Source of the DNA: a virus
Strand: one strand, 5' to 3'
IMG/VR virus record: IMGVR_UViG_3300027896_000041
Location: 1 to 61,128 of that record
Length of the DNA: 61,128 nt
The first letter of the stretch is position 1; each line of letters opens with the position of its first letter. Positions 1 to 61,128 of this stretch are shown piece after piece. The notes beneath the pieces were generated by a model. That model made no database searches. It saw only the letters and a list, made by a program, of their open reading frames with translations, and was not told the origin of the DNA. A program made the translations under genes and the position numbers.

Positions 1-51
1 ACAGGTATAAGTTGTACTCTGTCTAACAATAGGGTAGTCTATTATCTTCAT
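1..51 (-). CDS. Start of an unidentified gene, cut by the window edge
   Basis: Only the first 17 codons are visible. An AAAGGA ribosome-binding site sits about 8 nt before the ATG and the frame is open to the edge. The visible start reads [17 protein letters not shown], too short to place in a family. Confidence 0.5.
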
Positions 52-103
52 AGCACAATTCCTTTACTATTTGTTCTGTGTGGTATGATGATAAATAGTA
101 AAA

Positions 104-191
104 TGGCGGAGAGGGAGAGATTCGAACTCCCGGTACCTTTCGGTACTCCGGTTTTCAAAACCGGCGCTATCGGCCACTCAGCCACCTCTCC
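104..191 (-). tRNA. tRNA-Ser (UGA)
   Basis: The RNA has a seven-base-pair acceptor (GGAGAGG with CCTCTCC), discriminator G, an encoded CCA, a TGA anticodon at 155-157, and the long variable arm expected of serine tRNAs. It is the leftmost complete RNA gene of the window. Confidence 0.95.
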
Positions 192-215
192 ATAATAGTA
201 ATTTTTAGTTACTAT

Positions 216-226
216 TATTTATTCAT
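216..226 (-). promoter_or_regulatory. GAATAAAT motif upstream of tRNA-Ser
   Basis: On the minus strand this reads ATGAATAAATA. It is one of about 19 copies of a GAATAAATTA-like element that always points toward the gene it precedes; here it lies 25 nt before the tRNA 5' end. It may be a phage promoter or an RNA-processing signal. Confidence 0.5.
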
Positions 227-448
227 TTAAACTTCAATAGGATCTTCTTCTGAATCATCACATTCGTCACTTTCATTTGTGATGAAGATAATTTTAATCG
301 CGTCAATCTTTCCATCTTTATCTTCCTGGAAAAATGCAGTATAACCACCATCACCAAATCCAGAAGATGATACTGCACCAAAAGGTATTACTTCGTAGAT
401 TTCTTCTGTGATTTTATCTTCGATTTCTTTTTCTGTTGGTTTGGGTAT
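227..448 (-). CDS. Small acidic protein with a non-standard start codon
   Basis: A frame of about 73 codons ends IEV-stop at 227 and is clearly coding in composition: a glycine-rich segment (SSSGFGDGGYTAFF) followed by an acidic tail (DECDDSEEDPIE). It has no ATG, GTG or TTG start. An in-frame TAG lies just upstream of candidate ATT (454) and ATA (448) starts, next to AGAGG, and the frame overlaps the end of the preceding gene. Translational coupling through a rare start codon is the simplest reading. Function unknown. Confidence 0.6.
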   Translation of the reverse strand: MPKPTEKEIEDKITEEIYEVIPFGAVSSSGFGDGGYTAFFQEDKDGKIDAIKIIFITNESDECDDSEEDPIEV

Positions 449-449
449 A

Positions 450-686
450 TTAATCCTCTATTGGTTCATTTAGACTTTTAGGTGTATGAACAGTCAATTT
501 AAAAATTCCAATGCTGTCGAATTCACCAATAATATGAAAATTTTTAGATCTAGTTTCTCCTGCTCGAATTTCTTCCAAACATTTTTCTATTTCATCTGTA
601 TCAAGCTTATCATCAACTTCGACCATTCTACAACCATTAAGAGCCGTGAACGTGGCGTTATCGTTTAGAACCATTATTCTTGACAT
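450..686 (-). CDS. Unknown small protein
   Basis: The start is placed at the ATG giving MSRIMVLNDN because AAAGGAG precedes it; an ATG 27 nt further out at 713 lacks a good site. The protein mixes charged and hydrophobic segments and ends NEPIED. It overlaps the end of the preceding gene by about 29 nt, suggesting one operon. No family recognised. Confidence 0.7.
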   Translation of the reverse strand: MSRIMVLNDNATFTALNGCRMVEVDDKLDTDEIEKCLEEIRAGETRSKNFHIIGEFDSIGIFKLTVHTPKSLNEPIED

Positions 687-927
687 TTGGTTTCTTATCT
701 CCTTTACTATCATCTTCTAATTTAAAATATTTTTCCAATTCTGTTTTAGTAAGCTTCCTATGAAACACATACATAATAAATGAACTTGATAATGATTCGC
801 CAAAGTATTCTTCTTCGGCATCACCAAGATGTAAATTATATCTTTTTAAAACTTCTTTAAATTGCTTAATAGCTTCTTCCGAAAGATCTGTCCAATCTAA
901 TTGGATAAGCGATGGTGATTTTATCAT
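658..927 (-). CDS. Unknown small protein
   Basis: Start chosen at MIKSPSLIQLDW because GAGGAAG precedes it and its ATG overlaps the stop of the upstream gene as ATGA. The tail is very basic (KPNVKNNGSKR). No recognised domain. It is coupled to the genes on both sides. Confidence 0.72.
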   Translation of the reverse strand: MIKSPSLIQLDWTDLSEEAIKQFKEVLKRYNLHLGDAEEEYFGESLSSSFIMYVFHRKLTKTELEKYFKLEDDSKGDKKPNVKNNGSKR

Positions 928-1139
928 TCTAACTTCCTCATTATTGTCCATTTCTTATTTGGTATTTTGTCTCCATTCAATGGATGATATGGATTATATG
1001 AAAATCCTGATTCTTCTACTATTTTGCATGCTGTTTCTAAACTATCAACATATCCAATAGGTTTATATTCCAATCTAAAACTCTTTGTCTCATGCATACT
1101 GCACATGAATAAATCTTCAATTATATAAATTTCTGACAT
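924..1139 (-). CDS. Unknown small protein
   Basis: The ATG at 1139 (MSEIYIIEDL) has AAAAAGGAG at ideal spacing. A longer frame to 1217 would run through the stem-loop at 1166-1239 and is rejected. The protein has about 71 residues with a Cys and Met-rich stretch (LFMCSMHETKSF). No family recognised. Confidence 0.72.
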   Translation of the reverse strand: MSEIYIIEDLFMCSMHETKSFRLEYKPIGYVDSLETACKIVEESGFSYNPYHPLNGDKIPNKKWTIMRKLE

Positions 1140-1165
1140 AAACTCCTTTTTCTGCGTGTAGGGAG

Positions 1166-1239
1166 GGTCTGTCCAGCGGAATAATCTATATCGGGTGCCC
1201 CCAGTTTGATTGTGCATTTTATATAGAGCTGGACAGACC
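1166..1239 (-). ncRNA. Long-stem RNA element 1
   Basis: A perfect 12-bp inverted repeat (1166-1177 with 1228-1239) encloses about 50 nt. An inner 7-bp helix (1185-1191 with 1221-1227) stacks directly on it. It lies between a homing endonuclease gene and the ribosome-binding site of the gene starting at 1139. Similar long-stem elements lie at 4073-4159 and 24947-25042. It could be an untranslated regulatory structure or an independent small RNA. Confidence 0.55.
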
Positions 1240-1256
1240 TGTAGCCAACTGAATCT

Positions 1257-2063
1257 TTAATAAAATTTAATTATCTGAGAAGTTGGAATTAAAACTTCTG
1301 ATCTGATTTTTTGAATCCATTCTTCTGAATTCTTTTGAAATACATCTTCTTTTATTCTGATCAATCTATAATCATTATCTAAACACCAACTTTCTAATGC
1401 TTTATCTTTATCTTGTTTAGATTTTAATTGATCCAAGATATCTTCAAAATGCCACACACCATCATATTCTATACAAATTTTTAGCTTATGAGAATATAAA
1501 TCTCTTGATATTCCAGAAATATCTTTATATGATAAAGATCCACCATAAGTCCATTCTTCATTAGGAAATGAAACTATGAACCAATCTCTTAATTTTCGTT
1601 CTCCTATAGAAGTAAAACGAGGATTTGTAGCTAAACATTTTTTAGAATATTCTGGATCTTTCCATAAATCTTTTGTAAATTCAGATAATGACATCCCGTT
1701 CTTGCATATACTGTTTTTAATCTTTATCTTATCTTCTTCGGTATGCGGTCTGGAATTTCTACATGATATAGAACAAAAGAATTTTTTCTTTTTTAAAAAT
1801 GTCTTATCTCTTCTTTCAATTATAAATGGCGTTTTGCATTTAAAACATTCTACAAGATAATGTTGCTTAATACCATACATTTTATTATTGGTTAAGAAAG
1901 CAGTTTCTCGTGATTTATCTCTTTGTTTTTGAATATCTAAATTTGGATTTTTCTTACACCATCTAACATGATTGGCGAATTTAGATCCAGAAACACCTTC
2001 AAAATATTCATTACAATAATTGCATGTTCTATTTTCAGTGTTATTAAAAGTTCCAGTTTTCAT
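1257..2063 (-). CDS. Homing endonuclease, zinc finger plus Vsr/EDxHD-like nuclease
   Basis: An N-terminal zinc finger (CNYCNEYF with a distal H and C) is followed by a CxxxCxxPF region. The C-terminal nuclease has the segment ICIEYDGVWHFE, a downstream D and K, and LIRIKEDVF, the pattern of Vsr-like (EDxHD) homing endonucleases. The ATG at 2063 is preceded by GGAG; a TTG 12 nt upstream is part of that site. It begins 58 nt after the end of the intron-bearing tmRNA and could act on that locus, but this is inference. Confidence 0.8.
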   Translation of the reverse strand: MKTGTFNNTENRTCNYCNEYFEGVSGSKFANHVRWCKKNPNLDIQKQRDKSRETAFLTNNKMYGIKQHYLVECFKCKTPFIIERRDKTFLKKKKFFCSISCRNSRPHTEEDKIKIKNSICKNGMSLSEFTKDLWKDPEYSKKCLATNPRFTSIGERKLRDWFIVSFPNEEWTYGGSLSYKDISGISRDLYSHKLKICIEYDGVWHFEDILDQLKSKQDKDKALESWCLDNDYRLIRIKEDVFQKNSEEWIQKIRSEVLIPTSQIIKFY

Positions 2064-2078
2064 ATTAATCTCCAATTT

Positions 2079-2088
2079 TAATTTGTTC
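2079..2088 (-). promoter_or_regulatory. Variant motif GAACAAATTA
   Basis: It lies 16 nt before the endonuclease start at 2063, between that gene and the tmRNA. It differs at one base from the common GAATAAATTA form; the same variant recurs before the gene starting at 53339. Confidence 0.35.
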
Positions 2089-2120
2089 TATAGTGGAGAT
2101 GAATAGAGTCGGACTATAAA

Positions 2121-2757
2121 TGGTGGAGGTGAGGGGACACAATATTCCGGATTTTTCAATTCGGTGTGGACTATTCCTTCATCCTTTGTTAAAAGGAGGA
2201 GAGCATTTATGAATTTCTTCATCTTAGTATTCCATAACTTTTGTTTTAGGAACCTATAAGTCTCTAGACGGCTTACTTCTTTCGAATTTACCGTACGGCG
2301 TTAGCATAACTAAACGTTTTAGCGTTCACCGTATGAGCTCTCTTTATCACTAAGCATTACTACTTAGGTCAACCATTTTGATTGAACCCCTGTCCTGATT
2401 AGAAGCAATTATACTTTCATTTACATAGTTAGCCCGTTGTTCTAATTCCTCTATCCCGCATAACACGGCTAGGAAATCAGGGTCGAAACAGACACACCCC
2501 ATCTGATACTTTATCAGCTAAGCATAGATTCTTTGAATCTCAAGTCAAAGAGCAGAGGACGTCTCTTGTCGCCACCTTGTGTTTACGCTACTCCCGATTA
2601 CTAAGGCAATCTAGTCGGTTTCACGGGTGCCTAAATTAGGCAGCCATTTTGTATTGATTGTTATCAATTACTTTTTCGATAGATTTTTAGGTGGCCAACT
2701 ATCATCCACCCTATGCAAATATAACAACTTAACTACCAGTCGAAACCAATCACCCCC
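2121..2757 (-). ncRNA. ssrA: tmRNA (ssrA) interrupted by a group I intron
   Basis: The 5' end GGGGGTGATTGG pairs with 3' CACCTCC-A-CCA to form the acceptor, including a G3-U70 pair, the alanine identity element of tmRNA. The tag frame ends in two alanine codons and TAA, inside the hairpin GCCTAA-TTTAGGC. By alignment with the resume site after AAAAATCTATC it would encode EKVIDNNQYKMAA. A GGTGG/CCACC helix precedes it, and the segment before the T arm (CTAACTATGTA) resembles other tmRNAs. Exon 1 is 2381-2757 and exon 2 is 2121-2137; they join to a 7-nt T loop closed by AGGGG/CCCCT. The role is rescue of stalled ribosomes and tagging of incomplete proteins. No SmpB gene is seen in the window. 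Confidence 0.92.
2138..2380 (-). other. Group I intron in the T loop of tmRNA
   Basis: This 243-nt insert sits between T-loop positions 59 and 60. The 5' exon ends in U and pairs as UCAAU with the internal guide GUUGA, giving the conserved U-G at the splice site. The intron ends in G. It contains GTCTAGAGACTTATAG (P7 5' side) and GGAATAGTCC (P7 3' side), typical group I core elements. There is no reading frame inside it, so any homing enzyme must come from elsewhere; an endonuclease gene lies directly downstream. Confidence 0.85.
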
Positions 2758-2765
2758 GAAAAATA

Positions 2766-3062
2766 TTATGCTATCTTAAATAATTTAGGAACATTTCTTT
2801 TAACTACATTACTTAATGCAGTTGGTGCTTTAATAGCTGAAGTTATTCCACTTCTAAAAGGAACAACTTTTCCAGCTGCTGTTCTAATATTTGCACCTGT
2901 TCCCAATTCTAATTTTCGATGTATAGCTGGATTATTTCTTACATATGCTGCAGTGGCAGGATCATCAAGAGTTAATTCCTCTACAGCATCTTCTGCGATT
3001 GCATCAAGAGTATCTTCATACTCATCTAGTGCTTCACATACTAAAAGATATTTTTTATTCAT
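2766..3062 (-). CDS. Small protein with leader-like N terminus
   Basis: The ATG at 3062 is preceded by TTGGAG at good spacing; an earlier TTG is that ribosome-binding site. The 98-residue protein begins MNKKYLLVCEAL and continues with an acidic helix. The first 11-12 residues resemble the starts of four other small proteins here (around 48017, 52719, 53065, 53339), ending V-x-E-A, which recalls T4 capsid-targeting sequences. A candidate internal virion protein. Its stop lies 8 nt from the tmRNA 5' end. Confidence 0.72.
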   Translation of the reverse strand: MNKKYLLVCEALDEYEDTLDAIAEDAVEELTLDDPATAAYVRNNPAIHRKLELGTGANIRTAAGKVVPFRSGITSAIKAPTALSNVVKRNVPKLFKIA

Positions 3063-3085
3063 GAAATTCTCCAAATAAACTATTT

Positions 3086-3095
3086 TAATTTATTC
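3086..3095 (-). promoter_or_regulatory. GAATAAATTA motif
   Basis: Exact copy, 24 nt upstream of the ATG at 3062, so it may set the start of the transcript carrying this gene and tmRNA. Confidence 0.5.
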
Positions 3096-3106
3096 AGAAG
3101 AATTCT

Positions 3107-3298
3107 TTATGCGAATGCTTGCCCGAAGTTTTTATGAACACCAGTTTCAGAATTCTTAATCACAACAATTCGATTATCAATAGCTTTTTTAATTTCCTGA
3201 AGTTTCTTTACTTTCTCTTCAAGATTATTAAGTTCAACTTCAATCTTCCTACGTTCCATTCTCAGTTTATCAATTTCCGGTGTAGTCAATCCATTCAT
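3107..3298 (-). CDS. Small coiled-coil protein
   Basis: Residues 10-50 have heptad-like spacing of hydrophobic residues among Glu, Lys and Arg (RRKIEVELNNLEEKVKKLQE), predicting a coiled coil. It abuts the next gene with 1 nt between stop and start. Function unknown. Confidence 0.7.
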   Translation of the reverse strand: MNGLTTPEIDKLRMERRKIEVELNNLEEKVKKLQEIKKAIDNRIVVIKNSETGVHKNFGQAFA

Positions 3299-3299
3299 A

Positions 3300-3584
3300 T
3301 TACCACTTCTTTTCTTGTTTTCTTTTCTTGATTTCCATCGACAGTTTTGTTCTTAATAGTATAACACATGGCGGTTTAATTTTACCAATTCTAAATGCAG
3401 TTCCTGTGAGGTAATTCATCAAAATTCTTACTTTATCATTTGATGCATTGTTTATATTACCTAAATAACTCCTTAATTGGTTACAACACCATGCAGGATT
3501 TTCTTTCCATTTTCCCAACAAAGATCTTCTAACTTTTTGCCAAGACTCATCTTTTACTATTTCTGATATTGGTTTTCTTTCCAT
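3300..3584 (-). CDS. Unknown basic protein
   Basis: 94 residues, very basic, ending KKRKQEKKW, with a central CC pair (WCCNQLRSYL) and predicted helices. Its composition would fit nucleic-acid binding, but no family is recognised. It lies in a run of closely spaced small genes. Confidence 0.68.
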   Translation of the reverse strand: MERKPISEIVKDESWQKVRRSLLGKWKENPAWCCNQLRSYLGNINNASNDKVRILMNYLTGTAFRIGKIKPPCVILLRTKLSMEIKKRKQEKKW

Positions 3585-3593
3585 AATACACCT

Positions 3594-3833
3594 TTAACAA
3601 TTAACTTCTGGCGGAAATTTAAAATTATCATAAGTTGTATCAATAGTTCTTTTATCCACTTCTATATAACCTGGTAAAGGATGTATTGGTGGTCGATATA
3701 ACTTTTTCAGCTTTGATAATTCTTCTTTAAGTTCTTTATTTTCTTTAACAAGTTCCATTATCACTTTAATCTTGGCATTCAGCTGTGTTCTAAAATCAGT
3801 ATTATCAATTTCTATTAATGGTTCATTGTTCAT
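3594..3833 (-). CDS. Unknown protein with a helical middle
   Basis: The start at 3833 (MNNEPLIEID) follows AAGGA; the longer frame overlaps the upstream gene without a better site. Residues 15-45 form a Lys/Glu-rich helix, followed by a Pro-rich stretch (RPPIHPLPGY). Function unknown. Confidence 0.66.
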   Translation of the reverse strand: MNNEPLIEIDNTDFRTQLNAKIKVIMELVKENKELKEELSKLKKLYRPPIHPLPGYIEVDKRTIDTTYDNFKFPPEVNC

Positions 3834-3835
3834 AT

Positions 3836-4045
3836 CTAATCTTTCCTTGCTGTCTGATGATATACGGCAAAACATTCTTTACAATATTTTTCATTCAGAT
3901 GAGTAACAACACCCCATGAACTGATTGATAAAGAAGTTGGCATTACTGATTTACCACAAAGAGATGTTCTGATATTATCAGATTTACTCAAGTGATAATG
4001 CCAGACTCCTTCTATTCCTTCTGTAACTACGAACTTACTTTCCAT
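3836..4045 (-). CDS. Small zinc-ribbon-like protein
   Basis: 69 residues with a Cys in SLCGKS and a CKECF pair near the end, compatible with a small zinc site. AAAAGGAG precedes the ATG. The upstream intergenic region holds a long-stem RNA element and a T-rich tract. Function unknown. Confidence 0.7.
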   Translation of the reverse strand: MESKFVVTEGIEGVWHYHLSKSDNIRTSLCGKSVMPTSLSISSWGVVTHLNEKYCKECFAVYHQTARKD

Positions 4046-4072
4046 AACTGTCTCCTTTTAAAAAATAAAAAA

Positions 4073-4159
4073 CCACTCTGGGCAGGACTTATTGGAGGGT
4101 AGCATTCCATCATCTCTCCATGCCTAGTACCGGATAGGGTTAGCGGTTGCCCAAAGTGG
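4073..4159 (-). ncRNA. Long-stem RNA element 2 with poly-U tail
   Basis: On the minus strand CCACTTTGGGCA (4148-4159) pairs with TGCCCAGAGTGG (4073-4084) over 12 bp with one G-U. It encloses GC-rich sequence able to form inner helices and is followed by TTTTTTATTTTTT. The arrangement fits a terminated small RNA or an elaborate terminator after tRNA-Asn. It is more GC-rich than its surroundings. Confidence 0.6.
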
Positions 4160-4200
4160 GTAAACGGAATATGTTGAGGCGAATACTCCATTTGGAAATC

Positions 4201-4287
4201 TGGCTCCGTCGGTAGGACTCGAACCTACATGTTTATTTCTAAACGCCGCGTTAACAGCGCGGTCCATTACCATTATGGAACAACGGA
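4201..4287 (-). tRNA. tRNA-Asn (GUU) with an unusual long variable arm
   Basis: Acceptor TCCGTTG/CGACGGA, discriminator G and encoded CCA. The D arm is CCAT/ATGG. The anticodon arm CCGCG-CTGTTAA-CGCGG gives anticodon GTT. All are asparagine features. The variable region is 17 nt and contains a perfect 5-bp hairpin (GTTTA-GAAA-TAAAC), where asparagine tRNAs normally have 5 nt. The T arm GTAGG/CCTAC is intact. Confidence 0.88.
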
Positions 4288-5025
4288 ATTTTGAATTAAT
4301 TTTAAAAAATCACTTATTATATTTTCTTTATTATTCTTCCAATCGTTTTCTCTTATTCTAAAAATTCGGCAACCCTCTTTAATGAAATAAGTATCTCGTA
4401 TCTGATCATGTTCTTTTTGTTTTCCGTTATCATGATGTGATTCATCAAATTCAATATCTAATTTTAATTCAGAAACAAACCCATCAGGATAGTATCCATA
4501 TAAGAATTTATTCCTAATTATTACAAACGATATATTTTTTTGCAATTCATCTAAACACTCTTTTTCATATGATCCCATAAATGGTGCAGGAGGAGAACTC
4601 AAACCATATTGATTTTGAATTCTTTTTATCGCACATTCTCTATGGTTTCTTCTTCCTTCTATAGTTTTAGAAAAATTATCAACTCCAAATTTATTAATAC
4701 ATGTCTGTTTAATTTTATTTTTTACTTCTTCTAATCTATTGGTACTATCAACACCATATTTTTTAACACATGATTTTTTAATTTTTTCTTTAACTATATT
4801 ATTCTGACTAGAATACTCAACTCCCCAGTTTTTCAAACATGTACTTTTTTTCTTATCTTTTATAATATTAGATTGACTAGGATTTTCTACACCATATCTA
4901 TTTAATATTTTTTGTTTAATATCTTTTTTAATTAATGGATTTCTGAACTGGTGACCATTAACATAATTAGCAATTTTATTTAATGGATTTACTTCTTTAC
5001 CACAACCACATTTACATAATTTCAT
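4273..5025 (-). CDS. Homing endonuclease with GVxNPSQ repeats
   Basis: Starts MKLCKCGCG, like the endonuclease at 21088-22056, so the ATG at 5025 is preferred over an upstream GTG. Residues 50-130 are tandem helical repeats with the core YGVENPSQS/WGVEYSSQN/YGVDSTN/FGVDNFSK, a DNA-recognition repeat type seen in phage endonucleases. The C terminus has LDIEFDESHHDNG and IFRIRENDW, matching the Vsr/EDxHD-like nuclease. Its last 15 nt overlap the 5' end of tRNA-Asn, so the tRNA supplies its stop region. Confidence 0.82.
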   Translation of the reverse strand: MKLCKCGCGKEVNPLNKIANYVNGHQFRNPLIKKDIKQKILNRYGVENPSQSNIIKDKKKSTCLKNWGVEYSSQNNIVKEKIKKSCVKKYGVDSTNRLEEVKNKIKQTCINKFGVDNFSKTIEGRRNHRECAIKRIQNQYGLSSPPAPFMGSYEKECLDELQKNISFVIIRNKFLYGYYPDGFVSELKLDIEFDESHHDNGKQKEHDQIRDTYFIKEGCRIFRIRENDWKNNKENIISDFLKLIQNSVVP

Positions 5026-5027
5026 AA

Positions 5028-5306
5028 TCAAGTCCAATTCCACTGATCAGAATGTTTAAATAATGGAATATCTTTATTATTTCTAAGAGCATTTTTTTCT
5101 TGAGCTCTTTCAATTCTTCGATTCATTTGTTTAAACCATTTAGGTGGTTTTCCCCAAGGTTTATGATCTCTCTGTCTTATGATTCTTTGACGGTAACTGA
5201 ATCCCATACTTAAAGGGTAATCACCAATCTTGAAATCATCCCAATGAATGATCTTACCTTGAATAATATACTCACCATCTAAATGATCCCGATATGTTCT
5301 GCTCAT
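5028..5306 (-). CDS. Unknown basic protein
   Basis: 92 residues, rich in Arg, Lys and Trp (KPPKWFKQMNRRIERAQEK), with no recognised family. The AAGGAGGA ribosome-binding site lies inside the predicted hairpin 5308-5345, so translation may be controlled by the short leader frame upstream. Confidence 0.74.
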   Translation of the reverse strand: MSRTYRDHLDGEYIIQGKIIHWDDFKIGDYPLSMGFSYRQRIIRQRDHKPWGKPPKWFKQMNRRIERAQEKNALRNNKDIPLFKHSDQWNWT

Positions 5307-5307
5307 A

Positions 5308-5345
5308 CTGTCCTCCTTAGTTAGTTTTAATTAACTAGAAGACAG
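5308..5345 (-). promoter_or_regulatory. Hairpin masking a ribosome-binding site
   Basis: CTGTC pairs with GACAG and TAGTTA with TAACTA. The AAGGAGGA site of the gene starting at 5306 lies in the 3' arm. The leader frame 5335-5370 ends inside the 5' arm, so a ribosome there would open the structure. Confidence 0.45.
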
Positions 5346-5370
5346 CACTCCTTATCACTTTAAATTTCAT
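5335..5370 (-). CDS. Possible 11-residue leader peptide
   Basis: GGAG, 8 nt, ATG, then MKFKVIRSAVF and TAG. The stop falls in the 5' arm of the hairpin masking the downstream ribosome-binding site, an arrangement known from translational attenuation. It is too short to prove from sequence. Confidence 0.3.
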   Translation of the reverse strand: MKFKVIRSAVF

Positions 5371-5392
5371 GTTCATATCTCCAATGTTTATC

Positions 5393-5403
5393 TATATTTA
5401 TTC
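5393..5403 (-). promoter_or_regulatory. GAATAAATATA motif
   Basis: A variant copy that would start a transcript carrying the leader frame (5335-5370) and the gene at 5028-5306. Confidence 0.42.
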
Positions 5404-5413
5404 AGTTTGTTTT

Positions 5414-6496
5414 TCAGTATATCGGAGTAGTATAATAACTATACTTCTTCGGAAGATACTTATCCGCCACAAATTTATCAAATTTCTCAATTCCTCTAAC
5501 AGCTGAACTCGAGATATGCTGTTTGTTTATCTGACTTACGAAATAAACAAAATCAACACCATACCCAATTTCATCCATAAAAGATTTGATATTTAATTCA
5601 TAATCCAAATCATATCCATTTCGAAGACCTCTTACAACCGTTACTCTTTGTTTCTTTCCTCTGAGGAATTGTACATAAAGAGTAAGCAGTCCGCAAGTAT
5701 AATCTACTTCATGAAATGGAAGAATCCTTTGCAAATTAGTCTTGAGAGTTAAATCTGCAGATGGACTTGAATGTTTATCTGGATTTATAGCAAGAAGAAC
5801 AATTACCTTATCAAAGTGTTTCTCTGCTTGCTCAAGTATATCCAAATGTCCAATATGAAATGGATTAAACGATCCAGCATATAAACCAACATTCAAAGTA
5901 TAATTTTGAATGTATTTTAAAAGTTCAATGATATTCTCAGAGTATCTATTCAATCCACCTAAGAATTTCACTCTACCTTCAATATACTTTTCATATGGTG
6001 CATACTGATATTCTTTTCTTATTAAAGCTTCGTTAGTAATCAATTCACTAATGGTAGCATAAAACAATGGTTCAATAAGATCTATCCTCCTCAATTCACG
6101 AAAGATAAAATTATCCTTTGAAACCTTTGTTTTATAATCAGATGCTTCAATAGCTTCATATGCCATCTTAAACATCTTATGAGTTCTATATTTGTCTTTA
6201 ACAGCATTCTTAAAAGCTTCTGCTGATGCTATTTCATTCTGAGCAGGATTTCTAGGATCATATATATGATCATGAAACAATATCACAATTTGCATCAACC
6301 ACTTGTTATTTTTGCTTAACTCACTTTCTTCACATTTAAGAAGAAGTTTTCTAAGATGATTAATGTTATGATAATACCTATGAGGTTCACCATATTTATA
6401 GATCAAATCTCCCAAATTATCACCGCCATCTATAAACCAATCTTTTATAATTGGATTAAGTATTAAATCAGTTTCTATAAATCTTTCTTCTGTCAT
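5414..6496 (-). CDS. coaD: HD-domain / phosphopantetheine adenylyltransferase fusion
   Basis: Residues 30-195 form an HD-superfamily hydrolase-like domain, with H43, H47 and HDHIYD (75-80) as the metal-binding set. Residues 202-350 match CoaD, which transfers AMP from ATP to 4'-phosphopantetheine to make dephospho-CoA. They include GSFNPFHIGH (208-217), KHSSP, GLLTLYVQF, VVRGLRNGYDLDYE and the closing ISSSAVR (328-334). The family is normally about 160 residues without an HD domain. A CoaE-like kinase is encoded at 22378-22968, so both last steps of CoA synthesis are present. AAAGGATAAAG precedes the ATG. The role of the HD part is unknown. Confidence 0.85.
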   Translation of the reverse strand: MTEERFIETDLILNPIIKDWFIDGGDNLGDLIYKYGEPHRYYHNINHLRKLLLKCEESELSKNNKWLMQIVILFHDHIYDPRNPAQNEIASAEAFKNAVKDKYRTHKMFKMAYEAIEASDYKTKVSKDNFIFRELRRIDLIEPLFYATISELITNEALIRKEYQYAPYEKYIEGRVKFLGGLNRYSENIIELLKYIQNYTLNVGLYAGSFNPFHIGHLDILEQAEKHFDKVIVLLAINPDKHSSPSADLTLKTNLQRILPFHEVDYTCGLLTLYVQFLRGKKQRVTVVRGLRNGYDLDYELNIKSFMDEIGYGVDFVYFVSQINKQHISSSAVRGIEKFDKFVADKYLPKKYSYYTTPIY

Positions 6497-6498
6497 CT

Positions 6499-6708
6499 TT
6501 ATCCTTTAATAACTCTAATGCAATCAAGTTTCTTTCCTTCTGGCATTACTTCTCTAGCACATATCATAAGATGTTTACCACTAGGAAGTCTATCTAAATG
6601 AAAAACAACTTTATCGGTCTCTTTATTTAGAACTGTAAATTTTTCCAATTCTAATTCTTGAGAAGTTCCATCTTTGTATTCAAACCTGAGTGATACTTTT
6701 TCAGACAT
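6499..6708 (-). CDS. Unknown beta-rich small protein
   Basis: 69 residues in alternating polar and hydrophobic strands (KVSLRFEYKDGTSQELELEKF). The gene stops 2 nt before the CoaD-fusion start, so they are probably co-transcribed. No family recognised. Confidence 0.7.
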   Translation of the reverse strand: MSEKVSLRFEYKDGTSQELELEKFTVLNKETDKVVFHLDRLPSGKHLMICAREVMPEGKKLDCIRVIKG

Positions 6709-6715
6709 AAAACTC

Positions 6716-7054
6716 CTACTCTGCCATATCAGGATACTTAGCTAACAACCTTTTAAGCTGTTCTCTTTCCTGCTCTTTCTTCCTAGCTCTTTTAGCATTT
6801 CCTATTGCTATATTCTTTTTCAGAATCTTCATTCTATGTTCAAATTCATCATCGGTTTCTAGACGTTCGCCCCACAACTCAAAGTACTGTTCTTCATAAC
6901 CATTAACTTTGATTGTAATATTTCTAAATCCCATTAAATTTTCTGCATTAAGCTTTTTGAGTTCTAGCAACTTTATTGCAGCATCAACACTACCAACCAA
7001 ATCACTAGGATAAAATGACTCTATTTCTTTATCAACAAATCTCTTTTCAGCCAT
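6716..7054 (-). CDS. Unknown helical protein
   Basis: The start at 7054 (MAEKRFVDKEIESF) is preceded by CGGAG; the outer frame lacks a site. The C-terminal third is a basic helix (KRARKKEQEREQLKRLL). Function unknown. Confidence 0.68.
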   Translation of the reverse strand: MAEKRFVDKEIESFYPSDLVGSVDAAIKLLELKKLNAENLMGFRNITIKVNGYEEQYFELWGERLETDDEFEHRMKILKKNIAIGNAKRARKKEQEREQLKRLLAKYPDMAE

Positions 7055-7074
7055 AAAACTCCGTCGTATCAAAA

Positions 7075-7341
7075 TTACTTCTTTTTCTTATTAAATTCTT
7101 TAAACTCTTTTTCCATTATATCGATCATTTTTTTAGAAATCTTATTTCTCTCTTTCAAAGTATGAGCCATGTACCAATCTTTAACTGCACAATATGGTAG
7201 TGGATACTTTATCTTTGTTCCAAGATGAATGAAAAAAGTTTCCATAATTGCTGTAACTACTGTCTCAGCTTCTATTACAGTTGCATTTCCCATATCAACA
7301 GAAATACATTTCTTATTTTTACATTTACACGTATGACTCAT
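7075..7341 (-). CDS. Duplicated small protein, copy B
   Basis: 88 residues with an N-terminal Cys cluster (CKCKNKKC). It is clearly paralogous to the protein at 7804-8046: they share IEAETxVTAIxExFFxxLGTKIxYP, DWYMAH and a Lys-rich tail. Its ATG overlaps the stop of the truncated prepilin-like copy as TAATG, exactly as in copy A. Function unknown. Confidence 0.75.
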   Translation of the reverse strand: MSHTCKCKNKKCISVDMGNATVIEAETVVTAIMETFFIHLGTKIKYPLPYCAVKDWYMAHTLKERNKISKKMIDIMEKEFKEFNKKKK

Positions 7342-7555
7342 TACTTCTCCTCTATCGTTACTGTACCTTGCAAAATTCCAAGTGTAGATTTCTCAACGAA
7401 TTTATGAATTTTCGGTTCTTCTGTTTCATTTCTTTTAGTTGTCAGCATCCAGAGTTGATTTTCTTTCCAAGTACAACTCTCTAATTTCATACCACGATCC
7501 AATTGAACGGTAAAAGATCCACTGCGGCACCGCCACGTATACCTTCGCCCTATTC
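7341..7555 (-). pseudogene. Truncated copy of the prepilin-like gene
   Basis: Read in one minus-strand frame this region encodes FTVQLDRGMKLESCTWKE and TLGILQGTVTIEEK, near-identical to the C-terminal part of the protein at 8046-8351. The N-terminal prepilin signal is absent, the frame runs back into the end of the 83-residue gene, and no convincing start codon is seen. It is best explained as a remnant of a tandem duplication; an internal ATG (GMKLES) could allow a short product. Confidence 0.7.
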
Positions 7556-7807
7556 TTATTCTATTAATGGAATCAACTCGTCGCCTACTATTTCTGATAC
7601 CAAATAAAAATCACCATCACCATTCCGTTCTTCTAAATCTTTAATGACATTCTCTTCGGTATAATCTTCTTCATCACATTCATCACAATCATATATTCCA
7701 AGATCGTCAAGCAAGCTTAAAAGATTTTCTGCGTCATGCATTTCAAGAGTATCTGTATGGCATCCACCCCTGCTGCTTGATCTATTATAAACAATAAATC
7801 TTTTCAT
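7556..7807 (-). CDS. Unknown acidic protein
   Basis: 83 residues with a strongly acidic middle (YDCDECDEEDYTEEN). It lies between the two copies of a duplicated gene pair. No family recognised. Confidence 0.7.
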   Translation of the reverse strand: MKRFIVYNRSSSRGGCHTDTLEMHDAENLLSLLDDLGIYDCDECDEEDYTEENVIKDLEERNGDGDFYLVSEIVGDELIPLIE

Positions 7808-8046
7808 CTCTTTCCTTTATATTTTTTCGCTTCTTCTCCCATGATTTTTAATATCTTGGAAGATATCTTCTTTTTCTGTTTATGGGAGTGCGCCATATAC
7901 CAATCTCCAGTAAATGAAGAGAGCATAGGATAATGAATTTTTGTGCCAAGATTCATAAAAAAGATTTCCAATATAGCAGTCACTATTGTTTCTGCTTCTA
8001 TTGTAACCATTCTCTTCCCATCAGTAGTAGGACATTTAATTTTCAT
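7804..8046 (-). CDS. Duplicated small protein, copy A
   Basis: 80 residues, paralogue of the protein at 7075-7341 but without the Cys cluster. The shared core is TIEAETIVTAILEIFF and LGTKIHYP. Its ATG overlaps the stop of the intact prepilin-like gene (TAATG), and its own end overlaps the next start by 4 nt. Function unknown. Confidence 0.76.
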   Translation of the reverse strand: MKIKCPTTDGKRMVTIEAETIVTAILEIFFMNLGTKIHYPMLSSFTGDWYMAHSHKQKKKISSKILKIMGEEAKKYKGKR

Positions 8047-8351
8047 TATTTCTCCTCAATTATTACTTCACCCTGCAGAATTCCAAGAGCAGATTTCTCA
8101 GTGAATTTATGAGTTTTTGGTTCTTCTGTCTCACTTCTCTTGGTTGTCAGTAACCACAGATGAGTTTCTTTCCAAGTACAAGTTTCTAGTTTCAAACCCC
8201 TATCCAATTGAATAGTATATGAGCCGCCCCATGATCTAGCTGCATTCTGTTTACAACCACCCATCATGGGAATTACCAAGGCAGCAACCATACCAATAGT
8301 TGCAACTATAATCATAATCTCAGTTAATGTATATCCAGTTTTCTTTTTCAT
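8046..8351 (-). CDS. Prepilin-like protein
   Basis: The N terminus MKKKTG-YTLTEIMIIVATIGMV is a type IV prepilin-like signal: a short basic leader, a Gly before the cleavage point, Glu at +5 and a hydrophobic helix ending in IP. The 75-residue C-terminal part is duplicated in truncated form at 7341-7555. In bacteria such proteins are processed by prepilin peptidase and inserted in the inner membrane or assembled in pili or type II secretion pseudopili. A phage copy could interfere with, or use, host pili; this is inference. Confidence 0.72.
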   Translation of the reverse strand: MKKKTGYTLTEIMIIVATIGMVAALVIPMMGGCKQNAARSWGGSYTIQLDRGLKLETCTWKETHLWLLTTKRSETEEPKTHKFTEKSALGILQGEVIIEEK

Positions 8352-8965
8352 AGCTTTATCGAATGTCCTTTGTGTATTTTAAAATTATCTTTATATCTCT
8401 TTGCAATATCAACACTATGAAATATTACAAGATTCTCAGCATTGTTTCTTTCTGCTGCTCGTGTAAAATTATATGAACCAGTAATAACGATATAATCATC
8501 CATCACCATAATCTTATTATGAGCAATAGCATGCTTGTGATCCATCACAACTGAAATATTATTAGTTACTAGTGCAGTAATAAACTTCATATAATTAGTA
8601 CAAAGCTTATCAATTACAACATCAACATTAACACCCCTATTATGAGCATTGATCAAAGAATCAACAATTCCTTGAGATGTCATTACATATGTTTGAATAT
8701 AAATATAATTAGTCGCTGAATTAATTTCTGATACAATATTTGACAAGCAATCTTCACCACCATAATTAGGGCTAAAGAACACTCTTGTTGTAGGAACTAT
8801 ATTAGAACAACCGGTTACCCACTCTACTCGCTCCCATTGTGTAGTTCCAGCATAACGAACTACAAAAGTATCTTTTGGTGCTGCATTTAAAGTTCTTTCA
8901 AACAAATCTCCAGCTACGACACTGCTTGCTGCAAGTAATACATAAAAAGCAAAATTAGTAAACAT
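8348..8965 (-). CDS. Secreted phospholipase D-family nuclease
   Basis: A signal peptide (MFTNFAFYVLLAASSVVAG) precedes a single HKD motif: H149, K151 and D156 in HNKIMVMDD, followed by GSYNFTRAAERNNAE. Length (205 residues) and the single motif match Nuc-type endonucleases, which act as dimers on DNA in the periplasm. It overlaps the prepilin-like gene by 4 nt. It could degrade DNA in the periplasm or modify the envelope, but the target cannot be told. Confidence 0.82.
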   Translation of the reverse strand: MFTNFAFYVLLAASSVVAGDLFERTLNAAPKDTFVVRYAGTTQWERVEWVTGCSNIVPTTRVFFSPNYGGEDCLSNIVSEINSATNYIYIQTYVMTSQGIVDSLINAHNRGVNVDVVIDKLCTNYMKFITALVTNNISVVMDHKHAIAHNKIMVMDDYIVITGSYNFTRAAERNNAENLVIFHSVDIAKRYKDNFKIHKGHSIKL

Positions 8966-8974
8966 TGAACTCCT

Positions 8975-9262
8975 TTAAAAAATTACTACACTCTCTTCAT
9001 TGTGACGTCGCAAAGCAGGAATAATTACACACTTTGCTTCTTTTGTAAATTCAACACTATTCCTGCAAATATAAATTCGATCTATCCTATATCCTCTAAG
9101 TTTATTATACCAACCATTTTCAGGTTCTATAAAAATCCATTTATCAATGGCAGTCGATATACTATTCTCTGTCCAATTGTGCAGATGATCTATTAGACCA
9201 GATATTATACGACCTCGATGATAATCTAATTTATGTTTTGCTGCAACTAATACAATTAACAT
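8975..9262 (-). CDS. Unknown protein
   Basis: 95 residues starting with a hydrophobic strand (MLIVLVAA), followed by mixed secondary structure with several His and Arg residues. No recognised domain. It lies between the lysozyme-like and the secreted nuclease genes. Confidence 0.68.
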   Translation of the reverse strand: MLIVLVAAKHKLDYHRGRIISGLIDHLHNWTENSISTAIDKWIFIEPENGWYNKLRGYRIDRIYICRNSVEFTKEAKCVIIPALRRHNEESVVIF

Positions 9263-9272
9263 ATATACCTCA

Positions 9273-9620
9273 TTAATTTATATGAACTCGAACCTTATCC
9301 CAGTATCCATCTGGATCAATTCCGAGTTTATAATCTGGACCATAATGCCAACATAGAGCATAATCTTGACTCGTTGGTTCTCTATTAATTCTATCAAATC
9401 TGCAATAATGTGAAGTATATAATACACATATAATTCTTGATCTCCAAATATCAAGTCGATCTTCGAATTTAAAATATAATCCATAAATAGTATTTACATC
9501 TGTCACAACATCTGGGTGACACTGAAGAACACCAACAGCTAATCCATTATCGCCGACAGCATGAAAATCTCCACGACTCTCAACTATAGTAAGAGCATCA
9601 AGTAACTTTTTCCAGTTCAT
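9273..9620 (-). CDS. Probable lysozyme-like transglycosylase
   Basis: The start is placed at MNWKKLLDAL (9620), behind GGGAGG; a GTG 27 nt upstream lies before that site. The segment ALTIVESRGDFHAVGDNG followed by AVGVLQ resembles the soluble lytic transglycosylase core (catalytic Glu in an ESRG motif, then an AxGxxQ strand). About 115 residues is short for the family. A role in peptidoglycan cleavage is likely but not certain. Confidence 0.6.
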   Translation of the reverse strand: MNWKKLLDALTIVESRGDFHAVGDNGLAVGVLQCHPDVVTDVNTIYGLYFKFEDRLDIWRSRIICVLYTSHYCRFDRINREPTSQDYALCWHYGPDYKLGIDPDGYWDKVRVHIN

Positions 9621-9768
9621 GTATTTTATTTTCCTCCCATTGAACACAATTCATTATATCAATTATCATTCCACATTTAGGACATTTCGTTTTACCATTA
9701 CCTATTGAAATACCATAAGGAATTTCTTGTTTACATTCAGTACAAATCTTCTTTGGTCTAGTAACCAT
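9598..9768 (-). CDS. Small zinc-ribbon protein
   Basis: 56 residues reading MVTRPKKICTECKQEIPYG followed by KCPKCGMII: two CxxC knuckles of a zinc ribbon. Its ATG overlaps the stop of the upstream gene (TAATG), and it ends 23 nt inside the transglycosylase-like gene in another frame. The function may be nucleic-acid or protein binding. Confidence 0.75.
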   Translation of the reverse strand: MVTRPKKICTECKQEIPYGISIGNGKTKCPKCGMIIDIMNCVQWEENKIHELEKVT

Positions 9769-9941
9769 TAGTAATCATCCATTAAAGATTTTGTAATTGC
9801 TCTAGCTATAGCAGTTTTTACTTTCGATCGATCAGCTTTATCAAATGTTTCATGGTGATAAATATTAGAATCGACATCTTCATGTAAATGAATTCCATCG
9901 GATTCCAGTTCATCAATAATATGATCAACTAAGTTTTTCAT
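9768..9941 (-). CDS. Unknown acidic small protein
   Basis: 57 residues (MKNLVDHIIDELESDGIHLH at the start), with AAAGGAATTT directly before the ATG and a TAATG overlap with the zinc-ribbon gene. Several His residues. No family recognised. Confidence 0.74.
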   Translation of the reverse strand: MKNLVDHIIDELESDGIHLHEDVDSNIYHHETFDKADRSKVKTAIARAITKSLMDDY

Positions 9942-9955
9942 AAATTCCTTTAAAA

Positions 9956-10032
9956 TGGTGGACCCAGTAGGACTCGAACCTACGACCCGAACATTATGAG
10001 TGTCCTGCTCTAACCAACTGAGCTATGGGTCC
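9956..10032 (-). tRNA. tRNA with CAU anticodon (Met or Ile2)
   Basis: Acceptor GGACCCA/TGGGTCC, discriminator A, encoded CCA, D arm GCTC/GAGC, anticodon loop CTCATAA. It is not an initiator, as it lacks the GGG/CCC anticodon-stem pairs. Elongator Met and lysidine-dependent Ile2 cannot be separated by eye. Confidence 0.93.
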
Positions 10033-10039
10033 GTAAGGA

Positions 10040-10231
10040 TTATCCTATCAATATCTGTCTTAATCTGTGACGAATTTCTAACAATTCATTATATTCTAAG
10101 GTAAGACGCTTAACAGCTTGTTCTTTAATTTCCTTTGGCATATTGGGATCTAACTCCATATCAACTTTTGAACAGAATGTATTCGTGAGATGATCTTCAA
10201 GACCTCTGATAATTTTATCCTTGGACATCAT
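10040..10231 (-). CDS. Unknown helical protein
   Basis: 63 residues, mostly predicted helix (LTLEYNELLEIRHRLRQIL). GGGAG precedes the tandem ATG codons. It is followed 8 nt later by a tRNA gene. Confidence 0.7.
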   Translation of the reverse strand: MMSKDKIIRGLEDHLTNTFCSKVDMELDPNMPKEIKEQAVKRLTLEYNELLEIRHRLRQILIG

Positions 10232-10253
10232 CTTCTATATTTCTCCCATATAT

Positions 10254-10263
10254 TAATTTATTC
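10254..10263 (-). promoter_or_regulatory. GAATAAATTA motif
   Basis: Exact copy 23 nt before the gene starting at 10231 and downstream of tRNA-Lys; it would drive the 63-residue gene and the CAU tRNA. Confidence 0.5.
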
Positions 10264-10287
10264 AATTCGATCAGGGAGATTATGAAA

Positions 10288-10363
10288 TGGTACGCCTGCA
10301 CGGACTCGAACCGTGGACCCGCAAATTAAAAGTTTGCTGCTCTACCAACTGAGCTACAGGCGC
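10288..10363 (-). tRNA. tRNA-Lys (UUU)
   Basis: Acceptor GCGCCTG/CAGGCGT, discriminator A, encoded CCA, anticodon arm GCAAA-CTTTTAA-TTTGC. All arms pair. Confidence 0.95.
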
Positions 10364-10390
10364 ATTGCAATTATAATATGTTCTATAATT

Positions 10391-10425
10391 AAAACAAGGG
10401 CGGTTAGAAATGAATCTAACCGCCC
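10391..10425 (-). terminator. Rho-independent terminator
   Basis: An 11-bp stem GGGCGGTTAGA/TCTAACCGCCC with a 6-nt loop, followed by TTGTTTT on the minus strand. It ends the two-gene unit 10442-12875, whose GC content is a little higher than its neighbours. Confidence 0.9.
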
Positions 10426-10441
10426 AAGTTCAATTTACTTA

Positions 10442-10807
10442 TTATGCATCAAGCAGTGCTTGAAGTTCTTCAGCTGACTTACCTTCAAGATCCGCATTCT
10501 GTTTCTTCTCAATGATCTCAAGAATTCTCTCATTCCTCTTCTTCTTGTCGATCTTTTTCTTAGCCTCAGTAGCTTCTTCACGTTTAACGTCAAACACGTG
10601 CTTGACGATATCCATTTTAAGCGTAAGAGTCTTATCTTCCCTTGAATTGATCAGACTCCCGATATCTGAATCCTTCTTGCCTTTTGCAAGACCGACATAT
10701 ATATCATTCAGATCCTTCTCAGAAAGATCAAAAAGATCTTCAGCAGTAATCTGACCACGACACGAGAACCTGATTTTTTCCCTAGCTGCCTGTTCGAATT
10801 TGTCCAT
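10442..10807 (-). CDS. Unknown charged helical protein
   Basis: 121 residues, very charged, starting MDKFEQAAREKIRF and ending with helices (ILEIIEKKQNADLEG, SAEELQALLDA). It lies directly after the 680-residue gene and before a strong terminator, so the two form a unit. The longer, GC-richer style suggests good expression. Function unknown. Confidence 0.78.
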   Translation of the reverse strand: MDKFEQAAREKIRFSCRGQITAEDLFDLSEKDLNDIYVGLAKGKKDSDIGSLINSREDKTLTLKMDIVKHVFDVKREEATEAKKKIDKKKRNERILEIIEKKQNADLEGKSAEELQALLDA

Positions 10808-10832
10808 AACTTTTTCCTTTAACTTTCTTTGT

Positions 10833-12875
10833 TTATATCATTACTTTCATTAGTCTTGCTGTATGTCCATGCACCTTAACCATAATAGAATCCCTCTTAG
10901 TAACACTAAATCCAAGACCTGTCAATTGAGTGTTAGAAGGTTCTACTGTCATTTTGTCTCCAAGTGCTGCAAATACTCGTTTATGTTCTTCGAGTTCAGG
11001 CAGGAGGAATTCATTAAAGAATCCGCTTGGACATTCATCATTTACACAATTTTTCAAAATAAACATATAATGTTTATTACCAATTTTCTTATCATCCCAG
11101 AAATTGGGAGATAGCAAACACATGGATACAGGATGAAGAGTATTAGTTTTCAAACCACAAACATCAAGTGTTGTAGCAGAGCCACTCTTATCTGAATTTA
11201 CTAGTTCGAATCCTTTTGCTTTGCTATACTTCACATTTGCGACTGGTATTTTTCTACCAGAAGGATTGCTGATGTCAAAATCATGGATTACTCCATCGAA
11301 CTCGATTTGAGCTCTGAACCCATTCTTTCCACCTCTATTAGAATATACATCAACAAAGAATTCATAAGTGCCTTCACGCATCTTACTAGTACTTGTATAA
11401 ATTATATTTTCAACTGCAATCTTTTGATCAGGATGAATAATATCAACATCTAATGAACCACTAGATGCATGACCAGTCTTATTTCCAAAAAAGATTTCAT
11501 CATAATGATCAGGTTCTATGCAATGAGCATCATAATCATTCTCATTATCTTTATTCTCATTCCATTGGATTGAAAATCTCAATACACCTGATACATTACC
11601 ACCAGCTTCTTTAACTCTCTCTTTCATCGAGTCAGTAATATTACCAACATATGCCCAAGAGAAATTATTACCCCATTTGAACAATGTCTTGCTGTCTGAA
11701 TGAACTGGAGCAATCAATGAAACGATATTACTCCTATGTCTATTCTCCAAAAGCAATTCAACCTTAGTAGCCGTAGGTAATACATCTGATATGAACTTAT
11801 CAATATGTATTTCGGTAGCTCTATCAAAAGATTTAGAATTAATCTTAATATCCTTTGAGAGCTCATCAAATATATCTTCATTCTTCATGCGCTTAGAAGA
11901 ATCACGATCAGCAAACAATACATTGTTAACCGTAATATCATCTATGGTTGCAAACCTTCTCCTCAATGAATTGGTAAGTCCGAGACGTTCCACTTCATCT
12001 TTAGCATCCTGCAACATCTTCTTTGTAAAGATTGGTTTAGGACGTTTGTAATTGGTCGGTGCAACAATAGCTTCATATTTCTTCACAGCATCATCAAGAG
12101 GTATAGTTCCTTCACTAATATCAATAAGCAATACACCAATAGAATGGTTTCTTATCTTACTGAGTACAGGTCCATGTTTCTTTGATGCTATCCAGCAATA
12201 ATTATCACGAAGTTTAGTAGGGAGTTTATTAAACTCCTTCTTTACCAATACCAACTTCTGGAGTGTATTCAACCACTCGACACCCTTGTATATTGAATCC
12301 TGTTTAATGAGTTCAATTACGGTGGATAATGCATCATCACTAATAGTTTCAAGAGATCTCTTTAGAACATTCTTCATGTCCCTCTGAGCCGCCATAAGAC
12401 TTTCATTAGATTCCTTTGATGCATTCTGAAATGCTTTTGGAATCTTTGTAAAGAAATGTTGCCACTTGGTAACAGTTCCATCTTTTTTATCTTGACCCAT
12501 ATTAAAATCAACACCAATCTCTTTAAGAGTGGTACTGAAAATATCCGATACTACTTTAGAAGCAATAAAGTTCTTGAGTGCTGTGAATACTGTCTTATAT
12601 GTTTCGTCGTCGGTCTCAAAATCCCATATGCTCCTCACAGTACTGTCATTGTTGATAGCAACAACATTACCGAATTGACGAACAAATTGCTTGCAATGCT
12701 GACAATCATGTTCTCTTCTTTCTTTATAAATTCCATTAGTTCCCGCTGGAAAACTATCAAGATATAAATTCCAAAGAACATCCTTATCGACTTCTACAAC
12801 ATACAATCTTTCATTCTGAGAAAACATCTCATCAATATTTTTAGATAGTGCTGTTTTGACTTGATTAAAAGTCAT
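10833..12875 (-). CDS. Large phage protein of unknown function
   Basis: 680 residues. Near the N terminus is a CxxC-containing segment (EHDCQHCKQFVRQFGNVVAI). Around residues 440-540 is a beta-rich domain with DYDAHCIEPD, IFFGNKTG, LDVDI and GTYEFFVDVY, similar to YfaP-type domains with DLDLHxxEPDG motifs. The middle is helical. The architecture resembles large uncharacterised proteins I associate with phages and prophages. No catalytic motif is evident. Confidence 0.75.
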   Translation of the reverse strand: MTFNQVKTALSKNIDEMFSQNERLYVVEVDKDVLWNLYLDSFPAGTNGIYKERREHDCQHCKQFVRQFGNVVAINNDSTVRSIWDFETDDETYKTVFTALKNFIASKVVSDIFSTTLKEIGVDFNMGQDKKDGTVTKWQHFFTKIPKAFQNASKESNESLMAAQRDMKNVLKRSLETISDDALSTVIELIKQDSIYKGVEWLNTLQKLVLVKKEFNKLPTKLRDNYCWIASKKHGPVLSKIRNHSIGVLLIDISEGTIPLDDAVKKYEAIVAPTNYKRPKPIFTKKMLQDAKDEVERLGLTNSLRRRFATIDDITVNNVLFADRDSSKRMKNEDIFDELSKDIKINSKSFDRATEIHIDKFISDVLPTATKVELLLENRHRSNIVSLIAPVHSDSKTLFKWGNNFSWAYVGNITDSMKERVKEAGGNVSGVLRFSIQWNENKDNENDYDAHCIEPDHYDEIFFGNKTGHASSGSLDVDIIHPDQKIAVENIIYTSTSKMREGTYEFFVDVYSNRGGKNGFRAQIEFDGVIHDFDISNPSGRKIPVANVKYSKAKGFELVNSDKSGSATTLDVCGLKTNTLHPVSMCLLSPNFWDDKKIGNKHYMFILKNCVNDECPSGFFNEFLLPELEEHKRVFAALGDKMTVEPSNTQLTGLGFSVTKRDSIMVKVHGHTARLMKVMI

Positions 12876-12886
12876 CTAAACTCCTT

Positions 12887-13201
12887 TTACTTATACAACT
12901 TTAAAAAGTTAAAAAACTTCGGCCATTCATGTCTAGGTACAAAAACAATTGTTGTTTCTGCTCCATCCAAAGAACTTTCCGTCATAATTTTATGCTTGCA
13001 ATCAACAAAGGTTTTTGCTTTTTGAAATTCTGCGTCTGTGACTTTACAAATTACTTTTTTAAATGATTTAAATTCCCAATCCATCATTTCATGATCAGAT
13101 CTAAATGTACAATAACAAGACACCGATGCATGAGCTGCAGCAAGAATAGCATGACCAACTGGTAAGCTATCCTTAATTAGGATATACATTTTAAGTGCCA
13201 T
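12887..13201 (-). CDS. PTH2-like peptidyl-tRNA hydrolase family protein
   Basis: The start is at MALKMYILIK (13201); the outer start would overlap the preceding gene. The order KMYILIKDSLPVGHAILAA-AHAS, FKKVICKV and TESSLDGAETTIVFVP follows the PTH2 fold (strand, glycine-rich turn, AAHA helix, DAG/T loop). PTH2 releases tRNA from dropped-off peptidyl-tRNA. A role beside tmRNA in clearing stalled translation is inferred. Several family residues are altered, so activity is uncertain. Confidence 0.62.
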   Translation of the reverse strand: MALKMYILIKDSLPVGHAILAAAHASVSCYCTFRSDHEMMDWEFKSFKKVICKVTDAEFQKAKTFVDCKHKIMTESSLDGAETTIVFVPRHEWPKFFNFLKLYK

Positions 13202-13214
13202 AGTTGCTCTCTTT

Positions 13215-13403
13215 TCAATAACTAGTTTTAAATCCAGAACATCTACCTTCTTCATTTATTTCTGCTCGAGATGGAACAATACATTTCTTATTTTTATTAA
13301 ATAAACAAGATGTAGCATTACAATCTATGTCTTTCCAGTCTCGACTCAAATTAGGAAAACCATCATTATGAGGCATTAACCCATGTAATTTTTCATCACT
13401 CAT
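13215..13403 (-). CDS. Small four-cysteine protein
   Basis: The start is at MSDEKLHGLM, behind a weak AAGGAA site. The Cys pattern CNATSCLFNKNKKC, then RCSGF, suggests a zinc knuckle or disulfide knot. Function unknown. Confidence 0.68.
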   Translation of the reverse strand: MSDEKLHGLMPHNDGFPNLSRDWKDIDCNATSCLFNKNKKCIVPSRAEINEEGRCSGFKTSY

Positions 13404-13421
13404 AAATTCCTTTCTGCGAAA

Positions 13422-13679
13422 TGGAGCCAACGGTCGGGATCGAACCGACGACCTGCTGATTCAGATTTGTGTTAGTTTCCTAACTCTCTGGACTTTGTCT
13501 TCACCATTTTACAGGTGGGTCGTGTAAAGTCTCTACACTTGCCCGGATATTTCTATCCTGCTAGCTCGGCGTTACCATTTAAAAGGTTTCACCGACTTAG
13601 CGACCTCCACTTTAAATGTTTCCACTTAAAGGTGCCTATTCTGACAAATCAGCTGCTCTACCAGCTGAGCTACATTGGC
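13422..13679 (-). tRNA. tRNA-Thr (UGU) interrupted by a group I intron
   Basis: Exon 1 is 13644-13679 and exon 2 is 13422-13461. Joined, they give acceptor GCCAATG/CGTTGGC, a D arm, anticodon stem GCTGA/TCAGC with loop TTTGTAA (anticodon TGT), T arm GTCGG/CCGAC, discriminator U and encoded CCA. The intron is inserted after position 36. Confidence 0.92.
13462..13643 (-). other. Group I intron, IC3-like, in tRNA-Thr
   Basis: 182 nt. The core is strikingly like the Azoarcus tRNA-Ile intron: GGTAACGCCGAGC, GTGTAGAGACT, GACCCACCT, ATGGTGAAGACAAAGTCC and a 3' end CACAAATCTG. The internal guide GCA pairs with exon UGU in the same 3-bp P1 arrangement, with a terminal U-G. No coding sequence inside. 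It should be self-splicing. Confidence 0.9.
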
Positions 13680-13698
13680 ACTCCACTATATTTTACCT

Positions 13699-13708
13699 TA
13701 ATTTATTC
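13699..13708 (-). promoter_or_regulatory. GAATAAATTA motif
   Basis: Exact copy 20 nt before the 5' end of the intron-containing tRNA-Thr; it touches the stop codon of the 256-residue gene. Confidence 0.5.
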
Positions 13709-14478
13709 TAGTTATTTTTGTAACTATCTTTTATTGGTACAGGAATATCTCGAAAACCTTTTATAACTGCTTTAACATGACTAGGAAGAGAATCAAATCT
13801 TTTCTTCGTCATATCATCAGCAACTTTGTAATTGTGATCCTTACACTTATCCCAATCACCATAAGTATTCAATTGTAAATATTGTGGTACTGGCCACTCG
13901 ACGAATTTACCACTCATATCACATTTGATAATTTCGTGTTTAATTCCTTCTCGAGCATCCCAATTACCCACCCAAACCCATTCGGATCTTGGGAGATCTT
14001 CTCTTGCACCATACCAACACCCGCTATGATGGAAACTTTGCTTATAATAATCTTCTGTAGAAACTGGTTTATATGCAAAATACCATTTACTTGAATTAAG
14101 ATCTATTATATTATATGTTTCTATAGAAGCAAGAATATACTTCTTAGGATGCCACATAATATAATAAGTTTCGATTATCTGTTTTTCATTGGGATTATGT
14201 CTGGTTGTGAAAGGTTCTGTATAAACAATTTCAAAACCAATTTCTTTCATAACTTTAAGATAATCAGCAATACCAGAACCAAAATGAATATCACCTTGTT
14301 CTTGCATCATTTGTTTCTTTTGAGCATTGAGCATCATCTGAATACCAAAACCAAGACCGCCAGTTTCTTCATCATCCTTATAACTTTTACCAGTCATCTT
14401 TTCTGCAAGATCCAAAGTATCAATATGTAAAGCTTTTTCTGTCTTTTCAAAATCCTCTACTGTCTTACTAACGTCCAT
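13708..14478 (-). CDS. Unknown protein, 256 residues
   Basis: AAAAGGAG precedes the ATG. The N-terminal 60 residues are helical with a GGLGFG turn and many Met and Gln. The rest is aromatic-rich (WHPKKY, WYFAYKP, SGCWYG, WVWVGNWDAR) with alternating strands, suggesting a compact beta-rich domain. No family recognised. Confidence 0.76.
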   Translation of the reverse strand: MDVSKTVEDFEKTEKALHIDTLDLAEKMTGKSYKDDEETGGLGFGIQMMLNAQKKQMMQEQGDIHFGSGIADYLKVMKEIGFEIVYTEPFTTRHNPNEKQIIETYYIMWHPKKYILASIETYNIIDLNSSKWYFAYKPVSTEDYYKQSFHHSGCWYGAREDLPRSEWVWVGNWDAREGIKHEIIKCDMSGKFVEWPVPQYLQLNTYGDWDKCKDHNYKVADDMTKKRFDSLPSHVKAVIKGFRDIPVPIKDSYKNN

Positions 14479-14495
14479 AAAACTCCTTTTAAATC

Positions 14496-14572
14496 TGGTG
14501 GGCGAGGTCCGGCTCGAACGGACGACCTACTGGTTATCAGCCAATCGCTCTAACCAACTGAGCTACACGCCC
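14496..14572 (-). tRNA. tRNA-Ile (GAU)
   Basis: The anticodon arm ATTGG-CTGATAA-CCAGT gives GAT. T arm GTCCG/CGGAC, discriminator A, encoded CCA. The acceptor GGGCGTG/CTCGCCC has one T-T mismatch at position 6. Confidence 0.92.
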
Positions 14573-14579
14573 TAAAAAA

Positions 14580-14939
14580 CTAATTCTGACTTCTGTAATT
14601 ACCATTACTATAATCTTCTAATGCTTCCATAATAGGAACATAGAATCTATCTTCTTCTGTTTCTAGTAATGTTATACCTTTTTCTTTCAATTTAGCTTCA
14701 ATATGTTTCATGACATCCAAAGCAATCGTTTGAATATCTTCCATATATATTTTAATCGAAGCAACTTTATTGTCTATCTCTTCTTTTGTTCCAGTTAAAA
14801 TGTGTAACGAGTATTTACAATCAGGACATTCAGGTTTTATACCAACTCCTGTTGCATCCATCGTCCATCCACAACGAGGGCAAAAGAACATATGTAATTG
14901 AGGTCCTGACAGACTTTGAGTGGGCAATTCTGCATCCAT
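14580..14939 (-). CDS. Zinc-ribbon protein
   Basis: Residues 18-45 hold FCPRCGWTMDATG then ECPDCKYSL, a CxxC...CxxC ribbon. A helical region follows. AAAGGATTATT precedes the ATG. The role may be regulatory or nucleic-acid binding. Confidence 0.76.
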   Translation of the reverse strand: MDAELPTQSLSGPQLHMFFCPRCGWTMDATGVGIKPECPDCKYSLHILTGTKEEIDNKVASIKIYMEDIQTIALDVMKHIEAKLKEKGITLLETEEDRFYVPIMEALEDYSNGNYRSQN

Positions 14940-14951
14940 AATAATCCTTTC

Positions 14952-15269
14952 TCATATCTTCATCATCCACAATCCAGCTAAAACAGTTACAACGCCAACC
15001 CAATTTATTAATCTAAATGATTCTGCACATCCAAGATAAACGAAAGCAGCAACATATGCAATATCCAAAACCATATCAAATAATACATTATCAAAAATTA
15101 TATTATCTGATCTCTTTGAAACTACAGTCCATAAATAAATACCAACATTACCGGTAATCATTATCATCCAAAAATACAACGTCTTCCCGGTATCATTATA
15201 ATTCTTGGAGAAATACGCAGCAATACACGAGGAAATTATTAATGCTGTTATCCAATACAATCTAAACAT
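14952..15269 (-). CDS. Small four-helix membrane protein
   Basis: The start at 15269 (MFRLYWITALIISS) is preceded by AGAGG; a longer frame would read through the tRNA-like region. Four hydrophobic segments (about residues 5-20, 32-48, 65-82, 88-103) predict an inner-membrane protein. Function unknown; possible envelope modification. Confidence 0.7.
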   Translation of the reverse strand: MFRLYWITALIISSCIAAYFSKNYNDTGKTLYFWMIMITGNVGIYLWTVVSKRSDNIIFDNVLFDMVLDIAYVAAFVYLGCAESFRLINWVGVVTVLAGLWMMKI

Positions 15270-15293
15270 AAAATACCTCTTTCTAAAATCTGG

Positions 15294-15369
15294 TGGTAAG
15301 GGAGAGATTTGAACCAATATCTCTGGATTTTCAGTCCAGCACATATACCATATATGTTACACTTCCGAT
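15294..15369 (-). tRNA. tRNA-Phe-like (GAA), possibly degenerate
   Basis: A D-arm-like ACAT/ATGT and a good anticodon arm CTGGA-CTGAAAA-TCCAG (anticodon GAA) are followed by a T-loop sequence GGTTCAAATC and CCA. The T stem and acceptor pair poorly in the canonical fold; an alternative pairs GAGAT with ATCTC. It is either a decayed tRNA-Phe or an unusual fold. A second GTTCAAATC lies just upstream at about 15366-15374. Confidence 0.45.
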
Positions 15370-15394
15370 TTGAACTCGCTACCAACATCGTTTA

Positions 15395-15404
15395 TAATTT
15401 ATTC
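15395..15404 (-). promoter_or_regulatory. GAATAAATTA motif, left half of a palindrome
   Basis: Points left toward the tRNA-Phe-like gene. With the plus-strand copy at 15406-15415 it forms an 11-nt-arm palindrome around one central base. Confidence 0.5.
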
Positions 15405-15405
15405 C

Positions 15406-15415
15406 GAATAAATTA
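15406..15415 (+). promoter_or_regulatory. GAATAAATTA motif, right half of a palindrome
   Basis: Points right toward the endonuclease starting at 15419; only 3 nt separate it from that ATG, so any transcript from it would be almost leaderless. Confidence 0.48.
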
Positions 15416-15418
15416 TAT

Positions 15419-16147
15419 ATGAAACTTTGTGAAAAATGTAATAAAGAGCATGATGGTTCTTTTGGGTCTGGTAGATTTTGTTCTAGATCTTGTGCTAATA
15501 AGCAAACACATTCTCAAGAAACTAAAGACAAAATTGCTAAATCATGTACAGGAAAACCATCATGGAATAAAGGCACATCGTATGAAATTAAAAATAACCA
15601 TACTAGAACACCTTCTATCATAAAATCTATAATATGTCCAATATGTCAAAAAGAATTTTCAGTAAGAATTAACAAATGGGAAACTACACAAAGAATATTT
15701 TGTTCAAGAGAGTGCTATATCTATGATATTAAAAATGGTCATAAATATACAACTAAAGTTCCTGGCGGTTATAGGAAAGGATCATGCAAATCATATGGCG
15801 GATACTATAAAGATATATGGTGTGATAGCACATATGAATTAGTATGGATTATATACAATATTGATCACAATATCCCATTTGAAAGAAATGATATCGGTTT
15901 CCCATATAAAACCCCAGATGGAAAAGATCATTTATATTATCCAGATTTTATCCAAGATGAAGAATATATTGAAGTTAAAAACTATTTAAAAGAAAATGAT
16001 CAATATAAATTTTCTTTTTTTCCTCATAAATTAAAAATTCTTTTTGGAAATGATTTAAAAATACAATTTGATTATGTTTATTCAACATACGGGAAAAATC
16101 TAAAATCTCTTTATACTAAGAAATATGGCGGGGATACAGGGAATTGA
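15419..16147 (+). CDS. Homing endonuclease, PD-(D/E)xK type
   Basis: One of the few plus-strand genes of this region. A zinc finger (CEKCNKEHDG, then FCSRSC) is followed by a second Cys cluster (CPICQKEF). The C terminus has STYELVWIIY, YYPDFIQDEEYIEVKNYL (a PD...ExK core) and KLKILFG. It is a close paralogue of the protein at 17582-18517. The last 22 nt lie inside the antisense of tRNA-Asp, which supplies the codons GGDTGN and the stop. Confidence 0.82.
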   Translation: MKLCEKCNKEHDGSFGSGRFCSRSCANKQTHSQETKDKIAKSCTGKPSWNKGTSYEIKNNHTRTPSIIKSIICPICQKEFSVRINKWETTQRIFCSRECYIYDIKNGHKYTTKVPGGYRKGSCKSYGGYYKDIWCDSTYELVWIIYNIDHNIPFERNDIGFPYKTPDGKDHLYYPDFIQDEEYIEVKNYLKENDQYKFSFFPHKLKILFGNDLKIQFDYVYSTYGKNLKSLYTKKYGGDTGN

Positions 16148-16199
16148 ACCCTGGACCTAAGCGTGACAAGCTCATATTTTACCACTAAACTATATCCCC
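16126..16199 (-). tRNA. tRNA-Asp (GUC)
   Basis: Acceptor GGGGATA/TATCCCC, discriminator G, encoded CCA, anticodon loop TTGTCAC. The 3' end overlaps the convergent endonuclease gene. Confidence 0.94.
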
Positions 16200-16207
16200 A
16201 TTTACCA

Positions 16208-16217
16208 TTATTTATTC
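16208..16217 (-). promoter_or_regulatory. GAATAAATAA motif
   Basis: 9 nt before the 5' end of tRNA-Asp and directly after the next gene upstream (stop at 16220). Confidence 0.48.
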
Positions 16218-16219
16218 AA

Positions 16220-16585
16220 CTAAAATTTCGCATTGATCTTAATGAACTGAATTCCGTATTCGCAGATTCCAAATTCATCATTTAAACAATCTTCTAGCAT
16301 CTTACCTGCAGTAATCAATGCTATAGATTTAATATGATAAACTTGACTTCTTCCCCACATCTTTCGAGCATGCTTAATATGACATTCAACATGATCACAA
16401 TAACCAGTTCGACATTCGGAACAATTTTCTTTACCATCATGACCATACTGGTAATTATCACCATGTTTAGAACACCAATGCCATTCATAATTTTCAACTG
16501 CCTGCAATTCGGCAATCCTATATTCAAACTCCCCATCTTTCTTACCAAGTGTCTCGAGTATATAGATCCCATTGTCAGCTGACAT
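16220..16585 (-). CDS. MSADNGIYI-type phage protein
   Basis: 121 residues beginning MSADNGIYILET, a start I recognise from uncharacterised phage proteins, followed by EYRIAELQAVENYEW. A Cys/His cluster (CSKHGDNYQYGHDG then CSECRTGYCDHVECH) suggests a zinc site inserted in the middle. AAAGGAG precedes the ATG. Function unknown. Confidence 0.78.
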   Translation of the reverse strand: MSADNGIYILETLGKKDGEFEYRIAELQAVENYEWHWCSKHGDNYQYGHDGKENCSECRTGYCDHVECHIKHARKMWGRSQVYHIKSIALITAGKMLEDCLNDEFGICEYGIQFIKINAKF

Positions 16586-16597
16586 AACTAAACTCCT

Positions 16598-16951
16598 TTA
16601 CTGCGGTTTCTCTTCGTTCGCTTCCAACATTATTGTTTCATCAGTACAAACAATTGAACATCGTTCCTGCTTAAAATTATCCATTAAAATTTTAGCAAGT
16701 TCAGTAGCTTTATTTTTGATCTCTTCTCGACCCGAAGGGAAACGAGGATAATTAATCAACCCAACGATGGCACCTTCCTCAGCACCATCAACATAAATAA
16801 ATCTGGTTGGTGTAACAGTTACACCCAACTTAATCTCATTGCAATATTTTTGACAGATAGTATATAGCTCATACATACTATGACACTGCCCATTATAACC
16901 TTCTTGTAACCCTATGTAAATATCAGCTTTAAACGTTGGTAACACTTTCAT
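16598..16951 (-). CDS. Unknown protein
   Basis: 117 residues with strands at the start (KADIYIGLQEGY) and a region TPTRFIYVDGAEEGAIVGLINYPRFP. It lies 12 nt before the MSADNGIYI-type gene. No domain named with confidence. Confidence 0.76.
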   Translation of the reverse strand: MKVLPTFKADIYIGLQEGYNGQCHSMYELYTICQKYCNEIKLGVTVTPTRFIYVDGAEEGAIVGLINYPRFPSGREEIKNKATELAKILMDNFKQERCSIVCTDETIMLEANEEKPQ

Positions 16952-16960
16952 TAAATTCCT

Positions 16961-17275
16961 TTAATGCTTCTGCTTTATGTGCGCATATATTTCTTCGAAG
17001 GAAATATCCTCTCTATATTCATCTGCAAACACTTTTGCTAATCCTTTTTCAATCCATTCAAAATAAGCTTCATTCCAAGTCATTTTCTTTTCTGACTTTT
17101 CATTAATCTCATATCTATATTTTTCAACACATTTAGCTTGAATAAGAAATCTTATTCCTTTTCCAGAAGCAATGATAATCTCAACTAACGTACAATATGG
17201 ATCGAAACAATCTTTACAATGACAATCTTTGGTGATTGAACGAAGTACTTCTCTTACTTTTTCTTCTTCTGTCAT
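16961..17275 (-). CDS. Unknown protein with Cys cluster
   Basis: 104 residues; CHCKDCFDPYC near residue 20 may bind a metal. The rest is helical with MTWNEAYFEWIEKGL. Function unknown. Confidence 0.74.
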   Translation of the reverse strand: MTEEEKVREVLRSITKDCHCKDCFDPYCTLVEIIIASGKGIRFLIQAKCVEKYRYEINEKSEKKMTWNEAYFEWIEKGLAKVFADEYREDISFEEIYAHIKQKH

Positions 17276-17289
17276 ACTCCCTCCATATA

Positions 17290-17299
17290 TAATTTATTC
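17290..17299 (-). promoter_or_regulatory. GAATAAATTA motif
   Basis: Exact copy 15 nt before the ATG at 17275; GGAGGGAG lies between it and the start. Confidence 0.5.
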
Positions 17300-17381
17300 G
17301 ATATGGAATTGCAGAAACAAAAGTTTTGGAATGGGTGGTTTAGAAATATATACTTTTGTAGGAAGAATGATTATGCGAAAA

Positions 17382-17460
17382 TGGTCGGGGAAAGAGGAGT
17401 TGAACCTCCGACCCTTTGCTCCCAAAGCAAATGCTCTAAACCAGGCTGAGCTATTCCCCG
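17382..17460 (-). tRNA. tRNA-Pro (UGG)
   Basis: Acceptor CGGGGAA/TTCCCCG, discriminator A, encoded CCA, anticodon arm TTTGC-TTTGGGA-GCAAA. Confidence 0.95.
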
Positions 17461-17476
17461 ATAAATTTTACATCTT

Positions 17477-17486
17477 TAATTTATTC
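17477..17486 (-). promoter_or_regulatory. GAATAAATTA motif
   Basis: Exact copy 17 nt before the 5' end of tRNA-Pro. Confidence 0.5.
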
Positions 17487-17558
17487 ATTTTGTATATAAA
17501 AGAATCTTGATTTATAGGTTGTTGAAACTCGAACCTAAGTTAGGTTGATTTATAATAT

Positions 17559-17568
17559 GAATAAATTA
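17559..17568 (+). promoter_or_regulatory. GAATAAATTA motif, plus strand
   Basis: Exact copy in the plus orientation, 13 nt before the plus-strand endonuclease ATG at 17582. The switch of strand with gene direction is strong evidence that the motif is a directional signal. Confidence 0.58.
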
Positions 17569-17581
17569 AAAGGATTATACT

Positions 17582-18517
17582 ATGACGCACAAATATGATA
17601 TTAAATGGAAAGAAAAGATTTCTAAAAATGTAAAAGAATCAGATTATTTTAAAAATCTAAAAAATATATCCAATCAAAAAATAGAATCATATCAATTATC
17701 TCCAAAATTATGTTTATATTGTAATCAACCAATTCCATATGAAAAACGATTTAATAAATTTTGCAGTTGCGTATGTTCTGGTTTTGCAACTACTAAAGGA
17801 AGACATCATTCTATAGAAACAAAATTAAAAATTTCTAATTCGAATCAAGGAATATCTCCATGGAATAAAGGTAAATATGAAATTCCTAGAGTAGCAAAAA
17901 CATGTCCAATATGTGCAACTAAATTTATTACTAGTACTAATGGTATTTTCTGTTCTAAAAAATGTTTTACATTTGATCAGAAAAACGGTTATATATTTTC
18001 TAAATTGGGTAACAAAGGTGGATATCAACCAGGTTCTGGTAGAGGTAAATCTGGGTGGTATCAAAATATATTTTGTAACAGTACGTATGAATTAGCTTGG
18101 GTAATTTATAATCTAGAACACAACATTCAATTTGAAAGAAATCAACAGGGATTTACTTATACATTTGAAAATAAAGTATATAAATATTATCCCGACTTCA
18201 TTCAAGGTGAGGAGTATATTGAGATCAAAGGTTTTCTTCGTCCTAATGATAAATTTAAATTTGAGCAATTTCCAAGAAAACTAAAAATATTATATGGAAA
18301 AGATATAAAAGAGCAAATCGATTATTGTAAACATAAATATGGTTATCATTTTGAAGAATTATATGAAGGTAATCCGCATAATACAAAATTAAATAAATGC
18401 ATAATTTGTGGTAATCCAGCTCATAACAAATGCTGTTCTCAAAAATGCTCTGGTATGTTAGTGGTAAAATCAAAAATGGCGCTTCCTACGGGAGTTGAAC
18501 CCATCTCACTGGATTGA
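17582..18517 (+). CDS. Homing endonuclease, PD-(D/E)xK type, paralogue
   Basis: Clear paralogue of the gene at 15419-16147: CLYCNQPIPY zinc finger, SPWNKGKYE, CPICATKF, STYELAWVIYN, YYPDFIQGEEYIEIKGFL (PD...ExK) and LKILYGKD. A further Cys cluster (CIICGNPAHNKCCSQKC) sits near the end. The last 14 codons are read through the antisense of tRNA-Glu, giving MALPTGVEPISLD. Such ends suggest that it entered next to the tRNA. Confidence 0.82.
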   Translation: MTHKYDIKWKEKISKNVKESDYFKNLKNISNQKIESYQLSPKLCLYCNQPIPYEKRFNKFCSCVCSGFATTKGRHHSIETKLKISNSNQGISPWNKGKYEIPRVAKTCPICATKFITSTNGIFCSKKCFTFDQKNGYIFSKLGNKGGYQPGSGRGKSGWYQNIFCNSTYELAWVIYNLEHNIQFERNQQGFTYTFENKVYKYYPDFIQGEEYIEIKGFLRPNDKFKFEQFPRKLKILYGKDIKEQIDYCKHKYGYHFEELYEGNPHNTKLNKCIICGNPAHNKCCSQKCSGMLVVKSKMALPTGVEPISLD

Positions 18518-18551
18518 AAATCCAGTATCCTTTCCGATAGACGAAGGAAGC
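18477..18551 (-). tRNA. tRNA-Glu (UUC)
   Basis: Acceptor GCTTCCT/AGGAAGC, discriminator G, encoded CCA. The D region TCGTCTATCGG is typical of tRNA-Glu. Anticodon loop TTTTCAA. Confidence 0.95.
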
Positions 18552-18608
18552 TTCGCAATTTGACTATTAATCAACCCCTAATACACACTATACAATATGT
18601 ATATGTGA

Positions 18609-19082
18609 CTACCTTTTATTTATTCTTTTCTTTTTAGATACTATCTTCTTTTCTTTTTTGAACTCAACCCAACACTTATCACATAGGGCATATATCCAAG
18701 TACCAAGCGTTTTAGCTCCATGTCTATATCCACCACACTTTTCACAAGTGCAATAACTTTGACACTCTGCAAAATGCTTAATACAATGAACCATTTTACA
18801 AATTATCACTTTTATCTTTTTAGGCAATGGATAACCATATTGTGGTTGATTGATATATATTCTCAAACCGCCAAGCTTTTCTTTAACCTGAAAGAATGTG
18901 TATAATGCCTCAAAATGTTGATTGATAAATCTAAGCTGTAGACATGCATCAGCTATTAATTCATACCAACCTGCATCACAACATATACCATCACACATCC
19001 TAGTTTCAGAACCCGGTTTTTTGCGGTCTTGAAATAGCTCAGGATACTTTCTATAAAGCTTAGCCTGTAACTTTTTTTGCAT
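18609..19082 (-). CDS. Unknown Cys-rich protein
   Basis: The start at 19082 (MQKKLQAKLYRKYPEL) is chosen as the later Met; an ATG at 19109 is possible. A segment GICCDAGWYELIADACLQL and then VKEKLGGLRIYINQP resembles an uncharacterised phage family. A zinc-type cluster CTCEKCGG and CDKCW lies near the C terminus. Function unknown. Confidence 0.75.
   Translation of the reverse strand: MQKKLQAKLYRKYPELFQDRKKPGSETRMCDGICCDAGWYELIADACLQLRFINQHFEALYTFFQVKEKLGGLRIYINQPQYGYPLPKKIKVIICKMVHCIKHFAECQSYCTCEKCGGYRHGAKTLGTWIYALCDKCWVEFKKEKKIVSKKKRINKR
18616..18625 (-). promoter_or_regulatory. GAATAAATAA motif
   Basis: Lies in the last codons of the gene at 18609-19082 and 65 nt before tRNA-Glu; the spacing is longer than at other sites. 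Confidence 0.32.
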
Positions 19083-19380
19083 CTGGGTTCTCCACTTCTC
19101 CACTTTCATTCACTGTAAGAATCAGATGACCTTCATCAAGAATATCATTATCCTTACTCGTAAAGCACACTGAATCAACTGCAAAATATTCATCTTGCGA
19201 TTTAAGAAAAACAGTTACATTATCCTGTCGTCTCTCACTATTCAATCTTTGAATCATATTCTGCAATGCCTGCCACGTCAGCTTCTTATTAGTTTTGAGC
19301 GAAGCTGCTTTACTATCTGTAATAACTTTCTTAGCAAAAATAGGGGCGGTATTTGATCTTTCTATAGGTGTTTCCATCAT
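19060..19380 (-). CDS. Unknown protein
   Basis: 106 residues. A helical segment (TWQALQNMIQRLNSE) is followed by beta strands (NVTVFLKSQDEYFAVDSVCF, GHLILTV). It overlaps genes on both sides by a few codons, so it is part of an operon. No family recognised. Confidence 0.74.
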   Translation of the reverse strand: MMETPIERSNTAPIFAKKVITDSKAASLKTNKKLTWQALQNMIQRLNSERRQDNVTVFLKSQDEYFAVDSVCFTSKDNDILDEGHLILTVNESGEVENPDAKKVTG

Positions 19381-19739
19381 GATTTTCTTTCCTTAATTAT
19401 TTTACGATGTTCTTTGCAATGATCAGCACAACAATAATCCCTAGTGCTCATTACTGTACATCCAGGTAGTCCACACTTATATTCTTTCTTAGGAGCTCGT
19501 TGAGGCATGAATTGCTTGAATATATCACTAGCAGCTTCTACATCAGCTTTAACAGCACTTCCATCAATTAAAGATTCTAGCGGTATACCTCTTTTCTCGC
19601 AGAATTCTACCAGAGTCTTCATAAGAAGATCACTTTTACCACTTCTATTTCCACCAGTAGCAAGTATTTTTTGTTTTGTACCAATAGCATGACCCTCGGG
19701 TGATATTACTTCAGATTTCGTCTGTTCCATTTTTTTCAA
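19377..19739 (-). CDS. Small protein with a P-loop and a Cys cluster
   Basis: Residues 29-36 read GGNRSGKS, a good Walker A motif preceded by a strand (KQKILAT), but no Walker B is obvious in 120 residues. The C terminus has CGLPGCTVMSTRDYCCADHC, a probable zinc site. It could be a stand-alone nucleotide-binding fragment or an adaptor. Function unknown. Confidence 0.74.
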   Translation of the reverse strand: MKKMEQTKSEVISPEGHAIGTKQKILATGGNRSGKSDLLMKTLVEFCEKRGIPLESLIDGSAVKADVEAASDIFKQFMPQRAPKKEYKCGLPGCTVMSTRDYCCADHCKEHRKIIKERKS

Positions 19740-19848
19740 ATTCCTTTAAACTAGCTTCATCTTTAACTTTCCAACGTTTAGCACCTCGAGTCTTATGTGG
19801 CTTGCACAAAGGACATGATCGAAGTTTCTTCTTATATCGCTTTCTCAT
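19711..19848 (-). CDS. Small CPLCKPHK protein
   Basis: 45 residues starting MRKRYKKKLRSCPLCKPHKT. Tiny phage proteins with this CPLCKPHK motif are widespread and of unknown role. The end overlaps the next gene by 29 nt. Confidence 0.72.
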   Translation of the reverse strand: MRKRYKKKLRSCPLCKPHKTRGAKRWKVKDEASLKEFEKNGTDEI

Positions 19849-20066
19849 TCAGATTTACACCCTATTAAATCACTGATACCATATTGATTATCTTTACATT
19901 TATGAATATCAGTCATAGATACCGGTGGTTGATTTTCAACATATATTCTATGAATTGCATTAATTAAATTTTCATGTTCTGCTCCACAACCAGATTCAGT
20001 ATTAGAAAATTTTTTATTGCACAATCGGCATTTGTAAATATAAAATGTGGTTGTAGGGTTGCTCAT
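19845..20066 (-). CDS. Zinc-finger protein
   Basis: 73 residues: CRLCNKKFSNTESGCGAEH is a CxxC plus C/H zinc finger. The start overlaps the previous stop by 4 nt and the end overlaps the next start by 4 nt. Confidence 0.74.
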   Translation of the reverse strand: MSNPTTTFYIYKCRLCNKKFSNTESGCGAEHENLINAIHRIYVENQPPVSMTDIHKCKDNQYGISDLIGCKSE

Positions 20067-20281
20067 GTTGTAAACTTCTTCAATAACTTTTTATGCTCAT
20101 CTGATAATGTATTACTCGAATGGGGTACTCCACCGAGTTCTAGATACTCTCTAGTATATGTATCAGTTTCGATCTTATCTTCACTAATTTCTTTTAAGTG
20201 TTTAATAGTTCTTTTATACTTAATTAGTGACATATCACTTAAATTTAAAGTAACCGTAATATCTTGAAATAAATCAGCCAT
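20063..20281 (-). CDS. Unknown protein
   Basis: 72 residues with no recognised motif; helical in the middle (IKHLKEISEDKIET). It overlaps the metallophosphoesterase end by 8 nt. Confidence 0.7.
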   Translation of the reverse strand: MADLFQDITVTLNLSDMSLIKYKRTIKHLKEISEDKIETDTYTREYLELGGVPHSSNTLSDEHKKLLKKFTT

Positions 20282-21077
20282 TTTTTATAACTCCAAACTT
20301 TTTCATGATTTCAATATTTTTATCTCGTACCTGGAAAAAATTATTAAGTGACTCACCTGCTGATGTTTCTATTCTACCAGATTTATCTGCATCTCCACCA
20401 AAAATATTTTCAGTGGGGTTATCATTGTCCTCTTCATTCTCTTCTTCTCTAAGAGACTTTCCTTTGGACAAGAAATATTCTTTCCTTGCCTTTTCTTTCT
20501 CAGTCATTTTAGCTTCGATGACAGAAAAAGGAACGGGATAATATCCCCAGCTATCAATACCGACATCACATTGTAATCGTTCTATTGATTCTGGAAAACG
20601 TCCGTGACAATGCCCATGCAAATTCCAACTACCATGGCAACTAGAAAACCACGTTGAATAAGGACAATGAGAAAGCATCATTCTATGATTTCGAATTTGA
20701 GTATAATAAGAAAATTGATAATGAGCATTTCCAATTTTAGAAAATAATCTTAGAGATTCTTCTGGCATTTTATCATGATTGCCACGAATAAGATGCTTAG
20801 AACCATTTAATTGCATAATATAGCTACTATGATTTTTCCAGCACAAGTCGCCCAAGATCCATACTTCGTCTTTCTTACCAATAACAGAATTCCAATTATT
20901 TATTAAATCCCTATTCATAGATTCTAAATTAACTGTTTCTGGATTATTAAACTTAAAATGTATTGGTTTAGAAGGATCAAAATTTGGATTAGGAACGATC
21001 CAAGGCATCCTCCTACAATGAAGCGCCACATTAAAATGTGCTAAATGTAAGTCAGCGGTGAAGAAGATTTCACTCAT
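20274..21077 (-). CDS. Calcineurin-like metallophosphoesterase
   Basis: The start is at MSEIFFTADLHLAH, since the family begins with this strand; the longer frame adds residues that run into the upstream endonuclease. The motifs are complete: TADLH (D9, H11), ILGDLCW, IRGNHDK, LSHCPYS and HGHCHG. They bind two metals and hydrolyse phosphoesters. The family is close to small phage and bacterial phosphoesterases. The C-terminal 80 residues are a charged extension (EEENEEDNDNPTEN) with no known domain. The substrate is unknown; RNA ends or cyclic nucleotides are options. Confidence 0.88.
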   Translation of the reverse strand: MSEIFFTADLHLAHFNVALHCRRMPWIVPNPNFDPSKPIHFKFNNPETVNLESMNRDLINNWNSVIGKKDEVWILGDLCWKNHSSYIMQLNGSKHLIRGNHDKMPEESLRLFSKIGNAHYQFSYYTQIRNHRMMLSHCPYSTWFSSCHGSWNLHGHCHGRFPESIERLQCDVGIDSWGYYPVPFSVIEAKMTEKEKARKEYFLSKGKSLREEENEEDNDNPTENIFGGDADKSGRIETSAGESLNNFFQVRDKNIEIMKKFGVIKNG

Positions 21078-21087
21078 ATACTTCCTT

Positions 21088-22056
21088 TCAACGTTTCCAT
21101 CTTTCTCCATTTTCATACAACAGAATAAGATTCAAACATGTTTTTTGTTCTTTCCACTTTTGATTAAAACTTTTAATTTTTGAAAATAAATAATCTAAAG
21201 ATATACATTCCTCTGGTAGATCATTTTTCCAGTGTCGAGCAACATTCTGAACAGATGTTATTAAACGGCAATTAACAGGATGCCGCACAATTTCTGCAAA
21301 AACTCTAGCATCAAAACCCTTTCTTCTAGAGTATATATGATCTCGTACAAGACCACCACCATTTTTTCTACTGAAAGATCCTTTTTTCTCTAATAAAATT
21401 TTCTCTTCTTCTGAATAAAATTTACGAACGTTTCTAGAAAAACTTGCTCTTTCATTATATATTTCCCAATCGTCTTTTAAATTTTCCGGAACCCATTTTC
21501 CGGTATTTTCCATATGAATTCTCTGACATTTTTTATTACAAAAATTGTCACGACTCAAATGAATTTTAAATCTTGTGGTTTTTACACCGCAAACAGGGCA
21601 CTCAACTTCAACTTTTTCACCTATATTATTTTCTATCTTCCATTGTTTTCTGCAATCTTCACCGCAAAATATTGATAACTCTTTTCTGAAAGAATCTTCA
21701 AAGAGTGGTTTATTACACATTTTACAATAGATGGGACTAGTATTGTTTTTAAACCACTCATCTTTACAACTATCACAGCAAAACTGTCTTCTATCTAAAT
21801 ATGTTTTATATTGATAAAATTGAGAATTACAATTTAAACAATGTACTGCTTCTTTTCTTTCATTCTTTTTATATAAATGAAAATGCTCAGAGCAACAAAA
21901 ATTTAATTTACCAACCCAAGAAATAGGTCTATAAATTTCTTTATTGCAATGTTCACAATAAACTTTAATTTTTATCTTTTTTGAATTATGACCCTGAATA
22001 TATCTAATAGTGGTACTAGATACCTCTTCTCCGCAACCACATTCACACAGTTTCAT
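21088..22056 (-). CDS. HNH homing endonuclease with several zinc fingers
   Basis: It starts MKLCECGCGEEV, like the protein at 4273-5025. Five to six CxxC or CxxH units follow through residue 190 (CEHCNKEIYRP, CLNCNSQFYQY, CDSCKDEW, CKMCNKPLF, CPVCGVKT). The C terminus has VRDHIYSRRKGF, HPVNCRLITSVQNVARH, an HNH-type core (H, N, N/H). AAAGGAATTT precedes the ATG. The MPE gene starts 10 nt after its stop. Confidence 0.84.
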   Translation of the reverse strand: MKLCECGCGEEVSSTTIRYIQGHNSKKIKIKVYCEHCNKEIYRPISWVGKLNFCCSEHFHLYKKNERKEAVHCLNCNSQFYQYKTYLDRRQFCCDSCKDEWFKNNTSPIYCKMCNKPLFEDSFRKELSIFCGEDCRKQWKIENNIGEKVEVECPVCGVKTTRFKIHLSRDNFCNKKCQRIHMENTGKWVPENLKDDWEIYNERASFSRNVRKFYSEEEKILLEKKGSFSRKNGGGLVRDHIYSRRKGFDARVFAEIVRHPVNCRLITSVQNVARHWKNDLPEECISLDYLFSKIKSFNQKWKEQKTCLNLILLYENGERWKR

Positions 22057-22111
22057 AAAATTCCTTTAAAAATTTACGAGTATCCTAAACCAGACTAGAC
22101 GATGGGCAATT

Positions 22112-22158
22112 GTGTATGTCCAAATGGATTTGAACCAATGTTTGCTCCAGATTACGAA
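22112..22158 (-). pseudogene. tRNA 3'-half remnant
   Basis: It reads like anticodon loop TTCGTAA, stem TCTGG, and a T arm with GGTTCAAATCC, but has no 5' half, since it abuts the 3' end of the CAU tRNA, and no CCA. Probably a leftover of tRNA loss or recombination. Confidence 0.35.
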
Positions 22159-22160
22159 AT

Positions 22161-22249
22161 TGGTAGCAGAGGGTAGAATCGAACTACCGAAGGCGATTGA
22201 GCCAATTCCAGTTTATGAGGCTGGTGAGATACCACTTCTCGACCCTGCT
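22161..22249 (-). tRNA. tRNA with CAU anticodon and a long variable arm
   Basis: Acceptor AGCAGGG/CTCTGCT, D arm GAGA/TCTC, discriminator A, encoded CCA. The anticodon arm CCAGC-CTCATAA-ACTGG has a C-A mismatch at the loop end. The variable region is 19 nt with a GGC/GCC helix, like Ser, Leu or Tyr tRNAs, but the anticodon is CAU. Amino acid identity is therefore unclear: Met, Ile2 or a misplaced class II type. Confidence 0.85.
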
Positions 22250-22262
22250 ATTTTTAATACTT

Positions 22263-22272
22263 TAATTTATTC
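22263..22272 (-). promoter_or_regulatory. GAATAAATTA motif
   Basis: Exact copy 14 nt before the 5' end of the CAU tRNA, in the stretch 22250-22377, which otherwise holds nothing I can identify. Confidence 0.5.
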
Positions 22273-22377
22273 ATTTTGTTTCTGATAACATCACTCTTAT
22301 ATAAGTATAAGACACCTTCTTTTTAGATATGATAATCAACTAATCAAGATCTTAATAGAAGTATTTTTTCTTTAATC

Positions 22378-22968
22378 TTAGAAAATCTTCAAAAACAAAT
22401 CTTTTACACTAGTATACATATCATCATAATCTTCACTATTATTCAATATAACATGATCACACATTAAAAATTTCTTCTCAGCTGGAATTTGTTGTCCATC
22501 AAAAAATTCAATATGCTTAACACTTTTGAATTTTCTCTTTTCTATTAATCTTAATTTTCTAATAGTGTTATCAGTATAGACATATACTGTCTTATCAAAT
22601 AAATTCTGCATATTACATTCAAATAAAAGTGGAACTAAAACGATTAAATGTTTGTTTTGACTTTTACTTGTAATAATAATTTCTGTAGTTTTATTTATAA
22701 TAGCAGGATGCATAATATTATCAAGAACTCTGATAAATCCAGGATTAGTATATAAATGTCGAACTAATTTTTTTCTACTAAAACTATTATCACGTTCCCT
22801 AAATGATTTTCCTAAAGCACTCTCTATCATCTTAATATAATCTATATTGTTCTGAAGATCTCTAGAAATATCATCACAATCAATAATAGGCACTCTAAAA
22901 GATTGATTAAGATAATTTCCTATTAGACTCTTTCCAGATCCAATTAAACCAGTAATTCCAACAATCAT
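22378..22968 (-). CDS. coaE: Dephospho-CoA kinase
   Basis: P-loop GLIGSGKS (7-14), then IIDCDDISRDL with the family Asp pair and SR, HPAI (the conserved HP), VPLLFE, and IEKRKF in the lid. These are CoaE signatures, and 196 residues is the normal length. The enzyme phosphorylates dephospho-CoA to CoA and would follow the CoaD domain at 5414-6496. A dNMP kinase such as T4 gp1 is related, but the IIDCDD and VPLLFE motifs favour CoaE. It overlaps the preceding gene by 4 nt. Confidence 0.84.
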   Translation of the reverse strand: MIVGITGLIGSGKSLIGNYLNQSFRVPIIDCDDISRDLQNNIDYIKMIESALGKSFRERDNSFSRKKLVRHLYTNPGFIRVLDNIMHPAIINKTTEIIITSKSQNKHLIVLVPLLFECNMQNLFDKTVYVYTDNTIRKLRLIEKRKFKSVKHIEFFDGQQIPAEKKFLMCDHVILNNSEDYDDMYTSVKDLFLKIF

Positions 22969-23372
22969 CTCTGTCCTACCTCCTCAAGATATTCTCTAGT
23001 TTGTTCAACTGTCAACACTCTTCTTTTAATTCCTGATGGCAGCTCAATCACAGGTATTGAAAAGGCACCCTTGAAAATCAAATTACTTAATTCACCACCA
23101 ACTCCTGCTGGTATACTTCCATCTGGTAAAGCTCTAAATGCAAGTGCATCGCAAGTCTTAACCAAATCATAAAAATAATTCATTACATTATAATTAGCTT
23201 TTAGAAATGGATTATTTTCACTTTTTTTCTTTAACTCAGCAACAGCTTTTTGATGTTTAGGTTCATTAGGATTAACTACGTCGAATCCCAACAACTTCAA
23301 TGTTTCAATATCTCTCTGTTCCTGCGGTGTATTATAAATAGCTTGGCAATGTGCATAATAAATCTTTTTCAT
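22965..23372 (-). CDS. Nucleoside deoxyribosyltransferase-like protein
   Basis: KKIYYAHCQAIYNTP at the start, GFDVVNPNEP, CDALAFRALPDGSIPAGVGGEL and SIPVIELP follow the Rossmann-like order of the nucleoside 2-deoxyribosyltransferase/DUF4406-like superfamily. Such proteins handle N-glycosidic bonds of nucleotides. The gene is coupled to coaE by ATGA and to a 35-codon gene upstream by another ATGA. Confidence 0.68.
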   Translation of the reverse strand: MKKIYYAHCQAIYNTPQEQRDIETLKLLGFDVVNPNEPKHQKAVAELKKKSENNPFLKANYNVMNYFYDLVKTCDALAFRALPDGSIPAGVGGELSNLIFKGAFSIPVIELPSGIKRRVLTVEQTREYLEEVGQR

Positions 23373-23476
23373 AAATTCCCTATTTTCTTTTTGATAGAAT
23401 CTAAAACTAACGATTTAATAAATTTCAATTTATCTTTAATTTTCATTGGGACAAATGATTCTTTAGGAACTAACAT
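23369..23476 (-). CDS. 35-residue protein
   Basis: AAAGGAGTTTT-ATG gives a strong start; the product is basic and helical (MKIKDKLKFIKSLVLDS). The stop overlaps the next ATG (ATGA), so it is probably translated as part of the operon. Function unknown. Confidence 0.6.
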   Translation of the reverse strand: MLVPKESFVPMKIKDKLKFIKSLVLDSIKKKIGNL

Positions 23477-23485
23477 AAAACTCCT

Positions 23486-24373
23486 TTAAATTCCGCCACC
23501 AAATAATGATATCTTCACAGCAGAAATAGCTTTTGCTAAATGTGAAGATTCAACATCAACACCAGCATCCTTGATCATATTCATAGAAGTAGTTTTTAAA
23601 TCTGAAGATTTTGAAGTTCTTTTCACATCTTTTTCTATAGCATTCTTAATTCTTTTATACGTATTAGGATGGGTACTCATCAATTCTAAAAATGCTGAAA
23701 ATGCTTTCACTGCTATACTATCAGTTTTAGTAGGATCTGGTTCATTATCATCGGATCCACCAGACTTCTTAGATTCTGCGTTTATATATTTTATAAGTTT
23801 TCTAAATGCAGAAGCTAAAGATTTTCCATATCCCTGTTTAGCTGCATAACTATCAGCGGCGTATTCATAAAATCTAGAAATCGGTAAAGACGTAACAGTT
23901 GAAATTAAAAAAGAAGTCATAAAATATAACATAACTCCCATTTCGGGCTCGTACTTCATAATATGTCTAGCTAGAATAAGGCCCATATGATTCCCTGATA
24001 CATCCGCAATATCTCTCAATAGGAATCCTATTTTTTCATGTGCGTGCCCAACTTCATGAAGAACAATTGCTATCTGTTCAGATTCATTTAATTTTAAATG
24101 TTTAATCATTCCGCTTGTGATATAAACATTTCTTTTTTCATCACAAAATGCATTAACCATATCGACCTTTAAAATAAAAACAACAAATGGCTCACCAACA
24201 ATATCTGATATTTTCTTAGTTAAATTTTTATCTACCTTAGCATTTTGAACCATCAATGACACTGCCACTTTTCCAATTGCCCAGAAAATACACTGAATCA
24301 ATATTGTCCAGTATATAGAAGTTAGATCAAAGATATTTGCTAAGAATTTTGTAACTCGAGGAGAAATTTTCAT
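23486..24373 (-). CDS. Membrane-associated M48-family zinc protease
   Basis: A transmembrane segment near residues 18-42 is followed by LHEVGHAHEK (HExxH at 106-110), the zinc site, and by SRFYEYAADSYAAKQGYG, whose Glu is the third ligand as in HtpX/Ste24 proteases. A hydrophobic segment (VMLYFMTSFLISTVTSLP) lies between. The C-terminal 100 residues are Ser/Lys-rich and have no known domain. It overlaps the next upstream gene by 1 nt. A membrane protease in a phage may act on host envelope proteins or on a phage substrate. Confidence 0.84.
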   Translation of the reverse strand: MKISPRVTKFLANIFDLTSIYWTILIQCIFWAIGKVAVSLMVQNAKVDKNLTKKISDIVGEPFVVFILKVDMVNAFCDEKRNVYITSGMIKHLKLNESEQIAIVLHEVGHAHEKIGFLLRDIADVSGNHMGLILARHIMKYEPEMGVMLYFMTSFLISTVTSLPISRFYEYAADSYAAKQGYGKSLASAFRKLIKYINAESKKSGGSDDNEPDPTKTDSIAVKAFSAFLELMSTHPNTYKRIKNAIEKDVKRTSKSSDLKTTSMNMIKDAGVDVESSHLAKAISAVKISLFGGGI

Positions 24374-24906
24374 TAAAATTTTAAACCGGTATTAAGTTGA
24401 TGTTTTTTGATTTTATTGATTTTTTGTTTTATCTGTTCAATTCTTGCATCAATATTCTTTGAATTTTTTGGAGTTCTTAATTCTTTTAATCTATTAATAG
24501 TTTTGATACAAGCTTGGATTTTATAATAGTATATACATTGATGACGGGCTGTTTGGTTTATAATCTTAGAGCACTGAGGTAATTTTAATCTAAGATAAAT
24601 TCTATAAACAGCATTAGATAATGTAGTAATAGCAGCTAAAGTAAGAACCGCCCCAACAAACATCCCCTTTTTTGTTTTTCCAAATGCTTTTAATTCTTCT
24701 GCGGTTGGAAGGATTTTTGTTGGTGCTGGGGGGGTTCTATTCCGTTCCATTTCTGCATTTATACGATCCAGTCTCCTCTGTTTTAAATCGTAGTCAATTT
24801 CTTCAGCTTCTTTTAGAACTCGTTGATTGCAAAGAGCGGATTGAATTAAACAATCTACTCTCATATCTGTCAACTGAGTTAAAATATTTTCATGTATACT
24901 TTTCAT
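24373..24906 (-). CDS. Membrane-anchored partner of the M48 protease
   Basis: 177 residues. One clear membrane helix near residues 82-105 (GMFVGAVLTLAAITTLSNAVY), a Pro-rich linker before it, and a Cys-containing basic C-terminal helix region. The stop/start overlap with the protease suggests they work together. No family recognised. Confidence 0.74.
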   Translation of the reverse strand: MKSIHENILTQLTDMRVDCLIQSALCNQRVLKEAEEIDYDLKQRRLDRINAEMERNRTPPAPTKILPTAEELKAFGKTKKGMFVGAVLTLAAITTLSNAVYRIYLRLKLPQCSKIINQTARHQCIYYYKIQACIKTINRLKELRTPKNSKNIDARIEQIKQKINKIKKHQLNTGLKF

Positions 24907-24922
24907 ATATTTTTGTTCTGTT

Positions 24923-24932
24923 TAATTTATTT
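24923..24932 (-). promoter_or_regulatory. Variant AAATAAATTA motif
   Basis: 17 nt before the ATG at 24906; the first base of the consensus is changed, so it is a weaker candidate. Confidence 0.28.
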
Positions 24933-24946
24933 ATTTGGTGAAAGAC

Positions 24947-25042
24947 ACCCTACGACCAGATAGTATAAGAAAGGTTGTTAAGTATAGTTCACTAATGGAA
25001 CTTTACAACGCTTTAATATAATATTCTATCCAGTCGCAGGGT
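24947..25042 (-). ncRNA. Long-stem RNA element 3
   Basis: Seventeen consecutive base pairs join 24947-24963 and 25026-25042 when read as minus-strand RNA; three are G-U, so pairing is kept only as RNA on this strand. Inside, GTTGT/ACAAC and AGTTC/GAACT can form inner helices. It lies between tRNA-Gln and the membrane-partner gene. Confidence 0.55.
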
Positions 25043-25055
25043 CAAAACTTTCTAA

Positions 25056-25130
25056 TGGTTGTCCAGTTGGGACTCGAACCCAAACTGAGAACGTCAAAGG
25101 TTCTTGTGCTGCCAATTACACCACCGGACA
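25056..25130 (-). tRNA. tRNA-Gln (UUG)
   Basis: Acceptor TGTCCGG/CTGGACA, discriminator A, encoded CCA, anticodon arm AGAAC-CTTTGAC-GTTCT. Confidence 0.94.
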
Positions 25131-25138
25131 TCATTTAA

Positions 25139-25360
25139 TTAAGCAGCAACTTCAGTAGCCTTAAATGAGAAATTCAAATCATTCTCTTTAATCTCTGCGA
25201 AAAGAGAATTAATTTTGCTGCTCTGTATGGTCTGCTTTTCTACAGTACCATATTTTTTATTCATGAATTCTTTGCCAGCAGCTGTTGCGCCCTCAGCAAT
25301 AGCAATACCATCTTTGGGAAACTCGGTTACGATCACATCTTTGACTTCATCTTTTGACAT
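25139..25360 (-). CDS. Unknown small protein
   Basis: 73 residues, slightly Ala-rich (IAIAEGATAAGKEF), ending KATEVAA. AAAAAGGAG is found before the ATG. It is followed 8 nt later by tRNA-Gln. Function unknown. Confidence 0.72.
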   Translation of the reverse strand: MSKDEVKDVIVTEFPKDGIAIAEGATAAGKEFMNKKYGTVEKQTIQSSKINSLFAEIKENDLNFSFKATEVAA

Positions 25361-25379
25361 AACTAATCACTCCTTTTTG

Positions 25380-25583
25380 TTAATCTAGCAGTTCGGGATA
25401 TTCTTTACAATCTTTTATTTCTGCATCAATGCTGTTTGTATTAATTACTTCCGCTGCAGCATCTTTAATTTTTTCTTTTATATCTTCAATATATTCTGAA
25501 TCATCTCTTCTAGATTCATCTATTACAATATCATATTGATCAAGATCAATACATATAGAAAATACAACTGTTGCTTGTGCCAT
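25380..25583 (-). CDS. Unknown small protein
   Basis: 67 residues; a beta strand (TVVFSICIDLDQYDIVI) and an acidic helix (YIEDIKEKIKDAAAEV). No family recognised. Confidence 0.7.
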   Translation of the reverse strand: MAQATVVFSICIDLDQYDIVIDESRRDDSEYIEDIKEKIKDAAAEVINTNSIDAEIKDCKEYPELLD

Positions 25584-25584
25584 C

Positions 25585-25914
25585 TTATCCTCTTCTTATA
25601 ATTTCAGTTAATTCATTAAACTGATCTCTACCATCCTTCCAAAATTCATCTTGTCGATCATTCAATGATTCTTCCTGTTCTATTCCCCATAATTTTTTAC
25701 AAACCCTAGAACAAAATCTTTGATAATCATTGTATACTTCATCCTCTTTTATATAGATCATAGGTCGAAAACTATTCCCACAATAAGGACAAATAATAGT
25801 TGCGCCTTTTAATCTCATCTTAGTAGGATAAGTAGAAAACGCGCTAGGATGTATTAAAAATACTTGATCTTTATATACATGATCTTTAATTATTACCATA
25901 CTAGATGATGTCAC
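25585..25914 (-). CDS. Zinc-binding protein
   Basis: A ribbon CPYCGNSF then FCSRVCKKLW suggests a Zn-binding module like those in phage endonucleases, here without a nuclease domain. The start is a GTG behind GGGGGTT; an ATG five codons later is also possible. Confidence 0.7.
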   Translation of the reverse strand: MTSSSMVIIKDHVYKDQVFLIHPSAFSTYPTKMRLKGATIICPYCGNSFRPMIYIKEDEVYNDYQRFCSRVCKKLWGIEQEESLNDRQDEFWKDGRDQFNELTEIIRRG

Positions 25915-25915
25915 A

Positions 25916-26197
25916 TCAACCCCCAGTCACCATCACATTCATATTTTCAATATTAAACATATTTCGCTTATTAGATGTTGGCGGCCATTTTGAAAATTCA
26001 ACTTCCTCTAATCCTTCTTCTGGATCAGAAAATTTTGAATTATATAACATATGCTGCTTCTCACCATTTTCAAAGGTAATTCTTAAAGCAGTATAGTTGC
26101 AATTGTGTGGGTCTGGAACACAATCAATTCTTTTTATTTTTCCACCACCAAGATAATCTATTACTGCTTTTTTCAGTTTATCTCTATCAACACTCAT
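25916..26197 (-). CDS. Unknown protein
   Basis: 93 residues with beta strands (TALRITFENGEKQHMLYNS). It overlaps the start of the receiver-like gene end by 4 nt, placing it in that operon. Function unknown. Confidence 0.72.
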   Translation of the reverse strand: MSVDRDKLKKAVIDYLGGGKIKRIDCVPDPHNCNYTALRITFENGEKQHMLYNSKFSDPEEGLEEVEFSKWPPTSNKRNMFNIENMNVMVTGG

Positions 26198-26637
26198 AAC
26201 TTTCCGTAAGTCTCCAATCTATACATCTGGTCTGATGCTAGTTTATGCAAATCTAATTGTGTTGCATTACTTATCAAAGCATATGAATTCAATTTCATCC
26301 ACGCGAAAGGAAATATTATTGCCTTTGGAATCAATCGTTTCATATTGTTTCTTCCTGACTCATTCAAACTATGAATAATTACAATTTCAGGTTCTTTTTC
26401 TGGATTAGAATTTATCCATCGAGCAACCGCAGATCCAGTATTTTCTTCTGTTTCTGCAACATGTACTGCTCCACCAAGATCATGATCCAAGAAAAGAACA
26501 GTCCACTTTTCATTGTTCAAATAGTTAATAGCATGAATTGCTTCTTTTACTATAACCACTTCAGTTTGTTCAGAACAAAAGTTTCTTTGAAATGTGCTAT
26601 TTCTATTATCATCATCTTCTAATATTAATATTCTCAT
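26194..26637 (-). CDS. cREC, cyclic-phosphate-processing receiver-like protein
   Basis: MRILILEDDDNRN is a receiver-domain start. It continues with LFLDHDLGG, TGSAVARWI, IVIIHSLNESGRNNM and FPFAW, the distinctive set of the cREC family (HDLGG and HSLN motifs with conserved His). cREC proteins were described in RNA repair gene clusters, where they are thought to process cyclic phosphate ends. An RlaP-type nucleotidyltransferase lies 720 nt upstream in the same direction. The ATG overlaps the previous stop (ATGA). Confidence 0.8.
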   Translation of the reverse strand: MRILILEDDDNRNSTFQRNFCSEQTEVVIVKEAIHAINYLNNEKWTVLFLDHDLGGAVHVAETEENTGSAVARWINSNPEKEPEIVIIHSLNESGRNNMKRLIPKAIIFPFAWMKLNSYALISNATQLDLHKLASDQMYRLETYGKL

Positions 26638-26921
26638 TTCACTAGATCTATACAAAAATTAATTTCATCCGTCACCGACTTATCACCGTTGATACTTTCA
26701 CCAATTTCTATTGCGGCATTTTCAACTTCTTGAGCATTAGTATTAAACCAATTAATACACTGATCAATAGTTGGATTTTTAGGACCACCAAGATTATCAG
26801 AGGCAATAACTGCTAACTGCTGATATTTATCTTTTAGTGGATCATCACTGCACTTGCATCTTAAATCATAAATTGAAGTAACTTTCTTAAAACCATTATT
26901 AACTTTCTTTGGTTTCGGCAT
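26634..26921 (-). CDS. Unknown protein
   Basis: 95 residues with a basic start (MPKPKKVNNGFKKV) and helices (QCINWFNTNAQEVENAA). It is coupled to cREC by ATGA and overlaps the upstream gene by 23 nt. Function unknown. Confidence 0.72.
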   Translation of the reverse strand: MPKPKKVNNGFKKVTSIYDLRCKCSDDPLKDKYQQLAVIASDNLGGPKNPTIDQCINWFNTNAQEVENAAIEIGESINGDKSVTDEINFCIDLVK

Positions 26922-27327
26922 ACAGTCTTTCCTCTTCTTTTGTACAAAGTTCTATTTGAATTATTCCATTCTTAGAAATCCTATACGGATCATCTGATGT
27001 AATTATAATTCTACTATCATTATTCAATTGTGTAATTTTATTTTTAATCGCAGTATATAGATCATAAGAAACTTTGAAATCTTCATTAACCTTATCATTT
27101 CTTATACCATATGAAGCTTTATCAGTCAAATCAAACAATTCATCTTTTATTGTGTGTATTGCTGTTTCTACTTCTGAGCTATGAAAATTTTGAATATTAT
27201 TCTTAAATTGTTCAATCTTGGAGAAACCAAGATCAGACAATACAGTTTCTAACTGACCAATACCCAGTCTAGTATACGATTCCAAAGCTTCATGCAGAAT
27301 CCTTAATTGGTTTTCATTTACTATCAT
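26899..27327 (-). CDS. Helical protein with a phage leader-like N terminus
   Basis: From the ATG at 27327 it reads MIVNENQLRILHEALESY. I recognise MxxxxxQLRxxxxEAL starts from many phage proteins, where they may be virion-targeting signals. The rest is long helices. A GTG 15 nt upstream (MKLYK) is an alternative start. It may be a virion-associated protein, or the leader may be a coincidence. Confidence 0.68.
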   Translation of the reverse strand: MIVNENQLRILHEALESYTRLGIGQLETVLSDLGFSKIEQFKNNIQNFHSSEVETAIHTIKDELFDLTDKASYGIRNDKVNEDFKVSYDLYTAIKNKITQLNNDSRIIITSDDPYRISKNGIIQIELCTKEEERLYAETKES

Positions 27328-27357
27328 CTTATACAGTTTCACTTCCCCGATCTCCCT

Positions 27358-28164
27358 TTATATAGCATACTTAAAAAACATCATATCCAAATCTTTCAAT
27401 GCTGATTTATCATTATCTCTATTACCTTTAAATTTATCTAAAGTGACATTCTTTATTTTATCTATTTCTCTATAGATCAAACCATTTAGAATAACATTCT
27501 TTGGTTCTCGACCCAGTTCAGCGCCATTGATTTTGTCGCTTAATAGTTTAAACATTTGAGCATTTTCTTCATTATTAAAACAAGAACTAAGCATACAAAT
27601 TAAATCTTGAAATTTAACTGGTATTGGTTCTGAATATTTTTCGATCCAGATACATGCCAACAAAGTTCGAAGAATATAAATATACTTCTTAGTCCAAACA
27701 ATGTTTTTATCTTTTAAATATTCATTAATATTTCTATTTGTCATATGATAATAATGATACAGAGCTTGACTTCTTGAATATAACTTGTTAGTCAAATTTC
27801 TTATTTCTATATAAAATTCTGTGTTCTTTTTATATATGAGTGGTGTATTCAACCACTCAATTAGCGGGCAATTACTCTTATACAAAAGATACAATGCTTT
27901 ACTAAGATCCCAACCATTAATGTCTAGATTAGTTTCTTCTTCAAGAGGGTATTCAATACAATCCCTCATATCAACATTATTCATTCTACTAACTGACATA
28001 TACCAAGGTAATGAATGAGTATAGATAAATCTCACATCCCAATCACTATCTTTTGATTCAAAACCCCAAGTACGACTACCTGACTCGCATGCATACAAAA
28101 TCTTTATATCATGTTCTTTTTCAATATCCTTTAGACGAGACAAAATAACTTCCTTCACAAACAA
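27358..28164 (-). CDS. RlaP-type nucleotidyltransferase
   Basis: YACESGSRTWGFESKDSDWDVRFIY is the polymerase-beta-like GS...DxD active site, followed by DINGWDLSKALYLLYKSNCPLIEWLNTPLIY and a helical C-terminal part, matching the RlaP (RNA-ligase-associated predicted nucleotidyltransferase) family. Proteins of this family are linked to RNA end repair; a DNA- or tRNA-modifying alternative cannot be excluded. AAAGGAG precedes the ATG. Confidence 0.85.
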   Translation of the reverse strand: MFVKEVILSRLKDIEKEHDIKILYACESGSRTWGFESKDSDWDVRFIYTHSLPWYMSVSRMNNVDMRDCIEYPLEEETNLDINGWDLSKALYLLYKSNCPLIEWLNTPLIYKKNTEFYIEIRNLTNKLYSRSQALYHYYHMTNRNINEYLKDKNIVWTKKYIYILRTLLACIWIEKYSEPIPVKFQDLICMLSSCFNNEENAQMFKLLSDKINGAELGREPKNVILNGLIYREIDKIKNVTLDKFKGNRDNDKSALKDLDMMFFKYAI

Positions 28165-28176
28165 AAACTCCTTTAA

Positions 28177-28563
28177 CTACTTCATTATTATAATAGTATC
28201 TGCTCTAATAACTGGAGGCGTAGAAGAGTAGTCAATTTGATCTATTGTCCAAGCAAACTGAATACCATCACCAGGAACAATTATTTTAAACTCTTCAACT
28301 GGTATATTTTTATACCCAGAAACAGTATCATTTAATCTCTGAAGGTTAACACCTTCCGTCACAATAATAACATAAGCAGAATCTTTAGTAACAATCTTAG
28401 CTAGATCCCCACTTTTACCGCCAACAGGTTCGCTGATACTTGCTACAGTACTATTAGTACTAAATGGATAATCAAAATTAGGAGAAGTTGTACCTGTTGG
28501 TTCACATCCTATAATAAGCAACGGAACTATAACTAAACAAATCGACCATATAAAATTTTTCAT
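28177..28563 (-). CDS. Lipoprotein
   Basis: A signal peptide with lipobox LLIIGC (Cys 20) predicts a lipid-anchored envelope protein. The mature part is 108 residues with beta strands and no known domain. A pair with the next lipoprotein gene. Phage lipoproteins often block superinfection or target the envelope. Confidence 0.76.
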   Translation of the reverse strand: MKNFIWSICLVIVPLLIIGCEPTGTTSPNFDYPFSTNSTVASISEPVGGKSGDLAKIVTKDSAYVIIVTEGVNLQRLNDTVSGYKNIPVEEFKIIVPGDGIQFAWTIDQIDYSSTPPVIRADTIIIMK

Positions 28564-28585
28564 TATAAAATACCTTTAATTTGAA

Positions 28586-29077
28586 TTATGGAGCAGCTTC
28601 AGTACTTGTTGTAGTAGGAGCAGATGAATCAACATGAATATTATTACCTGATCCATTAACATTAATCTGAGTACTGTCTCTTCCTGATGTCGCAGTTTGC
28701 TGATGACTACTACTATCAGAACTATTACCCCACCATCCCTGATTATCTCCAAGTTTATATGCACCATAAGTCATACCAGCATCAAGAACACCTAAACCAA
28801 GTTGCTGCCAGGGATGCTGCATAATAACATCCCAAGCTGCAGGATCCATAAGATCCATTCCAACCATTGCTCCGCCAGGTACTGCAGTGACCCTTATAGC
28901 ACTAGGAGCGGCACCCATTCTGAGCGAATTAATTGCTTGTTGATCACCAGATGCAATAATCCTTTGCTGAAGAACCTCATCTTTTGAATAAGAGTATCTT
29001 AGCATTGATGTGCATCCACTTGAAATAATCATCGATCCCAATATAGTAACTACAACTGCTGTTTTAAGTAATTTCAT
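28586..29077 (-). CDS. Lipoprotein with low-complexity tail
   Basis: Lipobox ISSGC (Cys 22) after a hydrophobic leader. The middle has MGAAPSAIRVTAVPGGAMVGMDLM, and the C-terminal 50 residues are Ser/Thr/Gln-rich. An outer-membrane or inner-membrane anchor is likely. Function unknown. Confidence 0.76.
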   Translation of the reverse strand: MKLLKTAVVVTILGSMIISSGCTSMLRYSYSKDEVLQQRIIASGDQQAINSLRMGAAPSAIRVTAVPGGAMVGMDLMDPAAWDVIMQHPWQQLGLGVLDAGMTYGAYKLGDNQGWWGNSSDSSSHQQTATSGRDSTQINVNGSGNNIHVDSSAPTTTSTEAAP

Positions 29078-29103
29078 AATACATCTCCCAATTGTTTAAT
29101 TTA

Positions 29104-29113
29104 TTATTTATTC
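29104..29113 (-). promoter_or_regulatory. GAATAAATAA motif
   Basis: 27 nt before the lipoprotein start at 29077; an AAATTA follows a few bases later. Confidence 0.48.
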
Positions 29114-29142
29114 ATTCTACAAACTAAAAAATTTCAAAAGAA

Positions 29143-30534
29143 TCATTTCAGATGTTTCTCTTCAACTTCCCATCCTTGTTCTTTATAAAACTTTTTTCTG
29201 TACTCTACACTAGAAAGGAGTTCATTACATCCGGTATCAACGATATCAAATACAACAGGCTGTTTCTTATTTGCTTTCGGTCGACATACTCTTCCAATTG
29301 CTTGTTCTATATTTGATATTCTGTTAGACATTATTAAGCAGTCAAGATCAACTCTATCAGTTCCATCTCTACTACTTCCAGGTGTACTGAATACAAATTT
29401 CTTCATCAAATCAGAAGCTTGTTTATCTCCACTTCGAGGAATGAAAAATCCTACATCATTTTGATTGGGGATTGCTTTAGCGCACATATCTAAAACTTTA
29501 ATTCTATCAGAAATCATTAAAGTTATTCTATCGGAATCATATATTTTTCGAATTATCTTTTTCATCATTGGAATGTATGCATCATTTTTCTTTGATGTTA
29601 ACATCTGAAGGTATCTAGCTGTATCAAATTTTGGATAACTTAATTTATACTTACCATCTTTAATAGGTATACCCCAATAAATATACTGTTTAGCACATGC
29701 AACTGCTTTATGATCAAAATATAAAATAATTATCTTAGGATGCATTGTTTCTGATTTACCATCAGGTTGGAATACTTGTCCAAGATGGTGCCATATTATA
29801 TCATGATTATGATCAGCTCTTCCTGGAGTTGCACTCAATCCAAATGTCTTTTTACATGGAGTAAACAAAGCAGATCTAGAAAATTTCTCAGCACCGGATG
29901 TTGTGTGACATTCATCCCATACTGCCATACCAAATCTAGCATCAAGAATTAATTTTTCAGCATCAGGTACTCTATCTATTATACTATTCATTGTCTGAAC
30001 AGTTGATAATACAATGGGTTTCTTTAATACGTCAAATCTATCTGCTGTACTTAAATGACCAATATCATCTTCAGTTGCAGTAGAATGTTCCATGAATCTT
30101 TCTTTCCATTGCCCAATTAGAGAATCTTTATGAGTAAAAATAATTACTTTCTTTTTTATGCTACAAACAGCACCAATAGTAATTACTGTTTTGCCTTCAC
30201 CAGGTTTTAGTTTCAACACCCCTCTGCTCTCATTCATCATAAATTGAAAACTTTGGTATTGAAGATCACTTCTCCATTTGGTTTTAAATTCAACTTTGAT
30301 ATCTTCGCCATCTGGAATATAATCAATCACTTTATGACCAAAGGATTCGACTGGATAGAACCTCGGTATCCAAAGATGACCATCTCGCCTTTCAAAATAG
30401 GTAGATGTCACCTTCACGGTTGGATCATCATATGATGCACCAGTCCGGGTCAAATCTTTGATTATTTCTTGGCACCAAGGTTCCGCTTCACATTGAAGAG
30501 GAATCCGGATGCATGAGGTTCTTATTAAATTCAT
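29143..30534 (-). CDS. UvsW-like superfamily 2 helicase
   Basis: Helicase motifs: KPGEGKT (110-116, Walker A), DECHTTSG (207-214, motif II), SATPGR (234-239, motif III) and QAIGRVCRP (motif VI). The order and the short N-terminal domain match the T4 UvsW/RAD25 class, which unwinds branched DNA and R-loops during late replication and recombination. T4 UvsW is about 500 residues, so 463 is near normal. Confidence 0.88.
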   Translation of the reverse strand: MNLIRTSCIRIPLQCEAEPWCQEIIKDLTRTGASYDDPTVKVTSTYFERRDGHLWIPRFYPVESFGHKVIDYIPDGEDIKVEFKTKWRSDLQYQSFQFMMNESRGVLKLKPGEGKTVITIGAVCSIKKKVIIFTHKDSLIGQWKERFMEHSTATEDDIGHLSTADRFDVLKKPIVLSTVQTMNSIIDRVPDAEKLILDARFGMAVWDECHTTSGAEKFSRSALFTPCKKTFGLSATPGRADHNHDIIWHHLGQVFQPDGKSETMHPKIIILYFDHKAVACAKQYIYWGIPIKDGKYKLSYPKFDTARYLQMLTSKKNDAYIPMMKKIIRKIYDSDRITLMISDRIKVLDMCAKAIPNQNDVGFFIPRSGDKQASDLMKKFVFSTPGSSRDGTDRVDLDCLIMSNRISNIEQAIGRVCRPKANKKQPVVFDIVDTGCNELLSSVEYRKKFYKEQGWEVEEKHLK

Positions 30535-30962
30535 ACTTTATCCAAATTAGGAGTCGGAATATATTCTGCATAACCAGTATCGGTTTCATGCAACCTAACT
30601 TTAAAACAGGAAGGGATCATACTATGAATATATTCATACATGTCCTTTGCCATATTTTCAGCGGTAGGATTATATCCAACAAGTTTAAAATTCCTATTAT
30701 ATTTCTTCAAACAATCAATATATTCCTTTGGCATCGTTGTTGGCATGACCAAGCAATGATCCCAAGAATCAATATACGACTTAATCTTATCTTTAATCAT
30801 AGTAAAATCAATTACCATTCCAGTAGCATCCAACTTAATAGATTCAAAGAACAATTCACAAATATAGCTATGCCCATGAATCTGGTCTGCGCAGGCGGTT
30901 GAATACGCCTCACTCAACTGATGAGCCATTTCGAATTTAAATTTCTTTCTAATTACGAACAT
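30531..30962 (-). CDS. queD: 6-carboxytetrahydropterin synthase
   Basis: The zinc ligands are H14, H29 and H31 (FEMAHQL, HGHSY); C24 is the likely catalytic cysteine. MVIDFTMIK, SWDHCLV, PTAENMA and RLHETDTGYAEY are family motifs. QueD converts dihydroneopterin triphosphate to 6-carboxytetrahydropterin, the first dedicated step toward preQ0, which some phages incorporate in DNA as 7-deazaguanine. No QueE, QueC or transglycosylase gene is visible here. It overlaps its neighbours by 4-10 nt. Confidence 0.9.
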   Translation of the reverse strand: MFVIRKKFKFEMAHQLSEAYSTACADQIHGHSYICELFFESIKLDATGMVIDFTMIKDKIKSYIDSWDHCLVMPTTMPKEYIDCLKKYNRNFKLVGYNPTAENMAKDMYEYIHSMIPSCFKVRLHETDTGYAEYIPTPNLDKV

Positions 30963-31411
30963 ATTGGTTTCTCCTTCAACAAGAAATCTGCTTCGGTTAA
31001 TTTTCTTCCTGTAAATCCAATCTTCTTCATATAAGTATTCATTGCAGAAATATTTTCGAACTCCTTCATATCAGTACCTTGATGATAACGATATAAAGGA
31101 TTCCATTCATCTTGCTTCTTATTATGACGAAGACTATAAATAATCCATATATCAGCTTCAGAAGGATGAACCAAAGAAATGATTGCTACATATCTAGTGC
31201 TCTTTGATTTGCTTTCTAGAGGTGTCTCAAACTTTATCCAGTTATCAATCATCCAACCAAATTTGTCATTTGTCAGTTTTTCATTTTTTATCATTCCAAT
31301 TTGACAAACATCATCTTTGAAGTACTTGCACTGTTCATTTTTAGGACACACTTCAAACTCATTGAGTGCAATCTGTGTCCTATCTTTCAATACAAACAAA
31401 TAACAAAACAT
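30953..31411 (-). CDS. Unknown protein
   Basis: 152 residues. A Cys group (CPKNEQCKYFKDDVC) and later strands (RYVAIISLVHPSEADIWIIY). It overlaps queD by 10 nt. No family recognised; a conserved role with queD is not established. Confidence 0.74.
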   Translation of the reverse strand: MFCYLFVLKDRTQIALNEFEVCPKNEQCKYFKDDVCQIGMIKNEKLTNDKFGWMIDNWIKFETPLESKSKSTRYVAIISLVHPSEADIWIIYSLRHNKKQDEWNPLYRYHQGTDMKEFENISAMNTYMKKIGFTGRKLTEADFLLKEKPICS

Positions 31412-31421
31412 TTTTATTCCC

Positions 31422-32732
31422 CTATACTAGATACGATGAATATTTATCATCCCAAACATACTTATTGATATTATTCAAATTCGTTTGGTGCTTTAATTTC
31501 TCTGCTTCCAGACCTTCAATATCAGTCTTCAATTTAAGTATTCTGCTAATGGTATACTTATCAAGCATTGCCTTAATATTTTCCACAGATATCTGAGTAT
31601 CTGTACAAATACCAGCAATAAGAAGATCAGGTTCATCTGGATGCAATTTTAACCATTTAGGCAACACAGCTTTAATCTTTGCCAACATTATCAATTCATC
31701 TATATCTTTTTGCACTCTTGCAATGTTATTTTTTAAAACAACATCAACAATCTGTAAATAATTTTTATAGACATTCAATAACATTTGATCAATAGATACA
31801 AGAACTACATTCCCTTCCATATCACACATATTGCATTCAAACGTAGTAGAACCAACAAGATGATAGTTAATCTTCTTATTCAATTGTTCAAGCGTTAAAG
31901 ACCTTTTCAGAGAAAGGAATCTGACTTTGGTTGAACTTGTGGATTCATCTATAAATCCAACAGTCTTTTGAATTTGAATTTCACTTTCAAGACTCTTCAG
32001 AATCTTCATCAAAGATTTACTAGGAGGCACTGATTTAACGATCACACTCTTATTGGTATAATCTATTTCAGATACGCCTCTGTACTCAATCTTTGCCTTA
32101 CCTGTCGTAAGCAACTCTTGAAAATCTTTATCCTTGCTAATATAACTACAATTTGTAAGAGGTCTGATAATTGGCTCTTTAGCTTCATAACCAAGTAACC
32201 ATTTCAGTCTCTTAACCAAATCCTTAATATTATATGAAGGAATAACTGTTCTGCTTCCAAAACCAATTCCTTGTGTATAATTCTTATTAATCAAACATAT
32301 AGGGAGTTTAGTAGGAATAAAAATTGGTTCTGCTTTCAGTTCCAATTCTTCTTGATTAACAAACTTTATATATTCAAAAGCTAAATCAAGTACGAATTTA
32401 CTACTTCTAACTTCAGTATACCTCATGGCGGCAGGTTCACAAGAAACAATACCACTATCACTTCCAAAATTTCCTTGACCTTTTACCAATCCACCATTAA
32501 CTAAAGCAACCAAAGAACCATAAGCGCTTTGGTCACCATGAGGATGATACTGTCCAATACACCACCCAACAACTTCAGCTGATTTAACATTGTTATCCTT
32601 TGCTCTTTCAAACAAAGAATATAACAGTCGTCTCTCGACTATCTTACAGCCATCGAGTACTGATGGGAATGCCCTAAATTTGTTAATGTATTTTCCATAA
32701 GTGGAGTATAGTTCAGATATTTGCTGTTTCAA
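31422..32732 (-). CDS. Type II topoisomerase subunit A (T4 gp52-like)
   Basis: The catalytic pair R104-Y105 lies in PAAMRYTE, and QYHPHGD (61-67) matches GyrA/ParC. KGQGNFGS is also conserved. At 436 residues it lacks the C-terminal wrapping domain of GyrA, like T4 gp52 (about 440). It works with the ATPase subunit at 32789-34630 to pass DNA strands and relieve torsion during replication. Confidence 0.93.
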   Translation of the reverse strand: MKQQISELYSTYGKYINKFRAFPSVLDGCKIVERRLLYSLFERAKDNNVKSAEVVGWCIGQYHPHGDQSAYGSLVALVNGGLVKGQGNFGSDSGIVSCEPAAMRYTEVRSSKFVLDLAFEYIKFVNQEELELKAEPIFIPTKLPICLINKNYTQGIGFGSRTVIPSYNIKDLVKRLKWLLGYEAKEPIIRPLTNCSYISKDKDFQELLTTGKAKIEYRGVSEIDYTNKSVIVKSVPPSKSLMKILKSLESEIQIQKTVGFIDESTSSTKVRFLSLKRSLTLEQLNKKINYHLVGSTTFECNMCDMEGNVVLVSIDQMLLNVYKNYLQIVDVVLKNNIARVQKDIDELIMLAKIKAVLPKWLKLHPDEPDLLIAGICTDTQISVENIKAMLDKYTISRILKLKTDIEGLEAEKLKHQTNLNNINKYVWDDKYSSYLV

Positions 32733-32754
32733 AATAACATCCCCTTATTATTTT

Positions 32755-32764
32755 TAATTTATTC
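32755..32764 (-). promoter_or_regulatory. GAATAAATTA motif
   Basis: Exact copy 23 nt before the topoisomerase A start at 32732; it could give this gene its own transcript. Confidence 0.5.
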
Positions 32765-32788
32765 CAATCCATGATCTTCGTCATCTTT

Positions 32789-34630
32789 TTATTCTCCATC
32801 CTCGCCAATCAATCCTCTTTTCGATTCAGCATCCGTCATAATCTTCCAAATCTCTTCTGGATCATCTGGATACTCAATCTTTTCTAATCTCCTAGTTTCT
32901 TTATCTAGAAGACAAACTTTCAATTGGTCAGGATTCATTTCTCCGAGACCTTTATATCTCTGAACCTTTATATTTTCATTATCTTTCTTAAATGTCTCAA
33001 GTTCTTGATCATTATAAAATGGGTAGAACTTACCAGCTTTAATCGCGCCATAAAGCGGCATAATTGCTCTATAGACAGTCACACCGGGTTGGATTAACCC
33101 TGGCACCAACTTCAAAAATAAAACCATGAGGAGCGTCGTTATGTGAGCTCCATCAGCATCGGCATCAGTAGCAAAAACTACCTTACCATATCTGATATGT
33201 TCTAAATCAAAATTGGGTTCAATCCCTGTACCAAGAGCATTGCATATTTCTACCACTTCTTTATTTTTCAAGAAGTCTTTTTTACCACCTGCCATGTTAG
33301 GAATCTTTCCCTTCAAAGCTAAAATAGCATGATACTTTGTATTTCGACATTGTACCAAACCACCAGCAGCAGAAGATCCTTCAGTAATGAACAACTCACT
33401 CTGATCAACATTATGAGTAGTACAATCCTTTAACTTAGAATCAATCACCTGATTGAATCTAGAAACTTCTTTACCGCCTTTAATAATACTTTTATTAGTG
33501 GAGAGACTCTTTCTATAAGATTCAAAGAAAGACAAAAGTTGATTTTTCAACTCCTGGTTAGTTTCGAGAACTTGCTCTAACTTCTTATCCATTCCATTAA
33601 AAAGAGTATCTAATTTTGCTTTGGATGTTGAGAGTTTTTCCTTTGTCTGACTGGTATATTCTGGTGTATACAATGATATCATTGTAAATGCCCGAAATCC
33701 AACAAAGCAATCTTGTGGTTGAAAACTCAACTTCTCTTTCTTTGCATATTGTACAAATAAATCTCTAAATAAAGTATAAACCATATTGATGTGTGTTCCT
33801 TGATTAACACTCAATAGATTTACGCAACCATGCTGTTTTGCTGGAGATCCACCATTCATATCCCAAGCAAACTTTACAGTGATCTCTTCATCTTTAATCT
33901 TATTAGAGATAGAAAGCATGGGTGTGATATTTTTAGTTTCTCCATCCATAAGTACTTCATTAAAATATTTTACCATGTCGTAATGAATAACTTCCTTCTT
34001 ATCATCTTCCATCAATATCAATTTAAGATGCGGTATACTAACAGAAGCAATACGAAGTCTTTCTCGAACTGGAGTAATATCAAATTCCAATTTTTCAAAA
34101 TATTTTTTACCTGGTTTGAATGATACCTGAGTAGCAAATGGTCTCTTATCACTAGGAGAATCCACTGTACTTTTATTAACAAGTTTTGCATTCTCAAAAC
34201 GATAATTTACTTTCTTATCATCTCGATATACAATAAATTCAACCCAGTCAGAAAGTGCAGTTACAGCAACAAGTCCAATTCCATGTAAACCTGCTGCAAT
34301 ACCATAAGCTGCTCCTTCTTGTCCCTTTGAAAATTTACCACCACTAAACAACTTAGTAGCAATTGTATTAATAACGTCACCAGTGATAGGAATACCTCTA
34401 CCATTATCTGAAATAGTGCATATATGTTCCTTCTGATCGACAAATACCCCAATCAATGAAGCATGTTTTGCATTAGCTTCATCAAGCGAATTATCCAAAA
34501 CCTCAAACAACAAATGATTAGGTCTTTCTGTCTCGCCAATGTACATTCCTGGATTTTGCCTGATGTGCTGTAACTCCGACAGTACAGTAATGCTATTATG
34601 ATCATAAATTGGTTCTTTTTTATCTGTCAT
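32789..34630 (-). CDS. Type II topoisomerase ATPase subunit (GyrB/gp39-like)
   Basis: The GHKL ATPase part has EVLDNSLDEA (E43, N47), DNGRGIP (75-81) and GLHGIG. The TOPRIM part has TEGSSAAGG (from T416) and DADADGAHI (489-497), ending with RYKGLGEM. 613 residues is close to a one-piece GyrB/ParE without the long insert. T4 splits this function between gp39 and gp60; here it is one gene. The start codon overlaps the preceding endonuclease stop (ATGA). Confidence 0.93.
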   Translation of the reverse strand: MTDKKEPIYDHNSITVLSELQHIRQNPGMYIGETERPNHLLFEVLDNSLDEANAKHASLIGVFVDQKEHICTISDNGRGIPITGDVINTIATKLFSGGKFSKGQEGAAYGIAAGLHGIGLVAVTALSDWVEFIVYRDDKKVNYRFENAKLVNKSTVDSPSDKRPFATQVSFKPGKKYFEKLEFDITPVRERLRIASVSIPHLKLILMEDDKKEVIHYDMVKYFNEVLMDGETKNITPMLSISNKIKDEEITVKFAWDMNGGSPAKQHGCVNLLSVNQGTHINMVYTLFRDLFVQYAKKEKLSFQPQDCFVGFRAFTMISLYTPEYTSQTKEKLSTSKAKLDTLFNGMDKKLEQVLETNQELKNQLLSFFESYRKSLSTNKSIIKGGKEVSRFNQVIDSKLKDCTTHNVDQSELFITEGSSAAGGLVQCRNTKYHAILALKGKIPNMAGGKKDFLKNKEVVEICNALGTGIEPNFDLEHIRYGKVVFATDADADGAHITTLLMVLFLKLVPGLIQPGVTVYRAIMPLYGAIKAGKFYPFYNDQELETFKKDNENIKVQRYKGLGEMNPDQLKVCLLDKETRRLEKIEYPDDPEEIWKIMTDAESKRGLIGEDGE

Positions 34631-35661
34631 AAATTTCCTTTATTTTCTAATATAATATTATGAATTTCTTTTTCCGATGGAATCCTATCTTTAAATCTAT
34701 AAATTTTCCAACCAGCATTTCTAATTTTATTATCTCTTTCATTATCATGTTGCTGATCTTGATGCCAATAAGATCCATCATATTCTAAATCTATTTTCAA
34801 AGATGGTATAGCAATATCTAACAAAACATTTAATTCTGGTAATGGATAATTCAAAATAGTTTCTAAATTAAATTTTCTAACTGTATTAAAAAATTCCATC
34901 TGAGGCTGTGAACAATTTGTATTTCCACAAAGTGCTTTTATTGCTCCACCATTTAACATATATTGTCTTTGATTTTCTGCTAACTCTGGTCTTTCTTTAA
35001 AAATTCTTTTCTGAGTTTCCTGATTTTTCTTTCTGTTTTCCGGATCAAGATAATGTTTCTTCAATCCAGAAATAATTTTTTGAATAGCTTCTGGATTATC
35101 TTGTAAATGATGATTATTCCTATAACAATTTATACACCAATCAGCATCTATAGAATGTGTTTCTTTTCCACAATCTAGGCAAATTCCCTTTTTTCTACTT
35201 TTTATTTCATCTGGAAAATTATTTTCTGATCCATATTTATTGATATAATACTGATAACATATTGGAGAATAAGTTAATATATGATGTATTACTCTTTTAA
35301 ATTTTTTAGAACAGCATTCGCATACTTGATAATTATGTAACTTGGTAGCAGAATATATCCTAGTTGGAAAATCATCCTCTATTTTATACTTATTTATATA
35401 AAATTGATAACATGGTGTATTATTTTTCTTACCAGACATAAGATGCATCTGAAGTGCAAATTCTCGTTTAAATTCTTTAAAACAGCATTCGCATATTTTA
35501 AATTCAGGTTTCTTTATTTTCCAAGGAAAATCATTTTCAGTTTTATACTTTTCAATATAAAATTGAAAACAATCCTTATTAACTTCTCTATGATTAATAG
35601 ATAAATGATAATTTAAACCCTGAATACCTCTAAACTCTTTATTACATTTTTCACATTTCAT
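34627..35661 (-). CDS. Homing endonuclease with C2H2-like fingers
   Basis: It begins MKCEKCNKEFRGIQGLNYHL, a C2H2 finger, followed by two related units (CECCFKEFKREFALQMHL, CECCSKKFKRVIHH) and CLDCG. The nuclease end has LKIDLEYDGSYWHQD and IYRFKDRIPSEKEI, the Vsr/EDxHD-like set. Its end contains the AAAGGA ribosome-binding site of the topoisomerase gene and overlaps its ATG, so it sits precisely at that junction. Confidence 0.82.
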   Translation of the reverse strand: MKCEKCNKEFRGIQGLNYHLSINHREVNKDCFQFYIEKYKTENDFPWKIKKPEFKICECCFKEFKREFALQMHLMSGKKNNTPCYQFYINKYKIEDDFPTRIYSATKLHNYQVCECCSKKFKRVIHHILTYSPICYQYYINKYGSENNFPDEIKSRKKGICLDCGKETHSIDADWCINCYRNNHHLQDNPEAIQKIISGLKKHYLDPENRKKNQETQKRIFKERPELAENQRQYMLNGGAIKALCGNTNCSQPQMEFFNTVRKFNLETILNYPLPELNVLLDIAIPSLKIDLEYDGSYWHQDQQHDNERDNKIRNAGWKIYRFKDRIPSEKEIHNIILENKGNL

Positions 35662-35662
35662 A

Positions 35663-35672
35663 TAATTTATTC
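35663..35672 (-). promoter_or_regulatory. GAATAAATTA motif
   Basis: Exact copy only 1 nt before the endonuclease ATG at 35661, which argues for a leaderless message or for a role other than a simple promoter. Confidence 0.42.
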
Positions 35673-35701
35673 AGGATTAAAACTAACATGATCTAATTCA
35701 T

Positions 35702-36715
35702 TTAATGCGTCACTATCCCATCACTAAAGTATTTTGAAAATAATAAACATGTATGATTGCATCCTCTACATAGTGAATTATAATCATTTTTTATTGCGTC
35801 TCTTGCTGCAGGTAAAATCATTTTATCACTATCTGAAAATATTTCATTCAATTTTAATTTAGGAAATTCGACTCCTCTGATCCTCAAACACAACCGAAAT
35901 GTCCCATCACTATCCACAGTCACATTATGCAAGTCTTTATGTATTGCACATTTCATTTCACATGGAAGAATACCATATAACTTGATCAACATTTCAGGAA
36001 TATGAACCTTCAATGAAGAGTCGGACATAATATCCATAAATTGTTTGGCAACACCTTCATTTTTATGAACTAACAAATGTTCATCTTTGATTGTAGAAAA
36101 ATCATAATAATTACTTTTCTTCAGATCGATCGTTGTTATGCTACTATAGATATTATTCTCAGAAAGAATTTTTACAGTATCATATAAATAAGTATAATTT
36201 TGTGATGTTACAGTCATCTCAGCAACAACATCTTCTGCTATTCCTTGAGACTTTAGGAGACACAAATTCTTAAATCCAGCTATCGTTTTATCAATAGCAT
36301 GATCTTTTCTAGAACTGTATCCGCCATATAATTCCGGATCTACAGAGGCACTAAATCCTCTAATCTTACCAACGTCTTTATACAACTGTAAAATTTTTGG
36401 TTGAATCTCTTCTGTGTTATTTGATATTATAGTGTAATATACATTCCGTGCGTGACAGTGCTTAATAATATCAGTCAATCCATTATACAAAAAAGGTTCA
36501 CCGCCATAAAAAATTAAAAATACATTAGGGTTATTCAAAACGAGCTTGTCAATAATCTCAATCCACTTGGTGCTGGTCAATTCATTATCCCGATAATGTT
36601 TCATATTAGGATACAATTTTGGCATATCTTCATAATCACGAACGATAGAACAATAATCACACCGCAAATTACATCTTCTAGTCAACAAAATATTTGCTAT
36701 CTGAATTTTATCCAT
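35702..36715 (-). CDS. Radical SAM protein with SPASM-like C terminus
   Basis: TRRCNLRCDYCSI (CxxxCxxC) binds the 4Fe-4S cluster that cleaves S-adenosylmethionine, followed by IFYGGEPFLY (GGEP motif). The C-terminal part has DGTFRLC and CRGCNHTC, a SPASM/twitch-like cluster. This architecture is found in peptide- and protein-modifying enzymes such as RiPP or sulfatase maturases. It is not typical of QueE. The substrate is unknown. A terminator follows the neighbouring gene upstream, so this gene may have its own promoter. Confidence 0.84.
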   Translation of the reverse strand: MDKIQIANILLTRRCNLRCDYCSIVRDYEDMPKLYPNMKHYRDNELTSTKWIEIIDKLVLNNPNVFLIFYGGEPFLYNGLTDIIKHCHARNVYYTIISNNTEEIQPKILQLYKDVGKIRGFSASVDPELYGGYSSRKDHAIDKTIAGFKNLCLLKSQGIAEDVVAEMTVTSQNYTYLYDTVKILSENNIYSSITTIDLKKSNYYDFSTIKDEHLLVHKNEGVAKQFMDIMSDSSLKVHIPEMLIKLYGILPCEMKCAIHKDLHNVTVDSDGTFRLCLRIRGVEFPKLKLNEIFSDSDKMILPAARDAIKNDYNSLCRGCNHTCLLFSKYFSDGIVTH

Positions 36716-36735
36716 AGTTTTTCCTTGAATGAAAA

Positions 36736-36771
36736 ACCCGCCTTTATACCGTTTAAAGTATAAAGGCGGGT
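36736..36771 (-). terminator. Rho-independent terminator
   Basis: A 14-bp stem ACCCGCCTTTATAC/GTATAAAGGCGGGT followed by TTTTTC on the minus strand, just after the probable single-strand-binding gene. Confidence 0.92.
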
Positions 36772-36790
36772 AATTTTTATTTAATTAGAT

Positions 36791-37663
36791 TTAAATTCCG
36801 AGATCGAAATTAGAATCATTTGCAACATCAACTGCCGCTGTCTGCGTTTTTGCAGAACCGGGCGATTCAAATGGAACTGATCCACTATTATCAGATGCAG
36901 GTTTTCCTGTACCAGCTCCCTTAACACTAGATGTTCTATCAAACTGCTTTTCAAATTCAGATTGCATTGATACCGCAGAATTCATTACCTGTTCAACCGC
37001 CTTATCAGGAAGTTGAATTTCAGGGGTAAATGAAAAGACCTGCTTATCACCGAAATCAGACTTAGCAAGAACAACTTCAGCATAAGAAATAAACCTTCTG
37101 GGCATAACCACGAGTCTTTCGAATTCAGGTTTATCACTCAGAGGAGGTAAATTCTTCGCCTTTTCAGAGATCGCCTTAATGAACTCAGATGCGCCATTAA
37201 ATCTCATTCCTGCGCACTTAAAGAAAATCATTATAGGATCACCCTGCTTAATTTTAGCATCGGGAATATCTTTAGGATGAGTCAATGCTTTCTTAGTTTT
37301 AGGATCAAGAGCAACACCAGCAATAACATATGCATACTTACAAGTGTCATCAAGCTTCTTTACATCATCATCCCAACCAAAAGCAACCAGAGTATTAAAA
37401 TCCTTACCATCCCTACCCTTTGCTGCAACATATTTTTCCCAGAAACGTTTTGTAAAATACGGGATAAAATAAACTTTTGATTCATTATTTATCAAATACG
37501 TACCACTATCAATCGAAGGCATACACTGCAATTTACCAAACTCTTGACCTTCACGAGCTGCTCCTGTAATAAATACAGAAAAGAACTTGCCTGGTTCGCG
37601 TTTAGCTGATGCAGAACTTACCTTTGCTAGATCACCATAATTATCAGAATTTAACAATGCCAT
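36791..37663 (-). CDS. Probable ssDNA-binding protein
   Basis: The ATG at 37663 (MALLNSDNYGD) is preceded by AAGGAGAGAGTT; a TTG upstream lies before that site. About 290 residues. A basic, aromatic-rich core (YFIPYFTKRFWEKYV, FISYAEVVL) is followed by a Ser/Gly/Pro linker and an acidic end (DVANDSNFDLGI), the layout of phage single-strand-binding proteins. Its isolated unit with a strong terminator suggests high expression. No sequence family is recognised with certainty, so the assignment is by architecture. Confidence 0.55.
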   Translation of the reverse strand: MALLNSDNYGDLAKVSSASAKREPGKFFSVFITGAAREGQEFGKLQCMPSIDSGTYLINNESKVYFIPYFTKRFWEKYVAAKGRDGKDFNTLVAFGWDDDVKKLDDTCKYAYVIAGVALDPKTKKALTHPKDIPDAKIKQGDPIMIFFKCAGMRFNGASEFIKAISEKAKNLPPLSDKPEFERLVVMPRRFISYAEVVLAKSDFGDKQVFSFTPEIQLPDKAVEQVMNSAVSMQSEFEKQFDRTSSVKGAGTGKPASDNSGSVPFESPGSAKTQTAAVDVANDSNFDLGI

Positions 37664-37733
37664 AACTCTCTCCTTATACAAAAATCTTTGAATAAAAAAT
37701 GTATTAAAACTCCCACTGCCTATTATTATTTAT

Positions 37734-37767
37734 CTTACCATAATCAGGTAAAAGTGATTATGGCAAG
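37734..37767 (-). other. Hairpin in the leader before the ssDNA-binding gene
   Basis: CTTGCCATAATC pairs with GATTATGGTAAG over 12 bp (one G-U on the minus strand). No T run follows, so it is more likely a leader structure than a terminator. The rest of 37682-37831 is AT-rich and holds no clear gene. Confidence 0.4.
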
Positions 37768-37887
37768 ATTATATTACGAAATATTTTAGAATATTATAAC
37801 TCTATATCATAAATAAATATATATAGAAGTATCAACCTATTTTAACTGGAGCAACCATTGGCGCAGGCACCTGAACTGGGACTCCTA

Positions 37888-38157
37888 CTACTGGGGCTTG
37901 TTCATTTTCGACACATCTACCTTAGTTCCTTCAAAAGATACCAGATTCTTAGCATCAAAATCTATAATAATATTTGCTGCCTTTGATCTCATAATCATAT
38001 TTGAAAGTGCCTTGATCTGGGGCGTTACAGGTACTTCTATTCTGAGTTCTGTATTATCCTTAAACTTAAAGAACATACCATCACTAGTATCCTGCAATTG
38101 AAAAAATGAATCATTACCAACTTCTATCTTCAGAGGACCTTTCTTAATCGTAACCAT
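37888..38157 (-). CDS. Small structural-type protein, frame may continue by -1 shift
   Basis: 89 residues, beta-rich (LKIEVGNDSFFQL, NTELRIEVPV, ANIIIDF). After the stop at 37888 the -1 frame stays open to 37832 and encodes a Pro/Val-rich tail (APVVGVPVQVPAPMVAP). The tail looks coding, so either a frameshift is used or a mutation has shortened the gene. Function unknown. Confidence 0.7.
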   Translation of the reverse strand: MVTIKKGPLKIEVGNDSFFQLQDTSDGMFFKFKDNTELRIEVPVTPQIKALSNMIMRSKAANIIIDFDAKNLVSFEGTKVDVSKMNKPQ

Positions 38158-38168
38158 TGTACTATCTC

Positions 38169-38768
38169 CTATTTGTTTCTGATTAGTTGTGTTGATATTA
38201 CTCCTGGCAAATCAGATAATACCAGTATTGTCAGAGTCTTAACTCCTTCTACAGACGAACAATTATCAAAATGAAATTTAAGATATGGATTAACATCATC
38301 TGTATTTATTATTTTATTCTTGATTTCAAAATAATGTGCAGTAAACAAATCATTCATTCGTTGCTTATCCGCTAAAGTATTCAAATCAATCAAAGGCAAA
38401 CAAAACGATAAACTATCGATCCATTCATGCCTAATTATATATTTAACAAAATCAGAAACTTCATCTAGTTTCTGCTCTACTAAACCAGTTCTAAGAATAT
38501 ATTCTTTTACAAAACCGAAATTATATTCAAAATCAAGTTTATCTAATAATCGTTTTATATAACTTTGAAATTCATCTATAGGAAGTTGTGATTTAATATC
38601 TTCAAAATGCAAATCAAACTCTATTTTTGAATACCTAGTTCCTATTGATTCTAATACAGAATCTTTTAAAAACATTAGATTCTGATTAACCATTAATTGA
38701 TCTTGTTCAATATCTACTTCATCATACGGAGAAATAACCTCTGACAATCTTTGATCTAAACTCTTCAT
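38169..38768 (-). CDS. Unknown helical protein next to RNA polymerase genes
   Basis: 199 residues, mostly helices, without Cys clusters or membrane segments. It is the last gene before the polymerase block, separated from beta only by an inserted endonuclease. A link with transcription is possible but based on position alone. Confidence 0.72.
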   Translation of the reverse strand: MKSLDQRLSEVISPYDEVDIEQDQLMVNQNLMFLKDSVLESIGTRYSKIEFDLHFEDIKSQLPIDEFQSYIKRLLDKLDFEYNFGFVKEYILRTGLVEQKLDEVSDFVKYIIRHEWIDSLSFCLPLIDLNTLADKQRMNDLFTAHYFEIKNKIINTDDVNPYLKFHFDNCSSVEGVKTLTILVLSDLPGVISTQLIRNK

Positions 38769-38774
38769 ATTTTT

Positions 38775-39632
38775 TTATTCCTTTGTAATTAATTCCAATA
38801 CAGTTTTAAAATCGTTTATAACTTGTTCTTTATTAACGAACCAATCTGTATCTTTAATAATAAAAAATTTACATTTCAGATGGGCTGTTAACTCTTTTTC
38901 TCTTCTTTCATCATGTTCTATATAACAAGTACTGTTATGGTGTGATTCATAAACTTCTATTATAAGATTTAAATCTTCTAAATATCCATCAGGATAATAA
39001 CCAATACAGGTAAAATTTCTTTGAATTTTTCGACCAGTAATAGCTTCTAATTCATCTAATATTAATTTTTCATTCTTTCCCATTTGAACTTGATATTCTG
39101 ATCCTTGTGATTCTATATTATGAATAAAGTTTTCTCTATATGATTGTCTTGCCTCTGGAGTTCTGCAATATAAATCACCAAAATGCAAAATCTGAGTATC
39201 TATTTTTTTCTTCTTTATATCTTCAATTTTTGAAGGGTGATCTACACCATATCGATCTATACATGTTTGCTTAAATTTTTCTTTGAGCTCATCTGAATGT
39301 AATGGATTTATCACTCCATATTTTTTCATCATACCACTTTCTTTTACATCATCCAACATCAATATATTTTCAACACCAAAATTTTTCTTACATGTATCTC
39401 TCATCTTTTCTTGTATTTTCTTATTTTTAACTGCGCATGATGGTCCACAAAATTCATTATATGCTTCTGATAAATCTCTATTAAATTTCTTCTTTTTCCC
39501 GCATTCCGGGCAGATATCTTCATTCTCTTTTTTCAAATAAGTATCATAATATTGCTGAAGAGTAAGATTATGTATTTTTTGGATGTGATGACCGATCCTC
39601 TTCAATTCTATATTACAAATTTCACATTTCAT
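38775..39632 (-). CDS. Homing endonuclease with GVxN repeats
   Basis: CEICNIELKRIGHHIQKIH finger, then CPECGKKKKF, then repeats FGVENILML, YGVINPLHS and YGVDHPSKI that match those of the protein at 4273-5025. The nuclease end has LIIEVYESHHNS and FFIIKDTDWF. Its ATG overlaps the beta stop codon (ATGA), so it is translated after beta and sits exactly at the gene junction. Confidence 0.82.
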   Translation of the reverse strand: MKCEICNIELKRIGHHIQKIHNLTLQQYYDTYLKKENEDICPECGKKKKFNRDLSEAYNEFCGPSCAVKNKKIQEKMRDTCKKNFGVENILMLDDVKESGMMKKYGVINPLHSDELKEKFKQTCIDRYGVDHPSKIEDIKKKKIDTQILHFGDLYCRTPEARQSYRENFIHNIESQGSEYQVQMGKNEKLILDELEAITGRKIQRNFTCIGYYPDGYLEDLNLIIEVYESHHNSTCYIEHDERREKELTAHLKCKFFIIKDTDWFVNKEQVINDFKTVLELITKE

Positions 39633-42600
39633 AATTTTGCGTTTAACATCATTGAAGCTAAATAGACTTCTAGTGTTGATTTAGTTGCTCCGCTAGTAGA
39701 TTCTCTATACTTAGCTTCGCCCTTCTGAATGATATCGAATAAAATTTCATCTTTCAATTTCTTATTATCAGATAGCGGTCCTAATAATTCGCGTAGTAGA
39801 GTTTCGGCTCCATGCGCAGCTATTGCCCACGTATCAAATTCACCAAGTCTCTGTCCACCACCAGCAGATGCACCAGCTGTAGGCTGAGATGTACCAGTTG
39901 CATACTTGCCAATAGATCTAGCATTAATCTTATATTCTGCCTGCTGTTCCAGCTTCTTATAATAGAGATATCCTATTGCGACAGGATTTTTTGTCATCGT
40001 ATTATATTCAGGAAGTTTTAAATTATATGCTGATTTAAGTCCGGCCATTTTTAAAGTCTTAGATATCATTTCCTTACTAGGTACTTGGAATGGCGGAACT
40101 ATAATAGGAAGTATATACCCAGATGATTGAATCTTCTTGATATAATCAGAATATTGTTTATCTGATAGTGATGAAAATGATCGAACTATACTTCTTGATA
40201 ATGATTTATCTTTCGTTGCATCCATAGAGGTATAAATATTAGCAACCAATTTCATTGCTTTTTCAGTTTTAACTGGACCCATAGCAACTAATTGTTTGGC
40301 TAAAAACTTAGCAATTAAACCAGTATACATTTCATAAATCGTGCCAGGATTCATGCGGTTGATTACCGCAACAGGATTTAGAATAATGTCTATCGGTTCA
40401 CCCCACGGAGTAACAGGCATATTTTCAACTTTCTCAACTAAAGTAATAACACCTTTTCCACCATGACTATTAGCAAGCTTATCACCAACAATAGATACAT
40501 CGTACCGTTCTATTTTAAATACAACTCGTATACCAGAAAATGGTGTTTTAGAACCATGTTCATTTGTTAAGAATCTTTCTGGGAAAGGACCTTTCATCTC
40601 TTCCCATTTTCTTTTGAAGTTTTCAAATGCAGGTATTAGAACAGGGAATTTCTTAATAGATATATTTGGATAAACTTCTATTGCAATAATCTTGCCACCA
40701 GGTGATCTTTTAACCTGCTGACCTTCTATTAATTCTTCCTCTTCTATACCTAACAACTCTTCAACTTCTTTAGATGATCTAACGATTAAAACATCGCCTT
40801 TTTTAGTAAGGTCACCTTCTTTAGCAATTTGTTTGATGGTAGAGGTTGCTTTAATATCTATTGTTATTTCTTCATATGAAGTAGAAGTATATTTTTGACT
40901 TGCTACTCTATCAGAAATAATATAACCATCTTCAAATGCGTACCCTTTCCATCCCATTATAGCTGTTAAAAGATTACATCCAACTGAAATAACACCATCT
41001 TTAATATGTTTTCCTTCAGCAAGAATTTGACCAGCTTTTACCCTTTGACTATCTTTAACAACCGAAGTGAAATAATTTAAAGAACTCTTACCCTGAGCAG
41101 ATCTTAATATTTTAGTATCTAATGGAACTACATGGTTTTTACCCTTTGCATCTTTAACATACACTGCATTTCCACTCTGTCTAATAATCTCACCATCAAC
41201 AGGAGATTTCTTAACATAAGAATCAGTAAGCATTGAGGTCATTACTGTTTCAAATCCAGTTTGCACAAGTGGTTGTTCAGCACCTAATACAGGAATAGCT
41301 TGTTTTGTTTGAGATGCTTGCAACATAACTCGGCAACCATCATCAGAAGATACAAATGGAACACACGCTGAAGATGGACTTAGGCAAGATGACTTTATAT
41401 CTTTATCTTCAAATTTTCCAAATGAACCTCTAGAACTTCCCATAGCAGCATCGATTGTCAACTGATTAATTACACCGATAGTTCCATTTTCTGGAGTGTC
41501 CATCGGGTCGAAATTACCATAATAACTATCGTTAATATTTCTAGCGGATTTAATAACACTATGATCATCAGCTAAACCACCAGGACCAATAGGAGTAACT
41601 CTGGTTAAACTAGACAGCTCTTCATACGGATTAATATTTTCAAGAGATCTAATCATCTTACTACTATTAACGATATTACTAACTATCTGCTTAGTATCAC
41701 AATAATATTGAGCATCTTCGTCACCATGTTCTTTCTTCTGTCTATACTCATTATATGAACCAAGAATCAATTTCTGAATCTGATAATTGAATATTTCAGA
41801 GCTTCTGATTCTTTGTTTACTGATATCATTTCTATTGTATATAAGATTATTTGCTAGTCCCTTACAAATATAATAAATACAACCAGAAAATGTAGTTGGG
41901 AGCAATTTGGTTTTTAGAATCTGAACGGCAATAGGTTCCATAATATTATCTAATACAGTATCTATCTGGAATATACAATTTCTATTATCAGTCTGTTTAA
42001 TAAGGAGATTATGAATTGCTTCTTTTGAAGTTAAAGATGCTGTATCAAATATACCTTTCATCTCATATAATGAATTTATCAAAATCCTAGCTTCTGGAGT
42101 TGTGAAAGTAAATATCATAAATTTACCATCAGTCATCTCATATACTTTCAGATTTTTATCTTCTGGTTTTGCATCAACTATGCTAGTTTGAATTCCGAAC
42201 AACTTACATGTTTCATAAAAACCAATAGCATAAGACAATACCAAGAAGGTGGGTAATTCATATCCTGCTATATAGGTATTGAAATAAGATTTATGTTTTG
42301 TTAATTTATGGTGTGTCGCTACAGTAGAAAACATAGTTTCTAGTTTAGCTTCTGTTGGTTTAATAAAGAAAATTGGATCAATTATGATCTGAAAGATCAA
42401 ATATTTCTTTGATCCATTAATCATGAAGGTTCCATCATCTTGAATTTCTGGAAGATCTATAACTACTTCATGATTTTTCTTTTTCTCATCCTGCATAGTG
42501 ATAGAATATCTAACGGTCTTTGTTGGTTCAAGATCACCAGGATCTACAGCAAGAGATTCTTTCTTAAATTTAACAACCTTCAAAGGAAACGTCTTCTTGG

Positions 42601-43783
42601 TCTCTAGTAGTTTAAAAGATCTGAGTAGATCAGATTCAAAGGATTTTGTAAAGTCGACTTTCCTTTTACTTAAAATCTTACTAGGATTCTTATTCTCATT
42701 AACAGAATTCATACTAACTTTACTAAATACAGCATCTCTGGATTCATTTTTAAAAGTATCATCTTCAAGAATAGATTGTGATAATTCAGTCTTTATACTC
42801 TTTATAGTAGATGTATAATTTTCTGGTTTAATATTATCTGTGATATTATCAGATCTCTTTTTATCTCTAGTAATACTAAAAAGCGTTGATGCTATTGTTA
42901 ATTTATTAGCATCATCTGGATGAACTGCTGCCTGAGAAGTAATAGCAACTTGTTCATCTTCTGGCATCCTTTGAACATAAGATTTGATCGCCTTCTGCAT
43001 TTTTAAATTTACTATAGGTGCAATTTCCTGTCCCTGTCCTAACGATTCTTGATCATGATTACCCTGAACAGTATTCACAACATTCTTTGAAAAATCTGTT
43101 ATCTTTTCATCATCTTGAGTAGACTGATCAGTTAACATTATAGACTTCAAACTTTTAAATACGGTAAATAATCTAGAAGAGGATATACTGCCATCTGGTT
43201 TTGATAACAAAGTATACTTTACGGTCCCCTCTGATTGAATCCCCAGCATCACATAATCGAAAGGTATCCCTTCTTTAGAATTGAACATTGCATATAATGC
43301 AGTAGCCCGTCTGTTCCAAATAGAATCAGCTATGGGTTGATTTAAATCCACATAATAGAGCAAAACATTTTTTCTATTAGGATATTCTGCTTTAACAGAA
43401 TTTAGATATGAAAAAATTTTCGAAAGTATTATGGATCTTCTGTAATTCCCTTTTTTAAACTTAGCATCTAACAATTGAAGAAAAACAGAAACATCAATAA
43501 AAAGATTGGTGATAAATGATTTATTTATTCTTATCGGAGAAATCTTATTTGAATAAAATTGCGATAGTGTTTTTGGGTTGGGTACTATTCTGGGTAATAT
43601 AGAAGGAAGAACCGTTCCATAACGAACAAACCTTTTTGGTATCTGCATTTTTGGATACGCTAAAGAAAAAGATGTATTTTCAGGATAAAAAATAATGTTA
43701 TAAAATTCATCATTTAAATCTTTTGTAATAGCTAGACTATTAGTATAGAACGGGTACAATCGAAGTTTCTTCAAATCAATCAT
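39629..43783 (-). CDS. RNA polymerase beta subunit with a long N-terminal extension
   Basis: Catalytic-core motifs of bacterial beta are present: DDGTFMINGSKK (449-460), NPYEELSSLTR..GPGGL (718-737), FDPMDTPENGTIGVIN (758-773), QAIPVLGAEQPLVQTG (828-843), EDGYIISDRV (951-960), GDKLANSHGGKGV (1100-1112), DIILNP...RMN (1132-1145) and GGQRLGEFDTWA (1309-1320). The first 370 or so residues have no counterpart in bacterial beta; the region matches the separate protein at 43793-44569. The chain is one piece, unlike the split subunits of phiKZ-like phages. With beta-prime it forms the active site for RNA synthesis. Confidence 0.95.
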   Translation of the reverse strand: MIDLKKLRLYPFYTNSLAITKDLNDEFYNIIFYPENTSFSLAYPKMQIPKRFVRYGTVLPSILPRIVPNPKTLSQFYSNKISPIRINKSFITNLFIDVSVFLQLLDAKFKKGNYRRSIILSKIFSYLNSVKAEYPNRKNVLLYYVDLNQPIADSIWNRRATALYAMFNSKEGIPFDYVMLGIQSEGTVKYTLLSKPDGSISSSRLFTVFKSLKSIMLTDQSTQDDEKITDFSKNVVNTVQGNHDQESLGQGQEIAPIVNLKMQKAIKSYVQRMPEDEQVAITSQAAVHPDDANKLTIASTLFSITRDKKRSDNITDNIKPENYTSTIKSIKTELSQSILEDDTFKNESRDAVFSKVSMNSVNENKNPSKILSKRKVDFTKSFESDLLRSFKLLETKKTFPLKVVKFKKESLAVDPGDLEPTKTVRYSITMQDEKKKNHEVVIDLPEIQDDGTFMINGSKKYLIFQIIIDPIFFIKPTEAKLETMFSTVATHHKLTKHKSYFNTYIAGYELPTFLVLSYAIGFYETCKLFGIQTSIVDAKPEDKNLKVYEMTDGKFMIFTFTTPEARILINSLYEMKGIFDTASLTSKEAIHNLLIKQTDNRNCIFQIDTVLDNIMEPIAVQILKTKLLPTTFSGCIYYICKGLANNLIYNRNDISKQRIRSSEIFNYQIQKLILGSYNEYRQKKEHGDEDAQYYCDTKQIVSNIVNSSKMIRSLENINPYEELSSLTRVTPIGPGGLADDHSVIKSARNINDSYYGNFDPMDTPENGTIGVINQLTIDAAMGSSRGSFGKFEDKDIKSSCLSPSSACVPFVSSDDGCRVMLQASQTKQAIPVLGAEQPLVQTGFETVMTSMLTDSYVKKSPVDGEIIRQSGNAVYVKDAKGKNHVVPLDTKILRSAQGKSSLNYFTSVVKDSQRVKAGQILAEGKHIKDGVISVGCNLLTAIMGWKGYAFEDGYIISDRVASQKYTSTSYEEITIDIKATSTIKQIAKEGDLTKKGDVLIVRSSKEVEELLGIEEEELIEGQQVKRSPGGKIIAIEVYPNISIKKFPVLIPAFENFKRKWEEMKGPFPERFLTNEHGSKTPFSGIRVVFKIERYDVSIVGDKLANSHGGKGVITLVEKVENMPVTPWGEPIDIILNPVAVINRMNPGTIYEMYTGLIAKFLAKQLVAMGPVKTEKAMKLVANIYTSMDATKDKSLSRSIVRSFSSLSDKQYSDYIKKIQSSGYILPIIVPPFQVPSKEMISKTLKMAGLKSAYNLKLPEYNTMTKNPVAIGYLYYKKLEQQAEYKINARSIGKYATGTSQPTAGASAGGGQRLGEFDTWAIAAHGAETLLRELLGPLSDNKKLKDEILFDIIQKGEAKYRESTSGATKSTLEVYLASMMLNAKL

Positions 43784-43792
43784 AATAAATCC

Positions 43793-44569
43793 TTACGATG
43801 TAAGTACTTTGTTTTTTCTGTGTTTATCAATAAATCTCAGAATTGATGCTTTATCTTCTGATGGATCTACTGGTTCACCAGCAGAAATATTTAATTCTTC
43901 CTCTGGTTGCTTCTCAAGATCTTCTTCCTTTGAAGATAACTGTTTTAATATAGAAGTGATTTTAACTGGATCAAAGTGCTTTTGATCTTTGTTATATATA
44001 CTCATATATTTAATCAATCCATCTTTTTCAATTGCTAAAAGAACATTATCAAATGGAAATGCCCCTTCTCCTACCTTTGCAATCATAGCTAATACAACTG
44101 ATCTTCTCTGTATTAATTGCTCTGGTATATCTTTTGATACATCCGCATGATATATCAATATACTATTATATCCACCAAACTTTTTCGATTCTGTTAAATA
44201 GGTAATAATTTTAGATAATACTACTGGTCTACTATACACTGATTTTCCATATTGCTCATCTAATTTTGTGAAAAATAAACCAGTATCAATAAACGTATTT
44301 GAATTATCCGGTCTTGTGATTGGAATTAAACCGAGAGATTTCTTATAAGGCATAAGATCACTAGCTGTCACTATGATCCTAGGCATCACTGATGGAATAA
44401 TAGAAACTTTTTTAGCATACTGTCTTCTGATGTTTAATTTAGGATACGTTGATAAAAAATCACTATTCTCAGATACGAAAATTATGTTGTATGGTTTCGG
44501 TTCATTGTTCGGAATAGATATCTGATTAGTTGCATATGGAAACAACTTCATCTTCATTACATTTAACAT
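43793..44569 (-). CDS. Stand-alone paralogue of the beta N-terminal extension
   Basis: 258 residues. It aligns along nearly its whole length with residues 1-230 of the beta protein: LFPYATN/LYPFYTN, YNIIF, YPKLNI/YPKMQI, SVMPRI/SILPRI, NTFIDTGLFF/NLFIDVSVFL, LSKIITYL/LSKIFSYL, FDNVLLAI/FDYVMLGI. No polymerase motifs are present. It lies between beta-prime and beta, 9 nt before beta. It is probably a duplicated domain working as an extra polymerase subunit or regulator. Confidence 0.85.
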   Translation of the reverse strand: MLNVMKMKLFPYATNQISIPNNEPKPYNIIFVSENSDFLSTYPKLNIRRQYAKKVSIIPSVMPRIIVTASDLMPYKKSLGLIPITRPDNSNTFIDTGLFFTKLDEQYGKSVYSRPVVLSKIITYLTESKKFGGYNSILIYHADVSKDIPEQLIQRRSVVLAMIAKVGEGAFPFDNVLLAIEKDGLIKYMSIYNKDQKHFDPVKITSILKQLSSKEEDLEKQPEEELNISAGEPVDPSEDKASILRFIDKHRKNKVLTS

Positions 44570-44599
44570 AGCACACTCCCTTTAAATTTTGTTCTCAAT

Positions 44600-47500
44600 T
44601 TAGAAGTTTCCTGTGATAAGTTTCTCTAGTATTGTTTCATCTCCAGGTCTAGTATAAACTAATCCAGTGGTAATAGATTGTTTCGGATTTTCAAAAGCGA
44701 ATGATTGTAACCATGATTCCATTCCTGGTATAGATTTCAATGATTTAACTATCGGATCATAGTTCTTATTTAACCTAGCAGGATATGACGGATTCCCCTT
44801 ATCTCTCAATAGATTAGAAGCAAGAATTTCAAAGTGAATCATGTCAGCTCTCTTATTCAAATCAGTATAAATATCGTATAATTTCATACAGAAGTGATCA
44901 GCATTTCTCCAAGGTGTCTTACCAGAAAATGTAGCATTAATAATCTTAATCTTTTCCGAGAATACCTGTGGTGTTGGTAAGCAATCAAATACAACTGATC
45001 CCTTTTTGAATTTAATTGATATTATACCATTATGCTCTAGAAATACTTTATCTCTTAGATCTATAGCAATTTTATTATCAATAGTAGCATCAGCTGTAAA
45101 TGATAAATATTTAATTCTGAAGAAAGCATAATTTAAAGATAGTGTATCTTTTGTTTGCATTATATCTGCATGCGGATCTTCATACTCAGAAATATCTATT
45201 GTTATTTCACCATCGGTTTCAGCTACCAGTTTGGATTCTTTTTGAACGAAAGATTTTAATAGGTAATGTTTTTCTGCATCAGGAATAATTCTAGATAATT
45301 CATTTATAATATCTACCGTCTTAATACTAACAGAACCGCCAGTATGGAATGTTCTCATAATAGTCTGAGTCAAACACTCACCGCATATCTCACCAGCAAG
45401 TATCCCAACATATTTGGTTCTATTTCTTAATAACAAGTTACCATAGCATGTTAAACAAATATCTTTAGAAAGACAATAAAGCGGCGACCTAAGTGATACA
45501 ACCTTACCTATATACTTATTATCAAACGGAACTATTTTGCCGTCTGGATCAACTAAATATCTCCCCGATAATCTCTTAGCTATATCAGGAGTAACTTTCA
45601 CAGTGAGATATCTTTTAGTCTTACAATCTTTAACTCTTGGATCTGCTTCCACTCTCTGTAATGCAAATACTAATTGTCTGGATAAATATCCAGTATCAGA
45701 TGTATTAATAACTCTATCTATAATACCTTGTCTAGATCCATATCCACTCTGGAAGAAATCTTCACTATTAAATCCATCAGAGAATGAAGATGATAATACT
45801 CTAGGTCCAGAAGGTCCAGTAATTATACCTTTAGCTACAAGAATCTGAGACGCCTGTCCATATCCTTTTAAACCACCAGCTTTACCCATTAGACCTAAAT
45901 TAGTATTTTTGGTTTCTAAATATGTTCTTAAAGCTTTTTGAATCTTATTTAAAATAATCTGAGCCTTCTCTGGATTTGACTCTTTTTTTAATTCTTCTTT
46001 GAGTGCTAAAACATCAGCCGGTATATCCATCAAATCATCTAATGAGAGTGTTGGTGCCATGATAGTATAGTATTTCATACCCAGATTAATCATATCATTT
46101 ATGAAAGTAACATAAATCTGCTTATCAACATGTCCATATAACTTATATGCTTGCTCAGCTAAATTTGCTACATCGTCCTTTGATATTGGTTTATTAATAT
46201 TCATTTTCTTAGTAGGCATTATTTTATTAAAAATAACTCTTCCTACTGTAGTTACTTCACCATCATATCTAATAATATCAAGAGGATGAAGTGTTTGTAA
46301 TTCATCGTCTGATTTCATAACTTTAGGAGCATTCTTAAATGGTGAATCTTGTGTTAAAGCATAAATTCCGATTACCATATCTTTACTGAAATCATCTGAT
46401 AAAGCATTCATTGAATCCTTTGATTCAGATGAAATCATTTTATCTCTAGCTTCGTCGATAGCTTCTTTAGTTACAGGAACATAAATAGCCATTGCATCAC
46501 CATCAAAATCTGCATTGAATGCTGCACATTTAGCCACCGATAATTGAATCGTTTCTCCTTCCGTCATGACCGGTTTGAATCCTTGAACCGATTCACAATG
46601 CAGAGCAGGATCTCGTTTAGCTATTACTACTTTACCTATAATAGCTCTTGATACAGATGCTTTAATTACTTCTTCTAATTCCAGAGGAATCTTGTATCCA
46701 TTATGAATACTTGTTAATACAGATTTAAGAGCAGGAATTGAAAGTGTTGATACTGGATCCCACATTTTTAATAGTTCTGCTAATTTTTCTCTATTAACAT
46801 TTTTACTATTATATAGGTCATATAAAACAAATGGTTCATATAATTTAACCAGAGCTTTGAAAGGAATTCCTATCTCATCCACCTTTATTTTACCTGCACC
46901 GCCAGTAATTACAGCGCGTCCTGTAAAGTCCGCTCTTTTGCCCAAAATGCTCTGTCTGATCATACCTTCTTTTTTAGAAACTTTCGAAATTAAAAATTCA
47001 TATAGATCATCTACAAGTTCCTGCATTTTCTGAGATAATATATCATACATCGGACCACTAAAAACTGATAACGATTGTATCTGCAGCGACTGTCTCATTA
47101 TTTTGAAATAATAATCATTAACGGGTGGTGTTCTAAAACCACCATGTATTTCATCGACTTCTTGATCTCTAAATCCTGCAGGCATCACAATACATTTATC
47201 GATAAAAGCTAAACCCTTTTTATGATATGCTAGAGCCATATTCTTTAGATCTATTCGAAACTGATCCTCTTCTACTCGAGCTAGCATCTTTTCAAAATTT
47301 TTCATTACTGCATTCAAACTGTTTATTTCACCAGCTTTATCTTCTATTAAGAGACCAGTCTTATCCATTTTATAAGCTGCTTTTCTTGTGATGGCTAAAA
47401 TTATTTTCTTATTCAATCTCTCTATAGGTTTAACTAATGCAGGATGCAAAACTTTGCAATGCAAATCTATAAAAGAGAAATTTCGTTTTCTCTCAATTGA

Positions 47501-47635
47501 TTCTTTAGAACCAAAAATAATTTCTGAAAATAGACCGTCCGGGTGAAAAGCTGCTGATTTACCGACATTAAATTCAGTTGACGTAACGGGTTTCATGTTA
47601 GCAGTCACCCTATCAAGTTCCATTAAATAAATCAT
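44600..47635 (-). CDS. RNA polymerase beta-prime subunit
   Basis: NADFDGDAMA (374-383) holds the catalytic Mg-binding aspartates. GKRADFTGRAVI (232-243), the bridge-helix region around RVINTSDTGYLSRQLV (642-657) and the trigger loop TQTIMRTFHTGG (756-767) are conserved. A zinc site is formed by C671, C721, C727 and C730 (CLSKDICLTCYG). The N-terminal zinc finger of bacterial beta-prime is absent and the chain is 1011 residues, against about 1400 in E. coli. No alpha or omega gene is seen in the window. Confidence 0.95.
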   Translation of the reverse strand: MIYLMELDRVTANMKPVTSTEFNVGKSAAFHPDGLFSEIIFGSKESIERKRNFSFIDLHCKVLHPALVKPIERLNKKIILAITRKAAYKMDKTGLLIEDKAGEINSLNAVMKNFEKMLARVEEDQFRIDLKNMALAYHKKGLAFIDKCIVMPAGFRDQEVDEIHGGFRTPPVNDYYFKIMRQSLQIQSLSVFSGPMYDILSQKMQELVDDLYEFLISKVSKKEGMIRQSILGKRADFTGRAVITGGAGKIKVDEIGIPFKALVKLYEPFVLYDLYNSKNVNREKLAELLKMWDPVSTLSIPALKSVLTSIHNGYKIPLELEEVIKASVSRAIIGKVVIAKRDPALHCESVQGFKPVMTEGETIQLSVAKCAAFNADFDGDAMAIYVPVTKEAIDEARDKMISSESKDSMNALSDDFSKDMVIGIYALTQDSPFKNAPKVMKSDDELQTLHPLDIIRYDGEVTTVGRVIFNKIMPTKKMNINKPISKDDVANLAEQAYKLYGHVDKQIYVTFINDMINLGMKYYTIMAPTLSLDDLMDIPADVLALKEELKKESNPEKAQIILNKIQKALRTYLETKNTNLGLMGKAGGLKGYGQASQILVAKGIITGPSGPRVLSSSFSDGFNSEDFFQSGYGSRQGIIDRVINTSDTGYLSRQLVFALQRVEADPRVKDCKTKRYLTVKVTPDIAKRLSGRYLVDPDGKIVPFDNKYIGKVVSLRSPLYCLSKDICLTCYGNLLLRNRTKYVGILAGEICGECLTQTIMRTFHTGGSVSIKTVDIINELSRIIPDAEKHYLLKSFVQKESKLVAETDGEITIDISEYEDPHADIMQTKDTLSLNYAFFRIKYLSFTADATIDNKIAIDLRDKVFLEHNGIISIKFKKGSVVFDCLPTPQVFSEKIKIINATFSGKTPWRNADHFCMKLYDIYTDLNKRADMIHFEILASNLLRDKGNPSYPARLNKNYDPIVKSLKSIPGMESWLQSFAFENPKQSITTGLVYTRPGDETILEKLITGNF

Positions 47636-47642
47636 ATAACTC

Positions 47643-48017
47643 CTATGCCCCTTTCTGTGGATGCAATATCTGTTTTGCCGGCATCATAGATTGTCCTGCG
47701 GGTGTCTTTGTTTGTCTTTTCTTTAACTTGTTATTATAAGAAGATAATTTCATAACTTCTTTATTTCTTCTATCTAATAAATATGAAAGTTTTGTTTGTA
47801 CAGCGGGATTTGGCATTGCTGGATTTACTGATTTTTGCAGCTGGTGTATGGATATTGTTAGTTGCTGTATTTTACATCGGGAAGTACAAACAGATACTTG
47901 TTGCTGATAGTTCGGACCATTTTTAAACGATCTCCGGCATCTTTCAGAACACTGATCAAAATTATCTTGGGTATTTGCCACTGCCTCAAATACGCTAACT
48001 TCGTTTAATGTTTCCAT
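47643..48017 (-). CDS. Small Cys-rich protein with leader-like N terminus
   Basis: 124 residues, starting METLNEVSVFEAV, which resembles the V-x-E-A leader of the small proteins at 52721 and 2766. It contains CSERCRRSF and CTSRCKIQQL, two CxxxC pairs, and a basic Pro/Gln-rich end. It lies 7 nt upstream of beta-prime. If the leader targets virions, this protein may link polymerase expression or packaging to particles; inference only. Confidence 0.74.
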   Translation of the reverse strand: METLNEVSVFEAVANTQDNFDQCSERCRRSFKNGPNYQQQVSVCTSRCKIQQLTISIHQLQKSVNPAMPNPAVQTKLSYLLDRRNKEVMKLSSYNNKLKKRQTKTPAGQSMMPAKQILHPQKGA

Positions 48018-48135
48018 AATGATATTAATCCCTTTGTATTTTGTTCTATTTTATTAATCATGAATCAAAATATTTTCAATAGATCAGTTCTTGAATGGAT
48101 GAAACTACTATATATATAGCATAAAAGGAGATAGT
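48018..48135 (+). promoter_or_regulatory. Divergent intergenic promoter region
   Basis: 118 nt separate the leftward polymerase block from the rightward operon. The right part has TATATATATAGCATAAAAGGAG before the plus-strand ATG; the left part has AATAAAATAGAAC on the minus strand. No exact GAATAAATTA is present. Confidence 0.4.
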
Positions 48136-49557
48136 ATGATAAAATTTAAAGAAACAGGCAAGAGAAAATATAAGCTTTTTCAATTGGAAACAGTTGGTGA
48201 AGCAGCGCAAGAAACATTGATTTGCAATTTGGATCTAGTATTCTCCCCCATCTCGAATAAGTTTTTCAGGTTAACAGAATTTGTTGAAGATTGCAGTGAA
48301 AAATTAGGATCAGAATTTGATACATGGTTTATCGCCCTTATTACTGATTACAGAAAATCTAATTTTGATTATCAAGTAATCAAAAGAAATATTCCTATGC
48401 TAAAGGAAATGTGTAATAAGTATCTCGAAAAGATCAATATCAATTTTGAAGATTATATAAATAAATCGAAAGCTTCGAAGAACAGTATATTCTTTGATGC
48501 AACGGAAATTAAGAAAATTATACAGGTATCAAATTACCTGAAATTGTATTTCATTATCGCTCAAGATACTGAAATGAAATTGGTGAATAAGTTTCATAAA
48601 GAAGCTTATAATAAATTGATCGAAGATATCAATAACAATAATACAATCTATAAATTATTCAAAATCGTCAGTTCAAAGACGTATGAGTATAATTATACTG
48701 ACAAGTATATGTGGGATTACATTAAAACGATTTATTGTAAGACTACAGATATGCACGTCTTCTCAATTTTTAACTTTTTGATGAATAATATTTTGGTTAC
48801 ATGCAGTACGACACAGAATCCTATTCCGTATCTTATTAGTGTGATCGATGAATCAATTAAATGGATATTGAAGAATATCTATAAGGATGCGATTATATAT
48901 TCTGATACTATTAGTACTCAGGATGTATATACGATCCAGGGTAAAGATAATTTACAGAGTTATGCTCATAATGATACTGTAGGTAAGCTTCTGGTCATAA
49001 GTTATAACGAATTAGACAAATCAGGAATTGATAAGCTGGAAAGATTTAAAGTTACCCTGAGCGGTCTGAAAGAAATATCGTTATTCTCAAATTATATTAC
49101 GTATCCAGTATTGAGTAAGGTTCTAGATATTCCGTACAGGCATTTCTTAACCTTGTCAGTATCGAATTCGTATCTGCTAAATCTCTTAGTATTTAATCTG
49201 CTTCCAGATGAATTCAAGAAGAAGTATCCTATATTAACGAAGATGTTGTTATACTATAATAAGCAAAAACCTATTCTGAAGACGACATATAAAGTTAAGG
49301 CAATTGATGTATTCACGGAAACTTCGGGTACGTTCTTAAGTTTCAAAAATTACGATACGCCATATGATTTTTATAGCTCAGTATGCGGTAAGATTAGTCG
49401 GAATACATATTCATCATTTATTAACGAGCAAGAAATATTAAATTTCCCGTTGGCAAAATTGGAAGTTGACATTATTAAGTTCTATAATGATTACTTTGAT
49501 AATCGAATGGATCCTCTGTTTGATGAACTCAGAGTCAAAATAGATAAAATGTTGTAA
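48136..49557 (+). CDS. Unknown 473-residue protein divergent from RNA polymerase genes
   Basis: A long soluble, Lys/Asn/Tyr-rich alpha-helical protein with no recognised motif. AAAAGGAG precedes the ATG and a hairpin follows the stop, so it forms its own unit. Phages with multi-subunit polymerases can carry an extra subunit of about 450-520 residues; position and size make that conceivable here, but there is no sequence evidence. Confidence 0.8.
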   Translation: MIKFKETGKRKYKLFQLETVGEAAQETLICNLDLVFSPISNKFFRLTEFVEDCSEKLGSEFDTWFIALITDYRKSNFDYQVIKRNIPMLKEMCNKYLEKININFEDYINKSKASKNSIFFDATEIKKIIQVSNYLKLYFIIAQDTEMKLVNKFHKEAYNKLIEDINNNNTIYKLFKIVSSKTYEYNYTDKYMWDYIKTIYCKTTDMHVFSIFNFLMNNILVTCSTTQNPIPYLISVIDESIKWILKNIYKDAIIYSDTISTQDVYTIQGKDNLQSYAHNDTVGKLLVISYNELDKSGIDKLERFKVTLSGLKEISLFSNYITYPVLSKVLDIPYRHFLTLSVSNSYLLNLLVFNLLPDEFKKKYPILTKMLLYYNKQKPILKTTYKVKAIDVFTETSGTFLSFKNYDTPYDFYSSVCGKISRNTYSSFINEQEILNFPLAKLEVDIIKFYNDYFDNRMDPLFDELRVKIDKML

Positions 49558-49561
49558 AAGT

Positions 49562-49597
49562 AAGGTGGTGTAGGAGGTTAAACTTCTGCACCACCTT
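49562..49597 (+). terminator. Stem-loop terminator
   Basis: A 15-bp stem AAGGTGGTGTAGGAG/CTTCTGCACCACCTT with two G-U pairs and a 6-nt loop. The U tract after it is short (TCTC), so termination may be partial. Confidence 0.7.
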
Positions 49598-49639
49598 TCT
49601 CACATCATGAAAAAATTAAAAGGAGTTTGCTTTCAAATT

Positions 49640-50173
49640 ATGAAAAGAAAAGATTATATTGATTGGGATACTACGTTCATAGGAATGGCTATCTTAATCT
49701 CACTTAGATCGAAAGATCCAAGTACTAGACATGGTGCAGTAATTGTAGATCAAAACAATCGAGTTGTGTCACTTGGCTATAATGGGTTTGCAAGGGGCGT
49801 ATCCGATGATATTTTCCCATGGACAAGTCCTGAAAAGTATGACTATGTTGCTCATGCAGAAAGTAACGCGATTGATAATTCGAGTGTACCTCTCACTAAT
49901 TGTAAACTTTATTTATGGTCAGAAAAAGGTTATCTTCCATGCTCGCAATGTGCAGTTAGAATGATTCAAAGAGGAATTTCGGAAGTTATTATAGCTACTC
50001 AGATATCAGAAAATACACAAACATATAACTGGGAACCAACTAGAAAAATGTTTGAAGCAACTGGTATAAAAGTAAGAATATTGGAACATCCATTTACAGC
50101 AATTAATAACGTAATAAAAGAATTTGGAAAAGCGGCAGAAACAGTAGTTAAAATAAAAGGAGATAGAGAATGA
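49640..50173 (+). CDS. dCMP deaminase family protein
   Basis: The zinc and catalytic motifs HAESNAI (HAE) and LPCSQC (PCxxC) are complete; RHGAVIVDQNNRVVSLGYNGF is the family N-terminal strand. It converts dCMP to dUMP for thymidylate synthesis and pairs with the dTMP kinase downstream. The ATG at 49640 is preferred because AAAAGGAG lies upstream of it; an ATG at 49607 has no site. Confidence 0.9.
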   Translation: MKRKDYIDWDTTFIGMAILISLRSKDPSTRHGAVIVDQNNRVVSLGYNGFARGVSDDIFPWTSPEKYDYVAHAESNAIDNSSVPLTNCKLYLWSEKGYLPCSQCAVRMIQRGISEVIIATQISENTQTYNWEPTRKMFEATGIKVRILEHPFTAINNVIKEFGKAAETVVKIKGDRE

Positions 50174-50637
50174 AGAAAGTATTAGTTATTGGTGCAGCAG
50201 TATGTCTAATGTCGGGAATTGTAATGGCACAGCAACCTCCAGCAGCTCCTATGGTTCATAAGTTTAATGAAAATATTCAGATCAAATCTGATAGTGACAA
50301 GCTTATGGCAATTGTAGATGTTGATGGTAAGGTTACTCTTACTGCCGGTTCAAGTTATGACGAAGTAATCAATATTTTGATCGTTCGAATGATCAAGCAA
50401 AATGGTCAGGCACTTGAGCAGATTCAGATAATGGGTAAACTAATTGATGATGCAAAGGCAAGAGCTAATGCAACTACCACAAAGGCAGCTGAAATATTCC
50501 AAATTTGGAATCCTCCTCAGACTAAAGAAGAACCGAAAAAAGTAGTAGAAGCTGTCAAAACTGTAAAAGAAACTCCAACTCCCGTAGGTAATAGGGGAAC
50601 AGAAAACTCATTTTGGCAAAAACTGACAGGTAAATAA
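50170..50637 (+). CDS. Secreted or periplasmic protein
   Basis: A signal peptide MKKVLVIGAAVCLMSGIVMA with an AQ cleavage site. The mature part has short strands, a helix and a Lys/Pro/Thr-rich C terminus. Coupled to the deaminase by ATGA. Function unknown. Confidence 0.75.
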   Translation: MKKVLVIGAAVCLMSGIVMAQQPPAAPMVHKFNENIQIKSDSDKLMAIVDVDGKVTLTAGSSYDEVINILIVRMIKQNGQALEQIQIMGKLIDDAKARANATTTKAAEIFQIWNPPQTKEEPKKVVEAVKTVKETPTPVGNRGTENSFWQKLTGK

Positions 50638-50638
50638 A

Positions 50639-50791
50639 ATGGCAAAAGATACTATGAGTAGAGTAAAAAATACCAAGCAGTTTGATGAAACTTTTGATAC
50701 AATGAAAAAAGCTAAAAAAGATAAATCGGTGAAATCAGAAGTTGTTAAGAAAACTGATTATGGTATTGGTGTTCGATATCATTATAAGTAA
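50639..50791 (+). CDS. 50-residue basic protein
   Basis: MAKDTMSRVKNTKQFDETFD then a Lys-rich stretch, ending GIGVRYHYK. It starts 1 nt after the upstream stop. Composition suggests nucleic-acid binding. The stretch 50792-50858 holds no further gene. Confidence 0.6.
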   Translation: MAKDTMSRVKNTKQFDETFDTMKKAKKDKSVKSEVVKKTDYGIGVRYHYK

Positions 50792-50858
50792 AGGTAATAA
50801 CTTAGATATCGGTGGTGGATTTCTACTAAATATTTTAGAACAAATCTAAAAGGTAAAT

Positions 50859-51752
50859 ATGATACAAGAATATATATGTAAACTATGTTCTAAAAAATTT
50901 AAGAACAATGGATTTGGTAAACATATTATAGGAATTCACCATATATCTATCAATAATTATTATAATCAATTTATTAGAAAAAATGAAGATGAAGGAAAAT
51001 GTGAAGTTTGTAAAAAACCAACTACATTTTATTCATTACCCGCAGGTTATCATAAATGCTGCTCTCGTAAATGCTCAGAGATCAGAACTAGAAAAGCAAG
51101 AGAAAAAACATGTTTCAAAAACTTTAATGGTCCTTCGCCATATAGTTCTGATTTAGTTAGACAAAAAGGAATAAATACATCAATATTAAGATTTGGTTCG
51201 AAACATGCTTTGCAAAATAAAACAATTATTAAAAGAAGAGAAGATAAATATTTTAAATTACATGGTGTAAAAAACCCATTTCAAAATTCAGAAGTTCAAG
51301 AAAAAAGAAGAATAACTTGTAATAAAAATTTAGGAACTGATTGGCCGATGCAGAATCTTGATGTTTTTCTTAAACGAGAAAAAGGTTATTTTAAAAGAAA
51401 AGAATTTATATTTCCTAGCGGAAATATAATAATTGTGCAAGGAGAAGAACCACAATTTTTAAAACATATAATAACACAAAACATCATTCAAGAAAATGAA
51501 ATACAAAAAGGTCTGAAATTTCAATATCTTACTTCAGATGGAAAAATAAAAAATTATTTTTCAGATTTTTTAATTAAACATCTAAATTTAATAGTAGAAA
51601 TTAAATCTAGTTATATTTTATCTAAATATGAAAAATATATGAAAGAGAAAGAAGATTGTGTTAAACGAAATGGTTATAATTTTATTTTAATTATTGATCA
51701 AAAATATGAAGAATTTGATAAACTAATTCAAAAATTACAGGAAACTAACTAA
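50859..51752 (+). CDS. Homing endonuclease, zinc-finger plus PD-(D/E)xK-like
   Basis: CKLCSKKFKNNGFGKHIIGIH finger, CEVCKKPTTF with CCSRKC, GVKNPFQNSEVQEK repeat segment, and at the end FSDFLIKHLNLIVEIKSSY (a D...ExK core). Its stop overlaps the dTMP kinase ATG as TAATG. Confidence 0.8.
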   Translation: MIQEYICKLCSKKFKNNGFGKHIIGIHHISINNYYNQFIRKNEDEGKCEVCKKPTTFYSLPAGYHKCCSRKCSEIRTRKAREKTCFKNFNGPSPYSSDLVRQKGINTSILRFGSKHALQNKTIIKRREDKYFKLHGVKNPFQNSEVQEKRRITCNKNLGTDWPMQNLDVFLKREKGYFKRKEFIFPSGNIIIVQGEEPQFLKHIITQNIIQENEIQKGLKFQYLTSDGKIKNYFSDFLIKHLNLIVEIKSSYILSKYEKYMKEKEDCVKRNGYNFILIIDQKYEEFDKLIQKLQETN

Positions 51753-52357
51753 TGCATATATGTCTAGAAGGACCAAATGGCGGCGGAAAAACAACAATCT
51801 TAAAAAATCTTGCAAAAAAAGGATATAGAACATTATCAAGTCCTAACGGAACATCACTTGCTCAATATCTTAGACCAGCATGTAGAGGAACAGATGAATG
51901 GACAAATTTGTCTGATATGGTAAAATTTCTTTTATTTTCCGCAGCTAGATGTGATGAATTTGATAAATTAGTTAAAAATCAAAAAGAAACAATTGTATGT
52001 GACAGGTGGCATTTTTCAACTTGGGTATATCAAGTTAGATTAGGAAATATACCAGAAAAATTATATGAAATGACTATACATCCAGAAGAAAAAATATCAA
52101 AAGTAATTATTCTTACTGGTGATCCGCAAACTCTTATTAATAGAGTAATATTGGAACGAGAAAAGAATCCTACTCATGGTGTTTGTACTTGGACAAAAGA
52201 AAAAGAAACCATGACTCGTATTAATGAAATATACAATAATGAACTTCCTGTATATTTAACAAATAAAAATATAAATATATCAATGATAGATACTACTGAT
52301 CGTTCAATTGATCAAGTTCAATGTTTAGTAGAATCAGTAATCAATCTAGGTAAATAG
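51752..52357 (+). CDS. tmk: Thymidylate kinase
   Basis: P-loop EGPNGGGKTT (7-16), DRWHFSTWVYQ (the DRxxxSxxAYQ motif, with W instead of the usual Tyr) and LILTGDPQTLINRV-type strand and lid. 201 residues is normal. It phosphorylates dTMP to dTDP. It follows dCMP deaminase in a nucleotide-metabolism operon. Confidence 0.85.
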   Translation: MHICLEGPNGGGKTTILKNLAKKGYRTLSSPNGTSLAQYLRPACRGTDEWTNLSDMVKFLLFSAARCDEFDKLVKNQKETIVCDRWHFSTWVYQVRLGNIPEKLYEMTIHPEEKISKVIILTGDPQTLINRVILEREKNPTHGVCTWTKEKETMTRINEIYNNELPVYLTNKNINISMIDTTDRSIDQVQCLVESVINLGK

Positions 52358-52365
52358 ACGGGTAA

Positions 52366-52403
52366 AAGGCACCATGATTATCGAAAGATAATCATGGTGC
52401 CTT
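52366..52403. terminator. Bidirectional terminator
   Basis: A perfect 17-bp stem (AAGGCACCATGATTATC) with a GAAA loop between converging genes. The minus side ends in CCTTTT; the plus side has a short T tract. Confidence 0.9.
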
Positions 52404-52419
52404 CCCACACGAAAAATTT

Positions 52420-52719
52420 TTACATTTTTCCTACTGGTTCATGCTGTAATGGATGTGGTATTACTGCATTCACCATTCTATCGGGAGTAGAAAGTACATT
52501 CTTTATTGCAGGTTTAACTGAGTGCACAACTCTACTGGCTCCTGATCCTAATGCACCAGCTACTTTCTTTCCGCCAATCATACCACCAACCATTCCTAAT
52601 GGTCCTAATGGAGCACCAGCTATAGCACCACCTATTGTTCCAGCTACATTAGCTATCGGTCTAATAATACCTATTTCATTAACAACTTTACTTACTATTT
52701 GATAGCCATTAATTCTCAT
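52420..52719 (-). CDS. Small Gly/Ala-rich virion-type protein, leader family
   Basis: MRINGYQIVSKVV start, then a glycine-rich hydrophobic region (GTIGGAIAGAPLGPLGMVGGMIGG) similar to membrane-active or glycine-zipper segments. The N-terminal 10 residues match those of the next two genes. A virion-internal or membrane-interacting role is a guess. Confidence 0.74.
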   Translation of the reverse strand: MRINGYQIVSKVVNEIGIIRPIANVAGTIGGAIAGAPLGPLGMVGGMIGGKKVAGALGSGASRVVHSVKPAIKNVLSTPDRMVNAVIPHPLQHEPVGKM

Positions 52720-52720
52720 A

Positions 52721-53065
52721 TTATTTAATCTCTGGTTTTACTTGCTTATTTCTAATACCATAACCCTGACCTTTAAATCTCCATCTAGCAAGTAAGGTTC
52801 CAACAGCAGCACCAACAGTTAATCCAGCAAGAGCCCAAACCCCGCCATTGATTCTTATAATTTTTTTAGCAGTTTCTGGGTTTGGAACACCTCTAGCCAA
52901 TAACTTATTAACAAGTACACCCACTGCAGCACTACCAAGAGCACCGACAGTTGCACCCTTCACACCACCCTTTTCTTGAGCTCTTCTAAGCTGCTGAAAA
53001 TCTTCTGGTGTTAGTGCTGGCGCATCAACAGCTTCACTTACTAATTGAAATCCATTCATCTTCAT
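52721..53065 (-). CDS. Small virion-type protein, leader family
   Basis: MKMNGFQLVSEAVDAP start; the V-S-E-A pattern is like the T4 capsid-targeting leader cut after Glu. Glycine/Ala-rich hydrophobic segments follow (GGVKGATVGALGSAAVGVL, LAGLTVGAAVGTLL). Confidence 0.74.
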   Translation of the reverse strand: MKMNGFQLVSEAVDAPALTPEDFQQLRRAQEKGGVKGATVGALGSAAVGVLVNKLLARGVPNPETAKKIIRINGGVWALAGLTVGAAVGTLLARWRFKGQGYGIRNKQVKPEIK

Positions 53066-53066
53066 A

Positions 53067-53339
53067 TTATATATTTCCTGCCTTTGTTAGTGGAGATGTT
53101 TTAAGACCTTTTTCAAAAGCTTTACCTAATCTACTACCAGATCCAACTTTAACATTTCTGTGTAATAAATCGGAAGCTTTACCAGCTATGTTTTTTTGGA
53201 AATCTGAAAATCCTTTATGAGTAACACCCATACTTTTTGCAACATTGGCAACGCCTTTACCTGTTACATCAGCTAGATATTTAGCAATTTTACCTTCGCT
53301 TAAAATATCACTCACTATTGTATAACCATTCTGCTTCAT
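53067..53339 (-). CDS. Small virion-type protein, leader family
   Basis: MKQNGYTIVSDIL start, followed by a basic helical protein of 90 residues (LHRNVKVGSGSRLGKAFEKG). Third in the tandem set. The leader would end at Asp rather than Glu. Confidence 0.74.
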   Translation of the reverse strand: MKQNGYTIVSDILSEGKIAKYLADVTGKGVANVAKSMGVTHKGFSDFQKNIAGKASDLLHRNVKVGSGSRLGKAFEKGLKTSPLTKAGNI

Positions 53340-53358
53340 GTAACATCCCTCAAATTTT

Positions 53359-53368
53359 TAATTTGTTC
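53359..53368 (-). promoter_or_regulatory. Variant motif GAACAAATTA
   Basis: 20 nt before the ATG at 53339, on the minus strand, identical to the variant before the gene at 2063. Confidence 0.35.
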
Positions 53369-53892
53369 TATCTTTTTATTAATAACAGTGGTCTAATTAT
53401 GGCTAGAAATTTATCTTTATCAAAATGAATTCCAGGACACTTTAATTTTGTATCATTTGAAATCTCATAATGCATCTTTATATTAGATATTGGTATTAAA
53501 AACCATTTCATTATTGATGCTATTGCTCTATATCCTAATTGTTGGTATGCTCGTGTATCAGCTGATATATAGTTATAATTTCCCGCCATTGCTATATGGA
53601 CTGAATTGATATACTCTTCTGATATATCAGGATATTCACAAAAATAAGCTAAAGGTCGAGACATAATTGTCTCATAGTCATTTCCAACTTTCTTACAAAC
53701 GAAATGATACGGTAAATCAAATTCACTATTAAAAACCCAATTGTAACTTCTGTAGTCTGAAATATTTACTTTCTTATCATCAGTTTTTGATTTTTCATAG
53801 TGTTCAAATTGACAAGTTAAATCATGGATAACTATATAATTAAACTTTTTAAAAGCTTTGGGTAAATATACTGGTTTATATGGAACTTGCAT
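53368..53892 (-). CDS. N-acetylmuramoyl-L-alanine amidase-like endolysin
   Basis: The order YIVIHDLTC (first His), LPYHFVCKK (central His), HIAMAGNYNY and a final CPGIHFDK follows the amidase_2/T7-lysozyme zinc fold, which cuts the amide between muramic acid and the peptide. In the tail cluster it may be a virion lysin used at entry, or the endolysin. Confidence 0.7.
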   Translation of the reverse strand: MQVPYKPVYLPKAFKKFNYIVIHDLTCQFEHYEKSKTDDKKVNISDYRSYNWVFNSEFDLPYHFVCKKVGNDYETIMSRPLAYFCEYPDISEEYINSVHIAMAGNYNYISADTRAYQQLGYRAIASIMKWFLIPISNIKMHYEISNDTKLKCPGIHFDKDKFLAIIRPLLLIKR

Positions 53893-53925
53893 TTATATTA
53901 ATCCTTTATCATTTGTTCCTTACTA

Positions 53926-54261
53926 TCAGGTATCTCCAACGATATGAGTAGGGCAACCTTCTGCTTGAGTATCACCACAATCATAACTATCATCAGTTCT
54001 AAAAGCTTGCAGCAAATTAATAAACGTTGTTGGTGCGCCAACTGCAGCTTCTGGATCATGGTAATAAGATGGAAGTGGAATAATACCAAATATCCATGCA
54101 AAATGTCTAGCTGCTTTATCTGTAACTCTAGATGCGTTCAAATATTCACATGAAAAGGTATCAGGAGAACCTGTTATTAATGTAGTTGGTGGAAAATAAA
54201 ATATATACGCCACCCAATGACCCACTGAATAATCTCCAATTCTTGCTTGAAATCCTGCCAT
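53926..54261 (-). CDS. Unknown tail-region protein
   Basis: 111 residues, aromatic-rich in the N-terminal half (HWVAYIFYFPPTTL), ending with an acidic, Cys-containing tail (CGDTQAEGC). No family recognised. Confidence 0.7.
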   Translation of the reverse strand: MAGFQARIGDYSVGHWVAYIFYFPPTTLITGSPDTFSCEYLNASRVTDKAARHFAWIFGIIPLPSYYHDPEAAVGAPTTFINLLQAFRTDDSYDCGDTQAEGCPTHIVGDT

Positions 54262-54274
54262 TGTTATTGTCTCC

Positions 54275-54463
54275 TCAATGCTGTGGAACTAAAGCAGCGA
54301 TAGTTGCAATCAATGTATTAAGTCCCAATGTTGGTATAACCACTTTAGCTAAATTAGTAGCTTTCGGTTTAGCTGCCCCAGATGAAATCTGTACAGAAAC
54401 TATAGTACCAGAGTACAATGCTATACTACCCTTAACTTCAAAATTACTTCCTGGTGCTGTCAT
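54275..54463 (-). CDS. Small structural-type protein
   Basis: The start at 54463 (MTAPGSNFEVKG) is behind GGGG; the outer Met overlaps the previous gene. Strands are followed by a hydrophobic C-terminal helix (LNTLIATIAALVPQH). Role unknown. Confidence 0.68.
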   Translation of the reverse strand: MTAPGSNFEVKGSIALYSGTIVSVQISSGAAKPKATNLAKVVIPTLGLNTLIATIAALVPQH

Positions 54464-54465
54464 TT

Positions 54466-54681
54466 TTACCCCACATATATCCAACGTTTATTTAAATACT
54501 CGGCTCGAACTAAATTAACAACTAATTTATGAATAGTTGGATCTGTTTTAATAGCATCTGCAACGATCTTATCAAAAGCAGCAATACACGGAGCCATTTT
54601 AATTGCTTCTGCAGTCATACCATCAAACATGACCCAAGCTTCACCTTCCGTAACAAAACTGAGTTCTAATCCACCACCCAT
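54466..54681 (-). CDS. Small tail-region protein
   Basis: 71 residues, begins MGGGLELSFVTEGEAW, then helices. It sits 2 nt before the next gene start. No family recognised. Confidence 0.7.
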   Translation of the reverse strand: MGGGLELSFVTEGEAWVMFDGMTAEAIKMAPCIAAFDKIVADAIKTDPTIHKLVVNLVRAEYLNKRWIYVG

Positions 54682-54692
54682 AAAACACCCCC

Positions 54693-54884
54693 TTAAACAT
54701 ATTCGTCTTTCAAATCAATAACTATATTTGCAATAGCTTCTATTGTCTGTGGACCAGTAGCAAGAACCAATAATATATCTTCTATGGATGCAGCCTTGGT
54801 TTTAGATCCTTGCGTCCCTTCTATATGATTAGCTATTGCTAATGCCATAGCAGCGACTCCTTCTGATTCTGTCATATATGCCAT
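54693..54884 (-). CDS. Small tail-region protein
   Basis: 63 residues, Ala/Ile-rich helices (VAAMALAIANHIEG). Preceded by a ribosome-binding site (AGGTGG) near the fibre gene end. Function unknown. Confidence 0.68.
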   Translation of the reverse strand: MAYMTESEGVAAMALAIANHIEGTQGSKTKAASIEDILLVLATGPQTIEAIANIVIDLKDEYV

Positions 54885-54892
54885 AACACCAC

Positions 54893-56182
54893 CTATATTT
54901 TCTTTATAAAAGCTAATACATAAAATTGAGGTCTATTTTCATGTGCTGTTCCAGATCCTTGAGATGTTACAGTAACACTGTGTGTATGATCTGTGACGGG
55001 ATTTATAGTAACTGTATGACCGTGTGATCCTGCAGAATTTATACTTACACTATGACTATGATCACCAGCACTACTAGTATTAGCATCAGTAATATCAGCA
55101 ATCGACAATGGAGTAGAACCATCCCTCGTTGTACTTCCATACGGTTGTCGATATCCATGACTATGACTTCCGGTACTATTAGTACTACCAGAGTGACTAT
55201 GATTTCCATTTGATGTTGCACTACCTGTTGGCGTATGTGCTCCTCCTGCACCAGTTGTTCCGCCACCACCATGATTATGCGCGGCCATTTCTGCAATTGA
55301 TAATGCATGTGTTGCTGATCCACCAGTATTTCCTATTGTATTATAATCAACAGTACTTGGATCATAACCAGCTATAAATTGTCCCTTTAAATTAGGAGTT
55401 CCATTATTTCCATTGCACAATGCCCACCCAGTATTAACTCCAACTCCGAGTCCGGTAGCATCAAATTCAGAAAGAGTTACAGAACCATGATACATTATAA
55501 TTCCACCAGAAGGAACTGAAAACGCTGAAAAATTAGCTACAATATTTCTAGGTTGATCCATTGTAATTGATAAAGGGTTTGTGATTTCACTCCCTGATGG
55601 TACATCTTCAGACCAGTAACTAAATTGCTGTCCCGCCCCTGCTGTAGCAGTTAAAGATACCACAGTTCCAGAATCATACCAACCAGCAGCGCCAGTTACT
55701 GATCCAGAGCCAATTTCGGAAACATTTAAATAATATTGCGTTTTCCATGTCCATGTTATAGTTGATTCTTGAGTAATTGTAAATGCACCAGTGCTGTTTG
55801 TAACACCTGTAGCTGGTACATCACCAGTACCAACCCAACCAGTCAACACATATCTAATTCCTGCAGCACCTGATACAGGTGAACCAGATACTTGACAGGT
55901 AACACTAGTTCCAACTTCATAAAAATTATCATATGTTGGTGGTGTAGGAGTACCATACGGACTAGTTACCCGGAGCTTAACAGGATCAGATAAAAATGTA
56001 CAACTGACAACACGATTTTGATTCATAATAATTGTCAGCGGATTAATGTATAATGAATCAATTGGAACATCCCCTGTCCATGTAACAAAACTATATCCAG
56101 CATCAGGAATAGCTGTAAGAACAACTGCTTCATTAGAAGGATGCGGTCCTGAAATCCCATCAATTATTCCATTAGCAGGCAT
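54893..56182 (-). CDS. Tail fibre with collar domain and InlB-like repeats
   Basis: The N-terminal 220 residues contain divergent repeats: GYSFVTWTGDVP..NPLTIIMNQN and QQFSYWSEDVP..NPLSITMDQP, like InlB-type beta repeats. A phage tail-collar part follows (NTGWALCNGNNGTPNLKGQF), then a Gly/Ser/His-rich region with SHSHGYRQP and HSHSVSINS, ending ENRPQFYVLAFIKKI, the usual fibre terminus. His pairs may hold metal ions in a trimer. Likely part of the host-recognition apparatus. Confidence 0.84.
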   Translation of the reverse strand: MPANGIIDGISGPHPSNEAVVLTAIPDAGYSFVTWTGDVPIDSLYINPLTIIMNQNRVVSCTFLSDPVKLRVTSPYGTPTPPTYDNFYEVGTSVTCQVSGSPVSGAAGIRYVLTGWVGTGDVPATGVTNSTGAFTITQESTITWTWKTQYYLNVSEIGSGSVTGAAGWYDSGTVVSLTATAGAGQQFSYWSEDVPSGSEITNPLSITMDQPRNIVANFSAFSVPSGGIIMYHGSVTLSEFDATGLGVGVNTGWALCNGNNGTPNLKGQFIAGYDPSTVDYNTIGNTGGSATHALSIAEMAAHNHGGGGTTGAGGAHTPTGSATSNGNHSHSGSTNSTGSHSHGYRQPYGSTTRDGSTPLSIADITDANTSSAGDHSHSVSINSAGSHGHTVTINPVTDHTHSVTVTSQGSGTAHENRPQFYVLAFIKKI

Positions 56183-56826
56183 TATATTATCTCCAAATTA
56201 AATGTTGATATTACAGTTGCAGATGTTGATAAAACCGAAGTAATATCAGTATATACTGAACTAGTAACTTTTAACTGTATTACATAAGAACCGGAATCAC
56301 TAAACTCTATCAACGTAGATAAATTCCATTGTGTCGGAACTGAAATATTACTATACTCTATAAATGAAACATTTCCAGGTGTCGGTTTCTTAAGTATAGA
56401 CCATTCATATGTAAACTCGGTCATATTCATATTTCCACCAGAAATAACAGAATCTAAATAATACTGTTTATTAGAATAAATATTAGAATCTGGAGTTCCA
56501 CTAGATGAACTAGAACTAGACGAACCAGAATATGGTTCAAAATTTGAAAATACTATTGTTGGTGGTTTTTGAGAAAGTTCTTCTGGATCCATTAATCCTA
56601 ACATTAAATCTGTTATTTTAGAACCCATGGTAGCTGCTATTTGAGCTTCTTGCTGCTCATAATCAGGAATGGTTTTCTGTAAATATTCATGAGTCAATTT
56701 CTTTAAATCATTTTCCTTTTCTTTCAATCCCTGCACCGGATCTTTATTCATTTTGGTTGGATCAGCATTATTGATATAAAGAGCTTTTATCATATCTAAC
56801 ATGTAGCTTGTTGGTGGTGTTGACAT
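56182..56826 (-). CDS. Tail-associated protein with Ser linker and beta domain
   Basis: 214 residues: an N-terminal helical part, a linker of eight consecutive Ser (SGSSSSSSSSG), then a PKD-like beta sandwich (FTYEWSILKKP, GSYVIQLKV). It overlaps the fibre gene by 1 nt. Confidence 0.72.
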   Translation of the reverse strand: MSTPPTSYMLDMIKALYINNADPTKMNKDPVQGLKEKENDLKKLTHEYLQKTIPDYEQQEAQIAATMGSKITDLMLGLMDPEELSQKPPTIVFSNFEPYSGSSSSSSSSGTPDSNIYSNKQYYLDSVISGGNMNMTEFTYEWSILKKPTPGNVSFIEYSNISVPTQWNLSTLIEFSDSGSYVIQLKVTSSVYTDITSVLSTSATVISTFNLEII

Positions 56827-56836
56827 TTATTATTCC

Positions 56837-57979
56837 TTATGAAAAATCAATAAATCCATTATTTGTTTTCGGGTTGCCTAATACAATTCTCATTGCTTCT
56901 CGTTGATGTGGTGCAAATATATAATTCATTATATTTGGATCTGTAATAGACATTCCTATTGGTACATTAGATAAAAACTCTTGCATCTTCCACATATTCA
57001 TACACGGTATAGCAGCGGTTGTACAATCGGTCAAATATTTAGCATATCCACCAACCAAAGATCCAGATATATCATATATTGCAGCTCTCCCAGTTCCACC
57101 CCACTGGTTATCTACATATTCTTCATTATTAATTTGATCATCTGCAGGTACGTTAGATCCAGTCCACATTGCATATCTACAGTATGGGTTTTTTGTATAC
57201 AAATTAACACCTGGTCCAGTAGTTAATGATAATTTATCAGATGGTACCCCACATTGATTTAATAAAAACATTATAAGATCTCTTATCCAAACATAATCAG
57301 GAAGTATAGGCGTATCTGAATAATATTTAGTTCCTAGATTCAATATATAATTAACCCCACTAGATTGTATATGCTGAACCACTTTTTTAACATAATCACC
57401 CTGTATAGTATCATTCCAATTTAGTGCAGTATATGGATAAGGTAAATGAGTCAAAAATGGATCATTCGGACTTCCATTAAAATCAAATATCGTGGGTATT
57501 ATTGTCATATTATATTGACTAGCTTGAATACAAATAGCATCTAAATTTTTCCACCATTTAGTATTCTCATCAATCACCCACTCAGTAGGATTTCTATAAT
57601 TATCATACACTGGAATTGAAAGCGGATCTAAAAATTGATTATCTATTGGAACTGGTTCCAAATCTTTAAATAAATAGAATCCAGTGTATGTTCCATAAGA
57701 TTTATCTACTAACGGAATAACTTTATCTCTATAGACATCTTTCAGATGTAATAAATTCATATGACCAACACCAACAAATCTTTGTATTTTAATAACAGCA
57801 GGCGTTGGAGGCGGACGCGGTACTGGAGACGTAACAACTGAAGGAGATGATGCTGAAGTTGGAACTGGAGCAGGATTAGGAATTCGACCAGATCCAGCTT
57901 GTGGTTCTGGTGATGGATTAGATCCAAATGTTAGAGCATATGGATCACCTAATTCTGGCGGTATTTTAAATGATGTCAT
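56837..57979 (-). CDS. Tail-associated TIM-barrel-like (glycoside hydrolase-like) protein
   Basis: A Pro-rich linker (residues 20-62) is followed by WWKNLDAICIQASQYNMTIIPTIFD, YVKKVVQHIQSSGVNYILNLGTKYY, and later WTGSNVPADDQ. The alternating strand-helix order and aromatic residues resemble a clan-A glycoside hydrolase barrel, but no family catalytic pair is certain. It may be a surface-polysaccharide depolymerase. The location is in the fibre/baseplate cluster. Confidence 0.5.
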   Translation of the reverse strand: MTSFKIPPELGDPYALTFGSNPSPEPQAGSGRIPNPAPVPTSASSPSVVTSPVPRPPPTPAVIKIQRFVGVGHMNLLHLKDVYRDKVIPLVDKSYGTYTGFYLFKDLEPVPIDNQFLDPLSIPVYDNYRNPTEWVIDENTKWWKNLDAICIQASQYNMTIIPTIFDFNGSPNDPFLTHLPYPYTALNWNDTIQGDYVKKVVQHIQSSGVNYILNLGTKYYSDTPILPDYVWIRDLIMFLLNQCGVPSDKLSLTTGPGVNLYTKNPYCRYAMWTGSNVPADDQINNEEYVDNQWGGTGRAAIYDISGSLVGGYAKYLTDCTTAAIPCMNMWKMQEFLSNVPIGMSITDPNIMNYIFAPHQREAMRIVLGNPKTNNGFIDFS

Positions 57980-59259
57980 GGCGATTCTATATCTCCTTCA
58001 GGTATTGGCGGAATAGGTGAATCTTGTGGATTTGGCTGAATATCCAATAGTCCTATCGGTTCTGCAGGTATAGCTGAAGTGGCCAAAGATGCAATAGTAA
58101 TAGAGAATGCAGAGAATGCAGATGCAGAAAAATTCTGTATATCTGTAATTGCTCCCTGTATTCTAATAATTCCTTCAGAATGCAAATCTAAAACACCATC
58201 TCCAGTAACTCTTGCATTTGCAAATCCTCTAACATGTGTCGATGTAGAAGTCATCCTCATTGTTGCACCAGATGCACATTCCATTCTTGATCCAGCACAA
58301 TGAGTTATTGTTGATGCAGCTGTATCTGCTATTTGTGATAACGCGGTTCTCTTATCATGGGACATTGAAAACCTATCAAAGGAATCTGCTTTCTGGTAAT
58401 ATGCATCCTCAGCTTTAATATCCATTGTCCCGCCAGATGTTCTGTAATAATTAGTTCCGACATCAACATGCAATTCTTCACCGGTTTTAATAAACATATT
58501 TGTTAATGTTTCTATATGTATATCATTTTGAAAATATACATGCAGCTGATCGATAGCAACACTGTCATTAACATGAAATGTTATAAAATTTCCTCTATAA
58601 TCTTTAATCAGTAATGTTTCTTCACCTGGAACTTCTTTAATACAAATAAAAGTTTGATTACCCTCTTCTAAAAAAACAGAATCTAAATCACCATCCGGTT
58701 CATTCGTCATCATTCGTTTCTTTCCAGTAATCATTACTCGAGCATCTTCTGGATCATCTGAAAATACAATAGACCTACCCTCTTTGGTTTTAATTAAAGT
58801 CCATTTTTTCCAATATTCGGCTCCGGTTAAATTTTCCGGAAGAACTTGTCTCTGACCTGCTTCCAATGCTCCAAAATAATACGGATGGTTTGGATCACCA
58901 TTTTCAAAGAAAACCCAAATCCAAGAACCAGCGGGTGGTATCAAACAACTACCCTGATACCAACCATCCTCAAAAAATGCAGATGGACCCTTAGCTCTAT
59001 CTTCAATATTCATATCAAAGACATTTCTTCCACCTAAATAATTATTACCGGGATGTGCCCATAAACCATTATCTGTCCACTCTAGAGTTTTAAATTCACC
59101 CAATTCCGGCATAAGATCTGGAATACGAACTTTTACTCTACCAAGCTGTTTTTCATCTTTACAATCAATAACTAAAGCTCGATAAAAACCATTCCATTTA
59201 TTAGATGAACCTCTTTGATTAAGATTAGATCTTTGAATATTATCTATTTGCTGAGACAT
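57976..59259 (-). CDS. Baseplate central spike (gp5/VgrG OB-fold type)
   Basis: RALVIDCKDEKQLGRVKVRIPDL begins an OB fold typical of T4 gp5/VgrG; GSCLIPPAGSWIWVFFENGDPNHPYYFGAL is the conserved part. The C-terminal third has beta-helix-like strands (IHIETLTNMFIKTGEELHVD). No lysozyme domain is present, unlike T4 gp5. It overlaps the TIM-barrel-like gene by 4 nt. Confidence 0.86.
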   Translation of the reverse strand: MSQQIDNIQRSNLNQRGSSNKWNGFYRALVIDCKDEKQLGRVKVRIPDLMPELGEFKTLEWTDNGLWAHPGNNYLGGRNVFDMNIEDRAKGPSAFFEDGWYQGSCLIPPAGSWIWVFFENGDPNHPYYFGALEAGQRQVLPENLTGAEYWKKWTLIKTKEGRSIVFSDDPEDARVMITGKKRMMTNEPDGDLDSVFLEEGNQTFICIKEVPGEETLLIKDYRGNFITFHVNDSVAIDQLHVYFQNDIHIETLTNMFIKTGEELHVDVGTNYYRTSGGTMDIKAEDAYYQKADSFDRFSMSHDKRTALSQIADTAASTITHCAGSRMECASGATMRMTSTSTHVRGFANARVTGDGVLDLHSEGIIRIQGAITDIQNFSASAFSAFSITIASLATSAIPAEPIGLLDIQPNPQDSPIPPIPEGDIESP

Positions 59260-59281
59260 ATAACTTCCTTGGATTCTTATA

Positions 59282-60178
59282 TTAAATTGCTTTATCTATA
59301 GTAGCTTCTATAATTGAGTTCACCTTTAAAAATAATTTTTGATTGTACATTTGAAATGATGGCGAGAAATAAGAATTTCCATTAATAGATGCTGATATCA
59401 TTGTTGATGAGAATCTCATTACATCTTCGAATATGCAAATATTCATTGTACCAAAATTTCTTATCATTATATCTAGAAAACTGTATTTGTTTAATCCGGG
59501 TAATACTCCACTTTCTGAAAGTGCCATTATTAAACTATCAACTTTAGAAAGATCATAATTAGAAAAATCCACTTTGATATCTTGTACTTTGATTTTTGCT
59601 AAGTGTCCAGCTCTATTTAATGCAGTTTCTTGATCCACTCCAAAAAATGATGCATAAATATATGCAGCAACAATAAATCTAAATTGCGGAATTAAATCAA
59701 CATACGGACCAGTCAAACTAAAACCATGCTTCTTTGCAAATATTTTTAATAATACCTGAATCATATACTCTGCAAAAGGATCTGCATTTTCTGCCGATAT
59801 GGAAATACCTGCTGATAGTACCGAACATACATGACTGTATACTACTATAGTATACATATCTCGCATATCGATATTAGAAATTGATTTTCTGCCTATCGCT
59901 GATAAATTAATAACACATCTTTTGGTTGTCTTATTATATGCAGCAAATAAAGGATATTTCGGAAGTCTAACCACATCAAAAAATTTCATTCCCGTCTTAA
60001 CATGATAGTTAACATATTTACTTGTAAAGTGATTTTTTGACTTGGATGCGAATATTTTTACAGTAGATAGAAAAATTTCTTTATCTTCTTCAGGAATCAT
60101 AAAAGGATCAATAGTACTCTGCGGAAAATCAAATACATTTGGTTTATCATTTAAGAGCGATAATTTTTCTTTGATCAT
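59282..60178 (-). CDS. Virion structural protein
   Basis: 298 residues, mostly alpha-helical with a conserved-looking VVRLPKYPLFAAYN strand. The position next to the spike suggests baseplate. AAAGGAT precedes the ATG. No family named with confidence. Confidence 0.7.
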   Translation of the reverse strand: MIKEKLSLLNDKPNVFDFPQSTIDPFMIPEEDKEIFLSTVKIFASKSKNHFTSKYVNYHVKTGMKFFDVVRLPKYPLFAAYNKTTKRCVINLSAIGRKSISNIDMRDMYTIVVYSHVCSVLSAGISISAENADPFAEYMIQVLLKIFAKKHGFSLTGPYVDLIPQFRFIVAAYIYASFFGVDQETALNRAGHLAKIKVQDIKVDFSNYDLSKVDSLIMALSESGVLPGLNKYSFLDIMIRNFGTMNICIFEDVMRFSSTMISASINGNSYFSPSFQMYNQKLFLKVNSIIEATIDKAI

Positions 60179-60191
60179 ATTTAAATCCTTT

Positions 60192-60201
60192 TAATTTATT
60201 C
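60192..60201 (-). promoter_or_regulatory. GAATAAATTA motif
   Basis: Exact copy 14 nt before the ATG at 60178, at the head of the baseplate unit. Confidence 0.5.
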
Positions 60202-60230
60202 AGATCTTAAACTATTCATACTCTTAAAAT

Positions 60231-60911
60231 TTAATGTTGAGCTATTCTAGACATAACACCGCCCTGACCAATGATTGCGGTTTTAAGTCTTAAAAACTCA
60301 TTGGCCATTAAATCATAATTAGCATAATCTTTTTGACGCAACATCATAAGATAAAGCATATTTCCTGCTTCATCTGTGTTTCCTACTGTAATAGTAACAT
60401 CTGATGCTATAATACCACTGGTTCTAAGTATTGGAGTCCACATATTAGTAAGAAAATCAACATAAATATTTTCTAACATTTTTAGTGAAGGTGATTTAGC
60501 ATTCTGATATTCTTGTTCTGTTAGTGGACGAATCTTAGTAATTGTAATTTGATTTGTATTAATCAGACCTTCTGGAACTGGTCCGGTAAATGAACCCAAT
60601 GCCATAACCGTCCAATCAATACCGCCCATTGTTACATCATCCATCTGAAGTTTATCTAGGGCATCTATATACGTCATCGTACTAGATACTTTTTGAATTC
60701 GGCCATCGATATTATAAAATACATAATTAGTTTGAACAGGAATATCAGCCTTTAATCCCTTAACTTTTACTTGCATTGATGGTTTTGTTAAGTTATAAAC
60801 CTTATTGATTTTAACTTGCGTAGACTCTGTTTTTTTATTATAAAGCCTACCACCATAAAAAGATAAGCCAACCAACCCTATTATCGATACTGCCATTATT
60901 ATTTTTTTCAT
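60231..60911 (-). CDS. Membrane-anchored or secreted tail-cluster protein
   Basis: The N-terminal MKKIIMAVSIIGLVGLSFYGG is a signal anchor. The 200-residue remainder is beta-strand-rich (QVKVKGLKADIPVQTNYVFYN) with a helical end. AAAGGAG precedes the ATG. No family recognised. Confidence 0.72.
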   Translation of the reverse strand: MKKIIMAVSIIGLVGLSFYGGRLYNKKTESTQVKINKVYNLTKPSMQVKVKGLKADIPVQTNYVFYNIDGRIQKVSSTMTYIDALDKLQMDDVTMGGIDWTVMALGSFTGPVPEGLINTNQITITKIRPLTEQEYQNAKSPSLKMLENIYVDFLTNMWTPILRTSGIIASDVTITVGNTDEAGNMLYLMMLRQKDYANYDLMANEFLRLKTAIIGQGGVMSRIAQH

Positions 60912-60920
60912 ATTTCTCCT

Positions 60921-61128
60921 TTAAAACCAAGTACTGCCTGTTAACGAAATCTGACCGCCTACAAGTTTAAGATTATCTGTTGTTCCTAATACATTAGTGT
61001 CCCATCTCATAATCGTTCCATTATATGCTACATGACCATTTTGTGGTGTTACTCCCGTGGTAAGATTACCCTGTGTAGTAATTATACTCCCCCAGTTTGA
61101 ACCAACTGAACTACCAACATTATTAAAA
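60921..61128 (-). CDS. C-terminal part of a tail or fibre-like protein, cut by the window edge
   Basis: The frame runs from the edge to TAA at 60921 and ends TDNLKLVGGQISLTGSTWF. It is Gly/Asn/Thr-rich with GSNWGSIITTQGNLT and GTIMRWDTNV, a composition typical of tail or appendage proteins. The start lies outside the window. Confidence 0.65.
   Translation of the reverse strand, partial: FNNVGSSVGSNWGSIITTQGNLTTGVTPQNGHVAYNGTIMRWDTNVLGTTDNLKLVGGQISLTGSTWF

Follow-up and report, generated by a model that had tools for sequence, protein, structure and literature searches.

A phage tmRNA gene with a T-loop group I intron next to a predicted homing endonuclease of a tmRNA-adjacent clade

Organisation of the locus

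The window, namely, the whole stretch of DNA analysed in this study (61,128 bases), is a virus contig whose genes resemble phage RNA polymerase beta subunits, topoisomerase II, helicase and a tail/baseplate protein, and the record was taken as phage on the basis of these genes. Bacterial contamination as a source was ruled out by the RNA polymerase subunits, the topoisomerase and the tail gene. An intron-containing tmRNA gene and a downstream endonuclease gene make up the locus, with the following features:

1257..2075, minus strand: predicted free-standing homing-type endonuclease gene (phrog_559, AlphaFold2 model, Vsr and I-Bth0305I structure matches, tmRNA-adjacent clade)
2121..2137, minus strand: tmRNA 3′ exon U-CCCCU-CACCUCC-ACCA, 17 nt (sequence, 3′ pattern, ARAGORN)
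2138..2380, minus strand: group I intron, 243 nt, with −1 U and omega G (RF00028, nhmmer with an intron profile, P1–P9 pairs)
2256..2262, minus strand: P7 5′ strand GACUUAU with one unpaired U; 3′ strand AUAGUC, 2174-2169 (pairing in relatives)
2337..2342, minus strand: P3 5′ strand GAGAGC; 3′ strand GCUCUC, 2204-2199 (covariation in relatives)
2369..2373, minus strand: internal guide sequence GUUGA, which pairs with exon UCAAU (2385-2381) to form P1 with U-G at the splice site (pairing)
2381..2757, minus strand: tmRNA 5′ exon, 377 nt, with acceptor, tag, pseudoknot region and T loop UUCAAU (RF00023, acceptor, ARAGORN)
2636..2665, minus strand: tag frame DNNQYKMAA and stop, resume codon GAT (GAU in RNA) (ARAGORN on joined exons)

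The tmRNA gene

The whole feature lies on the minus strand (2757-2121). The tmRNA covariance model RF00023 matched positions 2750-2379 (63.9 bits, cut-off 47, E 1.2e-22), and the covariance check proposed in the first-pass annotation thus agreed with its claim of a phage tmRNA. The sequence provides an acceptor of 7/7 pairs (GGGGGTG, 2757-2751, with CACCTCC, 2131-2125), including the alanine-type pair G3 (2755) opposite U70 (2127), an encoded ACCA at the 3′ end (2124-2121) and a T stem of 5/5 pairs (AGGGG, 2391-2387, with CCCCT, 2136-2132). After joining, UUCAAU (2386-2381) and U (2137) form a T loop of 7 nt, so that the perfect G3-U70 acceptor and the 7-nt loop described earlier are both borne out. 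ARAGORN reported a 394-nt tmRNA with the tag DNNQYKMAA on the script-joined exons, matching the earlier prediction of a tag ending in KMAA, and reported no tmRNA on the unspliced gene. The score above the cut-off, the G3-U70 alanine acceptor, the CCA and the tag frame with its stop place the gene in the tmRNA class. No match to SmpB was detected anywhere in the 61-kb record, which may be a fragment; host SmpB could serve the phage tmRNA.

tmRNA genes were reported in 402 of 18,146 phages (PMC9004378), 79 phage tmRNAs were counted in PMC11915505, and megaphages with one tmRNA are noted in PMC8172020. The two-piece tmRNA of phage Melnitz, as described in PMC9004378, is likewise phage-borne with its own tag, whereas the tmRNA in the window is one-piece and interrupted by an intron.

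The group I intron

The intron interrupts the tmRNA between T-loop nucleotides 6 and 7 (UUCAAU/U), with splice sites at 2381/2380 and 2138/2137 on the minus strand; the insert length of 243 nt, both splice sites, the −1 U and the omega G are all as first annotated. The list of open reading frames contained none of at least 60 aa in the intron interior. The group I model RF00028 reached 33.3 bits on the intron, below the cut-off of 50 (E 6.3e-7 in 411 nt; E 2.2e-8 in the record-wide search), and the same cut-off was missed by 11 of the 17 records searched, 10 of them other IMG/VR records. The group I assignment was therefore not rested on this model. When 64 bacterial tmRNA introns from the genome-contig scan, with the window left out, were turned into a profile, nhmmer matched it to the window solely at 2379-2144 (91.7 bits, E 8e-28); the proposed check of the insert with group I models accordingly failed at the RF00028 cut-off and succeeded with the tmRNA-intron profile.

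The helices of the window intron are formed by 5/5 (P1), 5/5 (P2), 6/6 (P3), 7/7 (P4), 6/6 (P7), 6/6 (P8) and 6/7 (P9) pairs, and the P1 with U-G at the splice site and the P7 strands agree with the earlier description. Helices were checked in an alignment of 69 introns, consisting of the window and 68 relatives among the matches listed. In the relatives, P2 was paired in 337 of 340 cells (192 with changes on both sides), P3 in 397 of 402 cells (224 with changes on both sides) and P7 in 390 of 402 cells, with no both-side changes; P4 also showed covariation. P8 and P9 were paired in just 57% and 63% of the relatives' cells, which we attribute to the alignment of variable regions. A chance fold was ruled out by the helix covariation. 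Group I structure is thus represented by P1 with U-G, P3, P4, P7, P8 and the omega G, and the presence of a tmRNA gene with a group I intron in the window is regarded as practically certain.

The guide fits the phage's own loop, exon UUCAAU facing GUUGA, in contrast to the bacterial loop UUCGAU (PMC11915505). Among the matches listed, the guide GUCG was found in 79 of 83 introns behind UUCGAU exons, and a wobble-pairing GUUG already occurs in L136 and L215, two introns of gammaproteobacterial type. Given the intron structure and the self-splicing reported for the Clostridium botulinum tmRNA intron (PMC2729099), the window intron very probably self-splices in the cell.

Intron relatives in bacteria and viral contigs

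The first intron-form bacterial tmRNA is reportedly to be credited to Williams 2002, as cited in PMC11915505 and PMC2729099. A total of 883 unique intron-form tmRNA genes, all interrupted in the T loop and mostly at the same loop position, are described in PMC11915505, in line with the first-pass remark that T-loop introns of ssrA are known in some bacteria. The window intron is like these bacterial forms in its main T-loop site (nt 6/7), −1 U, omega G and similar length (243 nt, the average of the bacterial founding set being 293), and differs in its phage record, in the loop UUCAAU with its matching guide and in the free-standing endonuclease gene just downstream. In genome contigs, a scan with the 3′ pattern yielded at least 118 stretches, at least 72 of them with a 5/5 T stem and at least 63 also with a 7/7 acceptor. 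The profile homology of 91.7 bits, the tree placement and the T-loop position indicate that the window intron is, as judged by sequence, of a known kind, the T-loop tmRNA intron family.

The intron tree covered introns of 200–360 nt with T arm, apart from L077, L098, L114, L128, L075 and L120. In this tree, the window intron was placed among gammaproteobacterial tmRNA introns (support 98/88 for 11 rows), on a long branch (0.75) and with bootstrap unsettled, and the viral L125 intron fell just outside the group (100/99 for 12 rows). Methylophaga was nearest by identity among the matches listed (70%).

The same 3′ pattern occurred in viral contigs in at least 119 stretches, at least 16 of them with a 5/5 T stem. 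RF00023 was run on 20 viral records, comprising those 16 together with L032, L069, L113 and L027; by coordinate reading, a tmRNA match lay directly upstream of the pattern in 17 of the 20, and the cut-off was exceeded in 8. In L011, L093 and L120 the T-stem pattern was present and a full RF00023 match upstream was absent. The L120 stretch (7491-7713, minus strand) combines a T arm with a group I pattern (RF00028, 28.5 bits), lacks an upstream tmRNA match and may be a divergent tmRNA. Grouped by sequence likeness, intron-form tmRNA genes in IMG/VR contigs represent at least about ten lineages, the viral status of contigs other than the window being IMG/VR's call plus a few phage-type genes. The first-pass annotation had singled out an intron-form tmRNA in a phage as striking; its presence stands, and it is not a lone case in phages.

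LAGLIDADG-like ORFs were detected inside the introns of L016, L030, L107 and L122, some merely near the threshold; Pfam was the basis for L016, L030 and L122. The T-loop intron of L119, which is close to a terminase gene, contains an ORF that shares 37% identity with a gene standing free in L011, 13 nt beyond the tmRNA T-arm pattern, and both are putative endonucleases. In the phage collection, blastn found nothing for window positions 2100-2780 and no full match for the intron-form L030, L125, L016, L034 and L122 or the bacterial L132, so that no isolated phage with the intron-form layout was found by these searches. An 18-mer spanning the 5′ splice site had no match in the viral contigs.

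The adjacent endonuclease gene

The endonuclease gene starts at TTG 2075 or at ATG 2063 behind GGAG, and the ORF 2063-1257 begins 57 nt beyond the tmRNA; it is absent from the first-pass annotation. Zinc-finger-like cysteines lie in the N-terminal part and a Vsr/EDxHD-like nuclease domain lies in the C-terminal part. The protein matched phrog_559 in PHROGs (E 6.5e-13), whose label, HNH endonuclease, is contradicted by the predicted Vsr/EDxHD-like fold. The AlphaFold2 model (pLDDT 83.9, pTM 0.48) aligned over residues 149-272 with Vsr (1cw0, Z 11.8) and I-Bth0305I (3r3p, Z 9.0), and Foldseek alone gave weak results (best E 0.03). E159, D205, H209 and D224 are among the invariant columns in an alignment of 15 sequences and, we infer, form the catalytic set; EDxHD enzymes are described in PMC3943268. 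Pfam at E 0.001 detected nothing in the protein, DUF559 matched it weakly, and a sequence search of solved structures returned weak matches, most of them to zinc-finger proteins and a few to antibody light chains. By its modelled fold, the neighbouring ORF is a predicted Vsr/EDxHD-type homing endonuclease. It resembles I-Bth0305I and Vsr in the C-terminal nuclease fold and zinc-finger-like N-terminal cysteines, and differs from them in its low identity (20% and 10%, respectively), its different N-terminal part and its position beside a tmRNA gene.

A clade of endonuclease genes beside tmRNA genes

Relatives of the endonuclease in viral contigs form 16 distinct loci in addition to the window, after L005, L248 and L249 were merged with L004, L250 with L006, L251 with L007, L254 with L008, L262 with L009, L256-L260 and L270 with L255, and L264 with L263. 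Eleven weak matches (L271-L281) were kept out of this set. A tmRNA gene lies beside or around the endonuclease gene in all 17 distinct loci, which are related, so that the counts are not independent events. The tmRNA exceeded the Rfam cut-off in 12 of them (the window, L247, L004, L007, L009, L253, L255, L261, L263, L265, L267 and L269) and was called by ARAGORN in L008; the remaining four adjacencies depend on a score below the cut-off in L006 (30 bits, with a clear acceptor and tag) or on reading by eye in L252, L266 and L268. As a control, Rfam RNAs over the cut-off were found at none of 17 loci (10 relatives of another homing-type gene of the record and 7 weak matches), and ARAGORN found no RNA gene near any of the 11 weak matches.

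The clade is hosted by standard, permuted, tagless and intron-form tmRNA genes and occurs on both flanks, which points to repeated insertion of the endonuclease gene; in L252 the two halves of a permuted tmRNA flank it. In our assessment the clade is likely to be specialised on tmRNA genes. Most members adjoin intronless tmRNA genes, and L247 and L004 combine an intronless tmRNA with an ordinary TTCGACT loop, so the endonuclease can be tolerated in the absence of an intron. The endonuclease gene lies at the tmRNA 5′ end in L263 and L269 and upstream and divergent in L255, and the target thus need not be the T loop. Long tags of about 26-30 residues were observed in L263 (4491-4846) and L269 (4490-4843) by ARAGORN and in L265 (3349-3976) by eye. 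The tmRNA match of L007 (5843-5733, minus strand, 50.8 bits) is about 110 nt long and leaves no room for a usual tag, similar to the tagless form of phage DS6A mentioned in PMC11915505.

The layout of the window, an intron-form tmRNA followed by the endonuclease, recurs in L265, whose T-loop intron (RF00028, 91.1 bits) is of a different type and reads like the L034 type; its exon UGCAAU pairs with the guide GUUGC, as read by eye. In L265 the endonuclease stop codon is immediately followed by 15 bp that duplicate the 3′ end of the tmRNA; the duplicate begins at T-stem position 61, a single nucleotide away from the intron site. An 11-bp flanking repeat and, by eye, a T-arm intron were found in L266, a displaced tmRNA 3′ end in L268 and a 29-bp flanking repeat on the 5′ side in L269; no flanking duplication was found at the window locus. 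T loops lacking UUCRA (AGUCGGAG, AUGCGAUG, GGCAGAG, GGCGGA and GGCAGUA) occur in five carriers that have no T-arm intron (L006, L009, L252, L261 and L268). Such loops were possibly recoded to escape cutting.

Discussion

The overall best explanation of the locus, with a probability of about 0.7, is a functional phage tmRNA that carries an intron, next to an endonuclease that targets tmRNA genes. The intron would fold and excise itself from the precursor, thereby restoring the normal T arm, the tmRNA would stay functional, and the insertion would be near neutral. The intron has no endonuclease of its own, and the downstream gene is a member of a clade whose insertions are at tmRNA genes, in most cases on the T-arm side. 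In co-infecting phages whose tmRNA gene lacks an intron, its product probably cuts that gene in or close to the T arm; repair from this genome would copy intron and endonuclease gene together, and the intron, by splitting the target, would shield the resident site. The analysis establishes the tmRNA gene, its intron, the family membership, the neighbouring gene and the association of the whole clade with tmRNA, whereas splicing, tmRNA activity, the cleavage site and co-transfer are what we infer. The layout suggests that the two elements spread together as mobile elements.

Such collaborative homing, where intronless copies of a gene are cut by an endonuclease encoded next to an intron-containing copy, is known from psbA of cyanophage S-PM2 (PMC6083498) and is reviewed in PMC3984707. 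F-CphI beside psbA resembles the window in the combination of a group I intron with an adjacent free-standing endonuclease, whereas in the window the target gene is tmRNA, the nuclease is Vsr/EDxHD-like and not Endo VII-like, and cleavage is putative. We regard it as an even chance that this phage practises collaborative homing directed at the T arm of tmRNA. PMC6582537 and PMC5966550 report HNH genes within tRNA arrays, in some cases together with tmRNA; PMC4383926 contributed nothing on phage introns, and none of the titles listed from the open-licence literature dealt with homing endonucleases directed against tmRNA. The less expected part of the locus is the endonuclease beside the tmRNA gene, the intron itself being of an already known kind.

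A broader version of this scheme is offered tentatively, at slightly less than even odds. It holds that the clade is dedicated to phage tmRNA genes, that gene ends can be rebuilt by duplication, and that residents escape cutting through an intron (the window, L265 and L266) or a rewritten T loop (L006, L009, L252, L261 and L268); the T arm would be a contested homing site and the intron one part of a device for self-protection and transfer. The grouping of the window intron with gammaproteobacterial tmRNA introns (98/88; Methylophaga, 70%) and the absence of an intron from most clade members are also what would be expected if the intron were a plain resident from a bacterial tmRNA and the endonuclease homed on tmRNA independently, the pairing being coincidence or the result of turnover, as argued for the adjacent endonucleases of other loci in PMC10448857. 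We consider this possible and somewhat doubtful, since the combination recurs with introns of another type in L265 and, by eye, in L266, and since the duplicated end of L265 begins so close to the intron site.

The idea, put forward in the first-pass annotation, that the intron might enable the phage to re-programme ribosome rescue has no support in these data. A switch with timed or conditional splicing, in which the phage tag reprogrammes rescue in infection, would suit a tmRNA that looks complete with its own tag, and roles for phage tmRNA are proposed in PMC9004378; however, numerous tmRNA genes of bacteria have introns of the same kind at this position of the loop (PMC11915505), the record, possibly a fragment, has no SmpB match, and the findings agree with a mobile element next to a homing-type endonuclease. 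A regulatory switch in the intron was rejected because no riboswitch or other Rfam element exceeded the cut-off there, and the idea is held to be very unlikely. Decay of the tmRNA into an inactive copy whose intron no longer splices could be read into the modest tmRNA score (63.9 bits), the RF00028 score below the cut-off and the long intron branch (0.75), yet the 7/7 acceptor, the 5/5 T stem, the open tag and the intact P1–P9 pairs make it highly improbable.

If the homing scheme outlined here is true, tmRNA joins the conserved genes parasitised by phage homing endonucleases, and phages become a plausible route of spread for the T-loop introns long known from bacterial tmRNA. The locus would also be an example, open to direct testing, of convergence between an intron and a free-standing endonuclease on a single site of a gene for a non-coding RNA.

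Other elements in the record

Another homing-type gene (5043-4273, minus strand; DUF7487 and DUF559, phrog_3339) overlaps with its 3′ end the start of a tRNA-Asn (4287-4201) by 15 nt, and the ten scanned relatives of this gene had no RNA over the cut-off nearby. A second group I intron was observed on the minus strand, with an RF00028 score of 42.4 bits at 13655-13469, below the cut-off of 50. Joining 13679-13644 and 13461-13422 on that strand gives a 76-nt tRNA-Thr(UGU) with a 182-nt intron after anticodon position 36; the same split tRNA (13679-13422) was called Gln by ARAGORN with introns allowed.

What the first reader, a model, noticed from the sequence alone, without database searches (positions are those of the whole stretch)
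39629..44569. RNA polymerase beta has a 370-residue phage-specific extension, duplicated as a separate gene
Bacterial-like beta sequence starts near residue 385; everything before is extra. The first 230 residues of the extension share many aligned motifs with the 258-residue product of the adjacent gene. A domain both fused to beta and encoded alone, between beta-prime and beta, suggests an unrecognised polymerase component such as a promoter-recognition or regulatory subunit working as a pair.
Basis: partly seen in the sequence, partly recalled or inferred. Interest (0 to 1): 0.87.

Follow-up and report, generated by a model that had tools for sequence, protein, structure and literature searches.

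The report
Phage polymerase domain with free copy
This phage's RNA polymerase carries an extra, positively charged front domain that is shared with the polymerases some giant phages pack into their particles, and this one phage also makes a free-standing copy of that domain, whose job is not yet known.

Summary
The 258-aa product (43793-44569, minus) matches the beta N-terminus (39629-43783, minus) at 31% identity over 216 residues, E 7e-33.

The extension is not peculiar to this phage. It was aligned in 33 other beta subunits of related metagenomic phages, one copy per genome, always fused to beta. Structure alignment puts the start of bacterial-like beta near residue 343-350. Residues 1-215 form a confidently predicted, basic alpha/beta domain. 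Fold search and profile alignment link it to the start of N-beta of jumbo-phage virion RNA polymerases (AR9/PBS1, phiR1-37, S6, LPJP1). It was not detected in the second polymerase that the larger relatives also encode.

The free copy was found only in this window. It looks like a partial duplication of the 5' end of the beta gene, set between beta-prime and beta, and keeps the family's conserved residues. A general two-copy pair is therefore unlikely.

Best reading: a tethered nucleic-acid-binding module of a virion-type polymerase, probably used in initiation, plus a retained lineage-specific free copy. The nucleic-acid role is inferred from charge and context, not shown. Packaging in the virion is untested.

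The parts
43139..43783 (-). N-terminal basic alpha/beta domain of beta (residues 1-215)
   Evidence: AF2 pLDDT about 93 in residues 1-212; E35, N36, D97, Y143 invariant in 35 rows
42758..43138 (-). helical connector of beta (about residues 216-342)
   Evidence: helices in the models; bacterial beta alignment starts after it
39629..42757 (-). bacterial-like beta core (about residues 343-1384)
43793..44569 (-). free-standing copy of the N-terminal domain, 258 aa
   Evidence: E 7e-33 to beta N-terminus; keeps 25 of 44 family-consensus residues and all four invariant ones
44600..47635 (-). beta-prime subunit, 1011 aa, unsplit, with NADFDGD motif
   Evidence: Pfam Rpb1 domains; sequence
38775..39632 (-). 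homing-endonuclease-like ORF (DUF7487) just downstream of beta; not part of the polymerase
   Evidence: absent at this place in L006

Best explanation
The extension is the N-terminal domain of a virion-type phage RNA polymerase beta subunit: a basic alpha/beta domain joined by a helical connector to the start of bacterial-like beta. Shown here: it is conserved, single-copy and fused in 33 related phage betas; it shares predicted fold, position and a weak but controlled sequence signal with the start of N-beta of jumbo-phage virion polymerases; it was not detected in the extension-less second polymerase of the same phage group. Inferred: it binds nucleic acid, most likely promoter or upstream DNA, doing part of the work of the initiation factor and alpha subunits that such enzymes lack. 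The separate 258-aa gene is a lineage-specific partial duplicate of the 5' end of the beta gene. Conserved residues suggest it is still functional, most likely as a free DNA- or polymerase-binding module acting in trans rather than as an obligatory partner.
For: Family-wide conservation, one fused copy per genome. Foldseek hits, all probability 1.00, to PBS1 (E 3.5e-6), G4KK38 (1.1e-4; 1393 aa, the length of phiR1-37 g099) and a Myoviridae polymerase. Profile score 37.4 to nine N-beta N-termini, against 14.3 reversed and at most 19.9 in 39 shuffles, and 11-17 for seven control profiles. Net charge of the domain +10 to +26, median +17, against median 0 for 301 ORF starts; N-beta starts of AR9, Goe21, BpSp, SA1, S6, LPJP1, phiR1-37 and Fnp4 are +10 to +18. 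Jumbo-phage polymerases lack alpha, omega and, for the virion type, any known initiation factor (PMC7598289, PMC13282480). Free copy keeps 25/44 consensus residues, fused copies of its clade 22-24.
Against: No binding, structure or virion data exist. The HH-suite probability of the domain match alone is only 45-49%, and the phiKZ subgroup shows no sequence signal. In 20 of 30 betas a later stretch is at least as basic. The window's beta and beta-prime are not split as in jumbo vRNAPs, and trees do not settle kinship with them. The genes lie beside replication genes, not structural ones.
Confidence: 0.45

Rival explanations
1. Assembly platform: the domain replaces the missing alpha subunits, and in this phage fused and free copies form an alpha-dimer-like pair that holds beta and beta-prime together.
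For: Jumbo-phage polymerases have no alpha homologs (PMC7598289); alpha works as a dimer; two copies exist here next to both large subunits.
Against: Relatives have one copy only; no alpha-like chain among fold hits (absence is not proof); non-virion phage polymerases assemble without any platform (PMC7598289).
Confidence: 0.15
2. Packaging tether: the basic domain holds the polymerase to the genome or to head proteins so that it enters the virion and is injected; the free copy competes with or helps this.
For: Fold and sequence link is to virion, not non-virion, N-beta; phiKZ-class vRNAP is packaged and injected (PMC13282480), and cutting its gp178 gene upsets virion assembly (PMC11620839).
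Against: No proof that this polymerase is packaged; its genes lie among replication genes.
Confidence: 0.2
3. Enzymatic domain: invariant E35, N36 and D97 at predicted strand ends form a ligand or metal site acting on nucleotides or nucleic acid.
For: Position of invariant residues relative to predicted strands; virion polymerases of Bacillus jumbo phages carry an HD domain on C-beta, so fused enzymes are known in this class (PMC7598289).
Against: No enzyme family matches by sequence, best structural Z 7.8 is within background, and E35 is not kept in AR9 N-beta (alignment).
Confidence: 0.1
4. The free copy is a non-functional leftover of a tandem duplication, and only the fused domain matters.
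For: Found in one phage only; truncated relative to the beta gene; homing endonucleases nearby make rearrangement plausible.
Against: Intact 258-codon frame, ribosome-binding-like upstream stretch, consensus residues kept as well as in fused copies although it has diverged to 31% identity.
Confidence: 0.1

Closest known systems
Virion RNA polymerase N-beta of jumbo phages (AR9/PBS1, phiR1-37 g099, Staphylococcus S6, Listeria LPJP1)
   Same: Core collinear with window 379-1147 (P 3.7e-63); extra N-terminal region of about 420 residues whose start shares predicted fold and sequence signal.
   Different: Their beta and beta-prime are split into several polypeptides (PMC7598289); the window's are not; no free copy of the domain was seen there; virion packaging is unknown here.
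mReC phage polymerases (Weinheimer and Aylward 2020, PMC7481178)
   Same: Metagenomic tailed phages with unsplit beta and beta-prime on a branch apart from bacteria.
   Different: The paper's text has no mention of an extension, of a second polymerase or of a free copy.
Non-virion RNA polymerases of phiKZ and AR9
   Same: Phage multisubunit polymerases without alpha or omega (PMC7618050).
   Different: They use a separate sigma-like subunit (gp68, gp226); no solved chain matched the domain.
Yersinia phage YerA41 and Cobetia phage Carin-5 polymerases
   Same: Phage beta and beta-prime at about 25% identity.
   Different: Beta about 925 aa without extension; Carin-5 has an annotated sigma factor next to beta-prime.

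Membership tests
Jumbo-phage virion RNA polymerase (vRNAP) | beta and beta-prime split into at least five polypeptides | tested here: not met
   single ORFs of 1384 and 1011 aa; split stated in PMC7598289
Jumbo-phage virion RNA polymerase (vRNAP) | N-terminal extra domain before the beta core (feature found here, not part of the published definition) | tested here: met
Jumbo-phage virion RNA polymerase (vRNAP) | present in the virion | not testable with these tools
   needs virion proteomics
Jumbo-phage virion RNA polymerase (vRNAP) | second, non-virion polymerase set in the same genome | tested here: inconclusive
   two beta genes in eight relatives; the window is a 61-kb fragment with one
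Jumbo-phage virion RNA polymerase (vRNAP) | groups with vRNAPs in a tree | tested here: inconclusive
   support 69/55, alternatives not rejected
mReC phages | beta and beta-prime on a viral contig, separate from cellular RNAP | tested here: met
   phage branch apart from two bacterial rpoB, 100/100
mReC phages | tailed-phage hallmark genes | tested here: met
   tail fibre and baseplate hub/lysozyme genes; capsid and terminase not looked for in the window
mReC phages | falls inside the published mReC clade | not tested
   published sequences were not at hand under their names
Bacterial alpha subunit or sigma factor | sequence or fold of alpha NTD or of sigma | tested here: inconclusive
   no such family in Pfam, PDB sequence or PDB fold lists; absence does not exclude it

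The most novel reading that the evidence does not exclude
The domain is the missing initiation module of virion-type phage polymerases, a promoter-binding domain built into beta instead of a separate sigma, and this phage has released a free copy that redirects or regulates the enzyme in trans.
Probability: 0.2. Interest if true: 0.85.

Novelty: new variant of a known kind. Interest (0 to 1): 0.55.

Why it matters
A 2020 review states that no virion polymerase had been purified (PMC7598289), and how these enzymes find promoters is open. A conserved, basic, single-copy N-terminal domain on virion-type beta is a concrete candidate. Finding it in unsplit polymerases of phages that also carry a second polymerase without it bears on whether virion and non-virion polymerases arose by duplication or by two captures, which a 2026 review calls unknown (PMC13282480). 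The natural free copy offers a small soluble-looking version of the domain to study.

Tried and rejected
Sequence searches with the free copy found nothing in phages or viral contigs; relatives were reached only through the beta core. Pfam, NCBIfam, PHROGs and PDB sequence searches of the domain gave no credible family; a dynein light chain hit at E 0.04-0.09 was judged chance. PDB fold search gave no match under E 1e-3, and VIA hits to zeta toxin and FtsY (Z 7.8 or less) lie within the tool's stated background. No alpha or sigma chain appeared in the lists, which does not exclude one. Trees meant to decide whether ext-type equals virion-type stayed unresolved; a run including L019, L021 and YerA41 gave evidently false long branches and was set aside. 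A search for more near relatives through beta-prime returned only the L007 and L008 contigs again. A genome-contig scan gave one hit, on a contig of a Woesearchaeota MAG, not used as host evidence. The phiKZ subgroup of virion N-beta showed no sequence signal for the domain. The 1200-residue model did not show a common placement of the domain on the core (rmsd 34).

Full report
What is there. The window is a 61-kb virus record. On the minus strand it encodes, in order of transcription, a 124-aa protein, beta-prime (44600-47635), a 258-aa protein (43793-44569), beta (39629-43783, 1384 aa), a homing-endonuclease-like ORF, and proteins of 199, 89 and 296 aa, followed by topoisomerase II genes. 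The small protein aligns with the start of beta over 216 residues at 31% identity, E 7e-33.

Where beta begins. Pfam Rpb2 domains start late. Profile alignment with jumbo-phage beta starts at residue 379. In a predicted model of residues 1-1200 (mean pLDDT 76), alignments to solved bacterial beta chains start at model residues 340-366, opposite chain residues 1-30, with Z up to 20.2. The extension is thus about 342 residues: a domain of about 215 residues and a helical connector.

Distribution. Patterns from the beta core reached 26 and then 38 viral loci. The same domain starts the beta in 33 distinct relatives that were aligned; most of these betas are about 1350-1480 aa and a few are split. 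Genome-wide searches gave exactly one match in every positive record (8 of 14 records; 26 of 30). The four negatives were brought in by extension-less polymerase genes. The separate copy was seen in this window alone.

Two polymerases. Eight relatives (G002-G008, G011) each carry two beta genes, one with the extension and one in a frame of about 1000-1125 aa. The extension-less ones examined (L016, L017, L020 and others) show no trace of the domain by profile. This recalls the virion and non-virion pair of phiKZ and AR9 (PMC7598289). Whether they correspond gene for gene is not resolved: in a 769-column tree ext-type and virion-type betas group with support 69/55, and the alternatives are not rejected (p-AU 0.37 and 0.14).

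Kinship of the domain. A model of residues 1-400 from 35 sequences has mean pLDDT 86, about 93 in residues 1-212. Foldseek against predicted viral proteins gives three hits under E 1e-3, all with probability 1.00: a PBS1 921-aa protein (3.5e-6), G4KK38 of 1393 aa (1.1e-4) and a Myoviridae polymerase (4.9e-4). G4KK38 has the length of phiR1-37 g099, annotated as RNA polymerase beta and phage structural protein; that they are the same protein is inferred. Profile alignment of the domain with nine AR9/S6/LPJP1/phiR1-37-type N-termini scores 37.4 (P 2.2e-4), collinear from near the N-terminus; the reversed template scores 14.3 and the best of 39 column shuffles 19.9. Other parts of virion N-beta, extension-less betas, YerA41-type betas and the window's own core score 11-17. 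The HH-suite probability alone (45-49%) would not suffice; agreement of fold, sequence and position makes homology likely (my estimate 0.85). The larger model again finds G4KK38 first, E 1.4e-52 over 1488 columns, but with rmsd 34, so no common placement of the domain on the core is shown.

What it may do. E35, N36, D97 and Y143 are invariant in all 35 aligned rows, free copy included. The domain is basic: net charge +10 to +26, median +17, against a median of 0 for the first 215 residues of 301 ORFs in the fetched loci, 6% of which reach +17. The first 240 residues of AR9, Goe21, BpSp, SA1, S6, LPJP1, phiR1-37 and Fnp4 N-beta carry +10 to +18. In 20 of 30 betas some later stretch is more basic still, as expected in a DNA-handling enzyme, so charge is only suggestive. 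Jumbo-phage polymerases lack alpha, omega and, for the virion type, any known initiation factor (PMC7598289, PMC13282480). Hence the preferred reading: a tethered nucleic-acid-binding module used in initiation. This step is inference.

The free copy. It lies in the beta-prime/beta junction, which in L007 and L008 is about 10 bases wide. Its C-terminal tail can be aligned, loosely, with the next conserved helix of beta, so it looks like a copy of the first 260 codons or so. In the domain tree it is sister to L007, window and L008 with weak support (92/47), inside a supported clade with L055 (100/98). So the duplication may be old within this small clade, or the copy evolves fast, or it came from an unsampled relative. 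It keeps 25 of 44 family-consensus residues, as many as fused copies of its clade (22-24), and has a ribosome-binding-like stretch upstream. It is therefore probably functional, but dispensable for the polymerase class as a whole.

The extension and its duplication are right, and a promoter or regulatory role is still possible. A pair as a general device is not supported, and the domain is not particular to this phage. The polymerase is not filed as a jumbo-phage vRNAP, because the split-subunit feature was tested and not met. No mention of this extension was found in the passages searched of PMC7481178, PMC7598289, PMC7618050, PMC13282480 and PMC11620839; subscription papers and preprints were not available.

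Noticed in passing
G002-G008, G011 (loci L033-L040, L047-L054): Each of these phage contigs encodes two different multisubunit RNA polymerase beta genes, one with and one without the extension.
   Followed up: partly
L026:7814-14041, L029:4283-10486, L030:6815-13027, L031:2-6115: Single reading frames of about 2040-2075 aa match beta and then beta-prime, so the two subunits appear fused in one protein.
   Followed up: no
L012:687-2327 and 8738-11221; L064:4069-5466; L076:6965-9673: Beta is broken into separate frames in several relatives, in L012 by about 6 kb holding many small ORFs, recalling the intron-rich polymerase genes of AR9-like phages.
   Followed up: no
window 38775-39632: Homing-endonuclease-like ORF (DUF7487) between beta and the 199-aa gene; absent there in L006, while L008 has an ORF of a similar zinc-finger type at the same place.
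   Followed up: partly
window 37888-38157 and 38169-38768: Genes of 89 and 199 aa downstream of beta have counterparts of similar size and place in L006-L011 and L013, with no family match for the window's copies; possible further polymerase factors.
   Followed up: no
L004:7906-15942 (Vibrio phage D181): Polymerase genes annotated as hypothetical: a beta part, a homing endonuclease, then a 1006-aa frame matching beta and the start of beta-prime.
   Followed up: no
L105 (BPGB01000002.1): A relative of this beta (39% identity) lies on a contig binned in a Woesearchaeota MAG, possibly a misbinned phage.
   Followed up: no
window 35702-36715: A 337-aa protein with a CxxxCxxC radical-SAM-like start lies among the replication genes and has a close counterpart in L006.
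   Followed up: no
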